A stretch of DNA of 64,000 nucleotides from Cordylochernes scorpioides (Eukaryota > Arthropoda > Arachnida > Pseudoscorpiones > Chernetidae): assembly GCA_030710605.1 (NCBI GenBank), contig CP092874.1, forward strand, positions 24,983,277 through 25,047,276. The letters are read 5' to 3'. Of this stretch, positions 1 to 64,000 are shown one piece after another (the first letter of the stretch is position 1; each line of letters starts with the position of its first letter). Both the position numbers and the translations under genes were made by a program. The notes beneath the pieces were generated by a model. The model saw only the letters and a program-made list of their open reading frames with translations. It did not search any database and had not been told where the DNA came from.

Positions 1-878
1 CTGGGTAACTTGGTGACAGAATTCCATGGGTAACTTGGTGACAGAATTCCATGGGTAACATAGTGAGAAATTAAATGATTAACAAGACTGGGTAACTTGG
101 TGACAGAATTCTCTGGGTAACTTGGTGACAGAATTCCATGGGTAACTTGGTGACAGAATTCCATGGGTAACATAGTGAGAAATTAAATGATTAACAAGAC
201 TGGGTAACTTGGTGACAGAATTCTCTGGGTAACTTGGTGACAGAATTCTCTGGGTAACTTGGTGACAGAATTCCATGGGTAACTTGGTGACAGAATTCTC
301 TGGGTAACTTGGTGACAGAATTCCATGGGTAACATAGTGAGAAATTAAATGATTAACAAGACAAAATTCTCTGGGTAAACTTGGTGACAGAATTCCATGG
401 GTAACATAGTGAGAAATTAAATGATTAACAAGACAAAATTCTCTGGGTAACTTGGTAAGAGAATTCCATGGGTAACATAGTGAGAAATTAAATGATTAAC
501 AAGACAAAATTCTCTGGGTAACTTGGTGAGAGAATTCCATGGGTAACATAGTGAGAAATTAAATGATTAACAAAACAAAATTCTCTGGGTAACTTGGTGA
601 CAGAATTCTATGGGTAACATATTGAGAAATTAAATGATTAAAAAAAACAAAATTCTCTGGGTAACTTGGTGACAGAATTCCATGGGTAACATAGTGAGAA
701 ATTAAATGATTAACAAGACAAAATTCTCTGGGTAACTTGGTGAGAGAATTCCATGGGTAACATAGTGATAAATTAAATGATTAACAAGACAAAATTCTCT
801 GGGTAACTTGGTGACAGAATTCCATGGGTAACATATTGAGAAATTAAATGATTAACAAGACAAAATTCTCTGGGTAAC
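1..878. repeat. 71-bp minisatellite
   Basis: Tandem array built from two related sub-blocks: GGGTAACTTGGTGACAGAAT and a longer block GGGTAACATAGTGAGAAATT followed by AAATGATTAACAAGAC. From about 300 onward they alternate to give a 71-bp higher-order unit (AACAAGAC recurs at 71-72 bp spacing); before that the short sub-block is repeated alone. Most units contain an EcoRI site (GAATTC). The array runs off the left edge. The ORF across it is a by-product of repetition. Confidence 0.93.
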
Positions 879-1700
879 AACACAATGAATGGTTATTTTC
901 TAATTATAATTATATTATTCCTTTTGCTGAATCATTTCTATATTATAATCTGTAATACAATAGAGAGAAAATAGAGGTAACTTGGGCTCCTGGAGCGACA
1001 GACGAGTAATACAATATAATGCGGCTTATGATTGTAGAACGAAGCAGGCCAGGCAACCTCTATCATTACAGATTTCATTCTGTCAATTAGTTGACATTAT
1101 TACTCTTTACAATTCATACAAATATTTCTGTAAATGTTTCTTGTAAGATATAGTCGATGTTTTTTTTATTAAGCCCGTTGAAGAGCGATAATTTTATTAA
1201 ATTTAATCTGTGTGAATAAAATATATATTTTCAACGAAAAATTTAAATTTATATTTAATTTTTGACAATTTCAAATTAGAAGTGATGGTATAATGTTTGA
1301 TTTCTTTATTTTAATTTTTAAATTTTATTTTTATATATGAAGTTAATGTCGTATGTTTTAGAACTTTGAGATGTGATGATTGTAAAAATTATGAAGCAAT
1401 CATGATGACTTGGCAGTTTTCTTTATGAAAATATTAATTTGGTGAAATACACTTTATGGTAATTATCTATAGATTTTGATGGCATACAGAAAAACTAAGA
1501 GCAGATTCGTAACTAGCGCCATTGGATTAAACAAAAAGCATTTTAAATGCTCAAACATCAAAAACTTTTTAAAATTTTGTAGACCTGTGTTATCACTTGA
1601 AAGCTAGCATTTTAAAATAAAAAGAAATTCATTGTGAGAAATGATTTTTGTATTTTTTAAACGTTTTTCATAAATTTATCATCATGAGTACAGTCAAGAC
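879..1700. other. AT-rich intergenic DNA
   Basis: No coding region, RNA gene or clear transposon end is visible. A slightly GC-richer patch at about 965-1075 is unclassified. Confidence 0.5.
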
Positions 1701-2002
1701 GGCTAAAGTTGGAATGTTCTTGTAACCCACAGGGTCTATTCAGGGATAATCTGTAGGGAGGTTTAATCCATTGTCAGCTGTTTGCCGCCTTCCAGGATCC
1801 CCTTCTGTGAAATCCGGTGGGATTTGTGGACCCTTGTGTCAGGGGATTTCCACCATTTATAGCTGTGGGTTTGTTGGTCCCTGTAGTGGTGTGGCATTCT
1901 ATTACGTGCTGGTACAAAGTCGGAATCAGGGAGAAACAAAGAGGGAAACTCTTTGGGCAATTTATCCTTGTCTCAATCCGATAGTTAACAAATTTTTAAC
2001 TT
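1700..2002. other. GC-richer unclassified segment
   Basis: A locally GC-richer block in AT-rich surroundings. Both strands carry short open frames (65 and 77 codons), but neither shows a domain I recognise. The composition suggests an old transposon fragment. I assign no function. Confidence 0.3.
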
Positions 2003-2454
2003 AAAATGAAAGGATTTAAAAGCACGAATGTTTCTTTTATACATAATACAAACTTATACTGTCCTTATCATTTTATTTTATATATATAGATGGCGCGTTA
2101 TTGCTTTGTGTTAATTTATGCCTAACTGACCTTGTCTTTATTGTTTGCGGAAGAATATTGCTCAATGCAAATATTTGAATGTAATTCTACTGTCCTATAA
2201 TCTTATGTTCATAGTTTACTTGAAAACCATTTCTAAGATTCCATCCTTCAGTGTAGCATATAAAAGCAGAACGATCCAATACAGTATTAGAGCTCTGAGA
2301 AGTGGTCAGGTGGATTAAATTGGCGAAACCGCTGGGAGGGTTCACCACTGATGAGCCAAGCCCTCCCAATATATTTTTTCAACGCAGTAAGGACAGTAGA
2401 AGTTTGTATTATGTATAAAAAGAAACATTCGTGCTTTTAAATCCTTTCATTTTA
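2003..2454. mobile_element. Foldback MITE with ~64-bp arms
   Basis: The left arm (2003-2068) and right arm (about 2390-2454) are near-perfect inverted complements. The interior carries the family core (2335-2375) with CTTGGCTCATCAGTGGTGAA in antisense, flanked by CCCTCCC and GGGAGGG. The same core recurs near 8.06, 10.15, 11.75, 14.12, 52.0, 57.4, 58.55 and 59.82 kb. A near-perfect ~30-bp direct repeat (TAGATGGCGCGTTATTGCTT...) lies at 2087-2114 inside the left arm and at 2460-2488 outside the right arm. Confidence 0.8.
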
Positions 2455-2488
2455 TGTGTATAGATGGCGCGTTATTGCTTTGTGTTAA

Positions 2489-3030
2489 ATTTATAAATGG
2501 ATGAATGCATTGACGTTTTATCAAGGTCTTCTCTTTGGTTTATATAAATTCTACAAGGCCGCAGTCACCGTTCGGAGGAGATTAATTGAATCGCCGAATG
2601 CCGTGGTCCATTTGGATGAGGAAAGCGAAGACTAGAACGCGGCTGATTCCACACTAGCCTGTTCAGTGATACGCTAACCTTGACGTAAGCACAAAGGAAC
2701 GTGTGGCCATTGGACATGTGTCGGACCTGGAGGCTGTTGTTGGGTGCTGCGCTGCCTGGAGTATAGGAGCTCCATCTATTATTTCTTCCTGTGGTGAATC
2801 TGTATAAGACCGGTGGTCTTAATAAAGATTTTCTTTTGTTTTGTGTATTTCTTTGTTGTTCAAATTTTATCGGTAATATAACCTTTACGTCGCCATGTTA
2901 TAATTTTGTTAGCAAGTGTGCAATCCATTGAGTTTTCTTATCCATAATATTTTGTCTCATATTACCCATCGAATCTTGTTATCGTTATATTTTTTTCCAT
3001 GTAGTAACACAAACAAACACCCGTAGAATT
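2489..3030 (+). other. Unclassified segment with hairpin before AATAAA
   Basis: A GC-richer stretch (2555-2800) ends with CTGTATAAGACCGGTGGTCT then AATAAAG. The AAGACC/GGTCTT stem just upstream of AATAAA recurs at 46752-46785 with a different loop. This looks like the 3' end of a retroelement, or R/U5 of a solo LTR, but I find no duplicated ends. 2840-3030 is AT-rich without visible features. Confidence 0.35.
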
Positions 3031-3460
3031 TTGTCTTGTTATCCATTTAATTTCTCACTATGTTACCCATAGAATTTTGTCACCAAGTTACCCCTAGAAT
3101 TTTGGCACCATAGAAAACTGTCACGAAGTTACCCATAGAATTTTTTCACCAAGTTATCCATAGAATTTTGCCACCAAGTTACCCATAGAAATTTGCCACC
3201 AAGTTACCCATAGAATTTTGTCACCAAGTTACCCCTAGAATTTTGTCTTGTTATCCATTTATCATTATGTTGCCCATTGAATTTTTAAATTGTTATCAAT
3301 TTAATTTATCACCATTACTCATACAATTTCTTACCATGTTATCCATAAAATTGGTCTTATTATCTATAAAATACCTCACCATGTTTCCCATTGAATTTTC
3401 TCACCATTTCTCCATAGAATTTGGTTGCTATATTGCCTTTAGTCACCCTATAGTCTACAC
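3031..3460. repeat. Diverged inverted copy of the 71-bp minisatellite, duplication copy A
   Basis: The complementary strand of the 1-878 repeat (GTTACCCATAGAATTTTGTC, CACCAAGTTACCC, TTAATTTCTCACTATG) in degenerate form. It opens copy A of the large duplication; the matching block in copy B is 9117-9400. Confidence 0.8.
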
Positions 3461-3681
3461 CTAACTCCCTATATCGTGGCAATGTTTCATCCAGGCACGT
3501 CATGAATGATGGAAGACTATCAGAAAACACAAAAATATTTATAATAATTATTATTATTTAATTGATTAGTTAACTTTCCGCGCGCCGCGAGGGTTTTTAA
3601 AAACTCTAAACTATTGAGGGATGCAACTAAATTTTGTCTAAAATTTTTAAAAACACAATAAAACACAAATCACAACCTATT

Positions 3682-4615
3682 TAAAAAAAGACGGTGTAAG
3701 ATAAGAAAAAAGTTTCGAACTAAAAAAAAAAGACTGTGCAAGGTAAGAAAAAAAAGTTTCGAACTAAAAAAAAAAGACTGTGTAAGATGAGAAAAAAAGT
3801 TTCGAACTAAAAAAAAAAGACTGTGTAAGATGAGAAAAAAAGTTTCGAACTAAAAAAAAAAGACTGTGTAAGGTAAGAAAAAAGTTTCGAACTAAAAAAA
3901 AAGACTGTGTAAGATGAGAAAAAAAGTTTCGAACTAAAAAAAAAAGACTGTGTAAGATGAGAAAAAAAGTTTCGAACTAAAAAAAAAGACTGTGTAAGGT
4001 AAGAAAAAAGTTTCGAACTAAAAAAAAAAGACTGTGTAAGATGAGAAAAAAAGTTTCGAACTAAAAAAAAAAGACTGTGTAAGATGAGAAAAAAGTTTCG
4101 AACTAAAAAAAAAAAGACTGTGTAAGGTAAGAAAAAAGTTTCGAACTAAAAAAAAAAGACTGTGTAAGATGAGAAAAAAAGTTTCGAACTAAAAAAAAAA
4201 AGACTGTGTAAGATGAGAAAAAAAGTTTCGAACTAAAAAAAAAGACTGTGTAAGATGAGAAAAAAGTTTCGAACTAAAAAAAAAGACTGTGTAAGGTAAG
4301 AAAAAAGTTTCGAACTAAAAAAAAAGACTGTGTAAGGTAAGAAAAAAGTTTCGAACTAAAAAAAAAGACTGTGTAAGGTAAGAAAAAAGTTTCGAACTAA
4401 AAAAAAAGACTGTGTAAGGTTAGAAAAAAGTTTCGAACTAAAAAAAAAGACTGTGTAAGGTAAGAAAAAAGTTTCGAACTAAAAAAAAAGACTGTGTAAG
4501 GTAAGAAAAAAGTTTCGAACTAAAAAAAAAGACTGTGTAAGGTAAGAAAAAAGTTTCGAACTAAAAAAAAGATGGTGTAAGGTAAGAAAAAAGTTTCGAA
4601 CTAAAAAAAAAAGAC
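3682..4615. repeat. 41-bp minisatellite, about 22 copies
   Basis: The unit is an A-tract, GACTGTGTAAGGTAAGA, an A-tract, then GTTTCGAACT, repeated at about 40-42 bp. Variation lies mainly in A-tract length and GGTAAG/GATGAG. Copy B of the duplication holds a single unit at 9765-9812, so this array expanded in copy A or collapsed in B. Confidence 0.92.
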
Positions 4616-4803
4616 GAGAATTTCGAGAATATTTTAAAAATCATTGAATAAATTTACTAATACGTAAATCTTGCAGGAATTGGTAGAAGTGATTTGACCT
4701 AAAATTTAAAAAGTTCTGGAAGGTTACTGACAGAATGTTTGATCCAGGCCTTCCTGCTGATTTGTCGCCCTCCTTAGACTTCCTTTTAATCTGTTTTTTA
4801 TTA

Positions 4804-5247
4804 TAAGATTGTCCCAAAAGTTCGTAAACCTATTATAATTTATATTTTGCAAGTGTTTACAAACTTTTGGAACAACCTTGTAATTCTGAAACTTGGCCAA
4901 TCTAATGATTGGCAACCCTTGATATGGAACATCAGAGATTAAATCATTCTTCTATAAGAATTCTGTTATAATTATACCAAGGCTACCAATATTACCAAGT
5001 TTGTCCCAAAAGTTCGTAAACATGTGATTTATATTTTGCCAGTGTTTAGGAACTTTTGGGTCAACCTTGGTAAAATTATAACAGAATTCTTATAGAAGAA
5101 TGATTTAATCTCTGATGTTCTATATCAAAGATGGACAATCAGTAGGTGGGCCAAGTTTCAGAATTACAAGGTTGTCACAAAAGTTCGTAAACACTTGCAA
5201 AATATAAATTATGATGTGTTTACCAACTCTCTTTTGGGACAATCTTA
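4804..5247. mobile_element. Palindrome of short mariner-type MITEs
   Basis: A ~77-bp element with ends TTGTCCCAAAAGTTCGTAAAC and the inverse appears three times (about 4804-4880, 5003-5075, 5170-5250). The sequences between are themselves inverted (TTCTTATAGAAGAATGATTT pairs with its complement near 4945), giving a ~440-bp palindrome. The termini resemble Tc1/mariner ends next to TA. The homologous palindrome in copy B is about 10440-10830. Confidence 0.75.
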
Positions 5248-5369
5248 TATTTGAGGCCAATTATCCTCAAGGTTGGTGTTCTTCCTCAATCAAGATCCTC
5301 TAAGATAATCAATACATAGTATTCCATTGGTGGTAAGACTTGGTTGTCTTGAAATGACACTTGCAACTG

Positions 5370-5462
5370 TCCATCAAGTCAACTTTGCCCAATGCGAGAT
5401 TCAATCCTGTCTCGTGGCTTTCCAAATTCGACAGTTTTTACTATTCGCCCACCTACCTTCGT
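5370..5462 (-). repeat. tRNA-like SINE fragment
   Basis: On the minus strand a box-A-like stretch (GTGGGCGAATAGTAAAAACT) and a box-B-like stretch (AGGATTGAATCTCG) lie about 45 bases apart. The copy-B homologue (11222-11312) has the box-B-like GGGATCGATCCTCG. This resembles the promoter part of a tRNA-derived SINE rather than a functional tRNA. Confidence 0.45.
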
Positions 5463-5470
5463 GATTTAAT

Positions 5471-5866
5471 TTCTTCTTCTTTCTTATCTCCACTCAATCA
5501 TATTAGAGTATGATGGGGATGAGTAGAGTTCATCAATGGATGAGCCAATCCAGTCAGAATGATAACTGTCATGATTGGGTGAAGTAGAATGCGTCTGCCT
5601 TTGTCATTAAGACTGGGAGCATTATTCAGTAGCAGGCCGACTTAGCTCCAAAAGAAATGGCCGCCTCTGACATGAGGAACAGAAGCCATGTACAGCCGCT
5701 CCTAACATGGAGTACAAATGCTGCTCATCCTGTATCCTTGGATCAGGAGCCCTTACAGAGTACTATCAGCCGGGTCAGCTGAGTCCAGGTTTTTTAGTGA
5801 GCTTGTTACTGCTCCCCCCTCCTCCTTTTTCATCCGGGCTTGGGACCGGCAAAAGCGGAGTTCAAT
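5471..5866 (+). repeat. Dispersed GC-richer repeat, copy 1
   Basis: Contains TCCTAACATGGAGTACA, CTCATCCTGTAT, TACTATCAGCCGGG and CGGGCTTGGGACCGGC in order. Other copies: 58095-58400 (inverted) and 62490-62799. The ending CCGGGCTTGGGACCGG resembles the 5' region of some LINE families, but no ORF is attached. Family unassigned. Confidence 0.7.
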
Positions 5867-6447
5867 GATTGAATTTGATTTGCATAAGTGATCTGTTTAG
5901 GGAATCCCTTTTATGATCAATTAGTAATAACTATATTTTTGGAAATTTTAAATGTTGGTAAAGTTAAGCAAACAACTCTTTGGGACAAAATTAAATTTTC
6001 TGCTAATTTATTTAATAAAAGAGTTTTTTTTTTTCGTTAAATACAAGTGATGAGAGAATTGTGTGTGAATTGAAAAAGTGAGGTAGTAACAAATAGTGTT
6101 TGATAAAAAATGCATCTTCTGATCATTCAATCAATAAAGAGTATTTGGCCAATTCTTCAATAAATAAAAACCAACGATTAGCTGATATTTATTCCGACAG
6201 ATGGCGCTAGCCATCAGCAAATTTTATTTGCATAATCAGGAGATGTCTTTTATTTTAATTTATTCACCTGTTCTCAGTACAATTTCACTTTTGTTCTATT
6301 TTCGAATAATGTTCAGTTTCATTTGTTTTATTTGGTATTTCCACAAACAGAGAATATTTAATTGAAAATAAATAAAAATCACAGACACTATATCTTTGAA
6401 TCTTTCAGTAAAGGTATATAGATTTTTTTCCCTTTATATATAGACAA
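5867..6447. other. AT-rich DNA with MITE relics
   Basis: 6095-6250 carries a foldback-type pair (TGCATCTTCTGATC; AGGAGATGTCTTTT) around CAGATGGCGCTAGCCATCAG, also seen at 11930-12070 and in related form at 63765-63920. No ORF. Confidence 0.45.
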
Positions 6448-6803
6448 CTAGACGAGTGACCCGGGCTTCGCCCCGGGATTGACCCGTGTGCATATCTACC
6501 CGAGTGATATATATTTAGATAAGATTTTTTTATAATTGTTTGTTATTAGCATTATCTATTTGTTTGCATCAGCATAATTTGATCTAATCTTTGATAGAGG
6601 GCGCTGTTCGTGAGCTAAGTAGAATAATTTGAATATATAGTTTTAATAATTGATTTATATATTTTTTAAAATAGCCTATCGTCTTCCCCGTATTATTTTA
6701 CCTATGTATGGAAATTTTGGTTTGAATTAGTGAACTACTGCGAATTTGTATACCGGACATACAAACAAACAAACATACAAACATTCATTTATATATATAT
6801 AGA
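6448..6803 (-). mobile_element. Non-autonomous Helitron, 356 bp (copy A)
   Basis: Read on the minus strand it starts TCTATATATATATAAATGAA and ends with a GC hairpin (CCCGGGGCGAAGCCCGGG), a ~9-nt spacer and CTAG followed by host T. TC start, terminal hairpin and CTRR end are the Helitron hallmarks. There is no coding capacity. The copy-B homologue (12262-12617) has the same 356-bp length. Confidence 0.8.
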
Positions 6804-7009
6804 AATAACTATAGAAATTTCATATTTTATATTACTTTTTTCTCTCTCAAGAAGCTTATCCAAAAAGAGTTCTCATAAACACTTGCAAAAATTTGAAATA
6901 CCAATATTTTTCGCCATAATTTTATACGCTGTTATGTATAATGTCTTTGTATTATGTATAAAGTAATTATATATATAAAAAAGTACGTATTTATTATTAA
7001 TTTGTTAAC

Positions 7010-7100
7010 GAGATAATCCTGTTGAAGGACTGACAAGTCCGAAAGCTTGAAAATAAAAGGTTAGCACAAGAAACTTAGCCCTGGAAGCTTTATTTTATAA
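7010..7100 (+). ncRNA. Hammerhead-like relic of a Penelope element
   Basis: CCTGTTGAAGGACTGACAAG then TCCGAAAGC: a CTGNNGA core, a stem AGGACT/AGTCC closed by a GACA loop, then GAAA. This matches the hammerhead core order, with CTGTTGA for the canonical CTGATGA. A comparable block sits in the Penelope pair at 41821-41860 and 44158-44196. I could not complete helices I and III, so it is probably inactive. Confidence 0.35.
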
Positions 7101-7640
7101 TTTTATAAAGTAACTGTATTATTTATTATATTATTATTATATTATATTATATATTCGCCGTAATATTATTATTCGCGCCAAGTAATAGGAAAAACAACTT
7201 TTTTAATGAAAAATACGAACTTTTCGGACAACCTTGTAGTAATGAATATATATTTTTTAATTCACAGAGTAATATTTAATTAATATTTAAAACAATTTGA
7301 CCAAGGAACAGCTTGTTATTAAAGCCTGGAGTTCTGTGAAAAGAGGACGAAATGTGTGGGATTCCCTGAAACTAGAACGGAATGTGTCAGAGAATGGTTT
7401 CTACATATGTGCGGAATAAATTAATTTTTTTACTACTCTGTGTGGGAAATGTAGAACGGGGGAACATCCTTTTTAATATTTTCTCGCAGCTCGTTAAAAC
7501 AATTGATTTTTATTGATATTTTATCGTTTTTATTAAATAACCACCACATTGTTCTAATAGTTATTAGTCTTTTTAACTATTTGTATCTGTTTTGCTCTTC
7601 ATTGGAAAATGGGTGCCGTTGCCACGTTAGTAGTTAGTGC
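7100..7640. other. AT-rich DNA, 3' region of a LINE
   Basis: Includes AGAATGGTTTCTACATATGT and GTGGGAAATGTAGAACGGGG, conserved in copy B (13180-13270). No ORF and no element boundary visible. Confidence 0.4.
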
Positions 7641-7870
7641 CATATCCAGATGGCACAAGAACCTATAGGACATGTAACAACTGTCTTGGTGTGGAACTAA
7701 TACCTACCCACATATTCTCATACCCAGCAATGGCCGCAGAAAATTGACATGGACCCAGAGCAGCAGTTTTACACACCCAAGATAGTGGACATTGCTGCTG
7801 CTGTGATAGAGATGTATGGGGACATCTGAGGCTCTTCATTGGACACGACAACAACAACAACTATTTTTAT
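7640..7870 (+). pseudogene. LINE ORF2 C-terminal relic (copy A)
   Basis: Homologous to the open frame at 13443-13643 but shortened inside (about 13 bases missing after GCAATGGCCGCAG) and carrying substitutions. Ends with GAGGCTCTTCATTGGACA and a (CAA)n tail, as expected for the 3' end of a non-LTR retrotransposon. Confidence 0.6.
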
Positions 7871-7984
7871 CTTTTACACTTATATACAAAATTTAATAAA
7901 GTGGAACGTTTTTTTATTTCGCCGGTCGTCTGTTTTGTTTTTTGTTTATTTGTAAAGAAGACAGTCAATTTTAAGAAATTTGAA

Positions 7985-8100
7985 TTATTTTTTGACGAGT
8001 ATGATTCTTTTTTAAATCAATTTTCTACTGCCCTTACTGCAATGATAAAATAATGGGAGGGCCTGGCTCATCAGTATGAACCCTCCCAGTCAATTTGTTA
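7985..8100. mobile_element. Foldback-MITE fragment
   Basis: One arm plus the core GGGAGGGCCTGGCTCATCAG ... CCCTCCC, preceded by CTACTGCCCTTACTGCAATG. The copy-B homologue is 14050-14155. Confidence 0.65.
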
Positions 8101-8106
8101 ACACTT

Positions 8107-8466
8107 GGTTATCTCGTGTATCTTCAATGAAGTCACTGTTGTATCAAAAAAAAATTTAGAGTTATTGTCTGAATCCCGATATACATGCTGAAAGGTACAA
8201 CTTCCTTAAGTTTTGTCCATGAGTGTATGTTGGTTATCTCGTGTGTCTTCAATAAAAGTGTCACTGTAAAATCTTTCAGGGTTATTGTCTAAACCCCATA
8301 TACATGTTAAAAAGGTACAACTTCCTTAAGTTTGGTCCATGAGTGGATATTAGTTATCTCGTGTGCTTTCAATAAAGGTCACTGTGATATTTTTCAGAGT
8401 TATTGTTTCAATCCTGATATATATGGTAGAAGTACAACTTTCTTAAGTTTTGTCCATGAGTGTATT
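8107..8466. repeat. Three tandem ends of a Tc1-type MITE
   Basis: Three successive units, each running from CTTGGTTATCTCGTGT through TAAGTTTTGTCCATGAGTG. The last motif is the terminal inverted repeat of the MITE at 63148-63361. Copy B has one unit at 14160-14290. Confidence 0.8.
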
Positions 8467-8605
8467 TTATCATTCCAAGCTGTTTATGAAGTAAGTGGAG
8501 GGGAGAAGAGGGAGACTGTGAAGTGGTGTCAATTGAGGTCGCATGACCCATAACATCACAGCTGATATTCTGGTCCCGGCGGCTACTGCTGACTCAAAAC
8601 TTCTC

Positions 8606-9016
8606 ACTCTGGCTAGGCGACTGTCTTCTTACCTCCCGTGTTGTCTGTGGGGAGTGTAGCTGGGCGACTGTCTTCTTACCTCCCGTGTTGTCTGTGGGGA
8701 GTGTAGCTGGGCGACTGATCTTCTTACCTCCCGTGTTGTCTGTGGGGAGTGTAGCTGGGCGACTGTCTTCTTACCTCCCGTGTTGTCTGTGGGGAGTGTA
8801 GCTGGCGACTGTCTTCTTACCTCCCGTGTTGTCTGTGGGGAGTGTAGCTGGGCGACTGTCTTCTTACCTCCCGTGTTGTCTGTGGGGAGTGTAGCTGGGC
8901 GACTGTCTTCTTACCTCCCGTGTTGTCTGTTGGAGTATAGCTGGGCGACTGTCTTCTTACCTCCCGTGTTGTCTGTGGGGAGTGTAGCTGGGCGACTGTC
9001 TTCTTACCTCCCGTGT
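8606..9016. repeat. 47-bp minisatellite (copy A)
   Basis: Unit TGTTGTCTGTGGGGAGTGTA then GCTGGGCGACTGTCTTCTTA and CCTCCCG, 47 bp. About nine units before the assembly gap. Confidence 0.93.
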
Positions 9017-9116
9017 NNNNNNNNNNNNNNNNNNNNNNNNNNNNNNNNNNNNNNNNNNNNNNNNNNNNNNNNNNNNNNNNNNNNNNNNNNNNNNNNNNNN
9101 NNNNNNNNNNNNNNNN
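9017..9116. other. Assembly gap (100 N)
   Basis: Exactly 100 N, the convention for a gap of unknown length. It lies between the 47-bp array and the inverted 71-bp block, at the junction of the two duplication copies, so the true size of the copy-A array is unknown. Confidence 0.98.
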
Positions 9117-9400
9117 CCATAAAATTTTGTCACCAAGTTACCCATAGAATTTTGTCACCAAGTTATCCAGAGAATTTTGTCTTGTTATCCATTTATCACT
9201 ATGTTGCCCATAGAATTTTGTATTGTTACCCATTTAATTTATCACCATGGTACTCATACAATTTCTTACCATGTTAATATAGAATTGGTCTTGTTATCTA
9301 TAAAATACCTCACCATTTTATCCATTGAATTTTCTCACCATTTCTCCATAGAATATGGTTGCTATATTGCCTTTAGTCAACCTAAAGTCCACACCTAACT
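9117..9400. repeat. Diverged inverted 71-bp minisatellite (copy B)
   Basis: Same motifs and order as 3130-3470, ending with the shared ACACCTAACTCCCTATATCG. It begins directly at the gap. Confidence 0.8.
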
Positions 9401-9477
9401 CCCTATATCGTGGCAAAGTTTCATCAAGACGCCGTCATAAATGTTGGAAGCATAGGCGAAAATACAAATAATTATTT

Positions 9478-9655
9478 GATTAAAAAGACATATATTGGAT
9501 CAAAATATCATTTATTTTACCAATATTTCAGTTGGCTGAACACCAACCTTTATCAAGGTGTTATATTTAATGTGTGTAATAAATGATATTTTGATCCAAT
9601 ATATGCCTTTTTAATTAAAGATTTATTTATGGATTGCTCTATTTTCAAAACAAAT
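9478..9655. mobile_element. Foldback MITE, GGCATATATTGGATC family
   Basis: Arms AAAGACATATATTGGATCAA and TTGATCCAATATATGCCTTT surround an inner inverted pair (ACCAACCTTTATCAAGG). The right arm is followed by ATTTATGGATTGCTCTATTT, which also flanks the copies near 29.85, 35.43 and 45.65 kb and is therefore part of the terminus. Absent from copy A. Confidence 0.75.
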
Positions 9656-9764
9656 AATAATTATTATAGTTTTTAAAACTCTAGACTATCGAGGGATGCA
9701 ACTAAATTTTGTGTGAAATTTTTAAAAACACAATAAATACAAATCACAACATAATTTTTTAAAA

Positions 9765-9812
9765 AGACGGTGTAAGGTAGGAAAAACAAGTTTCGAACTA
9801 AAAAAAAAAAGA
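9765..9812. repeat. Single 41-bp unit, copy B counterpart of the array
   Basis: AAAAGACGGTGTAAGGTAGG followed by an A-tract and AAGTTTCGAACT, then AAAAAAAAAAGACGAAC. This is the lone counterpart of the ~22-unit array at 3682-4615, with matching flanks on both sides. Confidence 0.8.
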
Positions 9813-10052
9813 CGAACTTTTTCAGAACATTTTAAAAACATTAAGGAAACTTGATCATACGTAAATCTTTCAGGAATTGGAAAAAGTGATTCAACCTAAA
9901 TTTTAAAAAGTTCTGGAAGGTTACTGACAGAATGTTCAATCCAGGCCTTCCTGCTGATTTGTCGCCCTCCTTAGACTTCCTTTTAATCTGTTTTTTATTA
10001 TAAGATTGTCACAAATGTTCGTAAACATATTATGATTTATATATTTTGCAAG

Positions 10053-10437
10053 TCAAAATTCGAAACTATTATAGACGCGTATGATTCTTTTTAAAATAAA
10101 ACAATTTCTACTGCCTTTACTGCAATGGAAAAATTAATGGGAGGGCTTTGTTCATCAGTGGCGAACCCTCCCAGCGGTTTCACCAGTTTAATCTAACATA
10201 CCGCTGTTATATTGATAAGCCAAGCCCTCCCAATTAATTTTTCCATTGCAGTAAGAGCAGTAGAAATTGTTTTTTTTTTTTTTAAAGAACATAGCTAATC
10301 TAAAATACCCATTCCAAGAGTCTAACATCAGTATCACTATAAAAGGAAGTTTCAAAAATGCAATATAACAGCGGTATGGTAGATTAAACTGTCGAAACCT
10401 CTGGGAGGGTTCACCACTGATATAATATTTTGCAAGT
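10053..10437. mobile_element. Foldback MITE insertion, CTTGGCTCATCAGTGG family
   Basis: Contains TACTGCAATGG, the GGGAGGG...CCCTCCC core and inverted arm pieces (AATTAATTTTTCCATTGCAG). It lies between two copies of ATATTTTGCAAGT (about 10041-10053 and 10426-10438). Copy A has one copy of that sequence and no insertion at 4844-4856. Confidence 0.7.
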
Positions 10438-10439
10438 GT

Positions 10440-10830
10440 TTACGAAGTTTTGGGACAACCTTGTAATTCTGAAACTTGGCCAATCTAATGATTGGCAACC
10501 CTTGATATAGAACATCAGAGATTAAATCATTCTTCTATAAGAATTCTGTTATAATTTTACCAAGGTTGTTCCAAAAGTTCGTAAACATATTATGATTTAT
10601 ATTTTTCAAGTGTTTAGGAACTTTTGGGACAACCATGGTAATATTGGTAACCTTGGTAAAATTATAACAGAATTCTTATAGAAGAATCATTTAATCTCTG
10701 ATGTTTTATATCAAGGATGGCCAATCAGCAGGTGGACCAAGTTTCAGAATTACAAGGTTGTCCAAAGTTCGTAAACACTTGCAAAATATAAATCATATGT
10801 TTACGAACTCTTTTGGAACAATCTTATATT
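10440..10830. mobile_element. Palindrome of mariner-type MITEs (copy B)
   Basis: Counterpart of 4804-5247: TTTGGGACAACCTTGTAATT ... AATTACAAGGTTGTCC with internal TTCTTATAGAAGAATCATTT pairs. Confidence 0.72.
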
Positions 10831-10944
10831 TGAGGCCAATTATCCTCAAGGTTGGTGTTCTTCCTCAATCAAGATCCTCTAAGATAATCAATACATAGTA
10901 TTCCATTGGTGGTAAGACTTGATTGTCTTGAAATAACACTTGTA

Positions 10945-11210
10945 ATACCTCATATAATATTTACGAACGGAAAAATATGTCCAGGGTAGCCTAGTGGACA
11001 TGACATCTGCCCGGTAAGCGGAACACTGTGGGTTCGATTCCCATCCCTGGACACTTTTATTTTTCCGTTTATAATTACTCTTTACAATTCATCTTTTCAT
11101 CCTTCATCCCTAAGGTTAGAGATAATCGTTATTTCTCCTTAAAAATAAATTTCGATTTTTCGTTTAAAAGAAACACGTGCGGGATAATTTTCAAATGTCG
11201 TTTTACACTT
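10945..11210 (+). mobile_element. tRNA-bearing SINE-like insertion
   Basis: The block shared with 57725-57978 runs from CATATAATATT through the tRNA-like unit, TATTTTTCCGTTTA, CGTTATTTCTCCTTAAAAAT and TTTCGATTTTTCGTTTAAAA to GTCGTTTTACACTT. The copy-A empty site reads ACACTTGCAACTGTCC (5358-5373), while here ACACTTG occurs on both sides (10937 and about 11205), consistent with a short target duplication. Confidence 0.6.
10980..11051 (+). tRNA. tRNA-like sequence (SINE head or pseudo-tRNA)
   Basis: A 72-nt cloverleaf-like sequence: acceptor TCCAGGG/CCCTGGA pairs perfectly, T arm GTGGG-TTCGATT-CCCAT, anticodon stem TCTGC/GCGGA with loop CCGGTAA (formal anticodon GGT). The D stem has mismatches and position 33 is C rather than the nearly invariant T, so I doubt it is a working tRNA. 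Box A (TAGCCTAGTGG) and box B (GGTTCGATTCC) are intact, so pol III transcription is plausible. It is flanked by a perfect 12-bp inverted repeat (AACGGAAAAATA at 10966-10977, complement at 11058-11069). A second copy at 57754-57826 shares the flanks, and copy A of the duplication lacks it. Confidence 0.6.
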
Positions 11211-11221
11211 GCTAATGTCCA

Positions 11222-11312
11222 TCAAGTCAACTTTGTCCAATACGAGGATCGATCCCGTATCGTGGCTATACAAATTCGACAGTTTTTACTATTCGCCCAC
11301 CTACCTTCATGA
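11222..11312 (-). repeat. tRNA-like SINE fragment (copy B)
   Basis: Counterpart of 5370-5462; on the minus strand box-B-like GGGATCGATCCTCG and box-A-like GTGGGCGAATAGT. Confidence 0.45.
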
Positions 11313-11639
11313 TTTGATTTGCATAAGTGATCCGTTTAGGCTTAACATTGTGAGGAATCCCTTTTATAATTGATTAGTAATAACTATATTAGGAAAATTT
11401 AAATGTAGGTAAAGTAAAGCAAACAACTCTTTGTAACGAAATTATATTTTCTGATAATTTATTTAATAAAAGAGGGTTTTTTTTTTCGTTAAGTACAAGT
11501 GATGAGAGAATTATATTACGATGCATTAGCGCGCTGTTCCAATAAAAGACACAATTTGATATTTGCGGAAGAGCGATTGCTCGAAGCATATTATATATTT
11601 ATAATTATATGTAATTCTGCTGTCCTAAAAGCTTATGTT

Positions 11640-11875
11640 CATAGTTTATCTAAAATACCCATTCCAAAAGTCTAGCATCACTATCACTATAAAAGGAAAT
11701 TCCAAAAATGCAATATAAGAGCGGTATGGTAGATTAAACTGGCGAAACCGCTGGGAGGTTTCACCACTGATGAGACAGGCCTTCCCATTAATTTTCCATT
11801 GCAGTAAAGACAGTAGAAATTGTTTTATTTTAAAAAGAATCATACGTGTCTATAATAGTTTCGAATTTTGATGAG
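11640..11875. mobile_element. Foldback-MITE fragment
   Basis: Carries AGCGGTATGGTAGATTAAAC, GGCGAAACCGCTGGGAGG and TTTCCATTGCAGTAAAGACA, ending in the arm AAAGAATCATACGTGTCTAT; same family as 10053-10437. Confidence 0.65.
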
Positions 11876-12261
11876 AGAATTGTGTGTGAATTGAAAAAGT
11901 GAGGTAGTAACAAATAATATTTGAGAAAAGATGCATCTTCTGATCATCCAATCAAGAAAGAGTATTTGGCCAATTCTTCAATAATTAAAAACCAACGATT
12001 AGCTGATATTTATTCCGACAGATGGCGCTAGCCATCAGCAAATTTTATTTGCATAATCGGGAGATGTCTTTTATTTTAATTTATTCACCTGTTCTCAGTA
12101 CAATTTCATTTTTGTTCTATTTTCGAATAATGTTTAGTTTTATTTGCTATTTCCATAAACAGAGAATATTCAATTGAAAATAAATAAAAATCACAGAGAC
12201 ACTATATCTTTAAATCTATTTGTTAAAGTATATAGACTTTTTTCCCTTTATATATAGACAA

Positions 12262-12617
12262 CTAGACGGGTGACCCGGGCTTCGCCCTGGGATTGACCCG
12301 TGTGCATATCTACCCGAGTGATATATATTTAGATAAGATTTTTTTATAATTGTTTGTTATTAGCATTATCTATTTATTTGCATCAGCATAATTTAATCTA
12401 ATCTTTGATAGAGGGCGCTGTTCGTGAGCTAAGTAGAATAATTTGAATATATAGTTTTAATAATTGATTTATATATTTTTTAAAATAGCCTATCGTCTTC
12501 CCCGTATTCTTTTACCTATGTATGGAAATTTTGGTTTGAATTAGTGAACTACTGCGAATTTGTATACCGGACATACAAACAAACAAACATACAAACATTC
12601 ATTTTTATATATATAGA
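12262..12617 (-). mobile_element. Non-autonomous Helitron, 356 bp (copy B)
   Basis: Same TC start, GC hairpin and CTAG end as 6448-6803. The hairpin differs by one base (CCCTGGG in place of CCCCGGG on the plus strand), slightly weakening the stem. Confidence 0.8.
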
Positions 12618-12824
12618 AATAACTATAGAAATTTAATATTTTATATTACTTTTTTCTCTCTCAAGAAGCTTATCCAAAAATAGTTCTCATAAAGACTTGC
12701 AAAAATTTGAAATACCAATATTATTCGCCATAATTTTATACGCTGTTATGTATAATGTCTTTGTATTATGTATAAAGTAATTATATATAAAAAAGTACGT
12801 ATTTATTATTAATTTGTTAACCAG

Positions 12825-12910
12825 ATAATCCTGTTAAAGGACTGACAAGTGCGAAAGCTTGAAAATAAAAGGTTAACACAAGAAACTTAGCCCTGGAAGC
12901 TTTATTTTAT
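12825..12910 (+). ncRNA. Hammerhead-like relic (copy B)
   Basis: CCTGTTAAAGGACTGACAAG then TGCGAAAGC. Compared with copy A it has a core change (CTGTTAA) and a stem-II change, so it looks further decayed. Confidence 0.25.
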
Positions 12911-13442
12911 AAAGTAACTGTATTATTTATTATATTATTTTTATATTATATTATATATTCTCCGTAATATTATTATTCGCGCCTAGTAATAAGAAAAACA
13001 ACTTTTTTTAATGAAAAATACGAACTTTTCGGACAACCTTATAGAATTGAATTTTTTTTTAATTCATAGAGTAATATTTTATTAATATTTAAAACAATTT
13101 GACCACAAGGAACAGCTTGTTATTAAAGCCTGGAGTTCTGTGAAAAGAGGACGAAATGTGTGGGATTCCCTGAAACTAGAACGGAATGTGTCAGAGAATG
13201 GTTTCTACATATGTGTGGAATAAATTAATTTTTTTACTACTCTGTGTGGGAAATGTAGAACGGGGGAACATCCTTTTTAATCCTTTCACACAGCTCGTTA
13301 AAACAATTGATTTTCATTGATATTTTAACGTTTTTTTTTTAAATAACCACCACATTGTCTTAATAGTTATTTAGCTTTTTAACTATTTGTATCTGTTTTG
13401 CTCTTCGTTGTAAAATGGGTGCCGTTGCCACGTTAGTAGTTA

Positions 13443-13643
13443 GTGCCATATCCAGATGGCACAAGAACCTATAGAACATGCAACAACTGTCCTGGTGTGG
13501 AACTAACACCTACCTACATATCCTCATGTCCAGCAATGGCCGCAGCCTTGCATAAAATTGACATGGACCCAGAGCAGCAGCTTTACATACCCAAGATAGT
13601 GGACATTGCTGCTGCTGTGATAGAGATGTATGGAGACATCTGA
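13443..13643 (+). pseudogene. LINE ORF2 C-terminal fragment
   Basis: An open frame of 66 codons starting from GTG. It contains RTYRTCNNCPGVELTPTYIS and SCPAMAAALHKI and ends EMYGDI-stop. The Cys/His-poor knuckle CNNCPGVELTPTYISSCP followed by a helical tail matches the C-terminal region after the RT/RNase H part of arthropod Jockey-type LINE polyproteins (family knowledge from memory, not searched). The upstream RT is absent in this window, so this is a 5'-truncated copy. Downstream the tail is triplicated. Confidence 0.6.
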
Positions 13644-13910
13644 GGCTCTTCATTGGACATGACAACAACAACAGAAAATTGACAAGGACCCAGAACAGCA
13701 GGTTTACACACCCAAGATAGAGAACATTGCTGTGATAGAGATGCATGGAGACATCTGAGGCTCTTCATTGTTCACGGCAACAACAACAACAGAAAATTGA
13801 CATGGACCCAGAGCAGCCGTTTAACACACCTAAGATAGTGGACATTGCTGCTGCTGCTGTGATAGAGATGTATGGAGACATCTGAGGCTCTTCATTGGAC
13901 ACGACAACAT
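13553..13910 (+). repeat. Triplicated LINE 3' tail
   Basis: The final segment (ATTGACATGGACCCAGAGCA ... GAGGCTCTTCATTGGACA plus (CAA)n) occurs three times in tandem: 13556-13672, 13673-13790 and 13793-13910. Copy A has one. Each unit carries the last codons, the stop and the CAA-rich tail. Confidence 0.75.
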
Positions 13911-14049
13911 CAACAACAATTTGTATCTTTTACTCTTATATACAAAATTTAATAAAGTGGAAAGTTTTTTATTTCGCCGGTCGTCTGTTTTGTTTTTGTT
14001 TTTTTGTTTATTTTTGAATGAGACAGTCAATTTTAAGAAATTTAAATTA

Positions 14050-14155
14050 TTTTTTGGCTAGTATGATTCTTTTTTTAATCAATTTTCTACTGCCCTTACT
14101 GCAATGATAAAATAATGGGAGGGCCTGGCTCATCAGTGGTGACCCCTCCCAGTAA
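14050..14155. mobile_element. Foldback-MITE fragment (copy B)
   Basis: CTACTGCCCTTACTGCAATG, then GGGAGGGCCTGGCTCATCAG and CCCTCCC; counterpart of 7985-8100. Confidence 0.65.
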
Positions 14156-14435
14156 ATTTTGTTAACACTTGGTTATCTCGTGTATCTTCAATAAAGTCAC
14201 TGTTGTATCAAAAAGATTTTAGAGTTATTGTCTGAATCCCGATAAACATGCTGAAAGCTACAACTTCCTTAAGTTTTGTCCATGAGTGTAGTTTATCATT
14301 CCAAGCTGTTTGCGAAGTAAGTGGAGGGGAGAAGAGGGAGACTGTGAAGTGGTGTCAATTGAGGTCGCATGACCCATACATCACAGCTGATATTCTGGTC
14401 CCGGCGGCTACTGCTGACTCAAACTTCTCACTCTA

Positions 14436-15752
14436 GCTGGGCGACTTTCTTCTTACCTCCCGTGTTGTCTGTGGGGAGTGTAGCTGGGCGACTTTCTTCT
14501 TACCTCCCGTGTTGTCTGTGGGGAGTGTAGCTGGGCGACTTTCTTCTTACCTCCCGTGTTGTCTGTGGGGAGTGTAGCTGGGCCACTGTCTTCTTACCTC
14601 CCGTGTTGTCTGTGGGGAGTGTAGCTGGGTGACTGTCTTCTTACCTCCCGTGTTGTCTGTGGGGAGTTTAGCTGGGCGACTGTCTTCTTACCTCCCGTGT
14701 TGTCTGTGGGGAGTGTAGCTGGGCGACTGTCTTCTTACCTCCCGTGTTGTCTGTGGGGAGTGTAGATGGGCGACTGTCTTCTTACCTCCCGTGTTGTTTG
14801 TGGGGAGTGTAGCTGGACGACTGTCTTCTTACCTCCCGTGTTGTCTGTGGGGAGTGTAGCTGGGCGACTGTCTTCTTACCTCCCGTGTTGTCTGTGGGGA
14901 GTGTAGCTGGGCGACTGTCTTCTTACCTCCCGTGTTGTCTGTGGGGAGTGTAGCTGGGCGACTGTCTTCTTACCCCCCGTGCTGTCTGTGGGGAGTGTAG
15001 CTGGGCGACTGTCTTCTTACCTCCCGTGCTGTCTGTGGGGAGTGTAGCTGGGCGACTGTCTTCTTACCTCCCGTGTTGTCTGTGGGGAGTTTAGCTGGGC
15101 GACTGTCTTCTTACCTCCCGTGTTGTCTGTGGGGAGTGTAGCTGGGCGACTGTCTTCTTACCTCCCGTGTTGTCTGTGGGGAGTGTAGATGGGCGACTGT
15201 CTTCTTACCTCCCGTGTTGTTTGTGGGGAGTGTAGCTGGACGACTGTCTTCTTACCTCCCGTGTTGTCTGTGGGGAGTGTAGCTGGGCGACTGTCTTCTT
15301 ACCTCCCGTGTTGTCTGTGGGGAGTGTAGCTGGGCGACTGTCTTCTTACCTCCCGTGTTGTCTGTGGGGAGTGTAGCTGGGCGACTGTCTTCTTACCCCC
15401 CGTGCTGTCTGTGGGGAGTGTAGCTGGGCGACTGTCTTCTTACCTCCCGTGCTGTCTGTGGGGAGTGTAGCTGGGCGACTGTCTTCTTACCTCCCGTGTT
15501 GGCTGTGGGGAGTGTAGCTGGGCGACTGTCTTCTTACCTCCCGTGTTGCCTGTGGGGAGTGTAGCTGGGCGACTGTCTTCTTACCTCCCGTGTTGGCTGG
15601 GGGGAGTGTAGCTGGGCGACTGTCTTCTTACCTCCCGTGTTGGCTGGGGGGAGTGTAGCTGGGCGACTGTCTTCTTACCTCCCGTGTTGTCTGTGGGGAG
15701 TGTAGCTGGGCGACTGTCTTCTTACCTCCCGTGTTGTCTGTGGGGAGTGTAG
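14436..15752. repeat. 47-bp minisatellite, left part
   Basis: About 28 units of the same 47-bp sequence as 8606-9016. Variants (AGATGG, TTGTTTG, TACCCCCCGTGC) recur in blocks: the order at about 14760-15010 is repeated at 15180-15450, showing higher-order duplication. Interrupted by the KH retrotransposon and continued at 18794-19720. Confidence 0.93.
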
Positions 15753-15754
15753 AT

Positions 15755-16046
15755 TGTTCTACCGCGTTAGGGTAAAGGTTCGAGCTGCAGTGAGAACTAT
15801 AAATTAATAATTTATATTTTAATAAGTGTCCAAAAATTACATACAATTATAAGAAGCAGATGGAGTACAGTTTTTACTCCACCAGCGCCTAGAGTATTAT
15901 ATAATAGAAGGAACCGCTGCAGGTTGCATCGACGCGCGGTAAACACCCGCTGACATCAGGCGGAGTTCGAAAAGTGCGCGCGCAGGCCGGCTGGCCAGCC
16001 GCCGGCGTCCCAGGCCAGCGTCGCCCGCTGGCATCCTCTTATCTCA
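15755..16046 (-). repeat. 3' LTR of the KH element
   Basis: 292 bp. It carries TATATAATA (minus strand, about 15895-15905) as a candidate TATA box, and encodes the last ~30 residues of the element's ORF, whose stop is at 15956. Confidence 0.9.
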
Positions 16047-18412
16047 TGCCCCCCCTGGAGATTGGGACTTGGGACCGATCCAACGTAGTTGCTATAATGC
16101 GGGTTCGGTTCTCGGGTTCGAGGGGATAAGGTCTGCTGATGTTGAGCTGAGTTGGGTGGGGTGGTGTACGGTGGAGGCACGAAAGGTCGTAAGAATCTGC
16201 GATTACGGCGAAGAAGGCGTCCGGCGTCGGTCCGGATGAGGTAGCTGCGACCGCATGGAAGTTGTTCGAGAACCTTAGCAAGGAGGGTCCAATGTTTTGT
16301 GCGGTGATCCTGGACAAGGACTATTGCTCCCACTTCCAAATGTGAGAGTGGCTTGGCGTTGCGATTGTATCGCTTTCGGAAGGAATGTTCTCTTACATTT
16401 TGCTGCAAGAGGTACTGGGCCATCTGGATCTGCTGGGGCGTGCCAGAGATGGTGATGACCCGTTCGTTGCTACCAGGTTGAGACTCATCTATGGTGATCC
16501 CCGCACCAGACTCGCGCCGGATCTTCCTGATGCGTTGACCACCTTTCCCAATGATGGCCCCGGCGAGATCATTTGGTATAGTGACTTGTGATGAGCCTTT
16601 TTTCGGGACGACTACCATAGAATGGCACCAATCGATGGCTTCGCCGACGGGTACCTGTTCGATTATCCCTTTCGCCAACATGGTATCGAGTTGAGTTTTG
16701 ACGGGGTCTCTCCAGTGAAAGGGAACGTCGTATGCCCGGTAGCGTTTGCAAGGAACGGCATCTTTAACTAGTTCGATAGACATGGGGGGTCCTTGCATGG
16801 GTTTTAACACTGTGTCGTCGAACGCTCTAGCATAATGGGTAAGGATAGACTGCTTATCGATCTCATTGGCTCTCACCGGGGTCGGCGGGAACGTTAGAAC
16901 TTGTCCGTTGGTTATGGCATTGACGATCATTGAATGGGGCCAGTTATCCGGCAGAAGTCCTAAGGCTTTGCATCCGCTCTTGCTCAAGAGAGGGGCGTTC
17001 AGGTGCTTGCAGACTCCAACGGTAGTACTGTATGTTTTCCCGTTGAGATGCAGTGCCGCGACGAACGATCCACAAGGACTTAAGCTGATGCCGTTGGCTC
17101 CTACGCAAGGGACGTTCTTCGGGTTGAGTGCTGATCGGGTCTGCTCATCCAGTAACAGGAATTCTGATTCTGGGATTAGATCCAGATCTGACCCCGGGTC
17201 CGCCAGCCAACGGATTTGGTGTAACATATGGTTGATATCGGTCGGAATGGTTATGAGTTCGTTGCGTACTCCAGCTGCAACAACTGTGTTTGAGGGTCCT
17301 GGTTGGGACTGATTGTTTCTGGTTGCGGGTGGCGGGATCTTAGGTTTGGTTGTGGGTTTCCGTTTCAGTTGTCGGCAAACCCTTCCGTAATGCCCGGTGA
17401 TGCCGCATTTGTTACACTCTATGTCTTTTGCTGGGCACTGGTCACGGCGGTGTCTTGGGTTAGCCCCACAACCGGAGCAGGGGTCGTTAGGATCATAGGG
17501 TTTTTGAAAGAAACGGTTGGCCTTAGGTGAGGTTTCAGACGAGCTGGCTTGTTGATGCTTGTAGGTTGATGGTGCACGTCTGGTTGCAATGAAGGCTTCA
17601 GGGGAGGTGGTTGGGGAGGGTGAAAGAGTCGCGCCCACGGCGGTAGCACTCTCATGTGCGAGGCAAATTGAGAGGACTCGGTCCAGGGAGAGGTCGGAAT
17701 TGTACTGCTCCGCCAGTACTTTTCGTTGGAGGTCTTTATCAAACAGGCCACATATTAACCTGTCACGGATACGGAGTTGCTGTTGATAACCAGCAAGGGC
17801 AAACGTTTTCCCACAAGCTCTTTTTGTGCATATTGTAATACACGGGTCGCCGCATGTGCTGCACTTAAAATCCAGCTCATGTGCACACGAGTCATCAAGA
17901 GCTTTAAGGGCTGCGAAGTAGCGATCCACCGATTCTCCGGTTTGTTGGTCCCTACGATGAAAATCTTGCCGATCAAGGAGGGGGTTTCGCTTCTTGCGTA
18001 GGTAGGCCTCGAGAGCATTCACGGCTTCATCGAGGGTGGTGGTGGTAGAAATATGAAGGCGGCCTGATTGCCAAAGGATGGTCCATTCGGAATGGAGGGC
18101 GGCACGCAAAGTCACTTGCTGTGTGGATAGCGGGAAGGTGGCTACTTGTTGGGCGTCCACGTAGTCGTTCCAACGTTGTTTCCAAACGCGGAAAAGAGAC
18201 ATCGTCAACTCCTCCGGGGAAGCCAGTTTAGGAAGCTGGATGATTTTTGTGGCGTCGTGAGGGGGAGCTCCTAATGGGACAGTCGGTGTCGGATTCCGAG
18301 TAGCCATCTGCTGCAACAGTGCGGCTATGGACCTGAGGATGTCGGTGCTGGTCGGCGAGGCAGGGTTCTCTGGAGGGGTTTGGGATGGTCGGCGATTCCT
18401 TCTTGAGGGCAT
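15956..18412 (-). CDS. Gag-protease-like-KH-integrase tail fusion protein
   Basis: 818 codons, uninterrupted, from ATG at 18412. Order: gag-like region with a Cys-rich insert near residues 180-200 ([17 protein letters not shown]); two zinc knuckles at about 311-345 (CSGCG..., [14 protein letters not shown]); a retropepsin-like site at about 404 reading DPGSD where DTGS/A is usual, so protease activity is doubtful; the RT N-terminal fingers ending MVVVPKKG at about 604. Then a KH domain at about 606-672 ([19 protein letters not shown], GxxG loop GKGG, ending AQYLLQQNV) matching the third KH domain of hnRNP K. Then the integrase C-terminal tail ([20 protein letters not shown]). RT catalytic aspartates, RNase H and the integrase core are absent. 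The KH segment likely binds C-rich single-stranded nucleic acid, by family knowledge. The element needs enzymes in trans; the KH domain could add RNA binding to Gag. Confidence 0.9.
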
Positions 18413-18472
18413 CTTGATTACAAATTGTCACTGAGCTGTCACTTAAAAAAACGGCTATAATTAACCGAATGT

Positions 18473-18483
18473 CGACTGCGCCA
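18473..18483 (-). promoter_or_regulatory. Primer-binding site (tRNA-Ser type)
   Basis: Minus strand TGGCGCAGTCG directly inside the 5' LTR, complementary to a tRNA ending CGACTGCG-CCA. The same site occurs in the gypsy element at 47601. Confidence 0.8.
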
Positions 18484-18788
18484 TGTTCTACCGCGTTAGG
18501 GTAAAGGTTCGAGCTGCAGTGAGAACTATAAATTAATAATTTATATTTTAATAAGTGTCCAAAAATTACATACAATTATAAGAAGCAGATGGAGTACAGT
18601 TTTTACTCCACCAGCGCCTAGAGTATTATATAATAGAAGGAACCGCTGCAGGTTGTATCGACGCGCGGTAAACACCCGCTGACATCAGGCGGAGTTCGAA
18701 AAGTGCGCGCGCAGCCTGCGCGCGCAGGCCGGCTGGCCAGCCGCCGGCGTCCCAGGCCAGCGTCGCCCGCTGGCATCCTCTTATCTCA
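18484..18788 (-). repeat. 5' LTR of the KH element
   Basis: 305 bp. Identical to the other LTR except one substitution (GTTGTATCG against GTTGCATCG) and an extra 13-bp tandem duplication in the GCGCGCGCAG stretch. Confidence 0.9.
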
Positions 18789-18793
18789 TAGAT

Positions 18794-19720
18794 GGGCGAC
18801 TGTCTTCTTACCTCCCGTGTTGTCTGTGGGGAGTGTAGCTGGGCGACTGTCTTCTTACCCCCCGTGCTGTCTGTGGGGAGTGTAGCTGGGCGACTGTCTT
18901 CTTACCTCCCGTGTTGGCTGTGGGGAGTGTAGCTGGGCGACTGTCTTCTTACCTCCCGTGTTGTCTGTGGGGAGTGTAGCTGGGCGACTGTCTTCTTACC
19001 TCCCGTGTTGTCTGTGGGGAGTGTAGATGGGCGACTGTCTTCTTACCTCCCGTGTTGTCTGTGGGGAGTGTAGCTGGACGACTGTCTTCTTACCTCCCGT
19101 GTTGTCTGTGGGGAGTGTAGCTGGGCGACTGTCTTCTTACCTCCCGTGTTGTCTGTGGGGAGTGTAGCTGGGCGACTGTCTTCTTACCTCCCGTGTTGTC
19201 TGTGGGGAGTGTAGCTGGGCGACTGTCTTCTTACCCCCCGTGCTGTCTGTGAGGAGTGTAGCTGGGCGACTGTCTTCTTACCTCCCGTGTTGTCTGTGGG
19301 GAGTGTAGCTGGGCGACTGTCTTCTTACCTCCCGTGTTGGCTGTGGGGAGTGTAGCTGGGCGACTGTCTTCTTACCTCCCGTGTTGCCTGTGGGGAGTGT
19401 AGCTGGGCGACTGTCTTCTTACCTCCCGTGTTGGCTGGGGGGAGTGTAGCTGGGCGACTGTCTTCTTACCTCCCGTGTTGTCTGTGGGGAGTATAGCTGG
19501 GCGACTGTCTTCTTACCTCCCGTGTTGTCTGTGGGGAGTATAGCTGGGCGACTGTCTTCTTACCTCCCGTGTTGTCTGTGGGGAGTGTAGCTGGGCGAGT
19601 GTCTTCTTACCTCCCGTGTTGTCTGTGGGGAGTGTAGCTGGGCGACTGGCTTCTTACCTCCCGTGTTGTCTGCGGGGAGTGTAGCTGGGCGACTGTCTTC
19701 TTACCCCGTATGTTGTCTGT
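18794..19720. repeat. 47-bp minisatellite, right part
   Basis: About 20 units, the continuation of 14436-15752. The right end decays into ACCCCGTATGTTGTCTGTAC. Confidence 0.93.
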
Positions 19721-21822
19721 ACAATAGTACAGTGTCCTGAATATTAAAATGGCGATATTCCTGGAAGGTTTCACCACTGATGAGCCATGCATTCTCTTTT
19801 AATTTTTTCTTCATTGCATTATAAGGACTGTAGAATGATAATTGTTATCTTTTCCATATACTTGTGATTTTTAATTGAGCTGCTCCATGGAATAAGGAGG
19901 GGCCATTGTACCGTTAGTCAGCTATATTTCCCTGCAGGACTTCACAGCTACCATAGCGGTCCGGGACTCACAAAGACCCCACCGTACTACAGGACAGTCC
20001 CCCTAATTGTGCTGTTTTTCCACCCACCACGTAGAGGAGGACTTCTGGGTCATATATAGGGACTGAAGAAATATCTTTTGAATAAATGTGTATTCACAAA
20101 AGAAAAGAAGTTTTGAAATATTTATAAACTGTAAATAAGGGCTCAGTTACACTCCAGAGATATACATCCTTAAAGTTTGCCCTAAATTCCAGAGAAGAAT
20201 GCCGGAAAAGAACAATTGTATAAAAGGATGCTCTTATCGCTTTAACACTATTTGATCCCGTCGGCGACTTCAAGGAAAGTCTATGATTATCATTCTAACT
20301 TAAATTGTTTAATATGTCCGGAATACAGCATCAAATAACATACCCAAACGAAATTTTAAATCTAAATTATCACAATAAAATGCGATTCCCGCCAAAATTT
20401 TCGTCTGCTAAATAATTTCATCCAATAACTAAAAGATATTTTCATTATGATCGTGTACATATGACTAATATAAACCAAGAAAATTTTGATAATTTTTGAT
20501 CAAATTATCATACAAAAAAAGCAATTCTTCCAATATTTTCGTCTGCTAAATAATTCCAACCAATCTGAAAAGAGACATTTTGATCGTGATCAGGTATATA
20601 TGACCATTGTTAAGGTTCCCTTGTCCTTAACGGATTAGAAGCCGTATGGCGTTTACCTTTAGAGAACTGTATCTTCACAATCACCACCTCTTCAACTACC
20701 CAGGCGACACCTCAATGGTGATTCCACTGCCCAGGCGACACCCCAATGGTGCCGACAATGACTCAACTAAAGAGAAGCACTACTAATTACTACTCATTCA
20801 ATCTTTATTTTAAAAAATCTCAATTATATACAAAGATAGTCAGCGGTCAATATATATGTTGTAAATAATTTTACCATATTATTTTCTACATAAATTATAT
20901 TTTTATTAATACTTTATTGTTTATTTCATAGATGAACTCTGTGACCCCGAGAAGTCCAGACGGCGCTGATGTAGATATAAACATTGGTTTTTTTTTTTTG
21001 CTTAGTCGAGTTAGTTAGCCTTTTTTTGTTATCAATTATGTAAATTTACTATATTTTTGTTTAATCAAGTTTTTCTCTCAAGATTGAGGGGTATTCTACC
21101 TGTTGAGATTCCTCAAGTTTGTTATTACCATTAATTTTGTAAAACTTTGACGATTGGTTACTAAATAAACCCGTCAAAAGTGGAGTGTTTTGATCTTCTT
21201 TAATCAAAAGGCCTCGACTGCTCAATCTTATCTCACCACCAGCACCGTTTTTAAAAAAATATAAATTAAATATAATATATAATAGGGTCTGTAGAGATTT
21301 AAAAGGAAACGCATTGCCAGTAAATTTATTTGGGTAAAATTTTAACGATAGAGGGCAATAAAATTTAATTTACAAATATAATGTATATATAATCACAGAA
21401 CTATACAATTAAATATTAATAAACAAAGAACATAGCTCACAAAATTCAACAACCATTATCAAAAAACAAGCTATTTCTGATCATTCTATATAAAATTATC
21501 AGACCAAAAAAACAATTCTTTCCAATATTTTCGTCTGTTAAATAATTCCAACCAATCAGATGAAAGTATTTAGAGTTTAACCGTCTGCTTTTTCGAACTG
21601 AGATTACAGTAATAGAGGCGGGGAAGTACATCAGCTAGTTGCTACCTAGAGTTTCCTGTGACAATGTTTGCGACATCAGTGTGCACTGAGATGTCAACAG
21701 TGTCATATTTTGTTTGGCTTTCGTAGAGCAAAGGCTTTTGTTTTCACAACTGGAAACAAATCTGTTGGGAAAATTTGAATCATATGGTTGGAATAACAGT
21801 ATCTTACAAATGGTAACAGTGT
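19721..21822. other. Intergenic AT-rich DNA with repeat relics
   Basis: No gene. Relics: a foldback-MITE piece at 19765-19845 (TTCACCACTGATGAGCCATG); a loosely repeated block ATATTTTCGTCTGCTAAATA at about 20400, 20540 and 21525; two copies of CCCAGGCGACACC at 20700-20740; and a piece of the TTACTGGCAATGCG foldback family at 21286-21375. Confidence 0.5.
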
Positions 21823-23165
21823 ATGATTACATGGTGAGTAGAGGGTTGTAACAGCTTGTACTGTAAGTACACCACATGTCTACACATATAGTACCAGGCC
21901 ATGATAACATGGTGGGTAGAGGGTTGTGACAGCTTGTACTGTAAGTATACCACATGTCTACACATGTAGTACCAGGCCATGATAACATGGTGGGTAGAGG
22001 ATTGTGACAGCTTGTACTGTAAGTACACCACATGTCTACACATGTAGTACCAGGCCATGATAACATGGTGTGTAGAGGGTTGCGACAGCTTGTACTGTAA
22101 GTACACCACATGTCTACACATGTAGTACCAGGCCATGATAACATGGTGGGTAGAGGGTTGCGACAGCTTGTACTGTAAGTACACCACATGTCTACACATG
22201 TAGTACCAGGCCATGATAACATGGTGGGTAGAGGGTTGTGACAGCTTGTACTGTAAGTACACCACATGTCTACACATGTAGTACCAGGCCATGATAACAT
22301 GGTGGGTAGAGGGTTGTGACAGCTTGTACTGTAAGTACACCACATGTCTACACATGTAGTACCAGGCCATGATAACATGGTGGGTAGAGGGTTATGACAG
22401 CTTGTACTGTAAGTACACCACATGTCTACACATGTAGTACCAGGCCATGATAACATGGTGGGTAGAGGGTTATGACAGCTTGTACTGTAAGTACACCACA
22501 TGTCTACACATGTAGTACCAGGCCATGATAACATGGTGTGTAGAGGGTTGTGACAGCTTGTACTGTAAGTACACACAAGTCTACATATGTAGTACCAGGC
22601 CATGATAACATGGTGGGTAGAGGGTTGTGACAGCTTGTACTGTAAGTACACACAAGTCTACATATGTAGTACCAGGCCATGATAACATGGTGGGTAGAGG
22701 GTTGTGACAGCTTGTACTGTAAGTACACCACATGTCTACACATGTAGTACCAGGCCATGATAACATGGTGGGTAGAGGGTTGTGACAGCTTGTACTGTAA
22801 GTACACCACATGTCTACACATGTAGTACCAGGCCATGATAACATGGTGGGTAGAGGGTTGCGACAGCTTGTACTGTAAGTACACCACATGTCTACACATG
22901 TAGTACCAGGCCATGATAACATGGTGGGTAGAGGGTTGTGACAGCTTGTACTGTAAGTACACCACATGTCTACACATGTAGTACCAGGCCATGATAACAT
23001 GGTGGGTAGAGGGTTATGACAGCTTGTACTGTAAGTACACCACATGTCTACACATGTAGTACCAGGCCATGATAACTATGGTGGGTAGAAGGTTGTGACA
23101 GCTTGTACTGTAATAACACCACATATCTACACATGCAGTACCTGACCATGATAACCCATGGTGAG
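21823..23165 (-). repeat. 78-bp satellite, array 1 (about 17 units)
   Basis: In the orientation of array 2 the unit contains CCATGTTATCATGG, ACATGTGTAGACATGT and TGTACTTACAGTACA: three short hairpins with 4-5-nt loops. Because 78 is a multiple of three, all frames stay open over long spans and give spurious repetitive ORFs. Unit variants (ACACACAAGTCTACATATG near 22570 and 22650) occur in adjacent units. Confidence 0.95.
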
Positions 23166-23260
23166 TCACTATGTATGTAATATCTTTCAGAGTTATTGTC
23201 TGAATCCCGATATACATGCTAAAAGGCACAATTTCCTTTACATTTATCCATGAGTGTAGA
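23166..23260. mobile_element. End of a Tc1-type MITE next to array 1
   Basis: AGTTATTGTCTGAATCCCGA followed by a decayed TIR (TTTATCCATGAGTG) and TA; the same family as 63148-63361. Confidence 0.65.
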
Positions 23261-24670
23261 TATCAAAATACATTACAATTATGCAGACATCAATATTCCC
23301 ATAACCATATTGTAAGATTATAAACTTAAAAGAAGCTTCTTCTATAGAACATGTTTATTTCGCTAGATTTCTAACGACATCGTTCTTCAACGGGCGTAAA
23401 GACAAGGTGTGATGCGAGATGCGTGCAATTATATAAACGTACAAAACATCCAAAACACTAATTTGACAAAATTCGGAAGGCTTACCAAGTCCATGGTGTC
23501 TAGCTACGGCTACCATCAGTACAGAACAACTACTATTTCAGCTGTATTTGATCATTTTAATCATTTTTGACTTAACAATGGCTGGATGAAATACCTGGGA
23601 AAGGTTATTGTAGGTCGCACAAAGGAAAAGTTGGAGGAAGTATTTAGCTTTGGTTAATATTTGATAAAATACCATTACCCTATATTCCACTGCTTTTCTG
23701 CGGTGTGTGTGAATTATTGATAAAAACCGTTTATATTCCGAGTAAAAATTCCATTTATATACAGTTAAACCTGTCTATAGTGCCTCCCTCTAAATCTCAA
23801 GTTTTGTCTATAAGTGTATATATAAAAAAAATAGAAATGTGTGGTTGATACGCCATTATGTTTTCACACAATTAAACCTATTTGGATTAAACTTTACCAA
23901 TATATCGAATCTGGAAAATGTCGCTTCCATAGTTGTAATCTAACTCTATGTAAATTATCAAAAGAAAAAGGCGCACTAATTAACATATTTGGGAGGGTTC
24001 GATAATCATGATATTAATATATTCATCAATTGTAATTAACATGATTACTGATAATGATAAGGATATTAAAATAATTTTAAGATAGGAAAACATTCATTCA
24101 GGAAGAACCCTGGAGAATTCTGTTTATATTCACGCGCGCGTCTGGTATATTATACTATTCAAGTAAATTAATTTTGTTGTTATAGTGAGTCACTATTCTA
24201 TTTAGAATACAAAAATCATAACTTCATTAGCATTGATATAATTTTAATTGTTGTATCAATTTTAATGCGCCCTACATTTATTAAAAATATTCTATGATAT
24301 TTGATTTTATTTAAAACAGATTATTTAAAAGGGTATCATTATTTTTTATAGTTTCATTCATTTTGTAATATTGTTATTGTACATATATCTTGATTGGTTA
24401 TTGGAGCGAGAGAGGACCTAGACCAAGACTGCGGATCGCGACCTACGAGGAAGACAACGAATACAAAATAAATTTAAAAGGTAATTTATTTTTCTTTATT
24501 TGCTTTAAGTATGGAAACCCGCTCGGTGTATAACACCAAGAAGGAGGAAACCAAGGTTGATGACCCTGAAAAGCTGCAACTTGGTGCAACAATATCTTTA
24601 TAAAGTCTGCGCAATTATAAAAAACCTCTTCAACACCTATTGCCAACTTGAAGTTGCTCAATTTACGTGA
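23261..24670. other. AT-rich intergenic DNA
   Basis: No ORF, RNA gene or element end supported. A short GC-richer patch lies at 24400-24460. Confidence 0.5.
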
Positions 24671-24912
24671 ACTGAAATTCTAAAGAGAGTTCTCAACCAA
24701 AGAATTTCCCCCAAATTTGACCTGAAAAAAAATCTATGCTGAAATTCAGTCCTCTAATATATGCTAAGACACTAGTTAAAGCTAGAAAGGAACTGAAATT
24801 CTGAAGAGAGTTCTCAACCAAAGAATTTCCCCCAAATTTGACCTGAAAAAAAAGCTATGCTGAAATTCAGACCTCTAATATATGCTAAGACACTAGTTAA
24901 AGCTAGAAAGGA
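24671..24912. repeat. 121-bp direct tandem duplication
   Basis: ACTGAAATTCTAAAGAGAGT ... AGTTAAAGCTAGAAAGGA occurs twice with 121-bp spacing (24671 and 24792), differing at only a few positions. Confidence 0.85.
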
Positions 24913-25185
24913 AAAAAAAGTGACAAGACATCTAAAAATAAGCTTGATAGACAAGAAAATAGGATAAAAAGTTAGAATTTCCATGTAGGAGTGTTGCTAC
25001 ATATATAGTTAGGTTGTATCGTTGGGGGGTTTGGAACCAGTACAAAAACTTTCTGGCGTTCCGAATTTGTAGAAAGTGGAGTTTCGTCCTTGATGACGGG
25101 ATGAAAGCGCTCTGGCGTCGAGGTTATAGAGTCCGCCGCGCAGGCCCGACTGGACGGAAATAGACGTCTGTGGTGGTGCCATGGT
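24913..25185. other. Intergenic segment
   Basis: No gene seen; GC rises at 25080-25180 just before the 154-bp array. Confidence 0.4.
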
Positions 25186-27600
25186 GGCTGTGTGGCAGGT
25201 AGGTCTATCTCCTGTCTATCCTCTCATTACCGTATACCTCACTGGAGGGCTTCGACAGTTGACAGATCTCCACAGTTCGAGCGGTGGTTGATATATCGAC
25301 TTACTGTCAATACTGAACGCATTTGTGTCTATCTTTGTTCTGATATGTCTATACACCCTGTCTTGCTGCTGTATGCTGAACATTTGCCTCTTGTAAGATC
25401 TCCACAGTTGTAGCGGTGGTTGGTGACTTTGATATATCGAGTTACTGTCAATACCGAAAGTAATTATGTCTATCTTTGTTCTGGTAATGTCTACTTACTG
25501 TCTATACCTGTGTCTACACTCTGAATTTCTGCTGTATGATGACCATTTGCCTCTTGTAAGATTTCCAGAATTGTATGGGTGGTAGACGTTTATAGAGAGA
25601 ATTACTGTCTATACTGAAAGTAATTGTGTCTATCTTTGTTCTGATAATGTCTACTTACTGTCTATACACCCTGTCTTGCTTGCTGCTGTATGCTGACCAC
25701 TTCCTTCTTGTAAGATCTCCACTGTTGTAATGGGGGTTTATGTTTTTGATATACAATGTATCGAGTTACTGTCAATACTGAAACCATTTGTGTCTATCTT
25801 TAATGTCTACTTACTGTCTACACGCGTGCCGACACCCCGACTTTCTGCTGTATGCTTATAATTTCCTCTTGATTATCTCCAGAGTTGTATGAGTGGTGGA
25901 CGCTTATAGAGAGAGTTACTGTCTATAGTGAAAGTATCTGTCTATCAATGGCTAGGACTGTGTCTATGCCGCCTACACGTGACTATACACCTTGTTTTGC
26001 TGCTGTATGTTAGCAAGTTTCTCTTTTAATATCTCCCGAGTTGTATGGGGGGGTGATAGACACGCGCTTTATATATATTAGGAGTTACTGTCTATAATTA
26101 AAACAACTGTCTATCATTGTGTAGTACTGTTTATATACGTGTCTATACACTCTGTTTTGTACGCTGACCATTATCCTCTTAGAAGATTTCCCGAGTAATA
26201 TGGGAGGTAGACGCTTATAGAGATAGTAATTGTCTATAATGAGAGTATCTATGTCTATCATTTTGTAGTACTGTCTATTTACTGTCTACACGTGACTCTA
26301 CACCCTGACATTCTGCTATACGCTGACCATTTCCCTCTTGGAAGATCTCCAGAATTTTATGAGTGGTAGACGATTATATAGAGAGAGTTACTATCTATAA
26401 TGTAAGTGACTATCATTAGCTAGTGACTACTGCCGTCTACACGTTCCTCTACACCCTGTCATTCTGTTGTACGCTGACCATTTCCCTCTTGGAAGATCTC
26501 CAGAATTGTATGGGTGGTAGACGATTATATAGAGAGAGTTACTATCTATAGTGAAAGTAACTGTCTATCATTAGCTAGTGACTACTGCCATCTACACGTT
26601 CCTCTACACCCTGTCATTCTGCTCTACGCTGACCATTTCCCTCTTGGAAGATCTCCAGAATTGTATGGGTGGTAGACGCTTTTAGAGAGAGTTACTATCT
26701 ATAGTGAAAGTAACTGTCTATCATTGTCTAGTGACTACTGCCATCTACACGTTCCTCTACACCCTGTCATTCTGCTCTACGCTGACCATTTCCCTCTTGG
26801 AAGATCTCCAGAATTGTATGGGTGGTAGACGATTATATAGAGAGAGTTACTATCTATAGTGAAAGTAACTGTCTATCATTAGCTAGTGACTACTGCCATC
26901 TACACGTTCCTCTACACCCTGTCATTCTGCTCTACGCTGACCATTTCCCTCTTGGAAGATCTCCAGAATTGTATGGGTGGTAGACGATTATATAGAGAGA
27001 GTTACTATCTATAGTGAAAGTAACTGTCTATCATTGTCTAGTGACTACTGCCATCTACACGTGACTCTACACCCTGTCATTCTGTTGTACGCTGACCATT
27101 TCCCTCTTGGAAGATCTCCAGAATTGTATGGGTGGTAGACGCTTTTAGAGAGAGTTACTATCTATAGTGAAAGTAACTGTCTATCATTAGCTAGTGTCTA
27201 CTGCCATCTACACGTGACTCTACACCCTGTCATTCTGTTGTACGCTGACCATTTCCCTCTTGGAAGATATCCAGAATTGTATGGGTGGTAGACGCTTTTA
27301 GAGAGAGTTACTATCTATAGTGAAAGTAACTGTCTATCATTGTCTAGTGACTACACGTGACTCTACACCCTGTCTAGCTACTGTGTTACAACCACTTCCT
27401 CTTGGAAGATCTCCAGAGTATATATTGGTAGACGCTATATATATATTTATACAGAGTTACTGTCTATAGTGAAACCACCCGTCTCTCTATTCCTATGTCT
27501 ACGGCTGTTTCTATATATTTACTGTCTACACATGTATCCTTATCCTTTCTGCTGTATACTTACTGTTTCCAAATTGTATGACTCCCCCCAGAGTTGTGTT
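25186..27600. repeat. 154-bp degenerate minisatellite
   Basis: The unit includes ATCTCCAGAATTGTATGGGT, GAGTTACTATCTATAGTGAA and TCTACACCCTGTCATTCTG. In the centre (about 26340-27360) units are near-identical with 154-155 bp spacing (CAGAATTGTA at 26501, 26655, 26809, 26964). Both sides, and the left most of all, are increasingly diverged. Confidence 0.88.
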
Positions 27601-27617
27601 AATAGACATCATATTTA

Positions 27618-28446
27618 CACTCATGGACAAAACTTAAGGAAGTTGTACCTTTTAGCATGTATATCGGGATTCAGACAATAACTCTGAAAGATATTACAGT
27701 GACCTTTATTGAAGACAAACGAGATAACCAAGTGTATATACACTCATGGACAAAACTTAAGGAAGTTGTAACTTTTAACATGTATATCGAGATTCAGACA
27801 ATAACTCTGAAAGATATTACAGTGACCTTTATTGAAGACAAACGAGATAACCAAGTGTATATACACTCATGGACAAAACTTAAGGAAGTTGTACCTTTTA
27901 GCATGTGTATCGAGATTGAGACAATAACTCTGAAATATATTACAGTGACCTTTATTGAAGACTTACAAACAAAACTTAAGGAAGTTGTACCTTTTAGCAT
28001 GTATATCGGGATTTAGACAATAACTCTGAAATATATTACAGTGACCTTTATTGAAGACTTACAAACAAAACTTAAGGAAGTTGTACCTTTCAGCATGTAT
28101 ATCGGGATTTAGACAATAACTCTGAAATATATTACAGTGACCTTTATTGAAGACTTACAAACAAAACTTAAGGAAGTTGTACCTTTCAGCATGTATATCG
28201 GGATTTAGACAATAACTCTGAAATATATTACAGTGACCTTTATTGAAGACTCACAAACAAAACTTAAGGAAGTTGTACCTTTTAGCACGTATATCGGGAT
28301 TCAGACAAATAACTCTGAAAGATATTACAGTGACCTTTATTGAAGTCAATCGAGATAACCAAGTGTGAACAATCTCTGTCTCCTTAAAAAAAAAATAGAC
28401 GACAGGCGATATCAAAGAATTTCTATTTGAGTTTTGTCCATGAGTG
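27618..28446. mobile_element. Tc1-type MITE with internal tandem amplification
   Basis: Terminal inverted repeats CACTCATGGACAAAACTTAA (27618) and its complement (ending 28446), with TA on both outer sides. Inside, the left half is amplified about seven times: two ~122-bp steps retaining the TIR end, then ~97-bp steps that lost it. The simple form is 63148-63361 (214 bp). Confidence 0.82.
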
Positions 28447-28954
28447 TAGTTATATATCGGATTACACTTTATAGTAAAAGGAATTGTCTATCTTTGTCTA
28501 TGTCTCTATTTATCTTTGTCGATGGAAGGCAAGCCCCACAAGATGGAGAGTTCGATGAGATGGTACAATGGCAGAGAGAGGACAGTAGAGACTCCCATGA
28601 ACGGCCTGTCTGATGACCAAACACGTTGTAGAATCACCTAACCCAACCTCCTTATAACCTCCATATTCCTTATTTTAACATATTCTAAACGGTCTAAATC
28701 CTTGTTTAGTATAGTTTCTTTCATGGTCTTTTTATTAATTAGTGTATTTAAAAACTAATTTCTCTATTTTCAATAATATTGCCACATTGAAAATTAGGGA
28801 AGACCAACTTCTCAGGATGAGACAGCAATTTATTTAAGGCAAGAATAAACTATGAATGATAAATAAAAGATAAGGAATGAGGGAAGTTTACAGAGTAGTA
28901 AAAAAAAATAAACATAAAAATTATACTCTGTTAATAAAATAATAAATAATTCGT
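28447..28954. other. AT-rich intergenic DNA
   Basis: A GC-richer piece at 28515-28660; no gene or boundary recognised. Confidence 0.4.
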
Positions 28955-30490
28955 TACAATATTCCTATATAGATGGAAAATTTGCCGAGAGGAAATTAAT
29001 CCATAGAAGCAATGGGCGCTTCTCCTGTCAAAATAAACGTCAGAATCTGACGCCATCTATTGACCGTCGCCGCAACTAGCGGTCGGTAACAAAGCCACAA
29101 CATCAGCTTTGGCAAACTGAGAAGCGTCCACCTAGAGACCATGGTTTCAGGCTAATGGCCCTTGTTAGTCTAGGGCGGACTTTATTCCATGAGAGATCCA
29201 CACGGATCTAATGGAATCTTCACAATCTACCCGTCAGATTCTGACCTCTATTTTGACGGGAGAAGCGCTCATTACTTCTATGAATATTCCTATATATTTT
29301 AGAGTGTTTAGATGCACAGAAGTCAGAAGAACTTTATGGTAGAGAAGCCAGGAAGAGAGATAGCGTGTCTGTTTATAAATACCATTTCAATATCCCAGCA
29401 AACAGATAACTTCTCTAGTGATAATTGTGGGATTCGTTCTTCCTATCTTATACACTATTTCTATTCACTTCGTTATAATTTTTAATGGAGGTCGGTGGTC
29501 GACTAGTATAAACCTTTCATTTCCAACAAATCTTGACGTCTATTTTGACGGGAGAGGTGACCTTTGTCTTTTTAGATCAATATCATCTCGACAAGATTTC
29601 CATCTATATTTTTATATCAATAAATCTTAAAGTTTCAGTCAAAAGGCGATCTATCAAATAAGCTTATATAAAAGGACGTACATGTCCTGTAAAGAAATCT
29701 GTAAAGAAAAAAAACTTTTTTTTTCTTAAAATATTTCGAATGATTGCTCCCTCTTTATCAATTTATTTCACAGTAAACTTAATTTACAAATTCTTGGAGA
29801 TGTAAATATAGATTTAAATGTTTTGAAAATAGAGCAATCCATATTTAATTCATTAGATAATAAAAAGGCATATATTGGATTTAATAAAATATTTATTTTG
29901 CCAATATTTCGGCTGGCCGAACGCCAAACCTTTATCAAGGCATTACATATTTGTATACACAAAGATTAAATACAAAAATGTAATGCCTCGATAAAGGTTG
30001 GCGTTCAACCAGCCGAAATATTGGCAAAATAAATATTTTATAAAATCCAATATATGCCTTTTATTATCTAAGATTTATAAATGTAGATTGTAAATTAAGT
30101 TTACTGTACAATAAATTGATAAAGAAGAAGTAATCTCTCGAAATATTTTGAGAAAAAAATATTATTTTTTATTATTTACAGATCCAGGTACGTCCTTTTA
30201 TATAAATCTTAAAGATAGATGGAAATTTTGCCGGGAGGAAATTGATCTAAAGAGACAAGGGTCGCCTCTCCCGTCAAAATAGACGTCTAAAACCAGACGC
30301 CATCTATTGACCGTCGCCGCAACTAGCGGCCTCGGGTGGTCTCTAGGTGGACGCTTCTCAGTTTGCCAAAGCTGGTGTTGTGGCTTTGTTACCGACCCGA
30401 GGCCGCTAGTTGCGGCGATGGTCAATAGATGGCGTCTGGTTTTAGACGTCTATTTTGACGGGAGAGGCGACCCTTGTCTCTTTATAAATC
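28955..30490. mobile_element. Nested foldback elements
   Basis: Three layers of inverted repeats. Outer: TCTATTTTGACGGGAGAGG at about 29538 pairs with CCTCTCCCGTCAAAATAGA at 30265. Middle: TTATATAAAAGGACGTAC (29659) pairs with GTACGTCCTTTTATATAA (30190). Inner: GGCATATATTGGAT and the GCCGAAATATTGGCAAAATA pair (29868-30065). To the right, 30230-30480 is itself a hairpin (GGCGACCC..., CGCAACTAGCGGCCTCGG with its complement at about 30395-30415). A relative lies at 28955-29330. Confidence 0.78.
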
Positions 30491-30752
30491 TTAAAGTGTT
30501 CCGATGCATTAGAAGTAAGAAGAATTTTATGTTAGAAAAGCAAGGAAGAGATATAGCACAATGTGTTTATAAATACCATTTCCCTTTTCCAGCAAACAAG
30601 ATAACTTCTCTATTGATAATTGTGGTAATATTTCCTCACACAATATTTCCACCTACCTATTTATCATTTGAAATAGTAGAACATTTGAATATAACTTATC
30701 AATATAATAAAAGACAATAAACATTTCCGTGTACACCAATTCTTTTATTTAA
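30491..30752. other. AT-rich intergenic DNA
   Basis: No feature recognised. Confidence 0.4.
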
Positions 30753-31055
30753 TTAAAAAATCATATATTGGATCAAAATATTGTTAATTTTCAAAAAATT
30801 CACACCTATATTTTACAAAATTTATTTTGTCCATAATATAAAAATATATATTTAAAAAAAATGTTTTTCTCCCCATTGAATATAACAAAATATTTTTAAA
30901 ACTTAATTCTGTTGACGTTATGTGGCGCTGAGTTTGTTGTTGACACACATTAAATATGTTATAACACCTTGATAAAGGTTGGCGTTCAGCCAACTGAAAT
31001 ATTGGTAAAATAAATTATATTTTGATCCATTATATGCCTTTTTAATTAAAGATTT
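30753..31055. mobile_element. MITE, GGCATATATTGGATC family, split by a gypsy element
   Basis: Left arm ATCATATATTGGATCAAAAT and right arm GATCCATTATATGCCTTTTT. The terminal ATTTATGGATTGCTCTATTT that should follow resumes at 35436, after the LTR element. Confidence 0.75.
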
Positions 31056-31331
31056 TGTTAATTTTGATGTTTAATTAATTTTCTAGAAATTTATATCAAA
31101 CAGAAGAAGTCTGCACTTATAAAAAAAAAAAGAAGTTTATTTTTCTTCCCTAAGAATATTTACATGCAACTCAAGCAAAACTAAAATTAAAATTAAAATT
31201 GAACGAACAAAATTTACATATCTTTTGATAGATTGAATTTACCTTTTCTTGGTCAAAAAACAATAGAAAAATAAATTAATTAATATTCAATCACTCATAT
31301 TTAATTATTTTTTTTAAGTTCATCCACATCA
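31056..31331 (-). repeat. 3' LTR of gypsy 1
   Basis: 276 bp; differs from 35158-35432 mainly by one base in an A-tract. Confidence 0.9.
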
Positions 31332-31361
31332 ACTCCCCCTTTTTTAAGATAGCAATACTCA

Positions 31362-34300
31362 TTAAGGTACATATCTATCCGGTGGTCTCCTCTCTCGTAG
31401 TGGATATCTCCGGGAAGGTGTAGATTCAGTTGGTGGTCCAGGTGTAGATTCTGCTACTATTGTAGCAGGAGTCAGGGGACTTGACGTCTGAGGCCTTGGG
31501 TAGCTTATTCCTTCTTCTGATGACGAAACATCCTTTCTCTCCATACTTCTCCTCATATAGTTAGTGTGTACTTTCCTTTCTATTCCATCAGTTTCTATCA
31601 TACAGCTGTTGCTTCCCACTATTCTCTTTACAATCCCAAACATCCATTTCGGTTTTCCTCTTTCCATCCATCTGTATCTTACTCTATCATTTACTTTGTA
31701 GCTATTGTTCTGTTTTTTATTTTTCAATCTCCCCACTCTTACTGATTTCTTGCTCAACATGGAAATCTTCGTTCTAATCTCGCGATTTAAAAATATTCCA
31801 GCCGGGGATTTCTCCGTTCTAGTCAAAGGACTCAGTCTATATGCATATAAAGCCTTAATCAAAGCAAACTCAAGGGGCAATTCCCTTTCCTCCGAAATAA
31901 TTCTTTTCATAGTTTTTTTTATCTCTCTTACAGACACTTCCGCTAGTCCGTTGCTCTCCGGATGGTAAGCGGGGCTGAACATCGCATGTATGCCATTTCT
32001 TTCGAAAAATGTCTTTATTTCATAACTTCTAAACGGGGGCCCATTATCCATTACCGCCACCTCCGGGATACCATATCTCGCCAAACATTCTCTCAAAAAG
32101 TCTATGCAGAATCCCGCCGATGTATTTGGAACCATTTGACATTCTATCCAATTAGAATGCGCATCCACCAATATCAAAAAAGTTTTTCCCGCAAAATAGA
32201 AATAGTCAAGATGAATTCTCTTCCAAACTTTGTTTGGTGGAGTCCACTCGGTAAATTCCTGTTTTGGCAGCTTTGATGTGTTTTCCATACAAGTGCTACA
32301 GCTTTTAGACAGTTTCTCAATTTGCTCATCCATTCCCGGCCAATAGACAGAACTTCTGGCCAGAGTTTTCATTTTATTTACTCCAATATGATTTTCATGG
32401 ATGATTTTCAAAACATATTCTCTTAAGGAATCGGGGATGATCATTCTATTTCCGAAAAACAGGCAATTTCTTACTATTGTTATCTCGTTTTTAATTCTAT
32501 TATAAGGTTTTATATCTACCTCTGAGTCAACATCATACCTATCGTACTTGACTAACTTATATAGTTTTCTAAGAGTTGGATCTTCTTGGGTTTTGTACGA
32601 TACCAAGACGTAATCTAATATCGAATTTTCTATTAATAATATTTCTCCCATTTCCTCTTCCTTCTCCCCTTTTTCAGGATTTGGAAATCTTGAAAGAAAA
32701 TCTGCAAGAGGTATTTCACTTCCCTTAGTATACTTAATTTCAAAATTAAAATTTGATATTGAGAGTGACCATCTATGTAATCTATTTGCCACTAAGGCTG
32801 GTAAATTATTTTTATCGCCAAAAATGGCTAGTAATGGTTTGTGATCTGTATTAATAATAAATTTTCTTCCGTAAAGGAATTGTTTTAGCCTGTTTAAGGT
32901 AAAGAATATTGCTAATCCTTCTTTTTCTATTTGGGAATATTTCTTTTCTGTGTCATTTAGTGTTCTTGAAACAAAAGTAATTGGTTTCTCAGTGCCGTCT
33001 ACAATATGGGAAATATATCCTCCAATACCATAATTTGATGCATCACAAGTAACATAAAGAGGTAAATCTTGCGAATAATGCGTCAAACAAGTTTTTGTAC
33101 TAATCAAATTTTTACATTTTTCGAAAGCCTGATCATGTTCATTTTTCCAATTCCAATTATAACTTCTTTTCAATAGAGAGAATAAAGGATTTGCATGTAT
33201 GGATAAATTTCTAACGAATTTACTGTAGAATGACAACATGCCCAAGAAAGATTTCAATTCTGAAATGTTACTCGGTTTAGGACATTTTTTTATACTGTCC
33301 AGTTTATCCTCAAGGGGATAGATTCCATTTTTATTTATTTTATGTCCCAAATAATCGATTTCATCAACAAAAAACAAAGATTTTTCTTTATTAATTGAAA
33401 AATTAAAATCCGATAATTTATTCATGACTGTTTCAATATCTGAAATATGCTCATTTACATCAGACGATGCTACAAGAATATCGTCTAAATATATTATTAC
33501 ATTTTTAAGACCGGAAAAAATATTGTCCATAGTTCTTTGGAAAATAGTTGCTCCGGACTTGATACCGAAGGGCAGCCTTTTATATTTAAAAAGGCCTTTA
33601 TGGGTAGAAATAACTGTCAATTTTTGAGATTCCTCGTCTAGAAGTATCTGATGGTATGCGCTTGAAAGATCAATTTTACTAAATATACTTTTACCAAAAA
33701 ATGAATGTAAAACATTATCGATGTTCGGTATCGGATACTTTACATCCTCGATAAATGGATTTAAGGTTCTTTTAAAGTCCGCGCAAATTCTAATTTTGCC
33801 GTTTTTCTTAGGGACGCATACTAGCGGTGAAGCTATTGGGCTATCCACTATATTTTCAATAATATCATTATTCAATAAAAATAATAGTTCTTCCTCAATT
33901 AAATTTCTAATAGCAAAGGGAGCAGGTCTAAATCTATAAAATTTTGGTGCAAAATTATTTTTTACATTAATGTGTACGGAAATATCCTTTATTGGCAAGA
34001 CTATATCTTTGAAAAGTTTACAATATTTATTAAAAATAAAATTAGTATCAAAATTATTATTTTGTTGGACATTAATTTGTACCATATCAAAATATACTAT
34101 CCAGTCTTTTCCTATGAGAAATTTATTATTTTCAATATTTGTTACTATTAAGTTTAAATGGCCTATTTTATTTTTATATCTTACTTTTACTTTACATTCT
34201 CCAATAGAGGAAATGCCCTTTCCTTGATAATCGGTTAAATAACATTTAGACGGAAATAATTTAACATGTTCAAAATATTTTAAAAATAGATCTTTTGACA

Positions 34301-35066
34301 TAGTTGTTAAAGCTGCACCCGTGTCAATTTCTGCTAAGAATTTTATGTCGAAGACATACAAAATACTTTCAAATTTATTAGCCAGATATTCTATGTTATT
34401 GATGGACTCACCATTCTTTCCCGAAAATGATTCTCCGTGGGCAGATGCTTCGCTCTTTCTTGATTGAAAATATCCATTCTTAGATTTTGAATGACAAACA
34501 GTCGATATATGTCCCAATTGTTTACAAGAATAGCAGAAAGAATTTCTAAAAAAACATCTGTCCGAATGATGATTCATCTTTCCACAATGTTTGCATTTAG
34601 AATGTAATTTGTTTATTTCTTTAGTTTCAGCATAAGACTTCATTTTCAACACATTACAATCTACCGATTCTATTGTGGTAGCAATATTTACTGCCATATT
34701 AAAAGTGAGCTCAGGCTCTTGAAGTAATCTTTTCAAAATAACTTGATTAGAAACGCCTGCAATGAATTTATCCCTTAGGTGTTCTTCAATATTTAAGCCA
34801 AAATTACATTTATTAGCTTGTTTTTTTAATTTAAGGACATATTCTTCTATTTTTTCTCCATGTTCCTGAATCAATTGGCTGAACTCATATCTTTCAAAAA
34901 TAATATTTAGCTTAGGTGTAAAATGAGTAAGTAGAACACTAACAATTTCTTCAAATTCTAATGCACAAACATCTCTAGGTGAGATCAATTCTTTCAGAAT
35001 TCCATAAGTATTTGGTCCAATAGACATAATAAAAAAAAGGAACAATCTTCTTACCTTCAATTTCAT
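31362..35066 (-). CDS. Gag-Pol polyprotein of gypsy 1, 5' end frame-broken
   Basis: 1234 codons in one frame. Gag remainder at 1-120; two CCHC knuckles at about 159-192 (CKHCGKMNHHSDRC, CYSCKQLGHISTVC); retropepsin DTGA at about 249; RT with SKIDLSSAYHQI and the YLDD box at about 527; RNase H (TCDASNYGIGG) at about 675; integrase HHCC zinc region at about 890-925; integrase core with Asp (HLDYFY, ~951), Asp (VMDNGPP, ~1008) and Glu (GLAEVSV, ~1041). All catalytic residues are present. The real gag start is upstream at 35157 in another frame (35157-34975); the switch falls near an A-run at about 35029-35037, so the full reading frame is broken once. The K02A2.6/Mag-like lineage is a guess from motif style. 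Confidence 0.88.
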   Translation of the reverse strand: MKLKVRRLFLFFIMSIGPNTYGILKELISPRDVCALEFEEIVSVLLTHFTPKLNIIFERYEFSQLIQEHGEKIEEYVLKLKKQANKCNFGLNIEEHLRDKFIAGVSNQVILKRLLQEPELTFNMAVNIATTIESVDCNVLKMKSYAETKEINKLHSKCKHCGKMNHHSDRCFFRNSFCYSCKQLGHISTVCHSKSKNGYFQSRKSEASAHGESFSGKNGESINNIEYLANKFESILYVFDIKFLAEIDTGAALTTMSKDLFLKYFEHVKLFPSKCYLTDYQGKGISSIGECKVKVRYKNKIGHLNLIVTNIENNKFLIGKDWIVYFDMVQINVQQNNNFDTNFIFNKYCKLFKDIVLPIKDISVHINVKNNFAPKFYRFRPAPFAIRNLIEEELLFLLNNDIIENIVDSPIASPLVCVPKKNGKIRICADFKRTLNPFIEDVKYPIPNIDNVLHSFFGKSIFSKIDLSSAYHQILLDEESQKLTVISTHKGLFKYKRLPFGIKSGATIFQRTMDNIFSGLKNVIIYLDDILVASSDVNEHISDIETVMNKLSDFNFSINKEKSLFFVDEIDYLGHKINKNGIYPLEDKLDSIKKCPKPSNISELKSFLGMLSFYSKFVRNLSIHANPLFSLLKRSYNWNWKNEHDQAFEKCKNLISTKTCLTHYSQDLPLYVTCDASNYGIGGYISHIVDGTEKPITFVSRTLNDTEKKYSQIEKEGLAIFFTLNRLKQFLYGRKFIINTDHKPLLAIFGDKNNLPALVANRLHRWSLSISNFNFEIKYTKGSEIPLADFLSRFPNPEKGEKEEEMGEILLIENSILDYVLVSYKTQEDPTLRKLYKLVKYDRYDVDSEVDIKPYNRIKNEITIVRNCLFFGNRMIIPDSLREYVLKIIHENHIGVNKMKTLARSSVYWPGMDEQIEKLSKSCSTCMENTSKLPKQEFTEWTPPNKVWKRIHLDYFYFAGKTFLILVDAHSNWIECQMVPNTSAGFCIDFLRECLARYGIPEVAVMDNGPPFRSYEIKTFFERNGIHAMFSPAYHPESNGLAEVSVREIKKTMKRIISEERELPLEFALIKALYAYRLSPLTRTEKSPAGIFLNREIRTKISMLSKKSVRVGRLKNKKQNNSYKVNDRVRYRWMERGKPKWMFGIVKRIVGSNSCMIETDGIERKVHTNYMRRSMERKDVSSSEEGISYPRPQTSSPLTPATIVAESTPGPPTESTPSRRYPLRERRPPDRYVP

Positions 35067-35157
35067 TCACAAAAATGTACTGTTTGAATCGTTGAATATA
35101 GTTTTCAAAAGGTTCTTCTTTCATTACATAAGGTTCGAACGAAAGCCTCGTCGCCAT
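34975..35157 (-). pseudogene. Gag N-terminal frame of gypsy 1
   Basis: 60 codons beginning MATRLSFEPYVMKEE. The ATG (35157-35155) is part of the PBS sequence ATGGCGACGAGG. The frame continues the polyprotein's N-terminus until the A-run near 35035 shifts it; beyond that it is out of frame. Confidence 0.7.
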
Positions 35158-35432
35158 TGTTAATTTTGATGTTTAATTAATTTTCTAGAAATTTATATCA
35201 AACAGAAGAAGTCTGCACTTATAAAAAAAAAAGAAGTTTATTTTTCTTCCCTAAGAATATTTACATGCAACTCAAGCAAAACTAAAATTAAAATTAAAAT
35301 TGAACGAACAAAATTTACATATCTTTTGATAGATTGAATTTACCTTTTCTTGGTCAAAAAACAATAGAAAAATAAATTAATTAATATTCAATCACTCATA
35401 TTTAATTATTTTTTTTAAGTTCATCCACATCA
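35158..35432 (-). repeat. 5' LTR of gypsy 1
   Basis: 275 bp, near-identical to the 3' LTR. Confidence 0.9.
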
Positions 35433-36808
35433 GATTTATTTATGGATTGCTCTATTTTCAAAATTCTTTTTTTGTAAGCGAATAAATAAACAAGAGTTGA
35501 GCTTTCAGGAAGGAGTCTTCATCAATATGAAGTTAAGAAAAGATAGCATGACAAAACCTAATAACGCTATCCAATATAATACCATTTTTTAAAGTCTCAG
35601 ATTAAAGAGATATTTCCGAAAGCTTAGCTCTTGTTTTGTATTCTTTTATAATAAAAGCATTTGCGCTTACGGAATTTTTTTATACAGGGATTTTAAAAAT
35701 AGGGGAATGACTACTATATGCTTTTCAGCCCTAAAAGACTTTACATTTGGGCTTGGGACTGGCAAATGTGGTATTAAGAATAGTACTAAAGTGAATTTGT
35801 ACTGAGATCATATAGATAAATTAAGAAAAAAAAGATAGGGCAAATCATAAGCAACTTTTATTTGCATGATCAGGCGACGCCTTTTTTCCCCCCTTAATCT
35901 GCCCCACATAATGTTTTTTTTTCTTTTTTACAAAAGTTGAAAACTCTTCAGAATGTTGTTCATTAATGTGGAATTCGATGCCAAGTCGGTATTAACGAAT
36001 ATAAACTGTATCTACAATCACATCTACAGAATCAAAAATTTGTTAAGAAGTCTGAATAACTCTTTGTGTAGGATAGTAGATATCAATCAAAGCCATGAAT
36101 AATCCATTATCTGTAGTGCCCCACTAAGAGTCTCCAATTCTTTTTTTAAAAAAACCTTCCATTAAGATTCCCAGGATAAAAAAAAAATAGTAATTTGTCA
36201 ATCCATTCATTACTGGGACATAAATTTTGGATTCCGTTTTTTTTTTTTTTTTTTTGCACGCGGAGTGAAAATATCTTTTTGGGGGTGGANNNNNNNNNNN
36301 NNNNNNNNNNNNNNNNNNNNNNNNNNNNNNNNNNNNNNNNNNNNNNNNNNNNNNNNNNNNNNNNNNNNNNNNNNNNNNNNNNNNNNNNNTGGAGGGTGGC
36401 TGTTTGGAACCTATGAAGGTGGTAGGTGTCTGTGGTCGTCAACAGTTTGATCTTCCTGGTGACAATGTGAATCGGTAGAATCGTCTTTTGATATTTTTTC
36501 AGCATCGGCTTTGATGTCTTTGATCTAATCATAATCCATACAGGTTTTTAACACTGATCTAAAACCTGAACAGAAACTTTGACTATCACAACAACATCCG
36601 CCTAAAATGTAGACGGGTTACACTTACATCGCCCGCTCAAGTCCATCTGGGGATTTTTCCGGGCTCACCTGAAGATGGTTCAGTGGTGGGTCTGGTAAGG
36701 AGAGCAAGTCAAGAGGTGAGTCCTGGATATGTACAGGTTATAGATACTGTAGTGAGCAGATAGTTTAAAAAAAAGGTTTTGACTATCACAAAATAACTTA
36801 TATATATA
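35433..36808. other. MITE end, AT-rich DNA and assembly gap
   Basis: 35433-35462 completes the MITE split by gypsy 1. 35735-35780 holds a fragment (GGGCTTGGGACTGGCAAATG) of the dispersed repeat at 5471. 36290-36389 is a 100-N gap next to a long T-run. No gene. Confidence 0.6.
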
Positions 36809-37462
36809 CTAGCCGAGTGGCCCGGGCAACGCCCGGGTTTTACCCGACTGGACCCGGCTTCGCCTGTGTAGTGTTCGAGCGAGGTTTACTCATGAATGAA
36901 TAGAGGCCCCAACTGTTTGTAAACTCAATGTGATGAATTTTCTTTCAGCAAAATGGAGATAAATTGCAAACAGCAATATCGAAAATGCTTGTGAAAAAAT
37001 CTGAAATATAGGATCCATTTCACAAACACATCTAATGAATAGAGTGCTGTTTGGAGGAGTGGTCTAAACTGTTAATTTTTAAAAACCATGACCCGGGATC
37101 ATTGAATGCAGATTTAGACACTTTGTTCTGAAAAAAAAAATTGCCCCAATGGCTCCTGATTCTTGAAAAAGTCCAACCCCTCCAGTGAGTGCAAGTAACC
37201 AAACAGGGCTTTTATTCTTAAAAATTAAAAAAAAAATCTAATGATTAGTTTGAATAAAGGAAAATGGTCGGCACAACCTGAAAATTTCACTTTGTCCACT
37301 TCACTCTCGGCTGTCCAAGAACAAACAGCCAGAGCAAACATTTTAAAGGGCACCTAATCCGGCACTTACATTTCTAAATAGTTAATTTGCATAATTTTCT
37401 AATAGTCAAGGGCAATTTTAAAAATACCAAAAAAGCAAGACCAAATAAAAAAATATATATAT

Positions 37463-37585
37463 ATGTGTGATGTTTCACTAACAGCATTGTTGCCATATAA
37501 AGACAAAATTACTGAATGTATTCAGTACCTTTGTCTGAAGATAGCCAAAATGTAACTGAAACCACACATAATGTAATTATTTGTA
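37463..37585. repeat. Foldback within Helitron (two copies)
   Basis: GTGTGATGTTTCACTAACAG pairs with ...AACTGAAACCACACATAAT around a GAATGTATTC centre. The second copy at 40507-40622 is better preserved. Confidence 0.6.
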
Positions 37586-37629
37586 TTCGGTCTTGCTTCC
37601 TTTTTTTTTGTAATTATCCCTAGTACGCG

Positions 37630-37715
37630 TGGTACAGGCCATGATAACCATGGTGGGTAGGTAGCGACTGCTTTTACTGTAAGCGCACCACATGTCTACA
37701 AATGTGATACATTGC
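37630..37715 (-). repeat. Single diverged 78-bp satellite monomer
   Basis: GGCCATGATAACCATGGTGG, a gap, then ACTGTAAGCGCACCACATGT and CTACAAATGTG align in order with the array-1 unit. It lies inside the Helitron. Confidence 0.75.
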
Positions 37716-38701
37716 TACCAGCTAAATGCATTTTCACTATGGTGTGATTTCCACATGATGGATCTGTAGACACATTATAATCTCTCCAGAGCTTAAGGTA
37801 GCAAACAGTACTTTCACATTATATAAATATCAATGCCAAAAGCCAGAGTTATGATAGCTGTTGCAGTGTAATGTAGACCTGCAGGATGGGAAAAAGCAAT
37901 ATTATTTCCGGCTTTAATTTTAAAAGTATTATGAAACGTTAAAGATAGAATCTTAACTTTTGAAGAATGAAAAAATGCTAACTTGATGTGTATTAATTTA
38001 GTCTAAAAACAAACAGCATGTAAAAGTAAGCACCAATCGAAAGCATTTATTAGCTCTAACAGTGCTGCCCCCAGTGGTAAAAGCTTGGAGCTAACGCTTC
38101 ACGGGTTGGTAAAGTTTATGTTAATAATACATTAACTTAACAATATTCCATGTCTTGCTAACACAAATTTTAAAAATAACATGCATAAAAATAAAGCAAT
38201 TCTTAAAATCATAAATGAAGCATCATTAAATTAAATGGGAGAGAAATGGTGTTCCAAAATTTTTTTTTGTTGTAAAACTTTGACCTTTATATTTTTACAA
38301 ATTCTTAAAGTATATAACCCAAACCAAATTGTCTATAAAATTCTGCAAACAAATATAATATTATAGAGGCATGAAAATACCAATGGTGTAAAAATCAAAA
38401 CAGCAAAGTTATCCTGATAAATGCAATGAGCTATGATAAGGTGTGTTGCAGGCTAACAAAAACCTTAATTGAACCAGAAATGTTGATACCATAAAAAAAA
38501 ATAAAAAACAATTTTCAAGAATAGAGTTATGTAAATGAATTAAATGTGAAAAAATTAAAATAAAATAAAGTAAAAAAAGCTTTATTGATGAAACTACAGT
38601 AGAGCAATAATGATAACAAATTATTCATAAATTATGTAGTTACAAAAGTCAAGCTTCCCAAAATCATTATTCGAAGAAATCTCTTTCAAAATTGTCAAAA
38701 T

Positions 38702-38932
38702 CTATATCAAAGCCCCCTGATAAACAATTTTGCGTGTCTTGCTAAAAGTAGAACTAAAGACAAATAAATTTTTAGGGCTGGAAACACGGGAGCATGCTAC
38801 ATAGAGTTGCCCATGCGAGAAACAGGGAGACTCAAGATGCACACCAACTACTTGCAATGTTTGACCCTGAAGCATGCTGAACCCTAGAGCTATTGGAACG
38901 CTGAGAAAGTTTGCTTCTCCTATGGCTTGGCA
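38702..38932 (-). pseudogene. Helitron helicase (Pif1-like) C-terminal exon relic
   Basis: 76 codons to a stop, read by hand. It contains QGQTLQVVGVHLESPCFSHG and QLYVACSRVSSPKNLFVF, the conserved helicase motif V/VI region and C-terminal end of RepHel proteins. A short deletion precedes QGQT compared with the usual spacing. An AG (TTTGTAG) immediately upstream could be a 3' splice site. No Rep (HUH) motif or earlier helicase motifs were found in this element, so it is not autonomous. Confidence 0.8.
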
Positions 38933-39275
38933 TACCTACAAACACAAAGCATTAGTAAAAATAAAAATAAGGATAACTGAAAAATGTAAAACATAAAGGA
39001 CTGAGATTGAAAAAAAAATTCAAAAATAGTGTATTAAAATAAGCGCGACTCATGACTAAGGCCAAAATAAAAAAAAGCATAGAAATATTCTGAAAGGAGG
39101 GGAAAAATGCATAAAACTCAGCGAAAACGTAAAACAACTGATTAAAAAAAATCAAATGGAAGAAGACGAAAAAAAAAAAATACAATTAGCTGAAAAAATA
39201 TGCACAACAAATATGAGTAGAACATACATAGATATATATGAGCAGCTACATATTATGAAGCAGATAAATCTAAAT

Positions 39276-39605
39276 CAGTGATTCTCAACCAATGTGCCGC
39301 GGTAATTTTGTGTGCCGCGAAATTCTAAAAATGTGGCGCTGAATTTTAGGCATATGATTATGTTCACGTTTGTAATGGTTTTTCTTTTTTTCTTTTTCAT
39401 TTTTTTACTTTTTAAAATAACGAAATTAGCAAATTGAATGTTAGAGATGTATATTACTTAGATTTTGCATAGAAATATTGATACATAATTTGAATTTTCT
39501 TGCATTCAAGTTAGCAAAAGTGTGCCGCGAAATTCTAAAATTGTGCCGCCAAATTTTCAAATCTTTAAAATAATGCCGCAACAAAAAAAAGGTTGAGAAT
39601 CACTG
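39276..39605. mobile_element. Non-autonomous hAT element
   Basis: 330 bp with 15-bp TIRs CAGTGATTCTCAACC and the complement. Flanked by 8-bp ATCTAAAT and ATCTAAAA, a hAT-sized target duplication with one mismatch. The interior repeats TGTGCCGCGAAATTCTAAAA twice. Inserted in the Helitron. Confidence 0.88.
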
Positions 39606-41820
39606 ATCTAAAAACTACCTAAACAAATGACAGCAAAACAAAAAAAAACAAAAAAAAAAGACAATGGAAGAAGGCCTAAAAAAAAGTCTAATTTGGTTGA
39701 AAAAACTGCCCAATAAATTGAGCCTATAGATATATGGACCCGGCTTCGCCCGGGTATTGTTCGAGTGGGGTTTACTCTTGAATGAATAGAGCCCCCAACT
39801 GTTTTTAAAACTTTAAGTAAAGAATTTTCTTTCAGCACAATGGAGATAAACTGCAAATATCAAAATTAAAAATTCTGGTAAAAATAATCTGAAATATAAG
39901 ATCAATTTCACAAACACATCTAATGTATAGAGTGCTTTTTTGGAGGAGTGGTCTAAACTGTTGATTTTTAAAAACCACGACCCGGGATCATTGAATGCAG
40001 ATTTAGACACTCTGTTCTGAAAAAAAAAAATTGCCCCAATGGCCCCTGATTCTTGAAAAAGTCAAACCCCTCCAGTGAGTGCAAGTAACCAAACTTGGCT
40101 TTGGTATCTAAAAAATGAAAAAAAAAATCAAAGGATTAGTGTGAATTAAGGGAAATGGGCCTCGCAACCTGAAAATTTCACTTTCTCCACTTCACTCTCG
40201 GCAGTTCAAGAAGAAACAGCCAGATTAAACATTTTTAAGGGCACCTAATCCGGCATGTACATCTATAGTTAAACAACTTTTAAAAATGTAATATATCTGC
40301 AATACTGAAATACCCAGACTTGGATTTTTTTTTTATTAGTTTATTGTTGGCAGTTTTAGGAAAATGTGGGAAATTAGATATTATTACAAAAGAATGTACT
40401 TTTTAAAATGGCATAAAATAATTAGGAAATTTGCATCATTTTCAAATAGTCAAGGGCAATGTTAAAAATATCAAAAAAGCAAGACCAAATAAAAAATAAA
40501 CGAATTATGTGTGATGTTTCAATAACAGCATTGTCACCTTATAAAGACAAAATTACTGAATGTATTCAGTACTTTTGTCTGAAGATGGTAACAATGCTGT
40601 TTCTGAAACCACACATAATTTATTTATTTGGATCTGGTCTTGCTTCCTTGTGATTTTTATCTATATTTCAAAATATACCTCAATTCTTTTTTACCTAAAA
40701 AGCTTTACATATATATTGCCAAGACCATAAATAAAGGTAAAATGTCAAATGAGTTATTAATTAACCCTATATGGGTCAGGATATATATCTAAATGCATTC
40801 ATATAAAAATATGGTTGAACCATATAAATATATATAAATGCTATTAGAGCATAAACATATTACATGGAACAAACATATAGTAAAATATATGTAGCAAGTT
40901 ATATTGTAAAACATACTTTTTTCAATAAATATACTTTTTACAACTTTAATAAAATTTATACGCACTCTAAATATAAGAAAGAAAAAAAATAGAATACTGT
41001 TCTAAAAATAATATACCTTATGAGATAAAATACTACACTTATCGTTAAAGATGTAGATCGTTATATTTACACTAATTAAAATTAAACGAAGCAAAATATA
41101 TGAATAAGCTGCGAAATAAATAATAATTCCAATTAATTTAAATTGAAAAAATATTACTAAATGATTAAATAAAATCTACCTTCTAAAAAGGAAAAGAAAT
41201 TTTTTCGAAATGCAATTTTTGTGCTTTTAGCCTAAATGTTAAACCAAAACCTCAACTCCCTACGTGCGAAATTTCACAATACAGTTTTAATTAACCCAGG
41301 TTCCGGGGGCGTATTTATTTGATAATGATCGATTAAAATTATTTTAAAAGAGTGTAAATATATAAAAATAATCTTACCTTTTAAAGACACACATTAATCG
41401 GGTAAAATTACAAAACAACAACGTGTAAAATTATTAACCAATCAGATTCATTTATCGTCGCGACCAGTGCGCCGCCAAGCGGTAAAAGGCTTGAACTAAG
41501 GAATTTTGGTTTAACATTTTTTAAAAATAGCACATTAAACCTTTTCGTTTTTTGAATAGCCTATATGTTAAACGAAATCTTCAGCTACCTACATGCAAAA
41601 TTCCATAATGATTGAGTCAGTAGATTTTGCGTGATGCGATAACAAACATCGATTTCGCATTTCATTTTTATAGATATAAAGGATAGGTCAATGGTCAATA
41701 ATAGATTAATTATTCACAGAAATATTCTCTAATTGCTTTCTTCAAACATATTGTATTAGTTAGAAAACAAATACGAGAATCATGGGACGAGTGTCTTTTG
41801 TAGGAAGCTTTATTTTAAAT

Positions 41821-41863
41821 CGCTCAAGCTTTCGGGCTGACCGGCCCTTCTACAGGAGACAAG
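41821..41863 (-). ncRNA. Hammerhead-like core of the left Penelope copy
   Basis: Minus strand TCCTGTAGAAGGGCCGGTCA then GCCCGAAAGC: CTGNNGA core, stem GGGC/GCCC, then GAAA. Penelope elements are known to carry hammerhead motifs. Helices I and III could not be confirmed and the core departs from CTGATGA. Confidence 0.35.
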
Positions 41864-42117
41864 TGAACAATGGCACATCAGGTACTATATAATAATCGGA
41901 CTATTTACATATTCAAAAATTAAAATTTTAAAAACTTTTTATAGGGATTTTGCATAACTAAGCAAAGTCGGGAGGAATAATTAACATAATAGTAAATTAT
42001 GGACAGTAGAAATTGACATGTATGATAATAGATACTGGATATAGTTGAGCCTGTAATATCTTATACTGTCTATGAGAGAGGAGGGGGGGGGAATCTACAC
42101 AGATGGAGGAAACAGGG

Positions 42118-43016
42118 CTATGGGAACAGAGATTGGTAGGATTCAGGAAGGTCGATATGTCTATTGATGGCGTGGAAGCCCTGGGAAACGAGAGCTTCCA
42201 AGGTGAGGCGCTGCTGCTTGTTGTGTATGCGGCTATAGTGCACAGATGGATTGGCCAGGTCGAAAGAGTGGTTGGTGGTTCGGATATGCTGGTATATGGC
42301 TGATTTCTCATCTTGTCTGGAGATGTTTTTTCTGTGTTCCTCGAGTCTTGTCCCTACGCTCCTGCCCGTCTCACCAACGTAGACAACATCGCAGTCAGCG
42401 CAGGGAATGGAGTAGACACAGCCAGACAAGAGAGATGGGTTAAATGGGCTATTGCTTTTAGTACCCGGGTTCCTAATGAGGGAACTGATGTTAGGGGAGT
42501 TGGAGTACAGGGTCCTGACTCCAAACTTGCTTAGGGCTCGGGCTATGGAGGAGCTAGTGGGGGAATATGGGAGGACACATATGGATTTATACACGGGGTT
42601 GGGAGCAGTGTGGTTGGGGTTGTGGAAATGGCGTAATATAAAAGACTTCGGGTATTGGAATTTTATGAGATTAGCTATGACTCTATTGGTTTCCATGGTT
42701 TTGAAATCAGAGGTGGAACAGTGGGTGTGTACTCGTTTAGACAGGGTTTTGACTGTGTTGATTTTGTGACTAAGGGGACAGAAGGAGTTGAAGTGAATAT
42801 AATTTGGTCTGAACGAGTTCTTGTAATGTACTGTGGAGTGGTATCTGGTTGGGGTCCGGATGATTAGGAAATCTAAGAAAGGGAGGGCGTTGTAGGTTTC
42901 GGTTTCATGGGTGAAGGAAAGGTCCGGATGGTAACTAATGAGTTTAGAGAGGATATTTTCAACCTGGCTTTTTGTGCATATGCAGAACACATCATCTATG
43001 TATCTACGCCAAAGGC
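42118..43016 (-). pseudogene. Penelope RT C-terminus and GIY-YIG endonuclease (left copy)
   Basis: Starts mid-RT at RLWRRYIDDVFCICTKSQVE (YIDD catalytic box), then SFTHETETYNALPFLDFLI, and ends with a GIY-YIG nuclease: CVYSIPCADCDVVYVGETG, R...GTRLEEH, and a downstream Glu-containing region. The longer open frame begins at 43110 only because it reads through the palindrome centre; the residues before RLWRR are antisense of the right copy. The 5' half of RT is missing, so it is not functional alone. Confidence 0.85.
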
Positions 43017-43019
43017 GGA

Positions 43020-43899
43020 TATGAATGTGTTCTGCATATGCACAAAAAGCCAGGTTGAAAATATCCTCTCTAAACTCATTAGTTACCATCCGGACCTTTC
43101 CTTCACCCATGAAACCGAAACCTACAACGCCCTCCCTTTCTTAGATTTCCTAATCATCCGGACCCCAACCAGATACCACTCCACAGTACATTACAAGAAC
43201 TCGTTCAGACCAAATTATATTCACTTCAACTCCTTCTGTCCCCTTAGTCACAAAATCAACACAGTCAAAACCCTGTCTAAACGAGTTCACACCCACTGTT
43301 CCACCTCTGATTTCAAAACCATGGAAACCAATAGAGTCATAGCTAATCTCATAAAATTCCAATACCCGAAGTCTTTTATATTACGCCATTTCCACAACCC
43401 CAACCACACTGCTCCCAACCCCGTGTATAAATCCATATGTGTCCTCCCATATTCCCCCACTAGCTCCTCCATAGCCCGAGCCCTAAGCAAGTTTGGAGTC
43501 AGGACCCTGTACTCCAACTCCCCTAACATCAGTTCCCTCATTAGGAACCCGGGTACTAAAAGCAATAGCCCATTTAACCCATCTCTCTTGTCTGGCTGTG
43601 TCTACTCCATTCCCTGCGCTGACTGCGATGTTGTCTACGTTGGTGAGACGGGCAGGAGCGTAGGGACAAGACTCGAGGAACACAGAAAAAACATCTCCAG
43701 ACAAGATGAGAAATCAGCCATATACCAGCATATCCGAACCACCAACCACTCTTTCGACCTGGCCAATCCATCTGTGCACTATAGCCGCATACACAACAAG
43801 CAGCAGCGCCTCACCTTGGAAGCTCTCGTTTCCCAAGGCTTCCACGCCATCAATAGACATATCGACCTTCCTGAATCCTACCAATCTCTGTTCCCATAG
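43020..43899 (+). pseudogene. Penelope RT C-terminus and GIY-YIG endonuclease (right copy)
   Basis: The same protein segment as the left copy, starting just inside the YIDD box (MNVFCICTKSQVENILSKLI), so this copy is truncated a few codons later and lacks the RT catalytic aspartates. The GIY-YIG domain is intact. Nearly identical to the left copy; among the visible differences is PKAS for PRAS. Confidence 0.85.
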
Positions 43900-44157
43900 C
43901 CCTGTTTCCTCCATCTGTGTAGATTCCCCCCCCCCTCCTCTCTCATAGACAGTATAAGATATTACAGGCTCAACTATATCCAGTATCTATTATCATACAT
44001 GTCAATTTCTACTGTCCATAATTTACTATTATGTTAATTATTCCTCCCGACTTTGCTTAGTTATGCAAAATCCCTATAAAAAGTTTTTAAAATTTTAATT
44101 TTTGAATATGTAAATAGTCCGATTATTATATAGTACCTGATGTGCCATTGTTCACTT

Positions 44158-44200
44158 GTCTCCTGTAGAAGGGCCGGTCAGCCCGAAAGCTTGAGCGATT
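44158..44200 (+). ncRNA. Hammerhead-like core of the right Penelope copy
   Basis: TCCTGTAGAAGGGCCGGTCA then GCCCGAAAGC, the mirror of 41821-41863. Confidence 0.35.
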
Positions 44201-44265
44201 TAAAATAAAGCTTCCTACAAAAGACACTCGTCCCATGATTCTCGTATTTGTTTTCTAACTGTATT

Positions 44266-45411
44266 GAATGGGATTCCAGTACTTATAATTGTATTAGATA
44301 TCTATATAAATACGATATCTGTTTGTGTAAAATGAACGATTTCAACTTGGAAATTTATGGGAGTTAAGATTTGATTTTTTTTCTGAAACTATTCATGACC
44401 TAAAATGAAGGATAAATTTTAAAAAATTGTATATAATAGTATTATATAAAAGAGCGTACCTGTGGATCTGTAAAATAGAAGAAAAAAACTAAATTTTTAT
44501 TAGAAAAAAATTAAGTGTTTTTTATTTCAAAGATATATATCCAGGTACGCCCTTTTTTATTTATATAATTATATTCAATACATCGCCTTTTAACACAAAA
44601 TTTATTATATTAATTTTTCATATTATAATTTATTAATCTGTTGAATAATATATCTTTATAATATGTTTTATAAATATATTCCTAAAAATATATATATCAT
44701 GCATTAAAATTTGTTTTAAATAACTTTTTTTTTTTCGTTTTAAAACGAAATATTTGAGCCATAACACAAGAAATTATACTTTTTTTTTAATCGAACGCAG
44801 AATTATCTAAAAATGATCCAATAAAAATATTTCAAAATGATTACTTTTTTTATATCGTCGCGTGAGTATAGAAATAAAAATGAAATAATATAAATTATAT
44901 AATGAAAAATACTTTTTTTTTGAAAATTTATTTTATGGCGCAAAAAAAAAGGGGGGTAAGAGGGATATATAAATCGGCTGTGTAATATATATTAAGTAAT
45001 AGGTAAAAAATGATGTGTGATTAATAACTTGATGTTCAATTTCTACACGTTTATTAATTTCAAGTAGATTTCAAAATGTTGAGAGATAGCAAATGTTTCC
45101 ACATTATTATTTTTTATATTTTAAAATAAGGCTTATATATTTTTTAAATATAGGTTTTTGAAGCAAGAAGTTGAATATTCTTTGAGTGTGAAAGCTTGTA
45201 AAAAATAGGAACTAACCCTCTATTATTAATTTGTTTATTTTTTGCTTTGTCGTCTGTTTTGCACAAGTTGAATCTGGTTAGAACGATGTATTAGATGATT
45301 CTTTTGTTGCCTTAAATACGAGGTAATTAACTCGTTTCTCTCTCTATATATATTTTAAAATGTTTAATAAATTAATTTTATAAATCTGAGAGTTGTCTTC
45401 AAAAACGATCC
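44266..45411. other. AT-rich DNA with a foldback relic
   Basis: 44450-44563 is an imperfect hairpin (GCGTACCTGTGGATCTGTAA; ATCCAGGTACGCCC) related to the middle layer of the nest at 29.66-30.2 kb. The rest shows no feature. Confidence 0.5.
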
Positions 45412-45645
45412 AACAGTTTTTAACTTTTAATTAGACAGTTTTAATTTATATTTAGACAATTTTCATTTCAATTTAGACACTTTGACTTTTCTATAAAAAG
45501 TCCATGTCTCTAAATTAAAATGAAAAATGTCTAAATTGAAATGAAAGTTGTCTAAATTAAAATTGAAAATGTCTAAATTAAAATGAAAAATATCTAAATA
45601 TAAATTAAAATTGTCTAATTAAAAGTTAAAAACCTATAGAGCAAT
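45412..45645. mobile_element. AT-rich foldback built of TCTAAATT repeats
   Basis: TTTTTAACTTTTAATTAGAC pairs with GTCTAATTAAAAGTTAAAAA. Between them are several short AATTTAGACA / TGTCTAAATT repeats in opposite orientation. Confidence 0.7.
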
Positions 45646-45745
45646 CCATAAATAAAACTTTAATTAAAAAGACATATATTCGATCAATATAGCATTTAAA
45701 TTATATTTTGATCCAATATAAGCCTTTTTAATTAAAGTCTTATAA
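45646..45745. mobile_element. Short MITE, GGCATATATTGGATC family
   Basis: AGAGCAATCCATAAATAAAA, then AAAAAGACATATATTCGATC, then GATCCAATATAAGCCTTTTT. A deletion derivative retaining both ends. Confidence 0.7.
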
Positions 45746-46874
45746 TTTGGATTAATAAATTTTATTTATCCAATATTTCGATGGATCAATCGTCATCTTT
45801 TACTAGGTTTTTTGTTTTGAAACAAAATAGGCAAAAAAACAATAAACTTGTAAGACGTCCATGGCTTACCTTAAGCGCGCGACCTGCTGCGTGTTTAAAA
45901 ACAAAAAAATGTAGTAAAATATTATTTATTTTGTATTTTTTTTCTTTTCCTCGGATATACTCATAAAAAGCTGTTTATGAGCTCAATTGTCTTAATTAGG
46001 TTTTTCTCGTATATAAATTTCATTATTAACATTAAATGTGATTAGTTTTTATATATTTTTTTATTTACAGAGACTCTGGGGTAAATCCATGTATAAGAAA
46101 TTTATTTTCCTCCAATTTACCCACAGATTAATCTATTAATTAGCTTGATTGTCTTAATTAAGTTTTCCTGTATATAAATTTCATATTATACCATAAATGT
46201 GATTAGCTTTATATAATAATAAAAAATAACATTGTTTATTACTGGTATTATTACTGTTATTCCTACACTAGCCGAATGACCCGGGCAACGCCCGTGTTTT
46301 ACCCGATTGAATGTTTTGATTCAAATACTATTTGTTACAATTATAAATTGGCGCCTTAAATAAATGCATATTTTAGCTAATAACTATAGCCTATGTGCTT
46401 TATCTGTCTATGTACTGTTGGCTTCCGTAGGCGTCTCTTACAGGGAAAAGGAAAGAGAGGATTCCATTTGGTTATTAACTAATATATGCATTTATTTAAG
46501 GAGCGACCCACTCCAACACAATAGTTACATAAACGAAAAGGCGAGTGGGGGGGGGGGGCATGATGGGGGGGGGGGGGGGGGGGGCAAAGGTGGCGTGAGC
46601 GTAGCCAACCAATAGGATGGCGCCATTCCAAAAAAAAAAAAAGCAAACGGTGACAGAGATGAAAACTACCTGATTGATTAGGAGATGACGAATGACGCTC
46701 GTAACTGTATTCCTACATGTACCCTACATTTCTGCTTGGAGAATCTGTATAAGACTAATAGGTCTTAATAAAGGTTGTTGTTGTTGTAGGGTTAAATAAT
46801 TCCAATTGTCACACCTAGATGGCGCTGTGTTAAACTTTGTGTGTTATAAAAGTTACATTTTGTATATGTAAATA
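45746..46874. other. AT-rich DNA with Helitron 3' end and G-runs
   Basis: 46268-46310 is a minus-strand Helitron 3' end (GGGCGTTGCCCGGG, spacer, CTAG|T); the other end was not found. G-runs of 12 (46547-46558) and 20 (46565-46584). 46752-46785 has AATCTGTATAAGACTAATAG plus GTCTTAATAAAGG, like 2800-2830. Confidence 0.6.
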
Positions 46875-47143
46875 CACCTATCCCCCGATTTACACGGTAG
46901 ATACGTTCCTGAGAAAAACGTGTAAATCGAGGGATAGGTGTATATTAAACTGTCAAATCTGAATAAGTGTTCGCCCCCTCATGTATCAGAGCCTCCCAAT
47001 AGTCTTTTCAACATAGGTAGTATAGAGTAGAATATCGCATTTTAGTATAGTGCGATAAAAACAAAAAAAAAAAAACGTATTTGGAAAACCGTGTAAAAGC
47101 GAAAACGTGTAAAACAAGTACCGTGTAAATCGGGGGATAGGTG
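46875..47143. mobile_element. MITE with perfect 25-bp TIRs, TA target
   Basis: TIR CACCTATCCCCCGATTTACA-CGGTA at both ends, with TA outside on both sides. An extra inverted partial copy (CGTGTAAATCGAGGGATAGG) lies near the left end (46919-46940). 269 bp, no coding capacity. Confidence 0.88.
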
Positions 47144-47281
47144 TAATTTAATAAAGAATGATTAAATACAGTATTTTATATTTCATTATAGATATTATGT
47201 TCTATATATTCAGAATAAATTTATTCTATATAACTTCACGACTAGCTATAGTTCAATTTCGGTTTATTAAAATTTCTATAT

Positions 47282-47598
47282 TGAGACGTTACAAAAAACA
47301 ATTTTCAATTGTACATAAATTCTTTTAAGGTGTTACTTTAATTTTTCATATGTTTATTTTCAATTTCTTTTTCTCATTCATCAAAAGTCAATGATGTACA
47401 TACTAAATTAGTAAAAACTCAATAAAAACGATATGTAAAAATACATATAAACAAATGGCTTATAAAAGAAAGCGGCAATAAAATGAGTTTAGGTAAAATA
47501 TCTATTTCATTAACAAACATTTCACTTTTAAAAAAATAAACTTTAAAATTAAAGTTTTACAAAACTAAAATTAGCGTTTTAAAAATAAAAACGTGGCA
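47282..47598 (+). repeat. 5' LTR of gypsy 2
   Basis: 317 bp, A/T-rich; near-identical to the 3' LTR. Confidence 0.9.
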
Positions 47599-47600
47599 TT

Positions 47601-47611
47601 TGGCGCAGTCG
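47601..47611 (+). promoter_or_regulatory. Primer-binding site of gypsy 2 (tRNA-Ser type)
   Basis: TGGCGCAGTCG two bases inside the 5' LTR, identical to the PBS of the KH element. Confidence 0.8.
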
Positions 47612-47631
47612 AAAAGGATACAGAAAATAAA

Positions 47632-49395
47632 ATGGCGGAAAATCCAAACAACCGGTTGCAAAAATTCAACGGCTCGAAGTCGGCAATTAGGCCTGAGTCA
47701 TGGATCAAATTATATGATTTTGAAAATAATTCTTTAAAAGAAGATGAAAAAATCAAAAATCTTATGTACTACTTGACAGATTCAGCACTTGAATGGTATG
47801 CAGACGAGATTATTTCAAATCCTGCAATAAAAAGATGGGAAGTTGTAAAGGAAAAGTTGATTCAAAGATTTGGTTCATACAACGCAAATCCAATTGTCTC
47901 AGCATCACATCGAAGATTAAAACGAGAAGAATCAATAGAAAATTATTTTCAAGATAAAATTCGCCTGTTAAATCAAACCCATCTAACAAAGGAGGAAAAA
48001 ATTCATTTATTAACAGACGGACTTCCAAATGATTGGAAAGATCTAATTGTGGCTGCACAGCCAACTGACGCCACAAAATGGTTTCATATCGCAGCTTCAA
48101 TTGAACAAAATAGGGCTTCAATTCAGTTTAAGCCTAAAAACAAAATACATCTCGCGACAAAAAATAATGATAATAGAAAAAATGTTTGCCCATTCTGGTG
48201 TCCAATATGTTCGAAAAAGGGAATAAAAATTAAACATTGGGTCACAGATTGTGAGGATTATGATCCTAATTATAAAAAGGATAGGCCTAATCAAAACACT
48301 TCAGTGAAACAAGTATGCGGAGCCCCGGAATTGTTGAATGTAAGTACTTTGACAAATACCCCTACACAAGGAGCTTTCAAACTTATCAACATAAGTGTTG
48401 AAGTAAATGGAATTCCTGCGCAAGCATTTGTGGATACTGGTGCAACAGTATCAATAATCAATTGGCGATTGTTCAAGCGAACCCGTCTTCAACTTCAACC
48501 AAATTCAGACATTCACATCAGCCAAGCGGATGGTGTTACCAGGACATGTGGAAGCCTTCAGACCAAGGTAAGAATAGATAAACTAATTAAACCTGTAACT
48601 CTCCATGTAAGGAAGAACTTTAAATATCCACTCTTGATCGGATTAGATGTTGCATCTCTTTTTAATCTTTTAATAGATGTCAGAGACAAAACAATTTACA
48701 CCAAATTTGATGGATTACAAAATCCAATTCTTGTAAATCATCTAGAAGAGATAAGAGAACATGAATTAAAAAAAATACTTGAACACAATAGGAATGTATT
48801 TTCTCAGCATGCTATTGATTTGGGAAAAGTAGCTATACAACATAAGATCATCACGAAAAGTGAACAACCAATTTCTCTTAGACCCTATCGTCGTCCTCTA
48901 AAAGAGTATGAAGAGATAGCTGAACAAGTTAAAGAACTTCTCGAACACAAGTTAATAAGAATTTCAGATTCTCCTTGGGCATTTCCTGTTGTTATGGTTC
49001 CCAAGAAGGATGGAAATAAAAGGATGTGCATTGATTACAGACGTCTTAATGAGATCACGCTGGATGACAGGCAACCCCTACCTCACATACAGGACATGTT
49101 TGATCGATTGCATGGATCCAGATTCTTCTCTACCCTTGATGTTGCATGGGGTTATTGGCAGATCGAAATGGACCCGCAATCTATTCAAAAAACTGCATTC
49201 GTCACAAACGATGGTCATTATGCGTTTTTAGTGATGCCATTTGGTTTAAAAAATGCTGCTTCAACGTTTCAAAGGATAATCCAACATATTCTAGGTGAAT
49301 TATTATGGAAAGGAACTTGCTCTTTCCAAGATGACATATTGGTGTACACGAAAACATGGCAAGAGCACATAGAGCTTCTTAGTAAAGTTTTTTGA
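47632..49395 (+). CDS. Gag-protease-RT N-terminal frame of gypsy 2
   Basis: 587 codons from the first ATG (47632); the same open frame also extends upstream through the PBS without an ATG. Gag (about 1-190); a knuckle-like CPICSKKGIKIKHWVTDC at about 195-212 with longer spacing than CCHC; retropepsin DTGA at about 266; RT fingers and palm (WAFPVVMVPKKDG, STLDVAWGYWQIEM) up to the second catalytic box, which reads FQDDILVY where YLDD/YIDD is usual. It stops just after at TGA following a T6 run (49388-49393); downstream RT continues in the next frame. Confidence 0.88.
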   Translation: MAENPNNRLQKFNGSKSAIRPESWIKLYDFENNSLKEDEKIKNLMYYLTDSALEWYADEIISNPAIKRWEVVKEKLIQRFGSYNANPIVSASHRRLKREESIENYFQDKIRLLNQTHLTKEEKIHLLTDGLPNDWKDLIVAAQPTDATKWFHIAASIEQNRASIQFKPKNKIHLATKNNDNRKNVCPFWCPICSKKGIKIKHWVTDCEDYDPNYKKDRPNQNTSVKQVCGAPELLNVSTLTNTPTQGAFKLINISVEVNGIPAQAFVDTGATVSIINWRLFKRTRLQLQPNSDIHISQADGVTRTCGSLQTKVRIDKLIKPVTLHVRKNFKYPLLIGLDVASLFNLLIDVRDKTIYTKFDGLQNPILVNHLEEIREHELKKILEHNRNVFSQHAIDLGKVAIQHKIITKSEQPISLRPYRRPLKEYEEIAEQVKELLEHKLIRISDSPWAFPVVMVPKKDGNKRMCIDYRRLNEITLDDRQPLPHIQDMFDRLHGSRFFSTLDVAWGYWQIEMDPQSIQKTAFVTNDGHYAFLVMPFGLKNAASTFQRIIQHILGELLWKGTCSFQDDILVYTKTWQEHIELLSKVF

Positions 49396-51244
49396 CAAAT
49401 TAAGACAGTACAACATGAAATTAAAATTGTCGAAATGTATTTTTGGAAGAACTGAAGTAAAATACCTCGGACATATCATCAGTCACAATCAATTAAAACC
49501 TGATCCAGGAAAAGTAAAATCTATTCAAGACTTTCCAAGACCTGATACTGTAAAGAAAGTTCGTCAGTTCATGGGATTGGCAAATTATTACAGAAAATTT
49601 GTGAAGGACTTTTCTAAAATTTCATTCCCCTTGGTTCGACTCACTCGGAAGAATCAGCCCTTCATCTGGAATGAGGAAGTAGAGGAGTCGTTCGCTAAAC
49701 TTAAAATGGCACTATCTACAAAACCTGTCCTTGCTATTTACAACCCGGACTACCCCTCTAAAGTTTATACAGATGCCTCCAAATATGGAATTGGAGCAAT
49801 CCTAACACAAATTGGTCCAGACAATGAGGAACATGTAATTGCTTATTACTCCAAAACACTGCAACCACACCAAGAGAATTATTCTGCTTATGAGATGGAA
49901 TGCCTAGCCGTGATACAAGCAACTGATCACTTTCATGTATACATAGAAAACCAACCATTTGAAATCATCACTGATCATGCGGCGCTCCAATGGCTTTTCA
50001 CCATGAAGAAACCGAAACCTAAGTATTTTAGATGGATTCTTAGTTTATCCTGTTCTGGAAAGCAACAAACTCATGTTGACGCCTTATCAAGACTCCCAGT
50101 TGTTAACATTGCAACTCAAGAACTTCAAGAACACCAACAAAATTCAGATTTGAGTTTCTTGAAAAATTCCCACACTCATGACGGTGTGGTAATGATCAAA
50201 CAAAAAGGAGTTTTTAAAGCAGCTGTCCCAAACTCGCTTACCAAAAAAATATTGGAAGAATATCACGATTCATTGAGTCACCCATCAATAACCAAAACAT
50301 GCAAACTTATAACTCAATGTTATTGGTGGAAAGGAATAACAACTGATATCAAGAATTATGTTCGATCTTGTAAATCTTGTCAACTAGTGAAGGTCAGACA
50401 TGAACCAACTTTAGGAGAAATGATCACTCCAACGTCAAATATCCAACCATTACAAATGATCGGTTGTGACACTTTTGTACTGGGAACAGCAGCAGCTAAC
50501 ACAAAGCATAAATTCATTCAAGTTTTTGTTGATCACGCAACTCGTTATCTATGGGCATATCCCACAATAACAAACACTGCTCAAGCTGTCACTCAATGTC
50601 TTGATAAGATAATCAAATCTGTTAATTCGATCAATACTATCTTAACAGATAATGGCAAAAATTTTATATCAAAAGAGTTCAACAAATTTCTTTCTTTACA
50701 AGGAATTAAACACACATATACTTCGCCTTATCATCCTCAGTGCAATGGCATTTGTGAGAAATTAAATGATACGATAATGACAAAACTGAGAATAGCTGTT
50801 CTAGAGAAACCTAGATGTAAATGGAGCACATTATTACCGCAAGTTGTCAAAAATTATAATTCCACACCACATGACGTGACTGGTTTTTCACCGCTTTTCT
50901 TAATGTATGGAATCGGTAATGTACCCGAATTTGCCGACCAAACTCCAATTACAATTGAAGAAGCCAGGAAGAAAGCTAGCCTGCGGACAGAACAAATTAG
51001 AAGTAAGTGGAAGATTAAACACGATACCCATCACCCCAAGTATGTCTTTAAAGAAGGAGACTTAGTCATAAGAAAAATTGCCTTCAACGACCCTCGTCTC
51101 ATCAAAACATCACCAAAATATGAAGGACCATTTGTCATTCAAAAAAAGATATCTGATGTAACCTACGATATCTCTCTGAAAGACCAAAAACAAGCAAGAC
51201 GCGTTCACATATCTCAACTTCGACCATTTATTACCCGAGAATAA
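49396..51244 (+). CDS. RT C-term-RNase H-integrase frame of gypsy 2
   Basis: Open frame entered after the T6 frame break; the first internal ATG is 49415 (609 codons). RT thumb/connection (FGRTEVKYLGHIISH), RNase H YTDASKYGIGAIL at about residue 117, integrase HHCC zinc region at about 283-330, core Asp (GCDTF, ~350), Asp (TDNGKN, ~410), Glu (CEKLND, ~447), then a C-terminal GPY/F-type tail (KYEGPFVIQKKISDVTYDIS). All expected catalytic residues are present. A single indel separates it from the upstream frame, either a recent mutation or an assembly error in the T-run. Confidence 0.88.
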
Positions 51245-51264
51245 ATGCTTCAAGAAGGGGAATA

Positions 51265-51582
51265 TGAGACGTTACAAAAAACAATTTTCAATTGTACATA
51301 AATTCTTTTAAGGTGTTACTTTAATTTTTCATATGTTTATTTTCAATTTTTTTTTTCTCATTCATCAAAAGTCAATGATGTACATACTAAATTAGTAAAA
51401 ACTCAATAAAAACGATATGTAAAAATACATATAAACAAATGGCTTGTAAAAGAAAGCGGCAATAAAATGAGTTTAGGTAAAATATCTATTTCATTAACAA
51501 ACATTTCACTTTTAAAAAAATAAACTTTAAAATTAAAGTTTTACAAAACTAAAATTAGCGTTTTAAAAATAAAAACGTGGCA
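51265..51582 (+). repeat. 3' LTR of gypsy 2
   Basis: 318 bp; differs from the 5' LTR at the TTTTTTTT run and at GGCTTGTAAAAG against GGCTTATAAAAG. Confidence 0.9.
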
Positions 51583-51820
51583 ATATATATAATATAAAAC
51601 ATAAAAAAGTCCAAAATTTATTACAATAATAAAACACTAGCTTTCACCAATCCCGCTGTTCATGTAAAGCGATTCTCTAGGGATCAATAACTACTGACTA
51701 GAAATCAATAAATCAATATCTACAGGTGGAACTCTAATGGACTTTAGAACCTGTTCAAATCACATTAATAGGTACCGCTCAGAAAGATCAACCTAGTTCA
51801 TGATAATTGAAACAGTGAAT

Positions 51821-52152
51821 AATATTAGTAAATTAAATTTTATTGCCATCTATCGTTAAAATTTTACACAAATAATTTACTGACAATGCGTTTCTTTTAA
51901 ATATCATCAAATATTATCTCTACAGACCTTACTGCATTGATATGAGTTATTGAATGAGAGGGCTTGGCTCATCAGTAGTGAACCCTCTCAGCATTAATTT
52001 GGCGAAACCGCTGAGAAGGTTCACTACTGATGAGCCAAGCCCTCTCATTCAATAACTCATATCATTGCAGTAAGGTCTGTAGAGATAATATTTGATGATA
52101 TTTAAAAGAAACGCATTGCCAGCAATTTTATTTGTGTAAAATATTAGTAAAT
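51821..52152. mobile_element. Foldback MITE, GAGAGGG subfamily
   Basis: Long arms (CTACAGACCTTACTGCATTG and complement; ACAATGCGTTTCTTTTAAAT and complement) around GAGAGGGCTTGGCTCATCAG ... CCCTCTC in both orientations. AATATTAGTAAAT occurs directly at both outer ends. Confidence 0.82.
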
Positions 52153-52189
52153 AATATGTGAAGGTTATTCACATATTAAACAAATTTTA

Positions 52190-52255
52190 AAGCGGGATTC
52201 AATCCCGGTTCATAATTGTCGGGAATCGAGCGACTTTAGAACAAGACTATATATC
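52190..52255 (-). repeat. tRNA-like SINE fragment
   Basis: Minus strand CGATTCCCGACAATTATGAA, then CCGGGATTGAATCCCG (box-B-like). The related copy at 58911-58985 continues with TTTGTTTAATATGTGAATAA in common. Confidence 0.45.
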
Positions 52256-52449
52256 AGATATAACATTTGACTATATCTAAACAAAAGAAAAAACAAGATT
52301 TTTAAAACTTGAAAGAATAAATGCAAAGAAAAGCTATTTACAATAAACTAAAACATATCTTATTTTGTTTAGATATAGGCAAATATTATATCTCATGTGT
52401 AAAATCGTCTTTTCTTCATTTCCATTAGAGTTATACCTTTATAAGAACA

Positions 52450-52546
52450 GAGTTGTACAACTTCTGTCTCCTTCAAAATAAATATACTAGTGACTGGCGA
52501 CATCAAAATATAAAGCTTCCTTTAGTTTTGTCTCTGAGTGTATATG
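52450..52546. mobile_element. Tc1-type MITE end before array 2
   Basis: TTCTGTCTCCTTCAAAATAA ... AGTTTTGTCTCTGAGTG followed by TA; the other half of the family adjoining array 1. Confidence 0.6.
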
Positions 52547-52574
52547 TTTCGGTTTATTTAAATAAACAGCATGT

Positions 52575-54099
52575 TTGATAATCATAGCCAGGTACTACAT
52601 ATGTAGACATGTGGTGTACTTACAGTACAAGCTGTTACATCCCTCTACCCACCATGTTATCATGGCCTGGTACTACATGTGTAGACATGTGGTGTACTTA
52701 CAGTACAAGCTGTCACAACCCTCTACCCACCATGTTATCATGGCCTGGTACTACATGTGTAGACATGTGGTGTACTTACAGTACAAGCTGTCACAACCCT
52801 CTACCCACCATGTTATCATGGCCTGGTACTACATGTGTAGACATGTGGTGTACTTACAGTACAAGCTGTCACAACCCTCTACCCACCATGTTATCATGGC
52901 CTGGTACTACATGTGTAGACATGTGGTGTACTTACAGTACAAGTTGTCACAACCCTCTACCCACCATGGTTATCATGGCCTGGCACTACATGTGTAGACA
53001 TGTGGTGTACTTACAGTACAAGCTGTCACAACCCTCTACCCACCATGTTATCATGGCCTGGTACTACATGTGTAGACATGTGGTGTACTTACAGTACAAG
53101 CTGTCACAACCCTCTACCCACCATGTTATCATGGCCTGGTACTACATGTGTAGACATGTGGTGTACTTACAGTACAAGCTGTCACAACCCTCTACCCACC
53201 ATGTTATCATGGCCTGGTACTACATGTGTAGACATGTGGTGTACTTACAGTACAAGCTGTCACAACCCTCTACCCACCATGTTATCATGGCCTGGTACTA
53301 CATGTGTAGACATGTGGTGTACTTACAGTACAAGCTGTCACAACCCTCTACCCACCATGTTATCATGGCCTGGTACTACATGTGTAGACATGTGGTGTAC
53401 TTACAGTACAAGCTGTCACAACCCTCTACCCACCATGTTATCATGGCCTGGTACTACATGTGTAGACATGTGGTGTACTTACAGTACAAGCTGTCACAAC
53501 CCTTTACCCACCATGTTATCATGGCCTGGTACTACATGTGTAGACATGTGGTGTACTTACAGTACAAGCTGTCACAACCCTCTACCCACCATGTTATCAT
53601 GGCCTGGTACTACATGTGTAGACATGTGGTGTACTTACAGTACAAGCTGTCACAACCCTCTACCCACCATGTTATCATGGGCTGGTACTACATGTGTAGA
53701 CATGTGGTGTACTTACAGTACAAGCTGTTACAACCCTCTACCCACCATGTTATCATGGCCTGGTACTACATGTGTAGACATGTGGTGTACTTACAGTACA
53801 AGCTGTCACAACCCTCTACCCACCATGTTATCATGGCCTGGTACTACATGTGTAGACATGTGGTGTACTTACAGTACAAGCTGTCACAACCCTCTACCCA
53901 CCATGTTATCATGGCCTGGTACTACATGTGTAGACATGTGGTGTACTTACAGTACAAGCTGTTACAACCCTCTACCCACCATGTTATCATGGCCTGGTAC
54001 TACATGTGTAGACATGTGGTGTACTTACAGTACAAGCTGTCACAACCCTCTACCCACCATGTTATCATGGCCTGGTACTACATGTGTAGACATGTGGTG
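52575..54099 (+). repeat. 78-bp satellite, array 2 left (about 19 units)
   Basis: Same unit as array 1 but in the opposite orientation. Units are highly uniform. Cut by the TX1-like insertion and continued at 56372. Confidence 0.95.
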
Positions 54100-56386
54100 A
54101 CAATTTGACAATTAAAATTACTTTATTGACCTCTTAGTCAATTAAGAACACTCCGGAGAGTTAAGCAATAAAAAAGTATTTACAGCAACAAAACAACAGG
54201 GGGTGCCCTCAAAGAGGGTCTGGGTTAGGGAGGCAAGGAGGCCCTGAGCTCAGAAAGCTTCCCGCGAAGAAAAGGATCCAAGTCCAGAGCGCGCTCCAAG
54301 AGAGCGTCAAGGATCTGAGCCAGAATGTTCCTTTGCCTGGGCAAAAGTTGCTCGATGAGTTCCTCCCTGTCCCTGGGGTTAAGGGTCGCATCCGTGAGTT
54401 CTGATTGGTCGATTCCCGATTTGGACGTAGGCCCCAAGTCGGGTTCTTTCATGAAGATCTGATACAGAGATAGTGACATCTCCCATTGGGCCAGGTCCGG
54501 ATTATCCTCCAGGGCAGGCGGCGGAGGTGTCATCACAGCAGGCATCAGTTCTTCGCTGTGGGGAGTAGGTGGCGTTGGTCCAGAAGGCCGAGGCGCAGGC
54601 AGTGGGGGTGTTGGAGGCTCTGCTGGTGTTGTCCTGAGTTCAGCCTTGACTTGTCCGAGGACTTTGTACAAGTTGCTGGCTGCTCCGGGTCTCAGATTCA
54701 AGATTTGCCCGATCACGCCGACGAGGGCGTCGCACTGCGGAGGCGACAGGAGGGGTCCTTTCCTTTGCGCCTTGGTCCTCGAGGAGAGGAGGTCCAGGAC
54801 CTCCTCCCGCCCAAGACCAAGGGCGTCCGTCTTAGCGAATGACACGCTGGGGTGCCCCTCGATGAACGCATCGAGGTCGACTCTCGTAGCGTTCTTTGCC
54901 GAAGACGTGGATGACGCAAAGGTCTCCTCCACGATGGACATCTCCACGTCCGGTGTTGGGGCTGCAGACCCGAGGGTCCTCTGGGCGGGACCCCCAGGCG
55001 CCTGCAGGGACGGAGCAGGGGTCACAGGTGGAGGGGTAGAAGGCGCCTCCTCCATAGGTACGGCCGGGGCTACCGGCGGAGATGGTCGAGGTGCTGTAGA
55101 TGTAGTTACAGCTCGGGCCGCAGGAGAAGTGCCGGGAGTCTCTCTGGCTGGACTGGAGGACGCCGGTGTAGGAGGCTGGGCCGCTGACCTCTGAGGCGGT
55201 GCAGAGGTGGTTGTTGATGGAACGGCGGCAGGAGTGGTTGGTGGGGCCAATCTGGTGTTGTTAGCTAGCCCTGCAAGCAGGGGGCAGTTGGCCCTGCGAT
55301 GTCCTTGGCCACGGCACCTGGAGCACCTAATCCCGGAGGACAGGTATGCGGGCCAGGCCTCGCCTTTGATGGTGATGTCGAGGCGGGTGGGCAGCCTCTC
55401 GATGGTCATTCCTTCGCGGAAGATGATAAACGCCTCTCGGCGGCCGTCGTTGTAGATGTATGGGCCAGCCTTCATCAGCTTGGGGGCGATAGATGTGACC
55501 CGCCCAAAAGATGAAAGGGCGCTGATGACGGCTGCATCCCCCACGAAGAAGGGGAGGTTGCCCACTGTAATTCGCTCCGCCCTCTTGCGGAACGGGAAGG
55601 CCCTGTGGAGAGTGCCCTCCACCTCGAGGCCCTCGTTGACGAGGCGCTCGGCCATGCCTCTGTTAGCCAGTCCCACCAGGAAGTGGCCGTTCATTTTTGT
55701 CAGTTGGAAGACCTCCCTGGTCCCTCCGAACATCCTTTCAATTGCCCTCATGTAGTGAAAGGGCTCCAGTTCAGGGCTGCGCTCTACATAAACGCAGTGG
55801 TCCTCGGTGGAAGACGCCTGCCGCGCCCTGGCCTCCGCGATGTGCGCTCGGGTGGTCCTGATTTCCTCCGCCCGCGGTGCCCATCCCGTGGATGATCGCG
55901 GCCGGCGAATGGCTCCAGCGCCTCTGATGTTAGAGGAAGGTGCAGCCGCCGCAGGTGATTCCGCCGAGCCACGGCGTCTTTTCTTTCTTTGGACAGTGAT
56001 GAAAGGTTCCTCAGATTCGTGATTGTTGTCCTCCGCTAAGTCTGCCCAGCTTCTATTGGCTTGGGCAGCGGCCTCGGAAAACGAGGCAGTAACGAAGTCG
56101 GTCGGCGTGGCCGGATTTGCATGATGTCCGCCGGCGGGCGGATTTGCATAGTTTTGATTTTTGTTGAAGAGATTTGAAGTTTTCTTCTGAAAAATCTTCT
56201 TTCTTAGATAGTTCAGCACATGGTTGTGCTTTTTCGCCGTGCCTTACAGGCTTTTGCTCGGCTTTTGACGGGCTTTCAGCCCGTATAAAATTTGTCGCCA
56301 TCCGCGACACTTTTCGCCCGCCTGACGCGAAAAACTCAGGAGCTCGCGCGACGCGTGGCCGCACGGCCGAGTGTAGACATGTGGTG
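54085..56386 (-). mobile_element. TX1-like ORF1-only non-LTR element
   Basis: A GC-rich 2.27-kb insertion (54100-56371) in the 78-bp array, minus strand, flanked by a 15-bp duplication TGTAGACATGTGGTG (54085-54099 and 56372-56386). The 3' end has AATAAAG (54121-54127 complement) and finishes TTAATTGTCAAATTGT without a poly(A). The single ORF is ORF1; no endonuclease or RT is present, so it must depend on another element. The duplication could partly reflect array periodicity, but the junctions are clean. Confidence 0.82.
54225..56219 (-). CDS. TX1-type ORF1 (nucleic-acid-binding, CCHC)
   Basis: 664 codons, intact, ATG at 56219. Basic N-terminus (TVQRKKRRRGSAESP); an RRM-like region at about 140-290 (ITVGNLPFFVGDAAVISALS); one CCHC knuckle CSRCRGQGHRRANC at about 297-310; a Pro/Ala/Ser-rich linker (about 320-460); and an acidic, helical C-terminal third. 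The order resembles the ORF1 of Xenopus Tx1-like elements, which binds element RNA in the particle (family knowledge). GC-rich codon use contrasts sharply with the window. No second ORF follows, which is unusual for a LINE. Confidence 0.78.
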   Translation of the reverse strand: MLNYLRKKIFQKKTSNLFNKNQNYANPPAGGHHANPATPTDFVTASFSEAAAQANRSWADLAEDNNHESEEPFITVQRKKRRRGSAESPAAAAPSSNIRGAGAIRRPRSSTGWAPRAEEIRTTRAHIAEARARQASSTEDHCVYVERSPELEPFHYMRAIERMFGGTREVFQLTKMNGHFLVGLANRGMAERLVNEGLEVEGTLHRAFPFRKRAERITVGNLPFFVGDAAVISALSSFGRVTSIAPKLMKAGPYIYNDGRREAFIIFREGMTIERLPTRLDITIKGEAWPAYLSSGIRCSRCRGQGHRRANCPLLAGLANNTRLAPPTTPAAVPSTTTSAPPQRSAAQPPTPASSSPARETPGTSPAARAVTTSTAPRPSPPVAPAVPMEEAPSTPPPVTPAPSLQAPGGPAQRTLGSAAPTPDVEMSIVEETFASSTSSAKNATRVDLDAFIEGHPSVSFAKTDALGLGREEVLDLLSSRTKAQRKGPLLSPPQCDALVGVIGQILNLRPGAASNLYKVLGQVKAELRTTPAEPPTPPLPAPRPSGPTPPTPHSEELMPAVMTPPPPALEDNPDLAQWEMSLSLYQIFMKEPDLGPTSKSGIDQSELTDATLNPRDREELIEQLLPRQRNILAQILDALLERALDLDPFLRGKLSELRASLPP

Positions 56387-56952
56387 TACTTACAGTACAA
56401 GCTGTCACAACCCTCTACCCACCATGATTATCATGGCCTGGTACTACATGTGTAGACATGTGGTGTACTTACAGTACAAGCTGTCACAACCCTCACTCAC
56501 CATGTTATCATGGTCTGGTACTACATGTGTAGACATGTGGTGTACTTACAGTACAAGCTGTCACAACCCTCTACCCAACATGTTATCATGGCCTGGTACT
56601 ACATGTGTAGACATGTGGTGTACTTACAGTACAAGCTGTCACAACCCTCTACCCAACATGTTATCATGGCCTGGTACTACATGTGTAGACATGTGGTGTA
56701 CTTACAGTACAAGCTGTCACAACCCTCTACCCACCATGTTATCATGGCCTGGTACTACATATGTAGACATGTGGTGTACTTACAGTACAAGCTGTCACAA
56801 CCCTCTACCCACCATGCTATCATGGCCTGGTACTACATATGTATACATGTGGTGTACTTACAGTACAAGCTGTCACAACCCTCTACCCACCATGTTATCA
56901 TGGCCTGGTACTACATGTGTAGACATGTGGTGTACTTACAGTACATGCTGTT
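56372..56952 (+). repeat. 78-bp satellite, array 2 right (about 7 units)
   Basis: Continuation of 52575-54099, with more variation (ACCCAACATG, CTACATATGTATACATG). Confidence 0.93.
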
Positions 56953-57720
56953 TCCAATTTGTATAGAAACATCTAAAATCAAACCAACATGACGAGAAAC
57001 CAAATATATAAATAACATCTCAAACATTTCCCTATGTTTCAACTATCCGTTACACCCCTAAATTCCCCTCTAAAAAAATCAAAACTGTTTCTTTCACTAA
57101 GTAAAAAAAATGTCAAAGGGAAAGCACCTAGATATGTAAAACGATATGTAAAGTAGGACATAGGATTTCCTCATGACATGGTCGTTTCCTCAACGCTTGC
57201 CTTGAATGTCTGATCCTCGCTACAAATCTTCCTTAGGACGTTTTGATGACCAGCGCCATCTATCATAAATGTCCCTAACTTTCAAGAAGCAACAATTACC
57301 TACCGATAGAAAATGAAAACATTAAGAGGCGAATGATTCTTTCACACATAAATCAAACTTCTACTGTCCTTACTGCGAGGAACCCTCCCAGCGGTTTCGC
57401 CAATTTAATCTACCATACCGCTTTTCTTTGAGCTCTAATACTGTATTGGATCATTCTGTTTATATATGCTATAATGAAGGGTGGAATCTCAGAAATGGTA
57501 TTTAAGTAAACAATGGACTACTGAGCTATCAATGAAAAACTTTCAAAACGGGAATACTGGAACTCGGAAAAGAATCATAACAGCATTAATATGCTGGAAA
57601 TATACACCCATACGAGACCGCTTGCTTATTTGAAACATCGCTGTAAAACATTTGAAATAACAAGACACTTATATTTTCAAAAGTCGTTCTACAATCATGG
57701 GCCGCATTGTATCATAAATC
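56953..57720. other. Intergenic DNA with foldback-MITE piece
   Basis: 57360-57480 matches the right arm of 2003-2454 (CCTCCCAGCGGTTTCGCCAA, TACTGTATTGGATCATTCTG). Otherwise no feature seen. Confidence 0.5.
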
Positions 57721-57724
57721 ACTT

Positions 57725-57978
57725 CATATAATATTCACGAACGGAAATATATGTCCAGGGTAGACTAGTGGACATGGCATCTGCCCGGTAAAGCGGAACA
57801 CTGTGGGTTCGATTCCCATCCCTGGACACTTTTATTTTTCCGTTTATCATTACTCTTCACAATTCATTCTTTCATACTTCATCTCTAAGGTTAGAAATAA
57901 TCGTTATTTCTCCTTAAAAATAAATTTCGATTTTTCGTTTAAAAGAAACACATGCGGGATCAAATGTCGTTTTACACT
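57725..57978 (+). mobile_element. tRNA-bearing SINE-like element, copy 2
   Basis: Contains a tRNA-like unit (57754-57826) with box A TAGACTAGTGG and box B GGTTCGATTCC. The anticodon loop has an extra A, confirming it is not a working tRNA. Same flanks as 10945-11210. Confidence 0.6.
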
Positions 57979-58094
57979 TAGCTCCAATTCTAATACGGAT
58001 TTGATTCTTTTTTCTTCTTTCTTATATCCGTATCCCCATTAAATCTTTACAGCCAATCAGGTGCTACTGTGGATGATCATGATATTCATCATAA
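57979..58094. other. Intergenic spacer
   Basis: Nothing recognised. Confidence 0.3.
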
Positions 58095-58400
58095 ACTCCG
58101 CCTTTGCCGGTCCCAAGCCCGGAAGAAAAAGGAGGAGGGGAAGCAGTAACAAGCTCACTAAAAAACCTGGGCTCAGCTGGCCCGGCTGATAGTACCCTGT
58201 AAGGGCTCTTAATCCAGGGATACAGGATGAGCAGCATTAGTACTCCATGTTAGGAGCGGCTGTACATGGCGTCTGTTCCTCATGTCAGAGGCGACCATTT
58301 CTTTTGGAGTTAAGTCGGCCTGCCACTGAGTAGTGCTCCCAGTCTTAATGACAAAGGCAGACGCATTCTACTTCACCCAGTGTGGAGATAAGAAAGAAGA
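58095..58400 (-). repeat. Dispersed GC-richer repeat, copy 2
   Basis: Inverse of 5471-5866: GCCGGTCCCAAGCCCGG, CCGGCTGATAGTACCCTGTA, ACTCCATGTTAGGAGCGGCT. Confidence 0.72.
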
Positions 58401-58469
58401 CATCATAGAGTTCAGTTCATGTAAATATTATGATACATTAGTGCACCATCTGTTATCAAAATTCAAAAC

Positions 58470-58640
58470 TATTATAAACGCGTATGATTCTTTTTAAAAA
58501 TAAACGATAACTACTGCCCTTACTGAAATGGAAAAATTAATGGGAGGGCCTGGCTCATCAGTGGTAAACCACTCCACTACAATAAGGGCATTAATAATTA
58601 TTTATTTTTAAAAAGAATCATACGCGTTTATAATAGAATC
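58470..58640. mobile_element. Foldback MITE
   Basis: Arms ATTATAAACGCGTATGATTC and GAATCATACGCGTTTATAAT around the GGGAGGGCCTGGCTCATCAG core; the CCCTCCC partner is degraded here (CCACTCC). Confidence 0.78.
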
Positions 58641-59700
58641 ATGTAAAATATGTAAATTATTTCTACACCTCTATATACAGTCTAACCTCTTTTAATTCGA
58701 CACTTCAAGGCTTTCAGTTGAATTAAGATAAGTGTTGAATTAAAGTTAGTTAGATGATTTTATCACAACATTCACTGCTGGTGGACATTTTTATAAGATA
58801 ACCAAATTTATAATTTAAAATATATATTTTTTAAATACTGTTGTAATATATTTTAATTTATAATATGAATTAGTACTATATTATGTGTCTTTTTTTAATA
58901 ACAAGTCGGTGGACGAGTAGGTAACACCCTAGATTCCCGACAGTCATGAACCGGGATTGAATCCCTCGTTAACATTTTGTTTAATATGTGAATAACCTTC
59001 ACATTCACTGTTTCAATTATCATGAACTAGGTTGCTCTTGCTGAGCGGTACCTATTAATGTGATTTTGATAAGATAAGATAATGATGTGTCTTTTTTATT
59101 TATTTATTTTTTCTGAATGTTTAATGATTAACCTTTAGTGATGGATATATTTGCATGAATATATTTTTTTTAAAAGGAAAATTTACAAATACTATTTTGA
59201 TTTAAATGAATAAATCCAATGGGAAGAAAACGAATAAATTTACAAAATAAAGAATGGTCGGAAACAACCCAATTATAAGTGAATCGCGTGTTCTCTTCAT
59301 TATGTTTTAAAACATTATGTTTATATTCTGTTCTGTAAAATTACAAATAACGAAATTATTATTTTATTTATCGTTGTCTTCAGAGTTTTATTATGTTATG
59401 TAACTATTTATAAAAAATTATATATATAAAACGATTAAGAATAATATATATAGCATAAAGATACTAAAAATATATAAAATAAATGAATATATTACCGGTC
59501 ATTTTAAATTAGTTATAAATATGAATCCTAGATGGCAGCACGAATTCTAAATGCTTTTCAAATCGTACCTAAAAATTTGAAAAATATCATCATATTATTT
59601 ATGTCATCTATTGATATTAATTTTTTAATATATATTATTTGAGGTAATTAATTTGTAGTTAAAATTTATTTATTAAAAAAAATGTTTATTTTATATATTA
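58641..59700. other. AT-rich DNA with tRNA-like SINE piece
   Basis: 58911-58985 carries TCCCGACAGTCATGAACCGG and GGGATTGAATCCC (box-B-like). Otherwise very AT-rich with no ORF. Confidence 0.45.
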
Positions 59701-60250
59701 TTTTCTAAAATTTTACACATATAAATTTACTGGCAATGCGTTTCTTTTTAAATATCATCAAATATTATCTCTACAGACCTTACTGCAATGATATGAGTTA
59801 TTGAATGAGAGGGCTTGGCTCATCAGTAGTGAACCCTCTCAGCGGTTTCACAAAATTAATCTCTAGACCGCTCTACTATTGTATTGGATTGGTTTGGAAT
59901 ATACCCTGTATTTTCTATGGAAGGCAGCTTAGGGGTGTTTAGTGAACTATGGACATAAGCTTATAGGTCTGTAGAGGTGCATACATATAATTTCAAGGTG
60001 TTGCATCGAGCAAAGCTCTTCCGCAAAATATGTTTTCATAACCAATATATATATATTAGTAAATTAGATTTAATTGCCATCTATCGTTAAAATTTTACAC
60101 AAATAAATTTACTGGCAATTGCAGTAGGGTCATTGCAGTAAGGTCTGTAGAGATAATATTTGATGATATTTAAAAAGAAACGCATTGCCAGTAAATTTAT
60201 TTGTGTAAAATTTTAACGATAGATGGCAATTAAATTTAATTTACTAATAT
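59701..60250. mobile_element. Composite GAGAGGG-subfamily foldbacks
   Basis: 59700-59870: long left arm and core GAGAGGGCTTGGCTCATCAG ... CCCTCTC. 60053-60247: a compact element with arms TTAATTGCCATCTATCGTTA and complement, retaining ends but little interior. Confidence 0.75.
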
Positions 60251-60508
60251 TATTTTCTGAAAAATAAATTTTTAGCTGTCACAAGAATTTTTTAAAATAA
60301 TTTATGTATTATATCACTAGGATGGTTGTAGCAATTTAATAATGTCAAAATAATGAATATAGTGAAGTGTTTTATATTAATTATAGGGCAATATAACGTG
60401 CCATATATTTAGAAGAAATAATACTAACGAGCATGAAATTTTTTTGACAAATAAAATACTCTTCTTTTTGTTTTCTAAAGTTCTTACAAAAATTAAAAAA
60501 GACAAAGA
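60251..60508. other. AT-rich DNA
   Basis: No feature recognised. Confidence 0.4.
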
Positions 60509-62034
60509 TGGTGGTACAACTACTGCAATAGGAAGGATACAGAGAAGATCAGCATGGTCCCTGTGATACCAGTTCGGCGGTACAACTACTACAATAGGAA
60601 GGATACAGAGAAGATTAGCATGGCCCCTGTGATACCAGTTCGGCGGTACAACTACTACAATAGGAAGGACACAGAGAAGATTAGCATGGCCCCTGTGATA
60701 CCACTTCGGCGGTACAACTACTACAATAGGAAAGATACAGAGAAGATTAGCATGGTCCCTGTGATACCAGTTCGGCGGTACAACTACTACAATAGGAAGG
60801 ATAAAGAGAAGATTAGCATGGCCCCTGTGATACCAGTTCGGCGGTACAACTACTACAATAGGAAAGATACAGAGAAGATTAGCATGGTCCCTGTGATACC
60901 ACTTCGGCGGTACAACTACTACAATAGGAAAGATACAGAGAAGATTAGCATGGTCCCTGTGATACCACTTCGGCGGTACAACTACTACAATAGGAAAGAT
61001 ACAGAGAAGATTAGCATGGCCCCTGTGATACCACTTCGGCGGTACAACTACTACAATAGGAAAGACACAGAGAAGATTAGCATGGTCCCTGTGATACCAC
61101 TTCGGCGGTACAACTACTACAATAGGAAAGATACAGAGAAGATTAGCATGGCCCCTGTGATACCAGTTCGGCGGTACAACTACTACAATAGGAAGGATAA
61201 AGAGAAGATTAGCATGGCCCCTGTGATACCAGTTCGGCGGTACAACTAATACAATAGGAAGGATAAAGAGAAGATTAGCATGGTCCCTGTAATACCAGTT
61301 CGGCGGTACAACTACTACAATAGGAAGGATACAGAGAAGATCAACATGGCCCCTGTGATACCAGTTCGGCGGTACAACTACTACAATAGGAAGGATACAG
61401 AGAAGATTAGCATGGTCCCTGTGATACCAGTTCGGCGGTACAACTACTACAATAGGAAGGATACAGAGATTAGCATGGCCCTTGTGATACCAGTTTGGCG
61501 GTACAACTACTACAATAGGAAGGATACAGAGAAGATTAGCATGGTCCCTGTGATACCACGATACAACTTCTACAATAGGAAGGATACAGAGAAGATTAGC
61601 ATGGCTTCTGTGATACCACGGTACAACTACTACAATAGGAAGGATACAGAGAAGATTAGCATGGTCCCTGTGATACCACGATACAACTTCTACAATAGGA
61701 TGGATACAGAGAAGATTAGTATGGTCCCTGTGATACCACGGTACAACTACTACAATAGGAAGGATACAGAGAAAATTAGCATGGTCCCTGTGATACCACG
61801 GTACAACTACTAAAATAGGATGGATACAGAGAAGATTAGCATGGCCCCTGTGATACCACAGTACAACTACTACAATAGGAAGGATACAGAGAAGATTAGC
61901 ATGGCCCCTGTGATACCACGGTACAACTACTAAAATAGGATGGATACAGAGAAGATTAGCATAGACCCTGTGATACCAGTTCGGCGGTACAACTACTACA
62001 ATAGGAAGGATACAGAGAAGATCAGCATGGCCAC
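60509..62034 (+). repeat. U6 snRNA-derived minisatellite (24 units)
   Basis: Each 66-bp unit holds TTCGGCGGTACAACTACTAC, AATAGGAAG, then GATACAGAGAAGATTAGCAT and GGCCCCTG. Aligned by eye without gaps to the 5' two-thirds of metazoan U6 snRNA, about 61 positions show about 10 differences, and the ACAGAGA box through GGCCCCTG block is exact in many units. The 3' third of U6 (internal stem-loop and T-run) is absent. From about 61550 most units are 60 bp because TTCGGC is deleted; the last unit again has it. Both lengths are multiples of three, so long spurious ORFs span the array on both strands. Not functional U6. Confidence 0.9.
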
Positions 62035-62489
62035 TACCAAAGAACGACATACCAGAGCATGTCAAAGATAACTGTCATGTACACCAAGAAGTCTAGAACG
62101 GACGGAACCTACCTCCTTCTCGACTCTGGGGCGACCAAATTGGCCCCCTTTGGAGTTTGCGTCACCAATTAGGCTTAGGAAAGACCTTCCGTCATGCCCC
62201 GAGGTGGCCTTGCAAGTTGCTACACACCGGGATTAGAACCCGCGTTACTAAAAACATATATCTTTGAGAGGGTATGTGGGGAAAGAATCAGTTAGTTGAT
62301 CTTTTTTAAGCCTCCTCTTTATTTCAAGGAGAGGGATACCAAATATGGAACACTTCTATTAATATCCCAGTGATAATGACAATGGAGACTTCTTACTAAA
62401 CCTATACTAAAACAATGCTAAACGAAATCATCTTCATTTTAATTTTAATCCTCTTTTCAGTTTTCCATTGTTTTCTTCTCTTTAGTCTT
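62035..62489. other. Intergenic DNA with tRNA-like piece
   Basis: 62200-62250 contains CACCGGGATTAGAACCCGCG (box-B-like), possibly a SINE relic. Otherwise nothing. Confidence 0.35.
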
Positions 62490-62799
62490 CTTCTTCTTTC
62501 TTATCTCCACACTGGGTGAAGTAGAATGTGTCTACCTTTGTCATTAAGACTGGAGCACTACTCAGTAGCAGGCCGACTTAGCTCCAAAAGAAATGGCCAC
62601 CTCTGACATGAGGAACAGAGGCCATGTGCAGCCACTCCTAACATGGAGTACAGACGCTGCTCATCCTGTATCTCTGGATTAGGTGTCCTTACAGGGTACT
62701 ATCAGCCGGGCCAGCTGAGCCCAGGGTTTTTAGTGAGCTTGTTACTGCTCCCCCTCCTCTTTTTTCATCCGGGCTTGGGACCGGCAAAGGCGGAGTTCT
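62490..62799 (+). repeat. Dispersed GC-richer repeat, copy 3
   Basis: TTCTTCTTTCTTATCTCCAC, TCCTAACATGGAGTACAGAC, CATCCGGGCTTGGGACCGGC; same orientation as copy 1. Confidence 0.72.
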
Positions 62800-63147
62800 T
62801 CACTGTAGTAATCTTCCCATCTTTTCCTGGATCGAAATTTCTCTCCCTCTGTGATCAGTTTTGCAAACATTCTTTCTTTTTTCTGAACCTTCCATTGGCT
62901 AAGCATATAGGAAGGTTTTAGTTCCATCCCTATCTGCGCCATGTTGGAAAAAATCACATTTTATTCTGTAGGCAGACGATGTTTCTAGCCGCTTCTAATT
63001 AAAAAACAGACGATATTAAAAATTTCAACCAAGGATCAATAAAAGATACCCTTACTTTAGAATAAAGACGTTATTTTAATACAAAACATTATTTCGAACT
63101 TTGATTCATTTTCTGATATTAATTTGCCGCTATGAAAATGATGACTT
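62800..63147. other. Intergenic DNA
   Basis: Short open frames on both strands without recognisable domains; no support for a gene. Confidence 0.35.
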
Positions 63148-63361
63148 ACACTCATGGACAAAACTTAAAGAAGTGGAAAGTCTTTGATATCGTCGGTCGT
63201 CTTTTTTTTTTTTTTTTGAAGGAGACAGAGGCAATTTTATTCACACTTGGTTATTTCGTGTGTCTTCAATAAAGGTCACTATAATATATTTTAGAGTTAT
63301 TGTCTGAATCCCGATATACATGGTAAAAGGTACAACTTCCTTAAGTTTTGTCCATGAGTGT
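63148..63361. mobile_element. Tc1/mariner-type MITE, simple form
   Basis: 214 bp with inverted ends CACTCATGGACAAAACTTAA (one or two mismatches), TA on the left and a changed dinucleotide on the right. Reference copy for the fragments at 8107, 14160, 23166, 27618 and 52450. Confidence 0.82.
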
Positions 63362-63764
63362 TTATATACAGAAAGAAAATTTAAATAAATTTTATATTTG
63401 CATGTATGTGTTTTAGAATTAACTCTATACGAAAATGAATGTTATTTTTTCGTATTGATAAATTACCACCTATAGTAAAAAAAAGATAGAATTGGAAAGC
63501 TACCGCAAATATGTTGTGTTAAAAAGATGCTTTTTACCCTAAAGTAATAGCGATTGTCAATTGGTCCATGGTCAATATATATTTTGTAGATTTTTCTGCT
63601 TTATATATATATAGCTGGAAGTGATTTAAATGAAATTGTGAAAGATAATAAAAAAATATATTTTTAACAATGATTTTTTTTAATTAGAAATTTTAGCTTT
63701 TACAAGCTAAGAACGATTTTTTTTTTTTAGCTAATTTTCTAATAAAAAAAAAAGAAACTCATTG
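63362..63764. other. AT-rich DNA
   Basis: Long A and T tracts, no feature. Confidence 0.4.
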
Positions 63765-63920
63765 TGTAATTATAAAAAAGGCATCTCCTTATCGTGCAAC
63801 TGAAAGTTGTTGATGGCTTGCGCCATCTATCGGAATAAATATCAACTATTCTCGTTGATTTCTAATTATTCCAGAATTGGCTAATTACCCATTCTTGATT
63901 AAGGAGATGCCTTTTTCATA
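63765..63920. mobile_element. Short foldback MITE
   Basis: Ends AAAAAGGCATCTCCTTAT and AAGGAGATGCCTTTTT with an interior CGCCATCTATCGGAATAAAT; related to 6095-6250 and 11930-12070. Confidence 0.7.
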
Positions 63921-64000
63921 ATTTATTAACCTTATCCCAGTACAATATCACATTTTTACTATTTTTTCTCATTGTGTAATGTTAAAAGGATAAATTCTTA

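Follow-up and report, generated by a model that had tools for sequence, protein, structure and literature searches.

A KH domain of host hnRNP K stands in frame in place of the reverse transcriptase, RNase H and integrase core in a young family of LTR elements of Cordylochernes scorpioides

The window analysed here, the whole stretch of 64,000 nucleotides, is taken from contig 12 of the assembly of the chernetid pseudoscorpion Cordylochernes scorpioides (positions 24983277-25047276; the assembly has 2.62 Gb in 24 contigs). It contains an LTR element with one long open frame, in which a KH domain lies between the start of a reverse transcriptase (RT) and the tail of an integrase. The insertion site of this element, called the KH element below, is an array of a 47-bp minisatellite. 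Its parts are as follows.

15755-18788, minus strand: complete non-autonomous LTR element, 3,034 bp, with TG...CA ends and flanking TAGAT; other copies align
15750-15754, no strand: target site duplication (TSD) TAGAT, low-coordinate side, by direct reading
18789-18793, no strand: target site duplication TAGAT, high-coordinate side, by direct reading
18484-18788, minus strand: 5' LTR, 305 bp
18473-18483, minus strand: primer binding site (PBS) TGGCGCAGTCG, immediately 3' of the 5' LTR, identical in 4/4 parent pieces
15956-18412, minus strand: one 818-aa frame with Gag, protease, RT leader, KH and integrase tail
17375-17479, minus strand: Gag zinc-knuckle region (CSGCG...; CCHC), read from the translation of the frame
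17189-17200, minus strand: protease active-site position, DPGS and not the usual D-S/T-G
16598-16700 (upstream edge approximate), minus strand: RT N-terminal leader inherited from the parent, ending VVVPKK
16382-16597, minus strand: spliced host hnRNP K mRNA, 216 nt from three exons, including 9 nt common with the parent at the 5' join
16400-16588, minus strand: KH_1 domain with GKGG loop (hnRNP K KH3)
16367-16381, minus strand: 3' join, with the TTCC duplication, the final host bases, AAG common with the parent, then parental CGATAC
16178-16378, minus strand: integrase C-terminal remnant, in frame, compared with 20/20 parent integrases
16047-16056, minus strand: polypurine tract (PPT) AGGGGGGGCA, G-rich, adjoining the 3' LTR, identical in 5/5 parent copies inspected
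15755-16046, minus strand: 3' LTR, 292 bp

The two LTRs of this copy differ by 1 mismatch over 292 aligned sites, plus 13 gap columns, and the stop codon of the 818-aa frame falls within the 3' LTR. The primer binding site presumably matches the 3' end of a tRNA-Ser. The TG...CA ends and a TSD of 5 bp, which is TAGAT here and a sequence of its own in each of 16/20 further copies, are those of Ty3/Gypsy LTR elements.

Several other repeats were observed in the window. The 47-bp minisatellite unit is found at 8612-9016, 14434-15752 and 18789-19720, with the KH element inside one array, and a 78-bp minisatellite recurs at 21823, 52581 and 56371. A second Gypsy-like element has a 1,234-aa open frame with RT, RNase H and integrase (31362-35066, minus strand). 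A third (47593-51244, plus strand) has two neighbouring frames of 600 and 609 aa, the first with gag, protease and the start of RT and the second with RNase H and integrase. Two near-identical, overlapping 330-aa frames lie in opposite orientation at 42118-43899; the one that was scanned gave a GIY-YIG match just below the Pfam cut-off (21.7 against 22.6 bits), a domain of the sort that Penelope-like elements carry. A 664-aa frame (54225-56219, minus strand) has no Pfam match and is perhaps ORF1 of a non-LTR element; by eye, it resembles the second half of the public C. scorpioides protein P0002.

A reading of this DNA made earlier from its letters alone (the sequence-only reading) had described one uninterrupted frame of 818 codons, and this was confirmed at 15956-18412 on the minus strand. 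When the 818 residues were compared with Pfam, KH_1 alone passed the cut-off, and residues 1-601 gave no family, a Gag family included. The Gag part is named by its position, its CCHC knuckle and its similarity to relatives such as protein P0010 (246 of 584 aligned positions, 42%). The retropepsin motif D-S/T-G is replaced by DPGS, which is also found in 7/7 parent pieces that cover the protease site (L071, L074-L079); the protease is either an unusual enzyme or one that is not needed. Of the element's own RT and integrase, on which autonomy would depend, only the RT leader and the integrase tail are left. The predicted structure of the chimera has a mean pLDDT of 48.6, with the KH stretch below 50, in a model built on a 7-row alignment without any KH relative; the integrase remnant shows strands at residues 697-743, in a block with pLDDT of 75-81.

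The KH_1 profile (PF00013), with which the sequence-only reading had proposed to search the frame, matches residues 609-671 (window 16400-16588) at E = 9.3e-21. The nearest relatives of solved structure are hnRNP K KH3 entries (E = 2e-24), in agreement with the reading, which had taken the domain with its GKGG loop for the third KH domain of hnRNP K. It is a type I KH domain with a GXXG loop, and of all KH proteins it is hnRNP K that it resembles most. Among the best 120 of 295 passing public proteins, the highest matches are two Centruroides (scorpion) hnRNP K records with 82% identity, and the named proteins are mostly arthropod hnRNP K; P0009, also in this list, is a piece of the KH element itself. 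The captured stretch is slightly wider than the interval given for the domain, 16390-16590, covering 16382-16597 plus about 9 nt (to about 16373).

A search of public proteins with the 818-aa frame found 14, the best nine of which are from C. scorpioides. At least three public C. scorpioides proteins named HNRNPK (P0001, P0002 and P0009) contain transposon pieces, which is a warning for annotation. In the gene models of P0002-P0004, the KH apparently ends at a splice site directly behind QQN, at a GTAAGAG past the exon join.

The host hnRNP K gene was located with the KH1-KH2 part of scorpion hnRNP K at about 99229920-99232292 of contig 9. Its KH3 is split across three exons, of which 30 + 170 + 16 nt form the captured part. 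The two host introns in this stretch (57 and 288 bp, GT...AG) are precisely missing from the element, which bears out the earlier proposal that the intron-free segment came from a spliced host mRNA. Intron-free host coding exons between LTRs are also what characterises transductions of the kind described for maize Bs1. The host frame ends VREHSGRKF-stop, and the captured stretch ends just short of the stop; KH1, KH2 and the remainder of hnRNP K are missing from the element.

Over the 216 nt, the window copy has one silent difference from the host, leaving its protein sequence identical to host KH3, and this difference is private to the window copy among 45 distinct copies. These 45 come from a first set of 50 loci (L001-L050) picked by KH score. 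The stretch is identical to the host in 27 of them, has a single base changed in 16 and two bases changed in 2. A second set of 20 copies was chosen by the 5' join, made up of every exact match on contig 1 (18) plus the first 2 listed for contig 2, with two (L088 and L106) repeating earlier copies; 9/20 match the host exactly.

The other contributor was found with an integrase piece, by scoring 150 matches of 49,871 first-look candidates, many of them with open frames of about 1,485-1,499 aa. One copy (pieces L071 and L051) carries RVT_1, RNase H, H2C2 and rve in this order in Pfam, which is the Ty3/Gypsy pol order. From protease to RT leader (element positions 1558-2203), 7/10 pieces have 99.1-99.4% identity to the KH element, and the other 3 do not cover the stretch. 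The identity is 93.6-97.3% in the LTR and the start of gag (4/4), and 92.1-96.3% in the integrase tail and 3' LTR (20/20), with a difference in LTR length. The PBS (4/4) and the PPT (5/5 inspected) are the same. On these comparisons, the parent is recognisable as a Ty3/Gypsy-type LTR element in the same genome.

By string search, the RT join was readable in 5/10 parent pieces (L071-L080) and the integrase join in 20/20. Seven of the ten RT pieces align across the join; L072, L073 and L080 align to the 5' part, as in shorter copies. The parental stretch that is replaced in the KH element is about 2.2 kb. The comparison with parent and host thus upholds the central claim of the sequence-only reading, that an hnRNP K-type KH replaces the RT, RNase H and integrase core in frame in an LTR element. 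The direct joining of the RT leader (MVVVPKKG) to the KH and the re-entry at the integrase tail were both where that reading had put them.

At the 5' join, the parent (...GAAAAAAGGCTCATCA-GAACCG) and the host (...AAGCAGGGCTCATCA-CAAGTC) have the 9 nt GGCTCATCA in common; the element has parent sequence before GGCTCATCA and host sequence after it. The chance of 9 bases in common at a join is about 4e-5 by a rough ad hoc formula. At the 3' join, the host GAACATTCCGGAAG appears as GAACATTCC-TTCC-GGAAG, followed by parental CGATAC. Here, AAG (3 nt) is common to host and parent, and TTCC is doubled as a 4-nt duplication; by direct reading, the integrase tail is in frame with the four duplicate bases counted. 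A 6-nt filler, the first reading of the 3' join in the window copy, was rejected. All 20 join-chosen copies read TTCCGGAAG there, which shows that the window copy has one base of its own and that the join consists of host TTCC in duplicate.

Short homologies of 9 nt (5') and 3 nt (3') are as expected of joins between an element and a host mRNA. They fit template switching, the route that had been proposed earlier, in which the RT of the parent would move from element RNA to a spliced hnRNP K mRNA packaged with it, and back. A template-switch model is described for LTR-mediated retroposition in passages of PMC5408686. An intron-free segment would be equally expected if a processed hnRNP K retrogene had been inserted into, or had recombined with, an element at the DNA level. 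On a KH search that scored 150 of 499 candidates, we regard such a DNA-level route as improbable: neither edge has a poly(A) or retrogene flank, and each leads directly into coding sequence of the parent at a short homology, with about 2.2 kb of pol lost in between.

Very probably, a Ty3/Gypsy-type element captured spliced hnRNP K mRNA as it was reverse transcribed and was then recently amplified as a non-autonomous family; the order of the switches, a single capture, mobilisation in trans and translation are what we infer. Minus-strand synthesis would start on element RNA and pass through the 3' LTR and the integrase tail; at AAG, it would then switch to an hnRNP K mRNA packaged alongside, entering it immediately before the stop codon. 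Copying would proceed back through the three final coding exons of hnRNP K, until a second switch at the 9-nt GGCTCATCA returned synthesis to element RNA at the start of RT. The product is without some parts of the parent, namely RT, RNase H and the core of the integrase, about 2.2 kb in all; it has kept LTRs, PBS, PPT, Gag and protease, and encodes a Gag-PR-KH-IN-tail protein in a single frame. As it has kept neither the RT core nor that of the integrase, the KH element would most naturally be mobilised in trans, borrowing both enzymes from its autonomous parent in the same genome. Against this course of events, the TTCC duplication at the 3' join requires an additional slip, and the fact that both joins are in frame may be due to luck or selection.

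That the KH family makes such jumps is seen in L107 (contig 4:76385450-76386620), where about 50 nt of the KH segment are followed by a return to gag, and this by an RT-deleted integrase. L107 is read as a secondary recombinant, and the family seems to make repeated template switches.

Across the assembly, with up to 3 mismatches allowed, the 5' join is present at 340 places (161 + 179, including at least one cut KH segment, that of L107) and the 3' join at 350 (165 + 185); reversed-pattern controls gave 0 for both. These figures are about twice the 159 places (70 + 89) at which the intact RT site of the parent was found, a count of copies within 3 mismatches of one 32-nt site that misses older parent copies. 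Both joins are present in 30/30 of the top-scoring KH copies, from a genome search in which 150 of 499 candidates were scored. Counting copies that share both breakpoints had been suggested earlier as a check. Of the two findings named there as refuting, a missing KH match and an assembly chimera, neither holds: the KH is matched, and the joins recur at these 340 and 350 places. The annotation is admittedly confused, since public gene models of C. scorpioides call element fragments HNRNPK; an artefact of assembly or gene models is nevertheless scarcely credible with the joins at 340 and 350 places, controls at 0, and own 5-bp TSDs in 16 of 20 further copies taken stepwise down the list of 150. 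The assembly chimera is ruled out by these join places and the independent TSDs.

The family is young. In 17 usable LTR pairs there are 20 mismatches over 5,043 sites (mean 0.4%), and 6 pairs are identical; the pairs come from 20 fetched KH copies, among which L034, L036 and L049 offered no pair that could be used and were dropped, and the 17 include partial ones. As the joins are common to the copies, there was probably a single capture; it was recent and was followed by continued amplification. One sub-lineage has an in-frame 252-nt deletion in the RT leader before the KH, with open frames of about 737 aa, and another carries I655T in the KH (7/20 join-chosen copies). Among the 150 scored copies, 95 have open frames of at least 690 aa and 55 of less than 690 aa; in 17/20 join-chosen copies, the frame stays open over the retrieved stretch from RT leader via KH to integrase tail. 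A pol-deletion derivative, which has lost RT and RNase H, has kept the integrase and has no host insert between gag and integrase, is found at 11 places, one of which is L107 with its KH fragment upstream, and three of which follow one another within 6 kb of contig 6.

Whether the captured domain does anything for the element was considered from the copies themselves. In the 20 join-chosen copies, the KH changes comprise 5 amino-acid-changing and 4 silent distinct kinds against a neutral N:S of 2.4-3.1 (p = 0.27), giving no evidence of selection in this set. In the 45 score-picked copies, piN/piS is 0.35 in Gag, 0.98 in the RT leader, 0.98 in the integrase tail and 0.47 in the KH; the KH value is biased because the copies were picked by KH score, and the Gag signal may be partly inherited from the parent. 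With copies this young, the KH does not lend itself to a test of selection.

At present, it is somewhat more likely that the KH is a passenger than that it has a role. As a neutral passenger, it would have come to be in frame by chance, and the family would have spread through its shortness, its intact cis signals and a Gag that is still made. This reading, which we lean towards, agrees with the lack of a selection signal on the KH, with the youth of the copies (27/45 identical to the host) and with the shortened frames in 55/150 scored copies. It is less easily reconciled with the KH-less pol-deletion derivative, which is at 11 places against 340 for the 5' join, although this is a comparison of n = 1 between families that may differ in age. 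The open stretch in 17/20 join-chosen copies and the second group, whose 252-nt deletion before the KH is in frame, also count against it.

It is possible, if less probable, that the KH is used. The KH domains of hnRNP K bind C-rich RNA. A Gag-KH protein could bind such RNA, including the element's own sense strand, and improve packaging, or it could compete with hnRNP K and relieve silencing. The sequence-only reading had likewise proposed, as a possibility, that such a Gag might package or regulate specific RNAs. The KH is intact, with the window copy protein-identical to the host, and the 5' join outnumbers the parent's RT site about two to one. The sense strand of the element is 30% C, with 75 CCC steps against 30 on the other strand and 18 TCCC against 9, all raw counts without a composition control, and the C-rich gag derives from the parent. 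In mouse stem cells, SETDB1 depends on hnRNP K to silence endogenous retroviruses (PMC4303303). Together with the C-rich sense RNA, this makes a role for the KH plausible by analogy; however, the silencing role is one described in the mouse, so that a similar role in arachnids would be an extrapolation, and the missing selection signal counts against use of the KH as well. The same role in the mouse makes the choice of domain intriguing (PMC4303303).

A further, more doubtful idea is that the captured hnRNP K domain is the reason why the family won, with Gag-KH acting as a host-derived RNA-binding or anti-silencing tool. If true, a defective copy would have been turned into one that outnumbers its autonomous parent, and an animal LTR retrotransposon would be seen taking a host domain into service near the moment of capture.

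Where LTR elements have captured host mRNA, what is found is usually a single or decayed remnant, and the acquisition of host domains is the step by which retroviruses gained oncogenes. In C. scorpioides, donor, acceptor and product occur in one genome and are almost 100% identical in the captured part, which allows a base-exact reading of the switch points. With several hundred young copies in the family formed by the product, two questions become directly testable: by what steps retroelements take up host domains, and whether a captured RNA-binding domain alters the fitness of the element. In a limited literature search, no description was found of the present element or of any LTR element that contains a KH or hnRNP K domain, in agreement with the earlier statement that no described family of such architecture was known.

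The kind of event is already known, from maize Bs1 and from LTR-mediated retroposition in metazoans. Bs1 is not known to have a working pol, its insert is intron-free and its copy number is low. It is an LTR retroelement that transduced a plasma-membrane H+-ATPase and two other host gene segments, and a review describes its chimeric gene as transcribed and translated (PMC5408686, PMC13317346). The KH element is similar in that it is an LTR element in which host coding sequence forms a chimeric gene. It differs in being from an animal with a single RNA-binding domain, whereas Bs1 is from a plant with pieces of three genes, and in having a near-identical donor, the parent at hand and about 340 recent copies.

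For metazoans, Tan et al. 2016, according to PMC5408686, reported template switches that join the RNA of LTR elements to host mRNA where the two share short similarities, in flies, mosquito, zebrafish and chicken. Switching at short similarities is the feature that the KH element has in common with these cases. They are said to be mostly single retrocopies, and not an amplified family with a host domain in frame in the element protein.

Acute transforming retroviruses, in which gag is fused to a host gene, pol is lost and a helper is needed, resemble the KH element in architecture and helper dependence. The KH element differs from them as a germline retrotransposon that has captured an RNA-binding domain, and no role in disease is implied. 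What sets the present case apart from these known systems is that it comes from an animal and has an RNA-binding domain placed in frame within the element's own protein, together with a trio of donor, parent and product that is exact to the base, and a large, young family.
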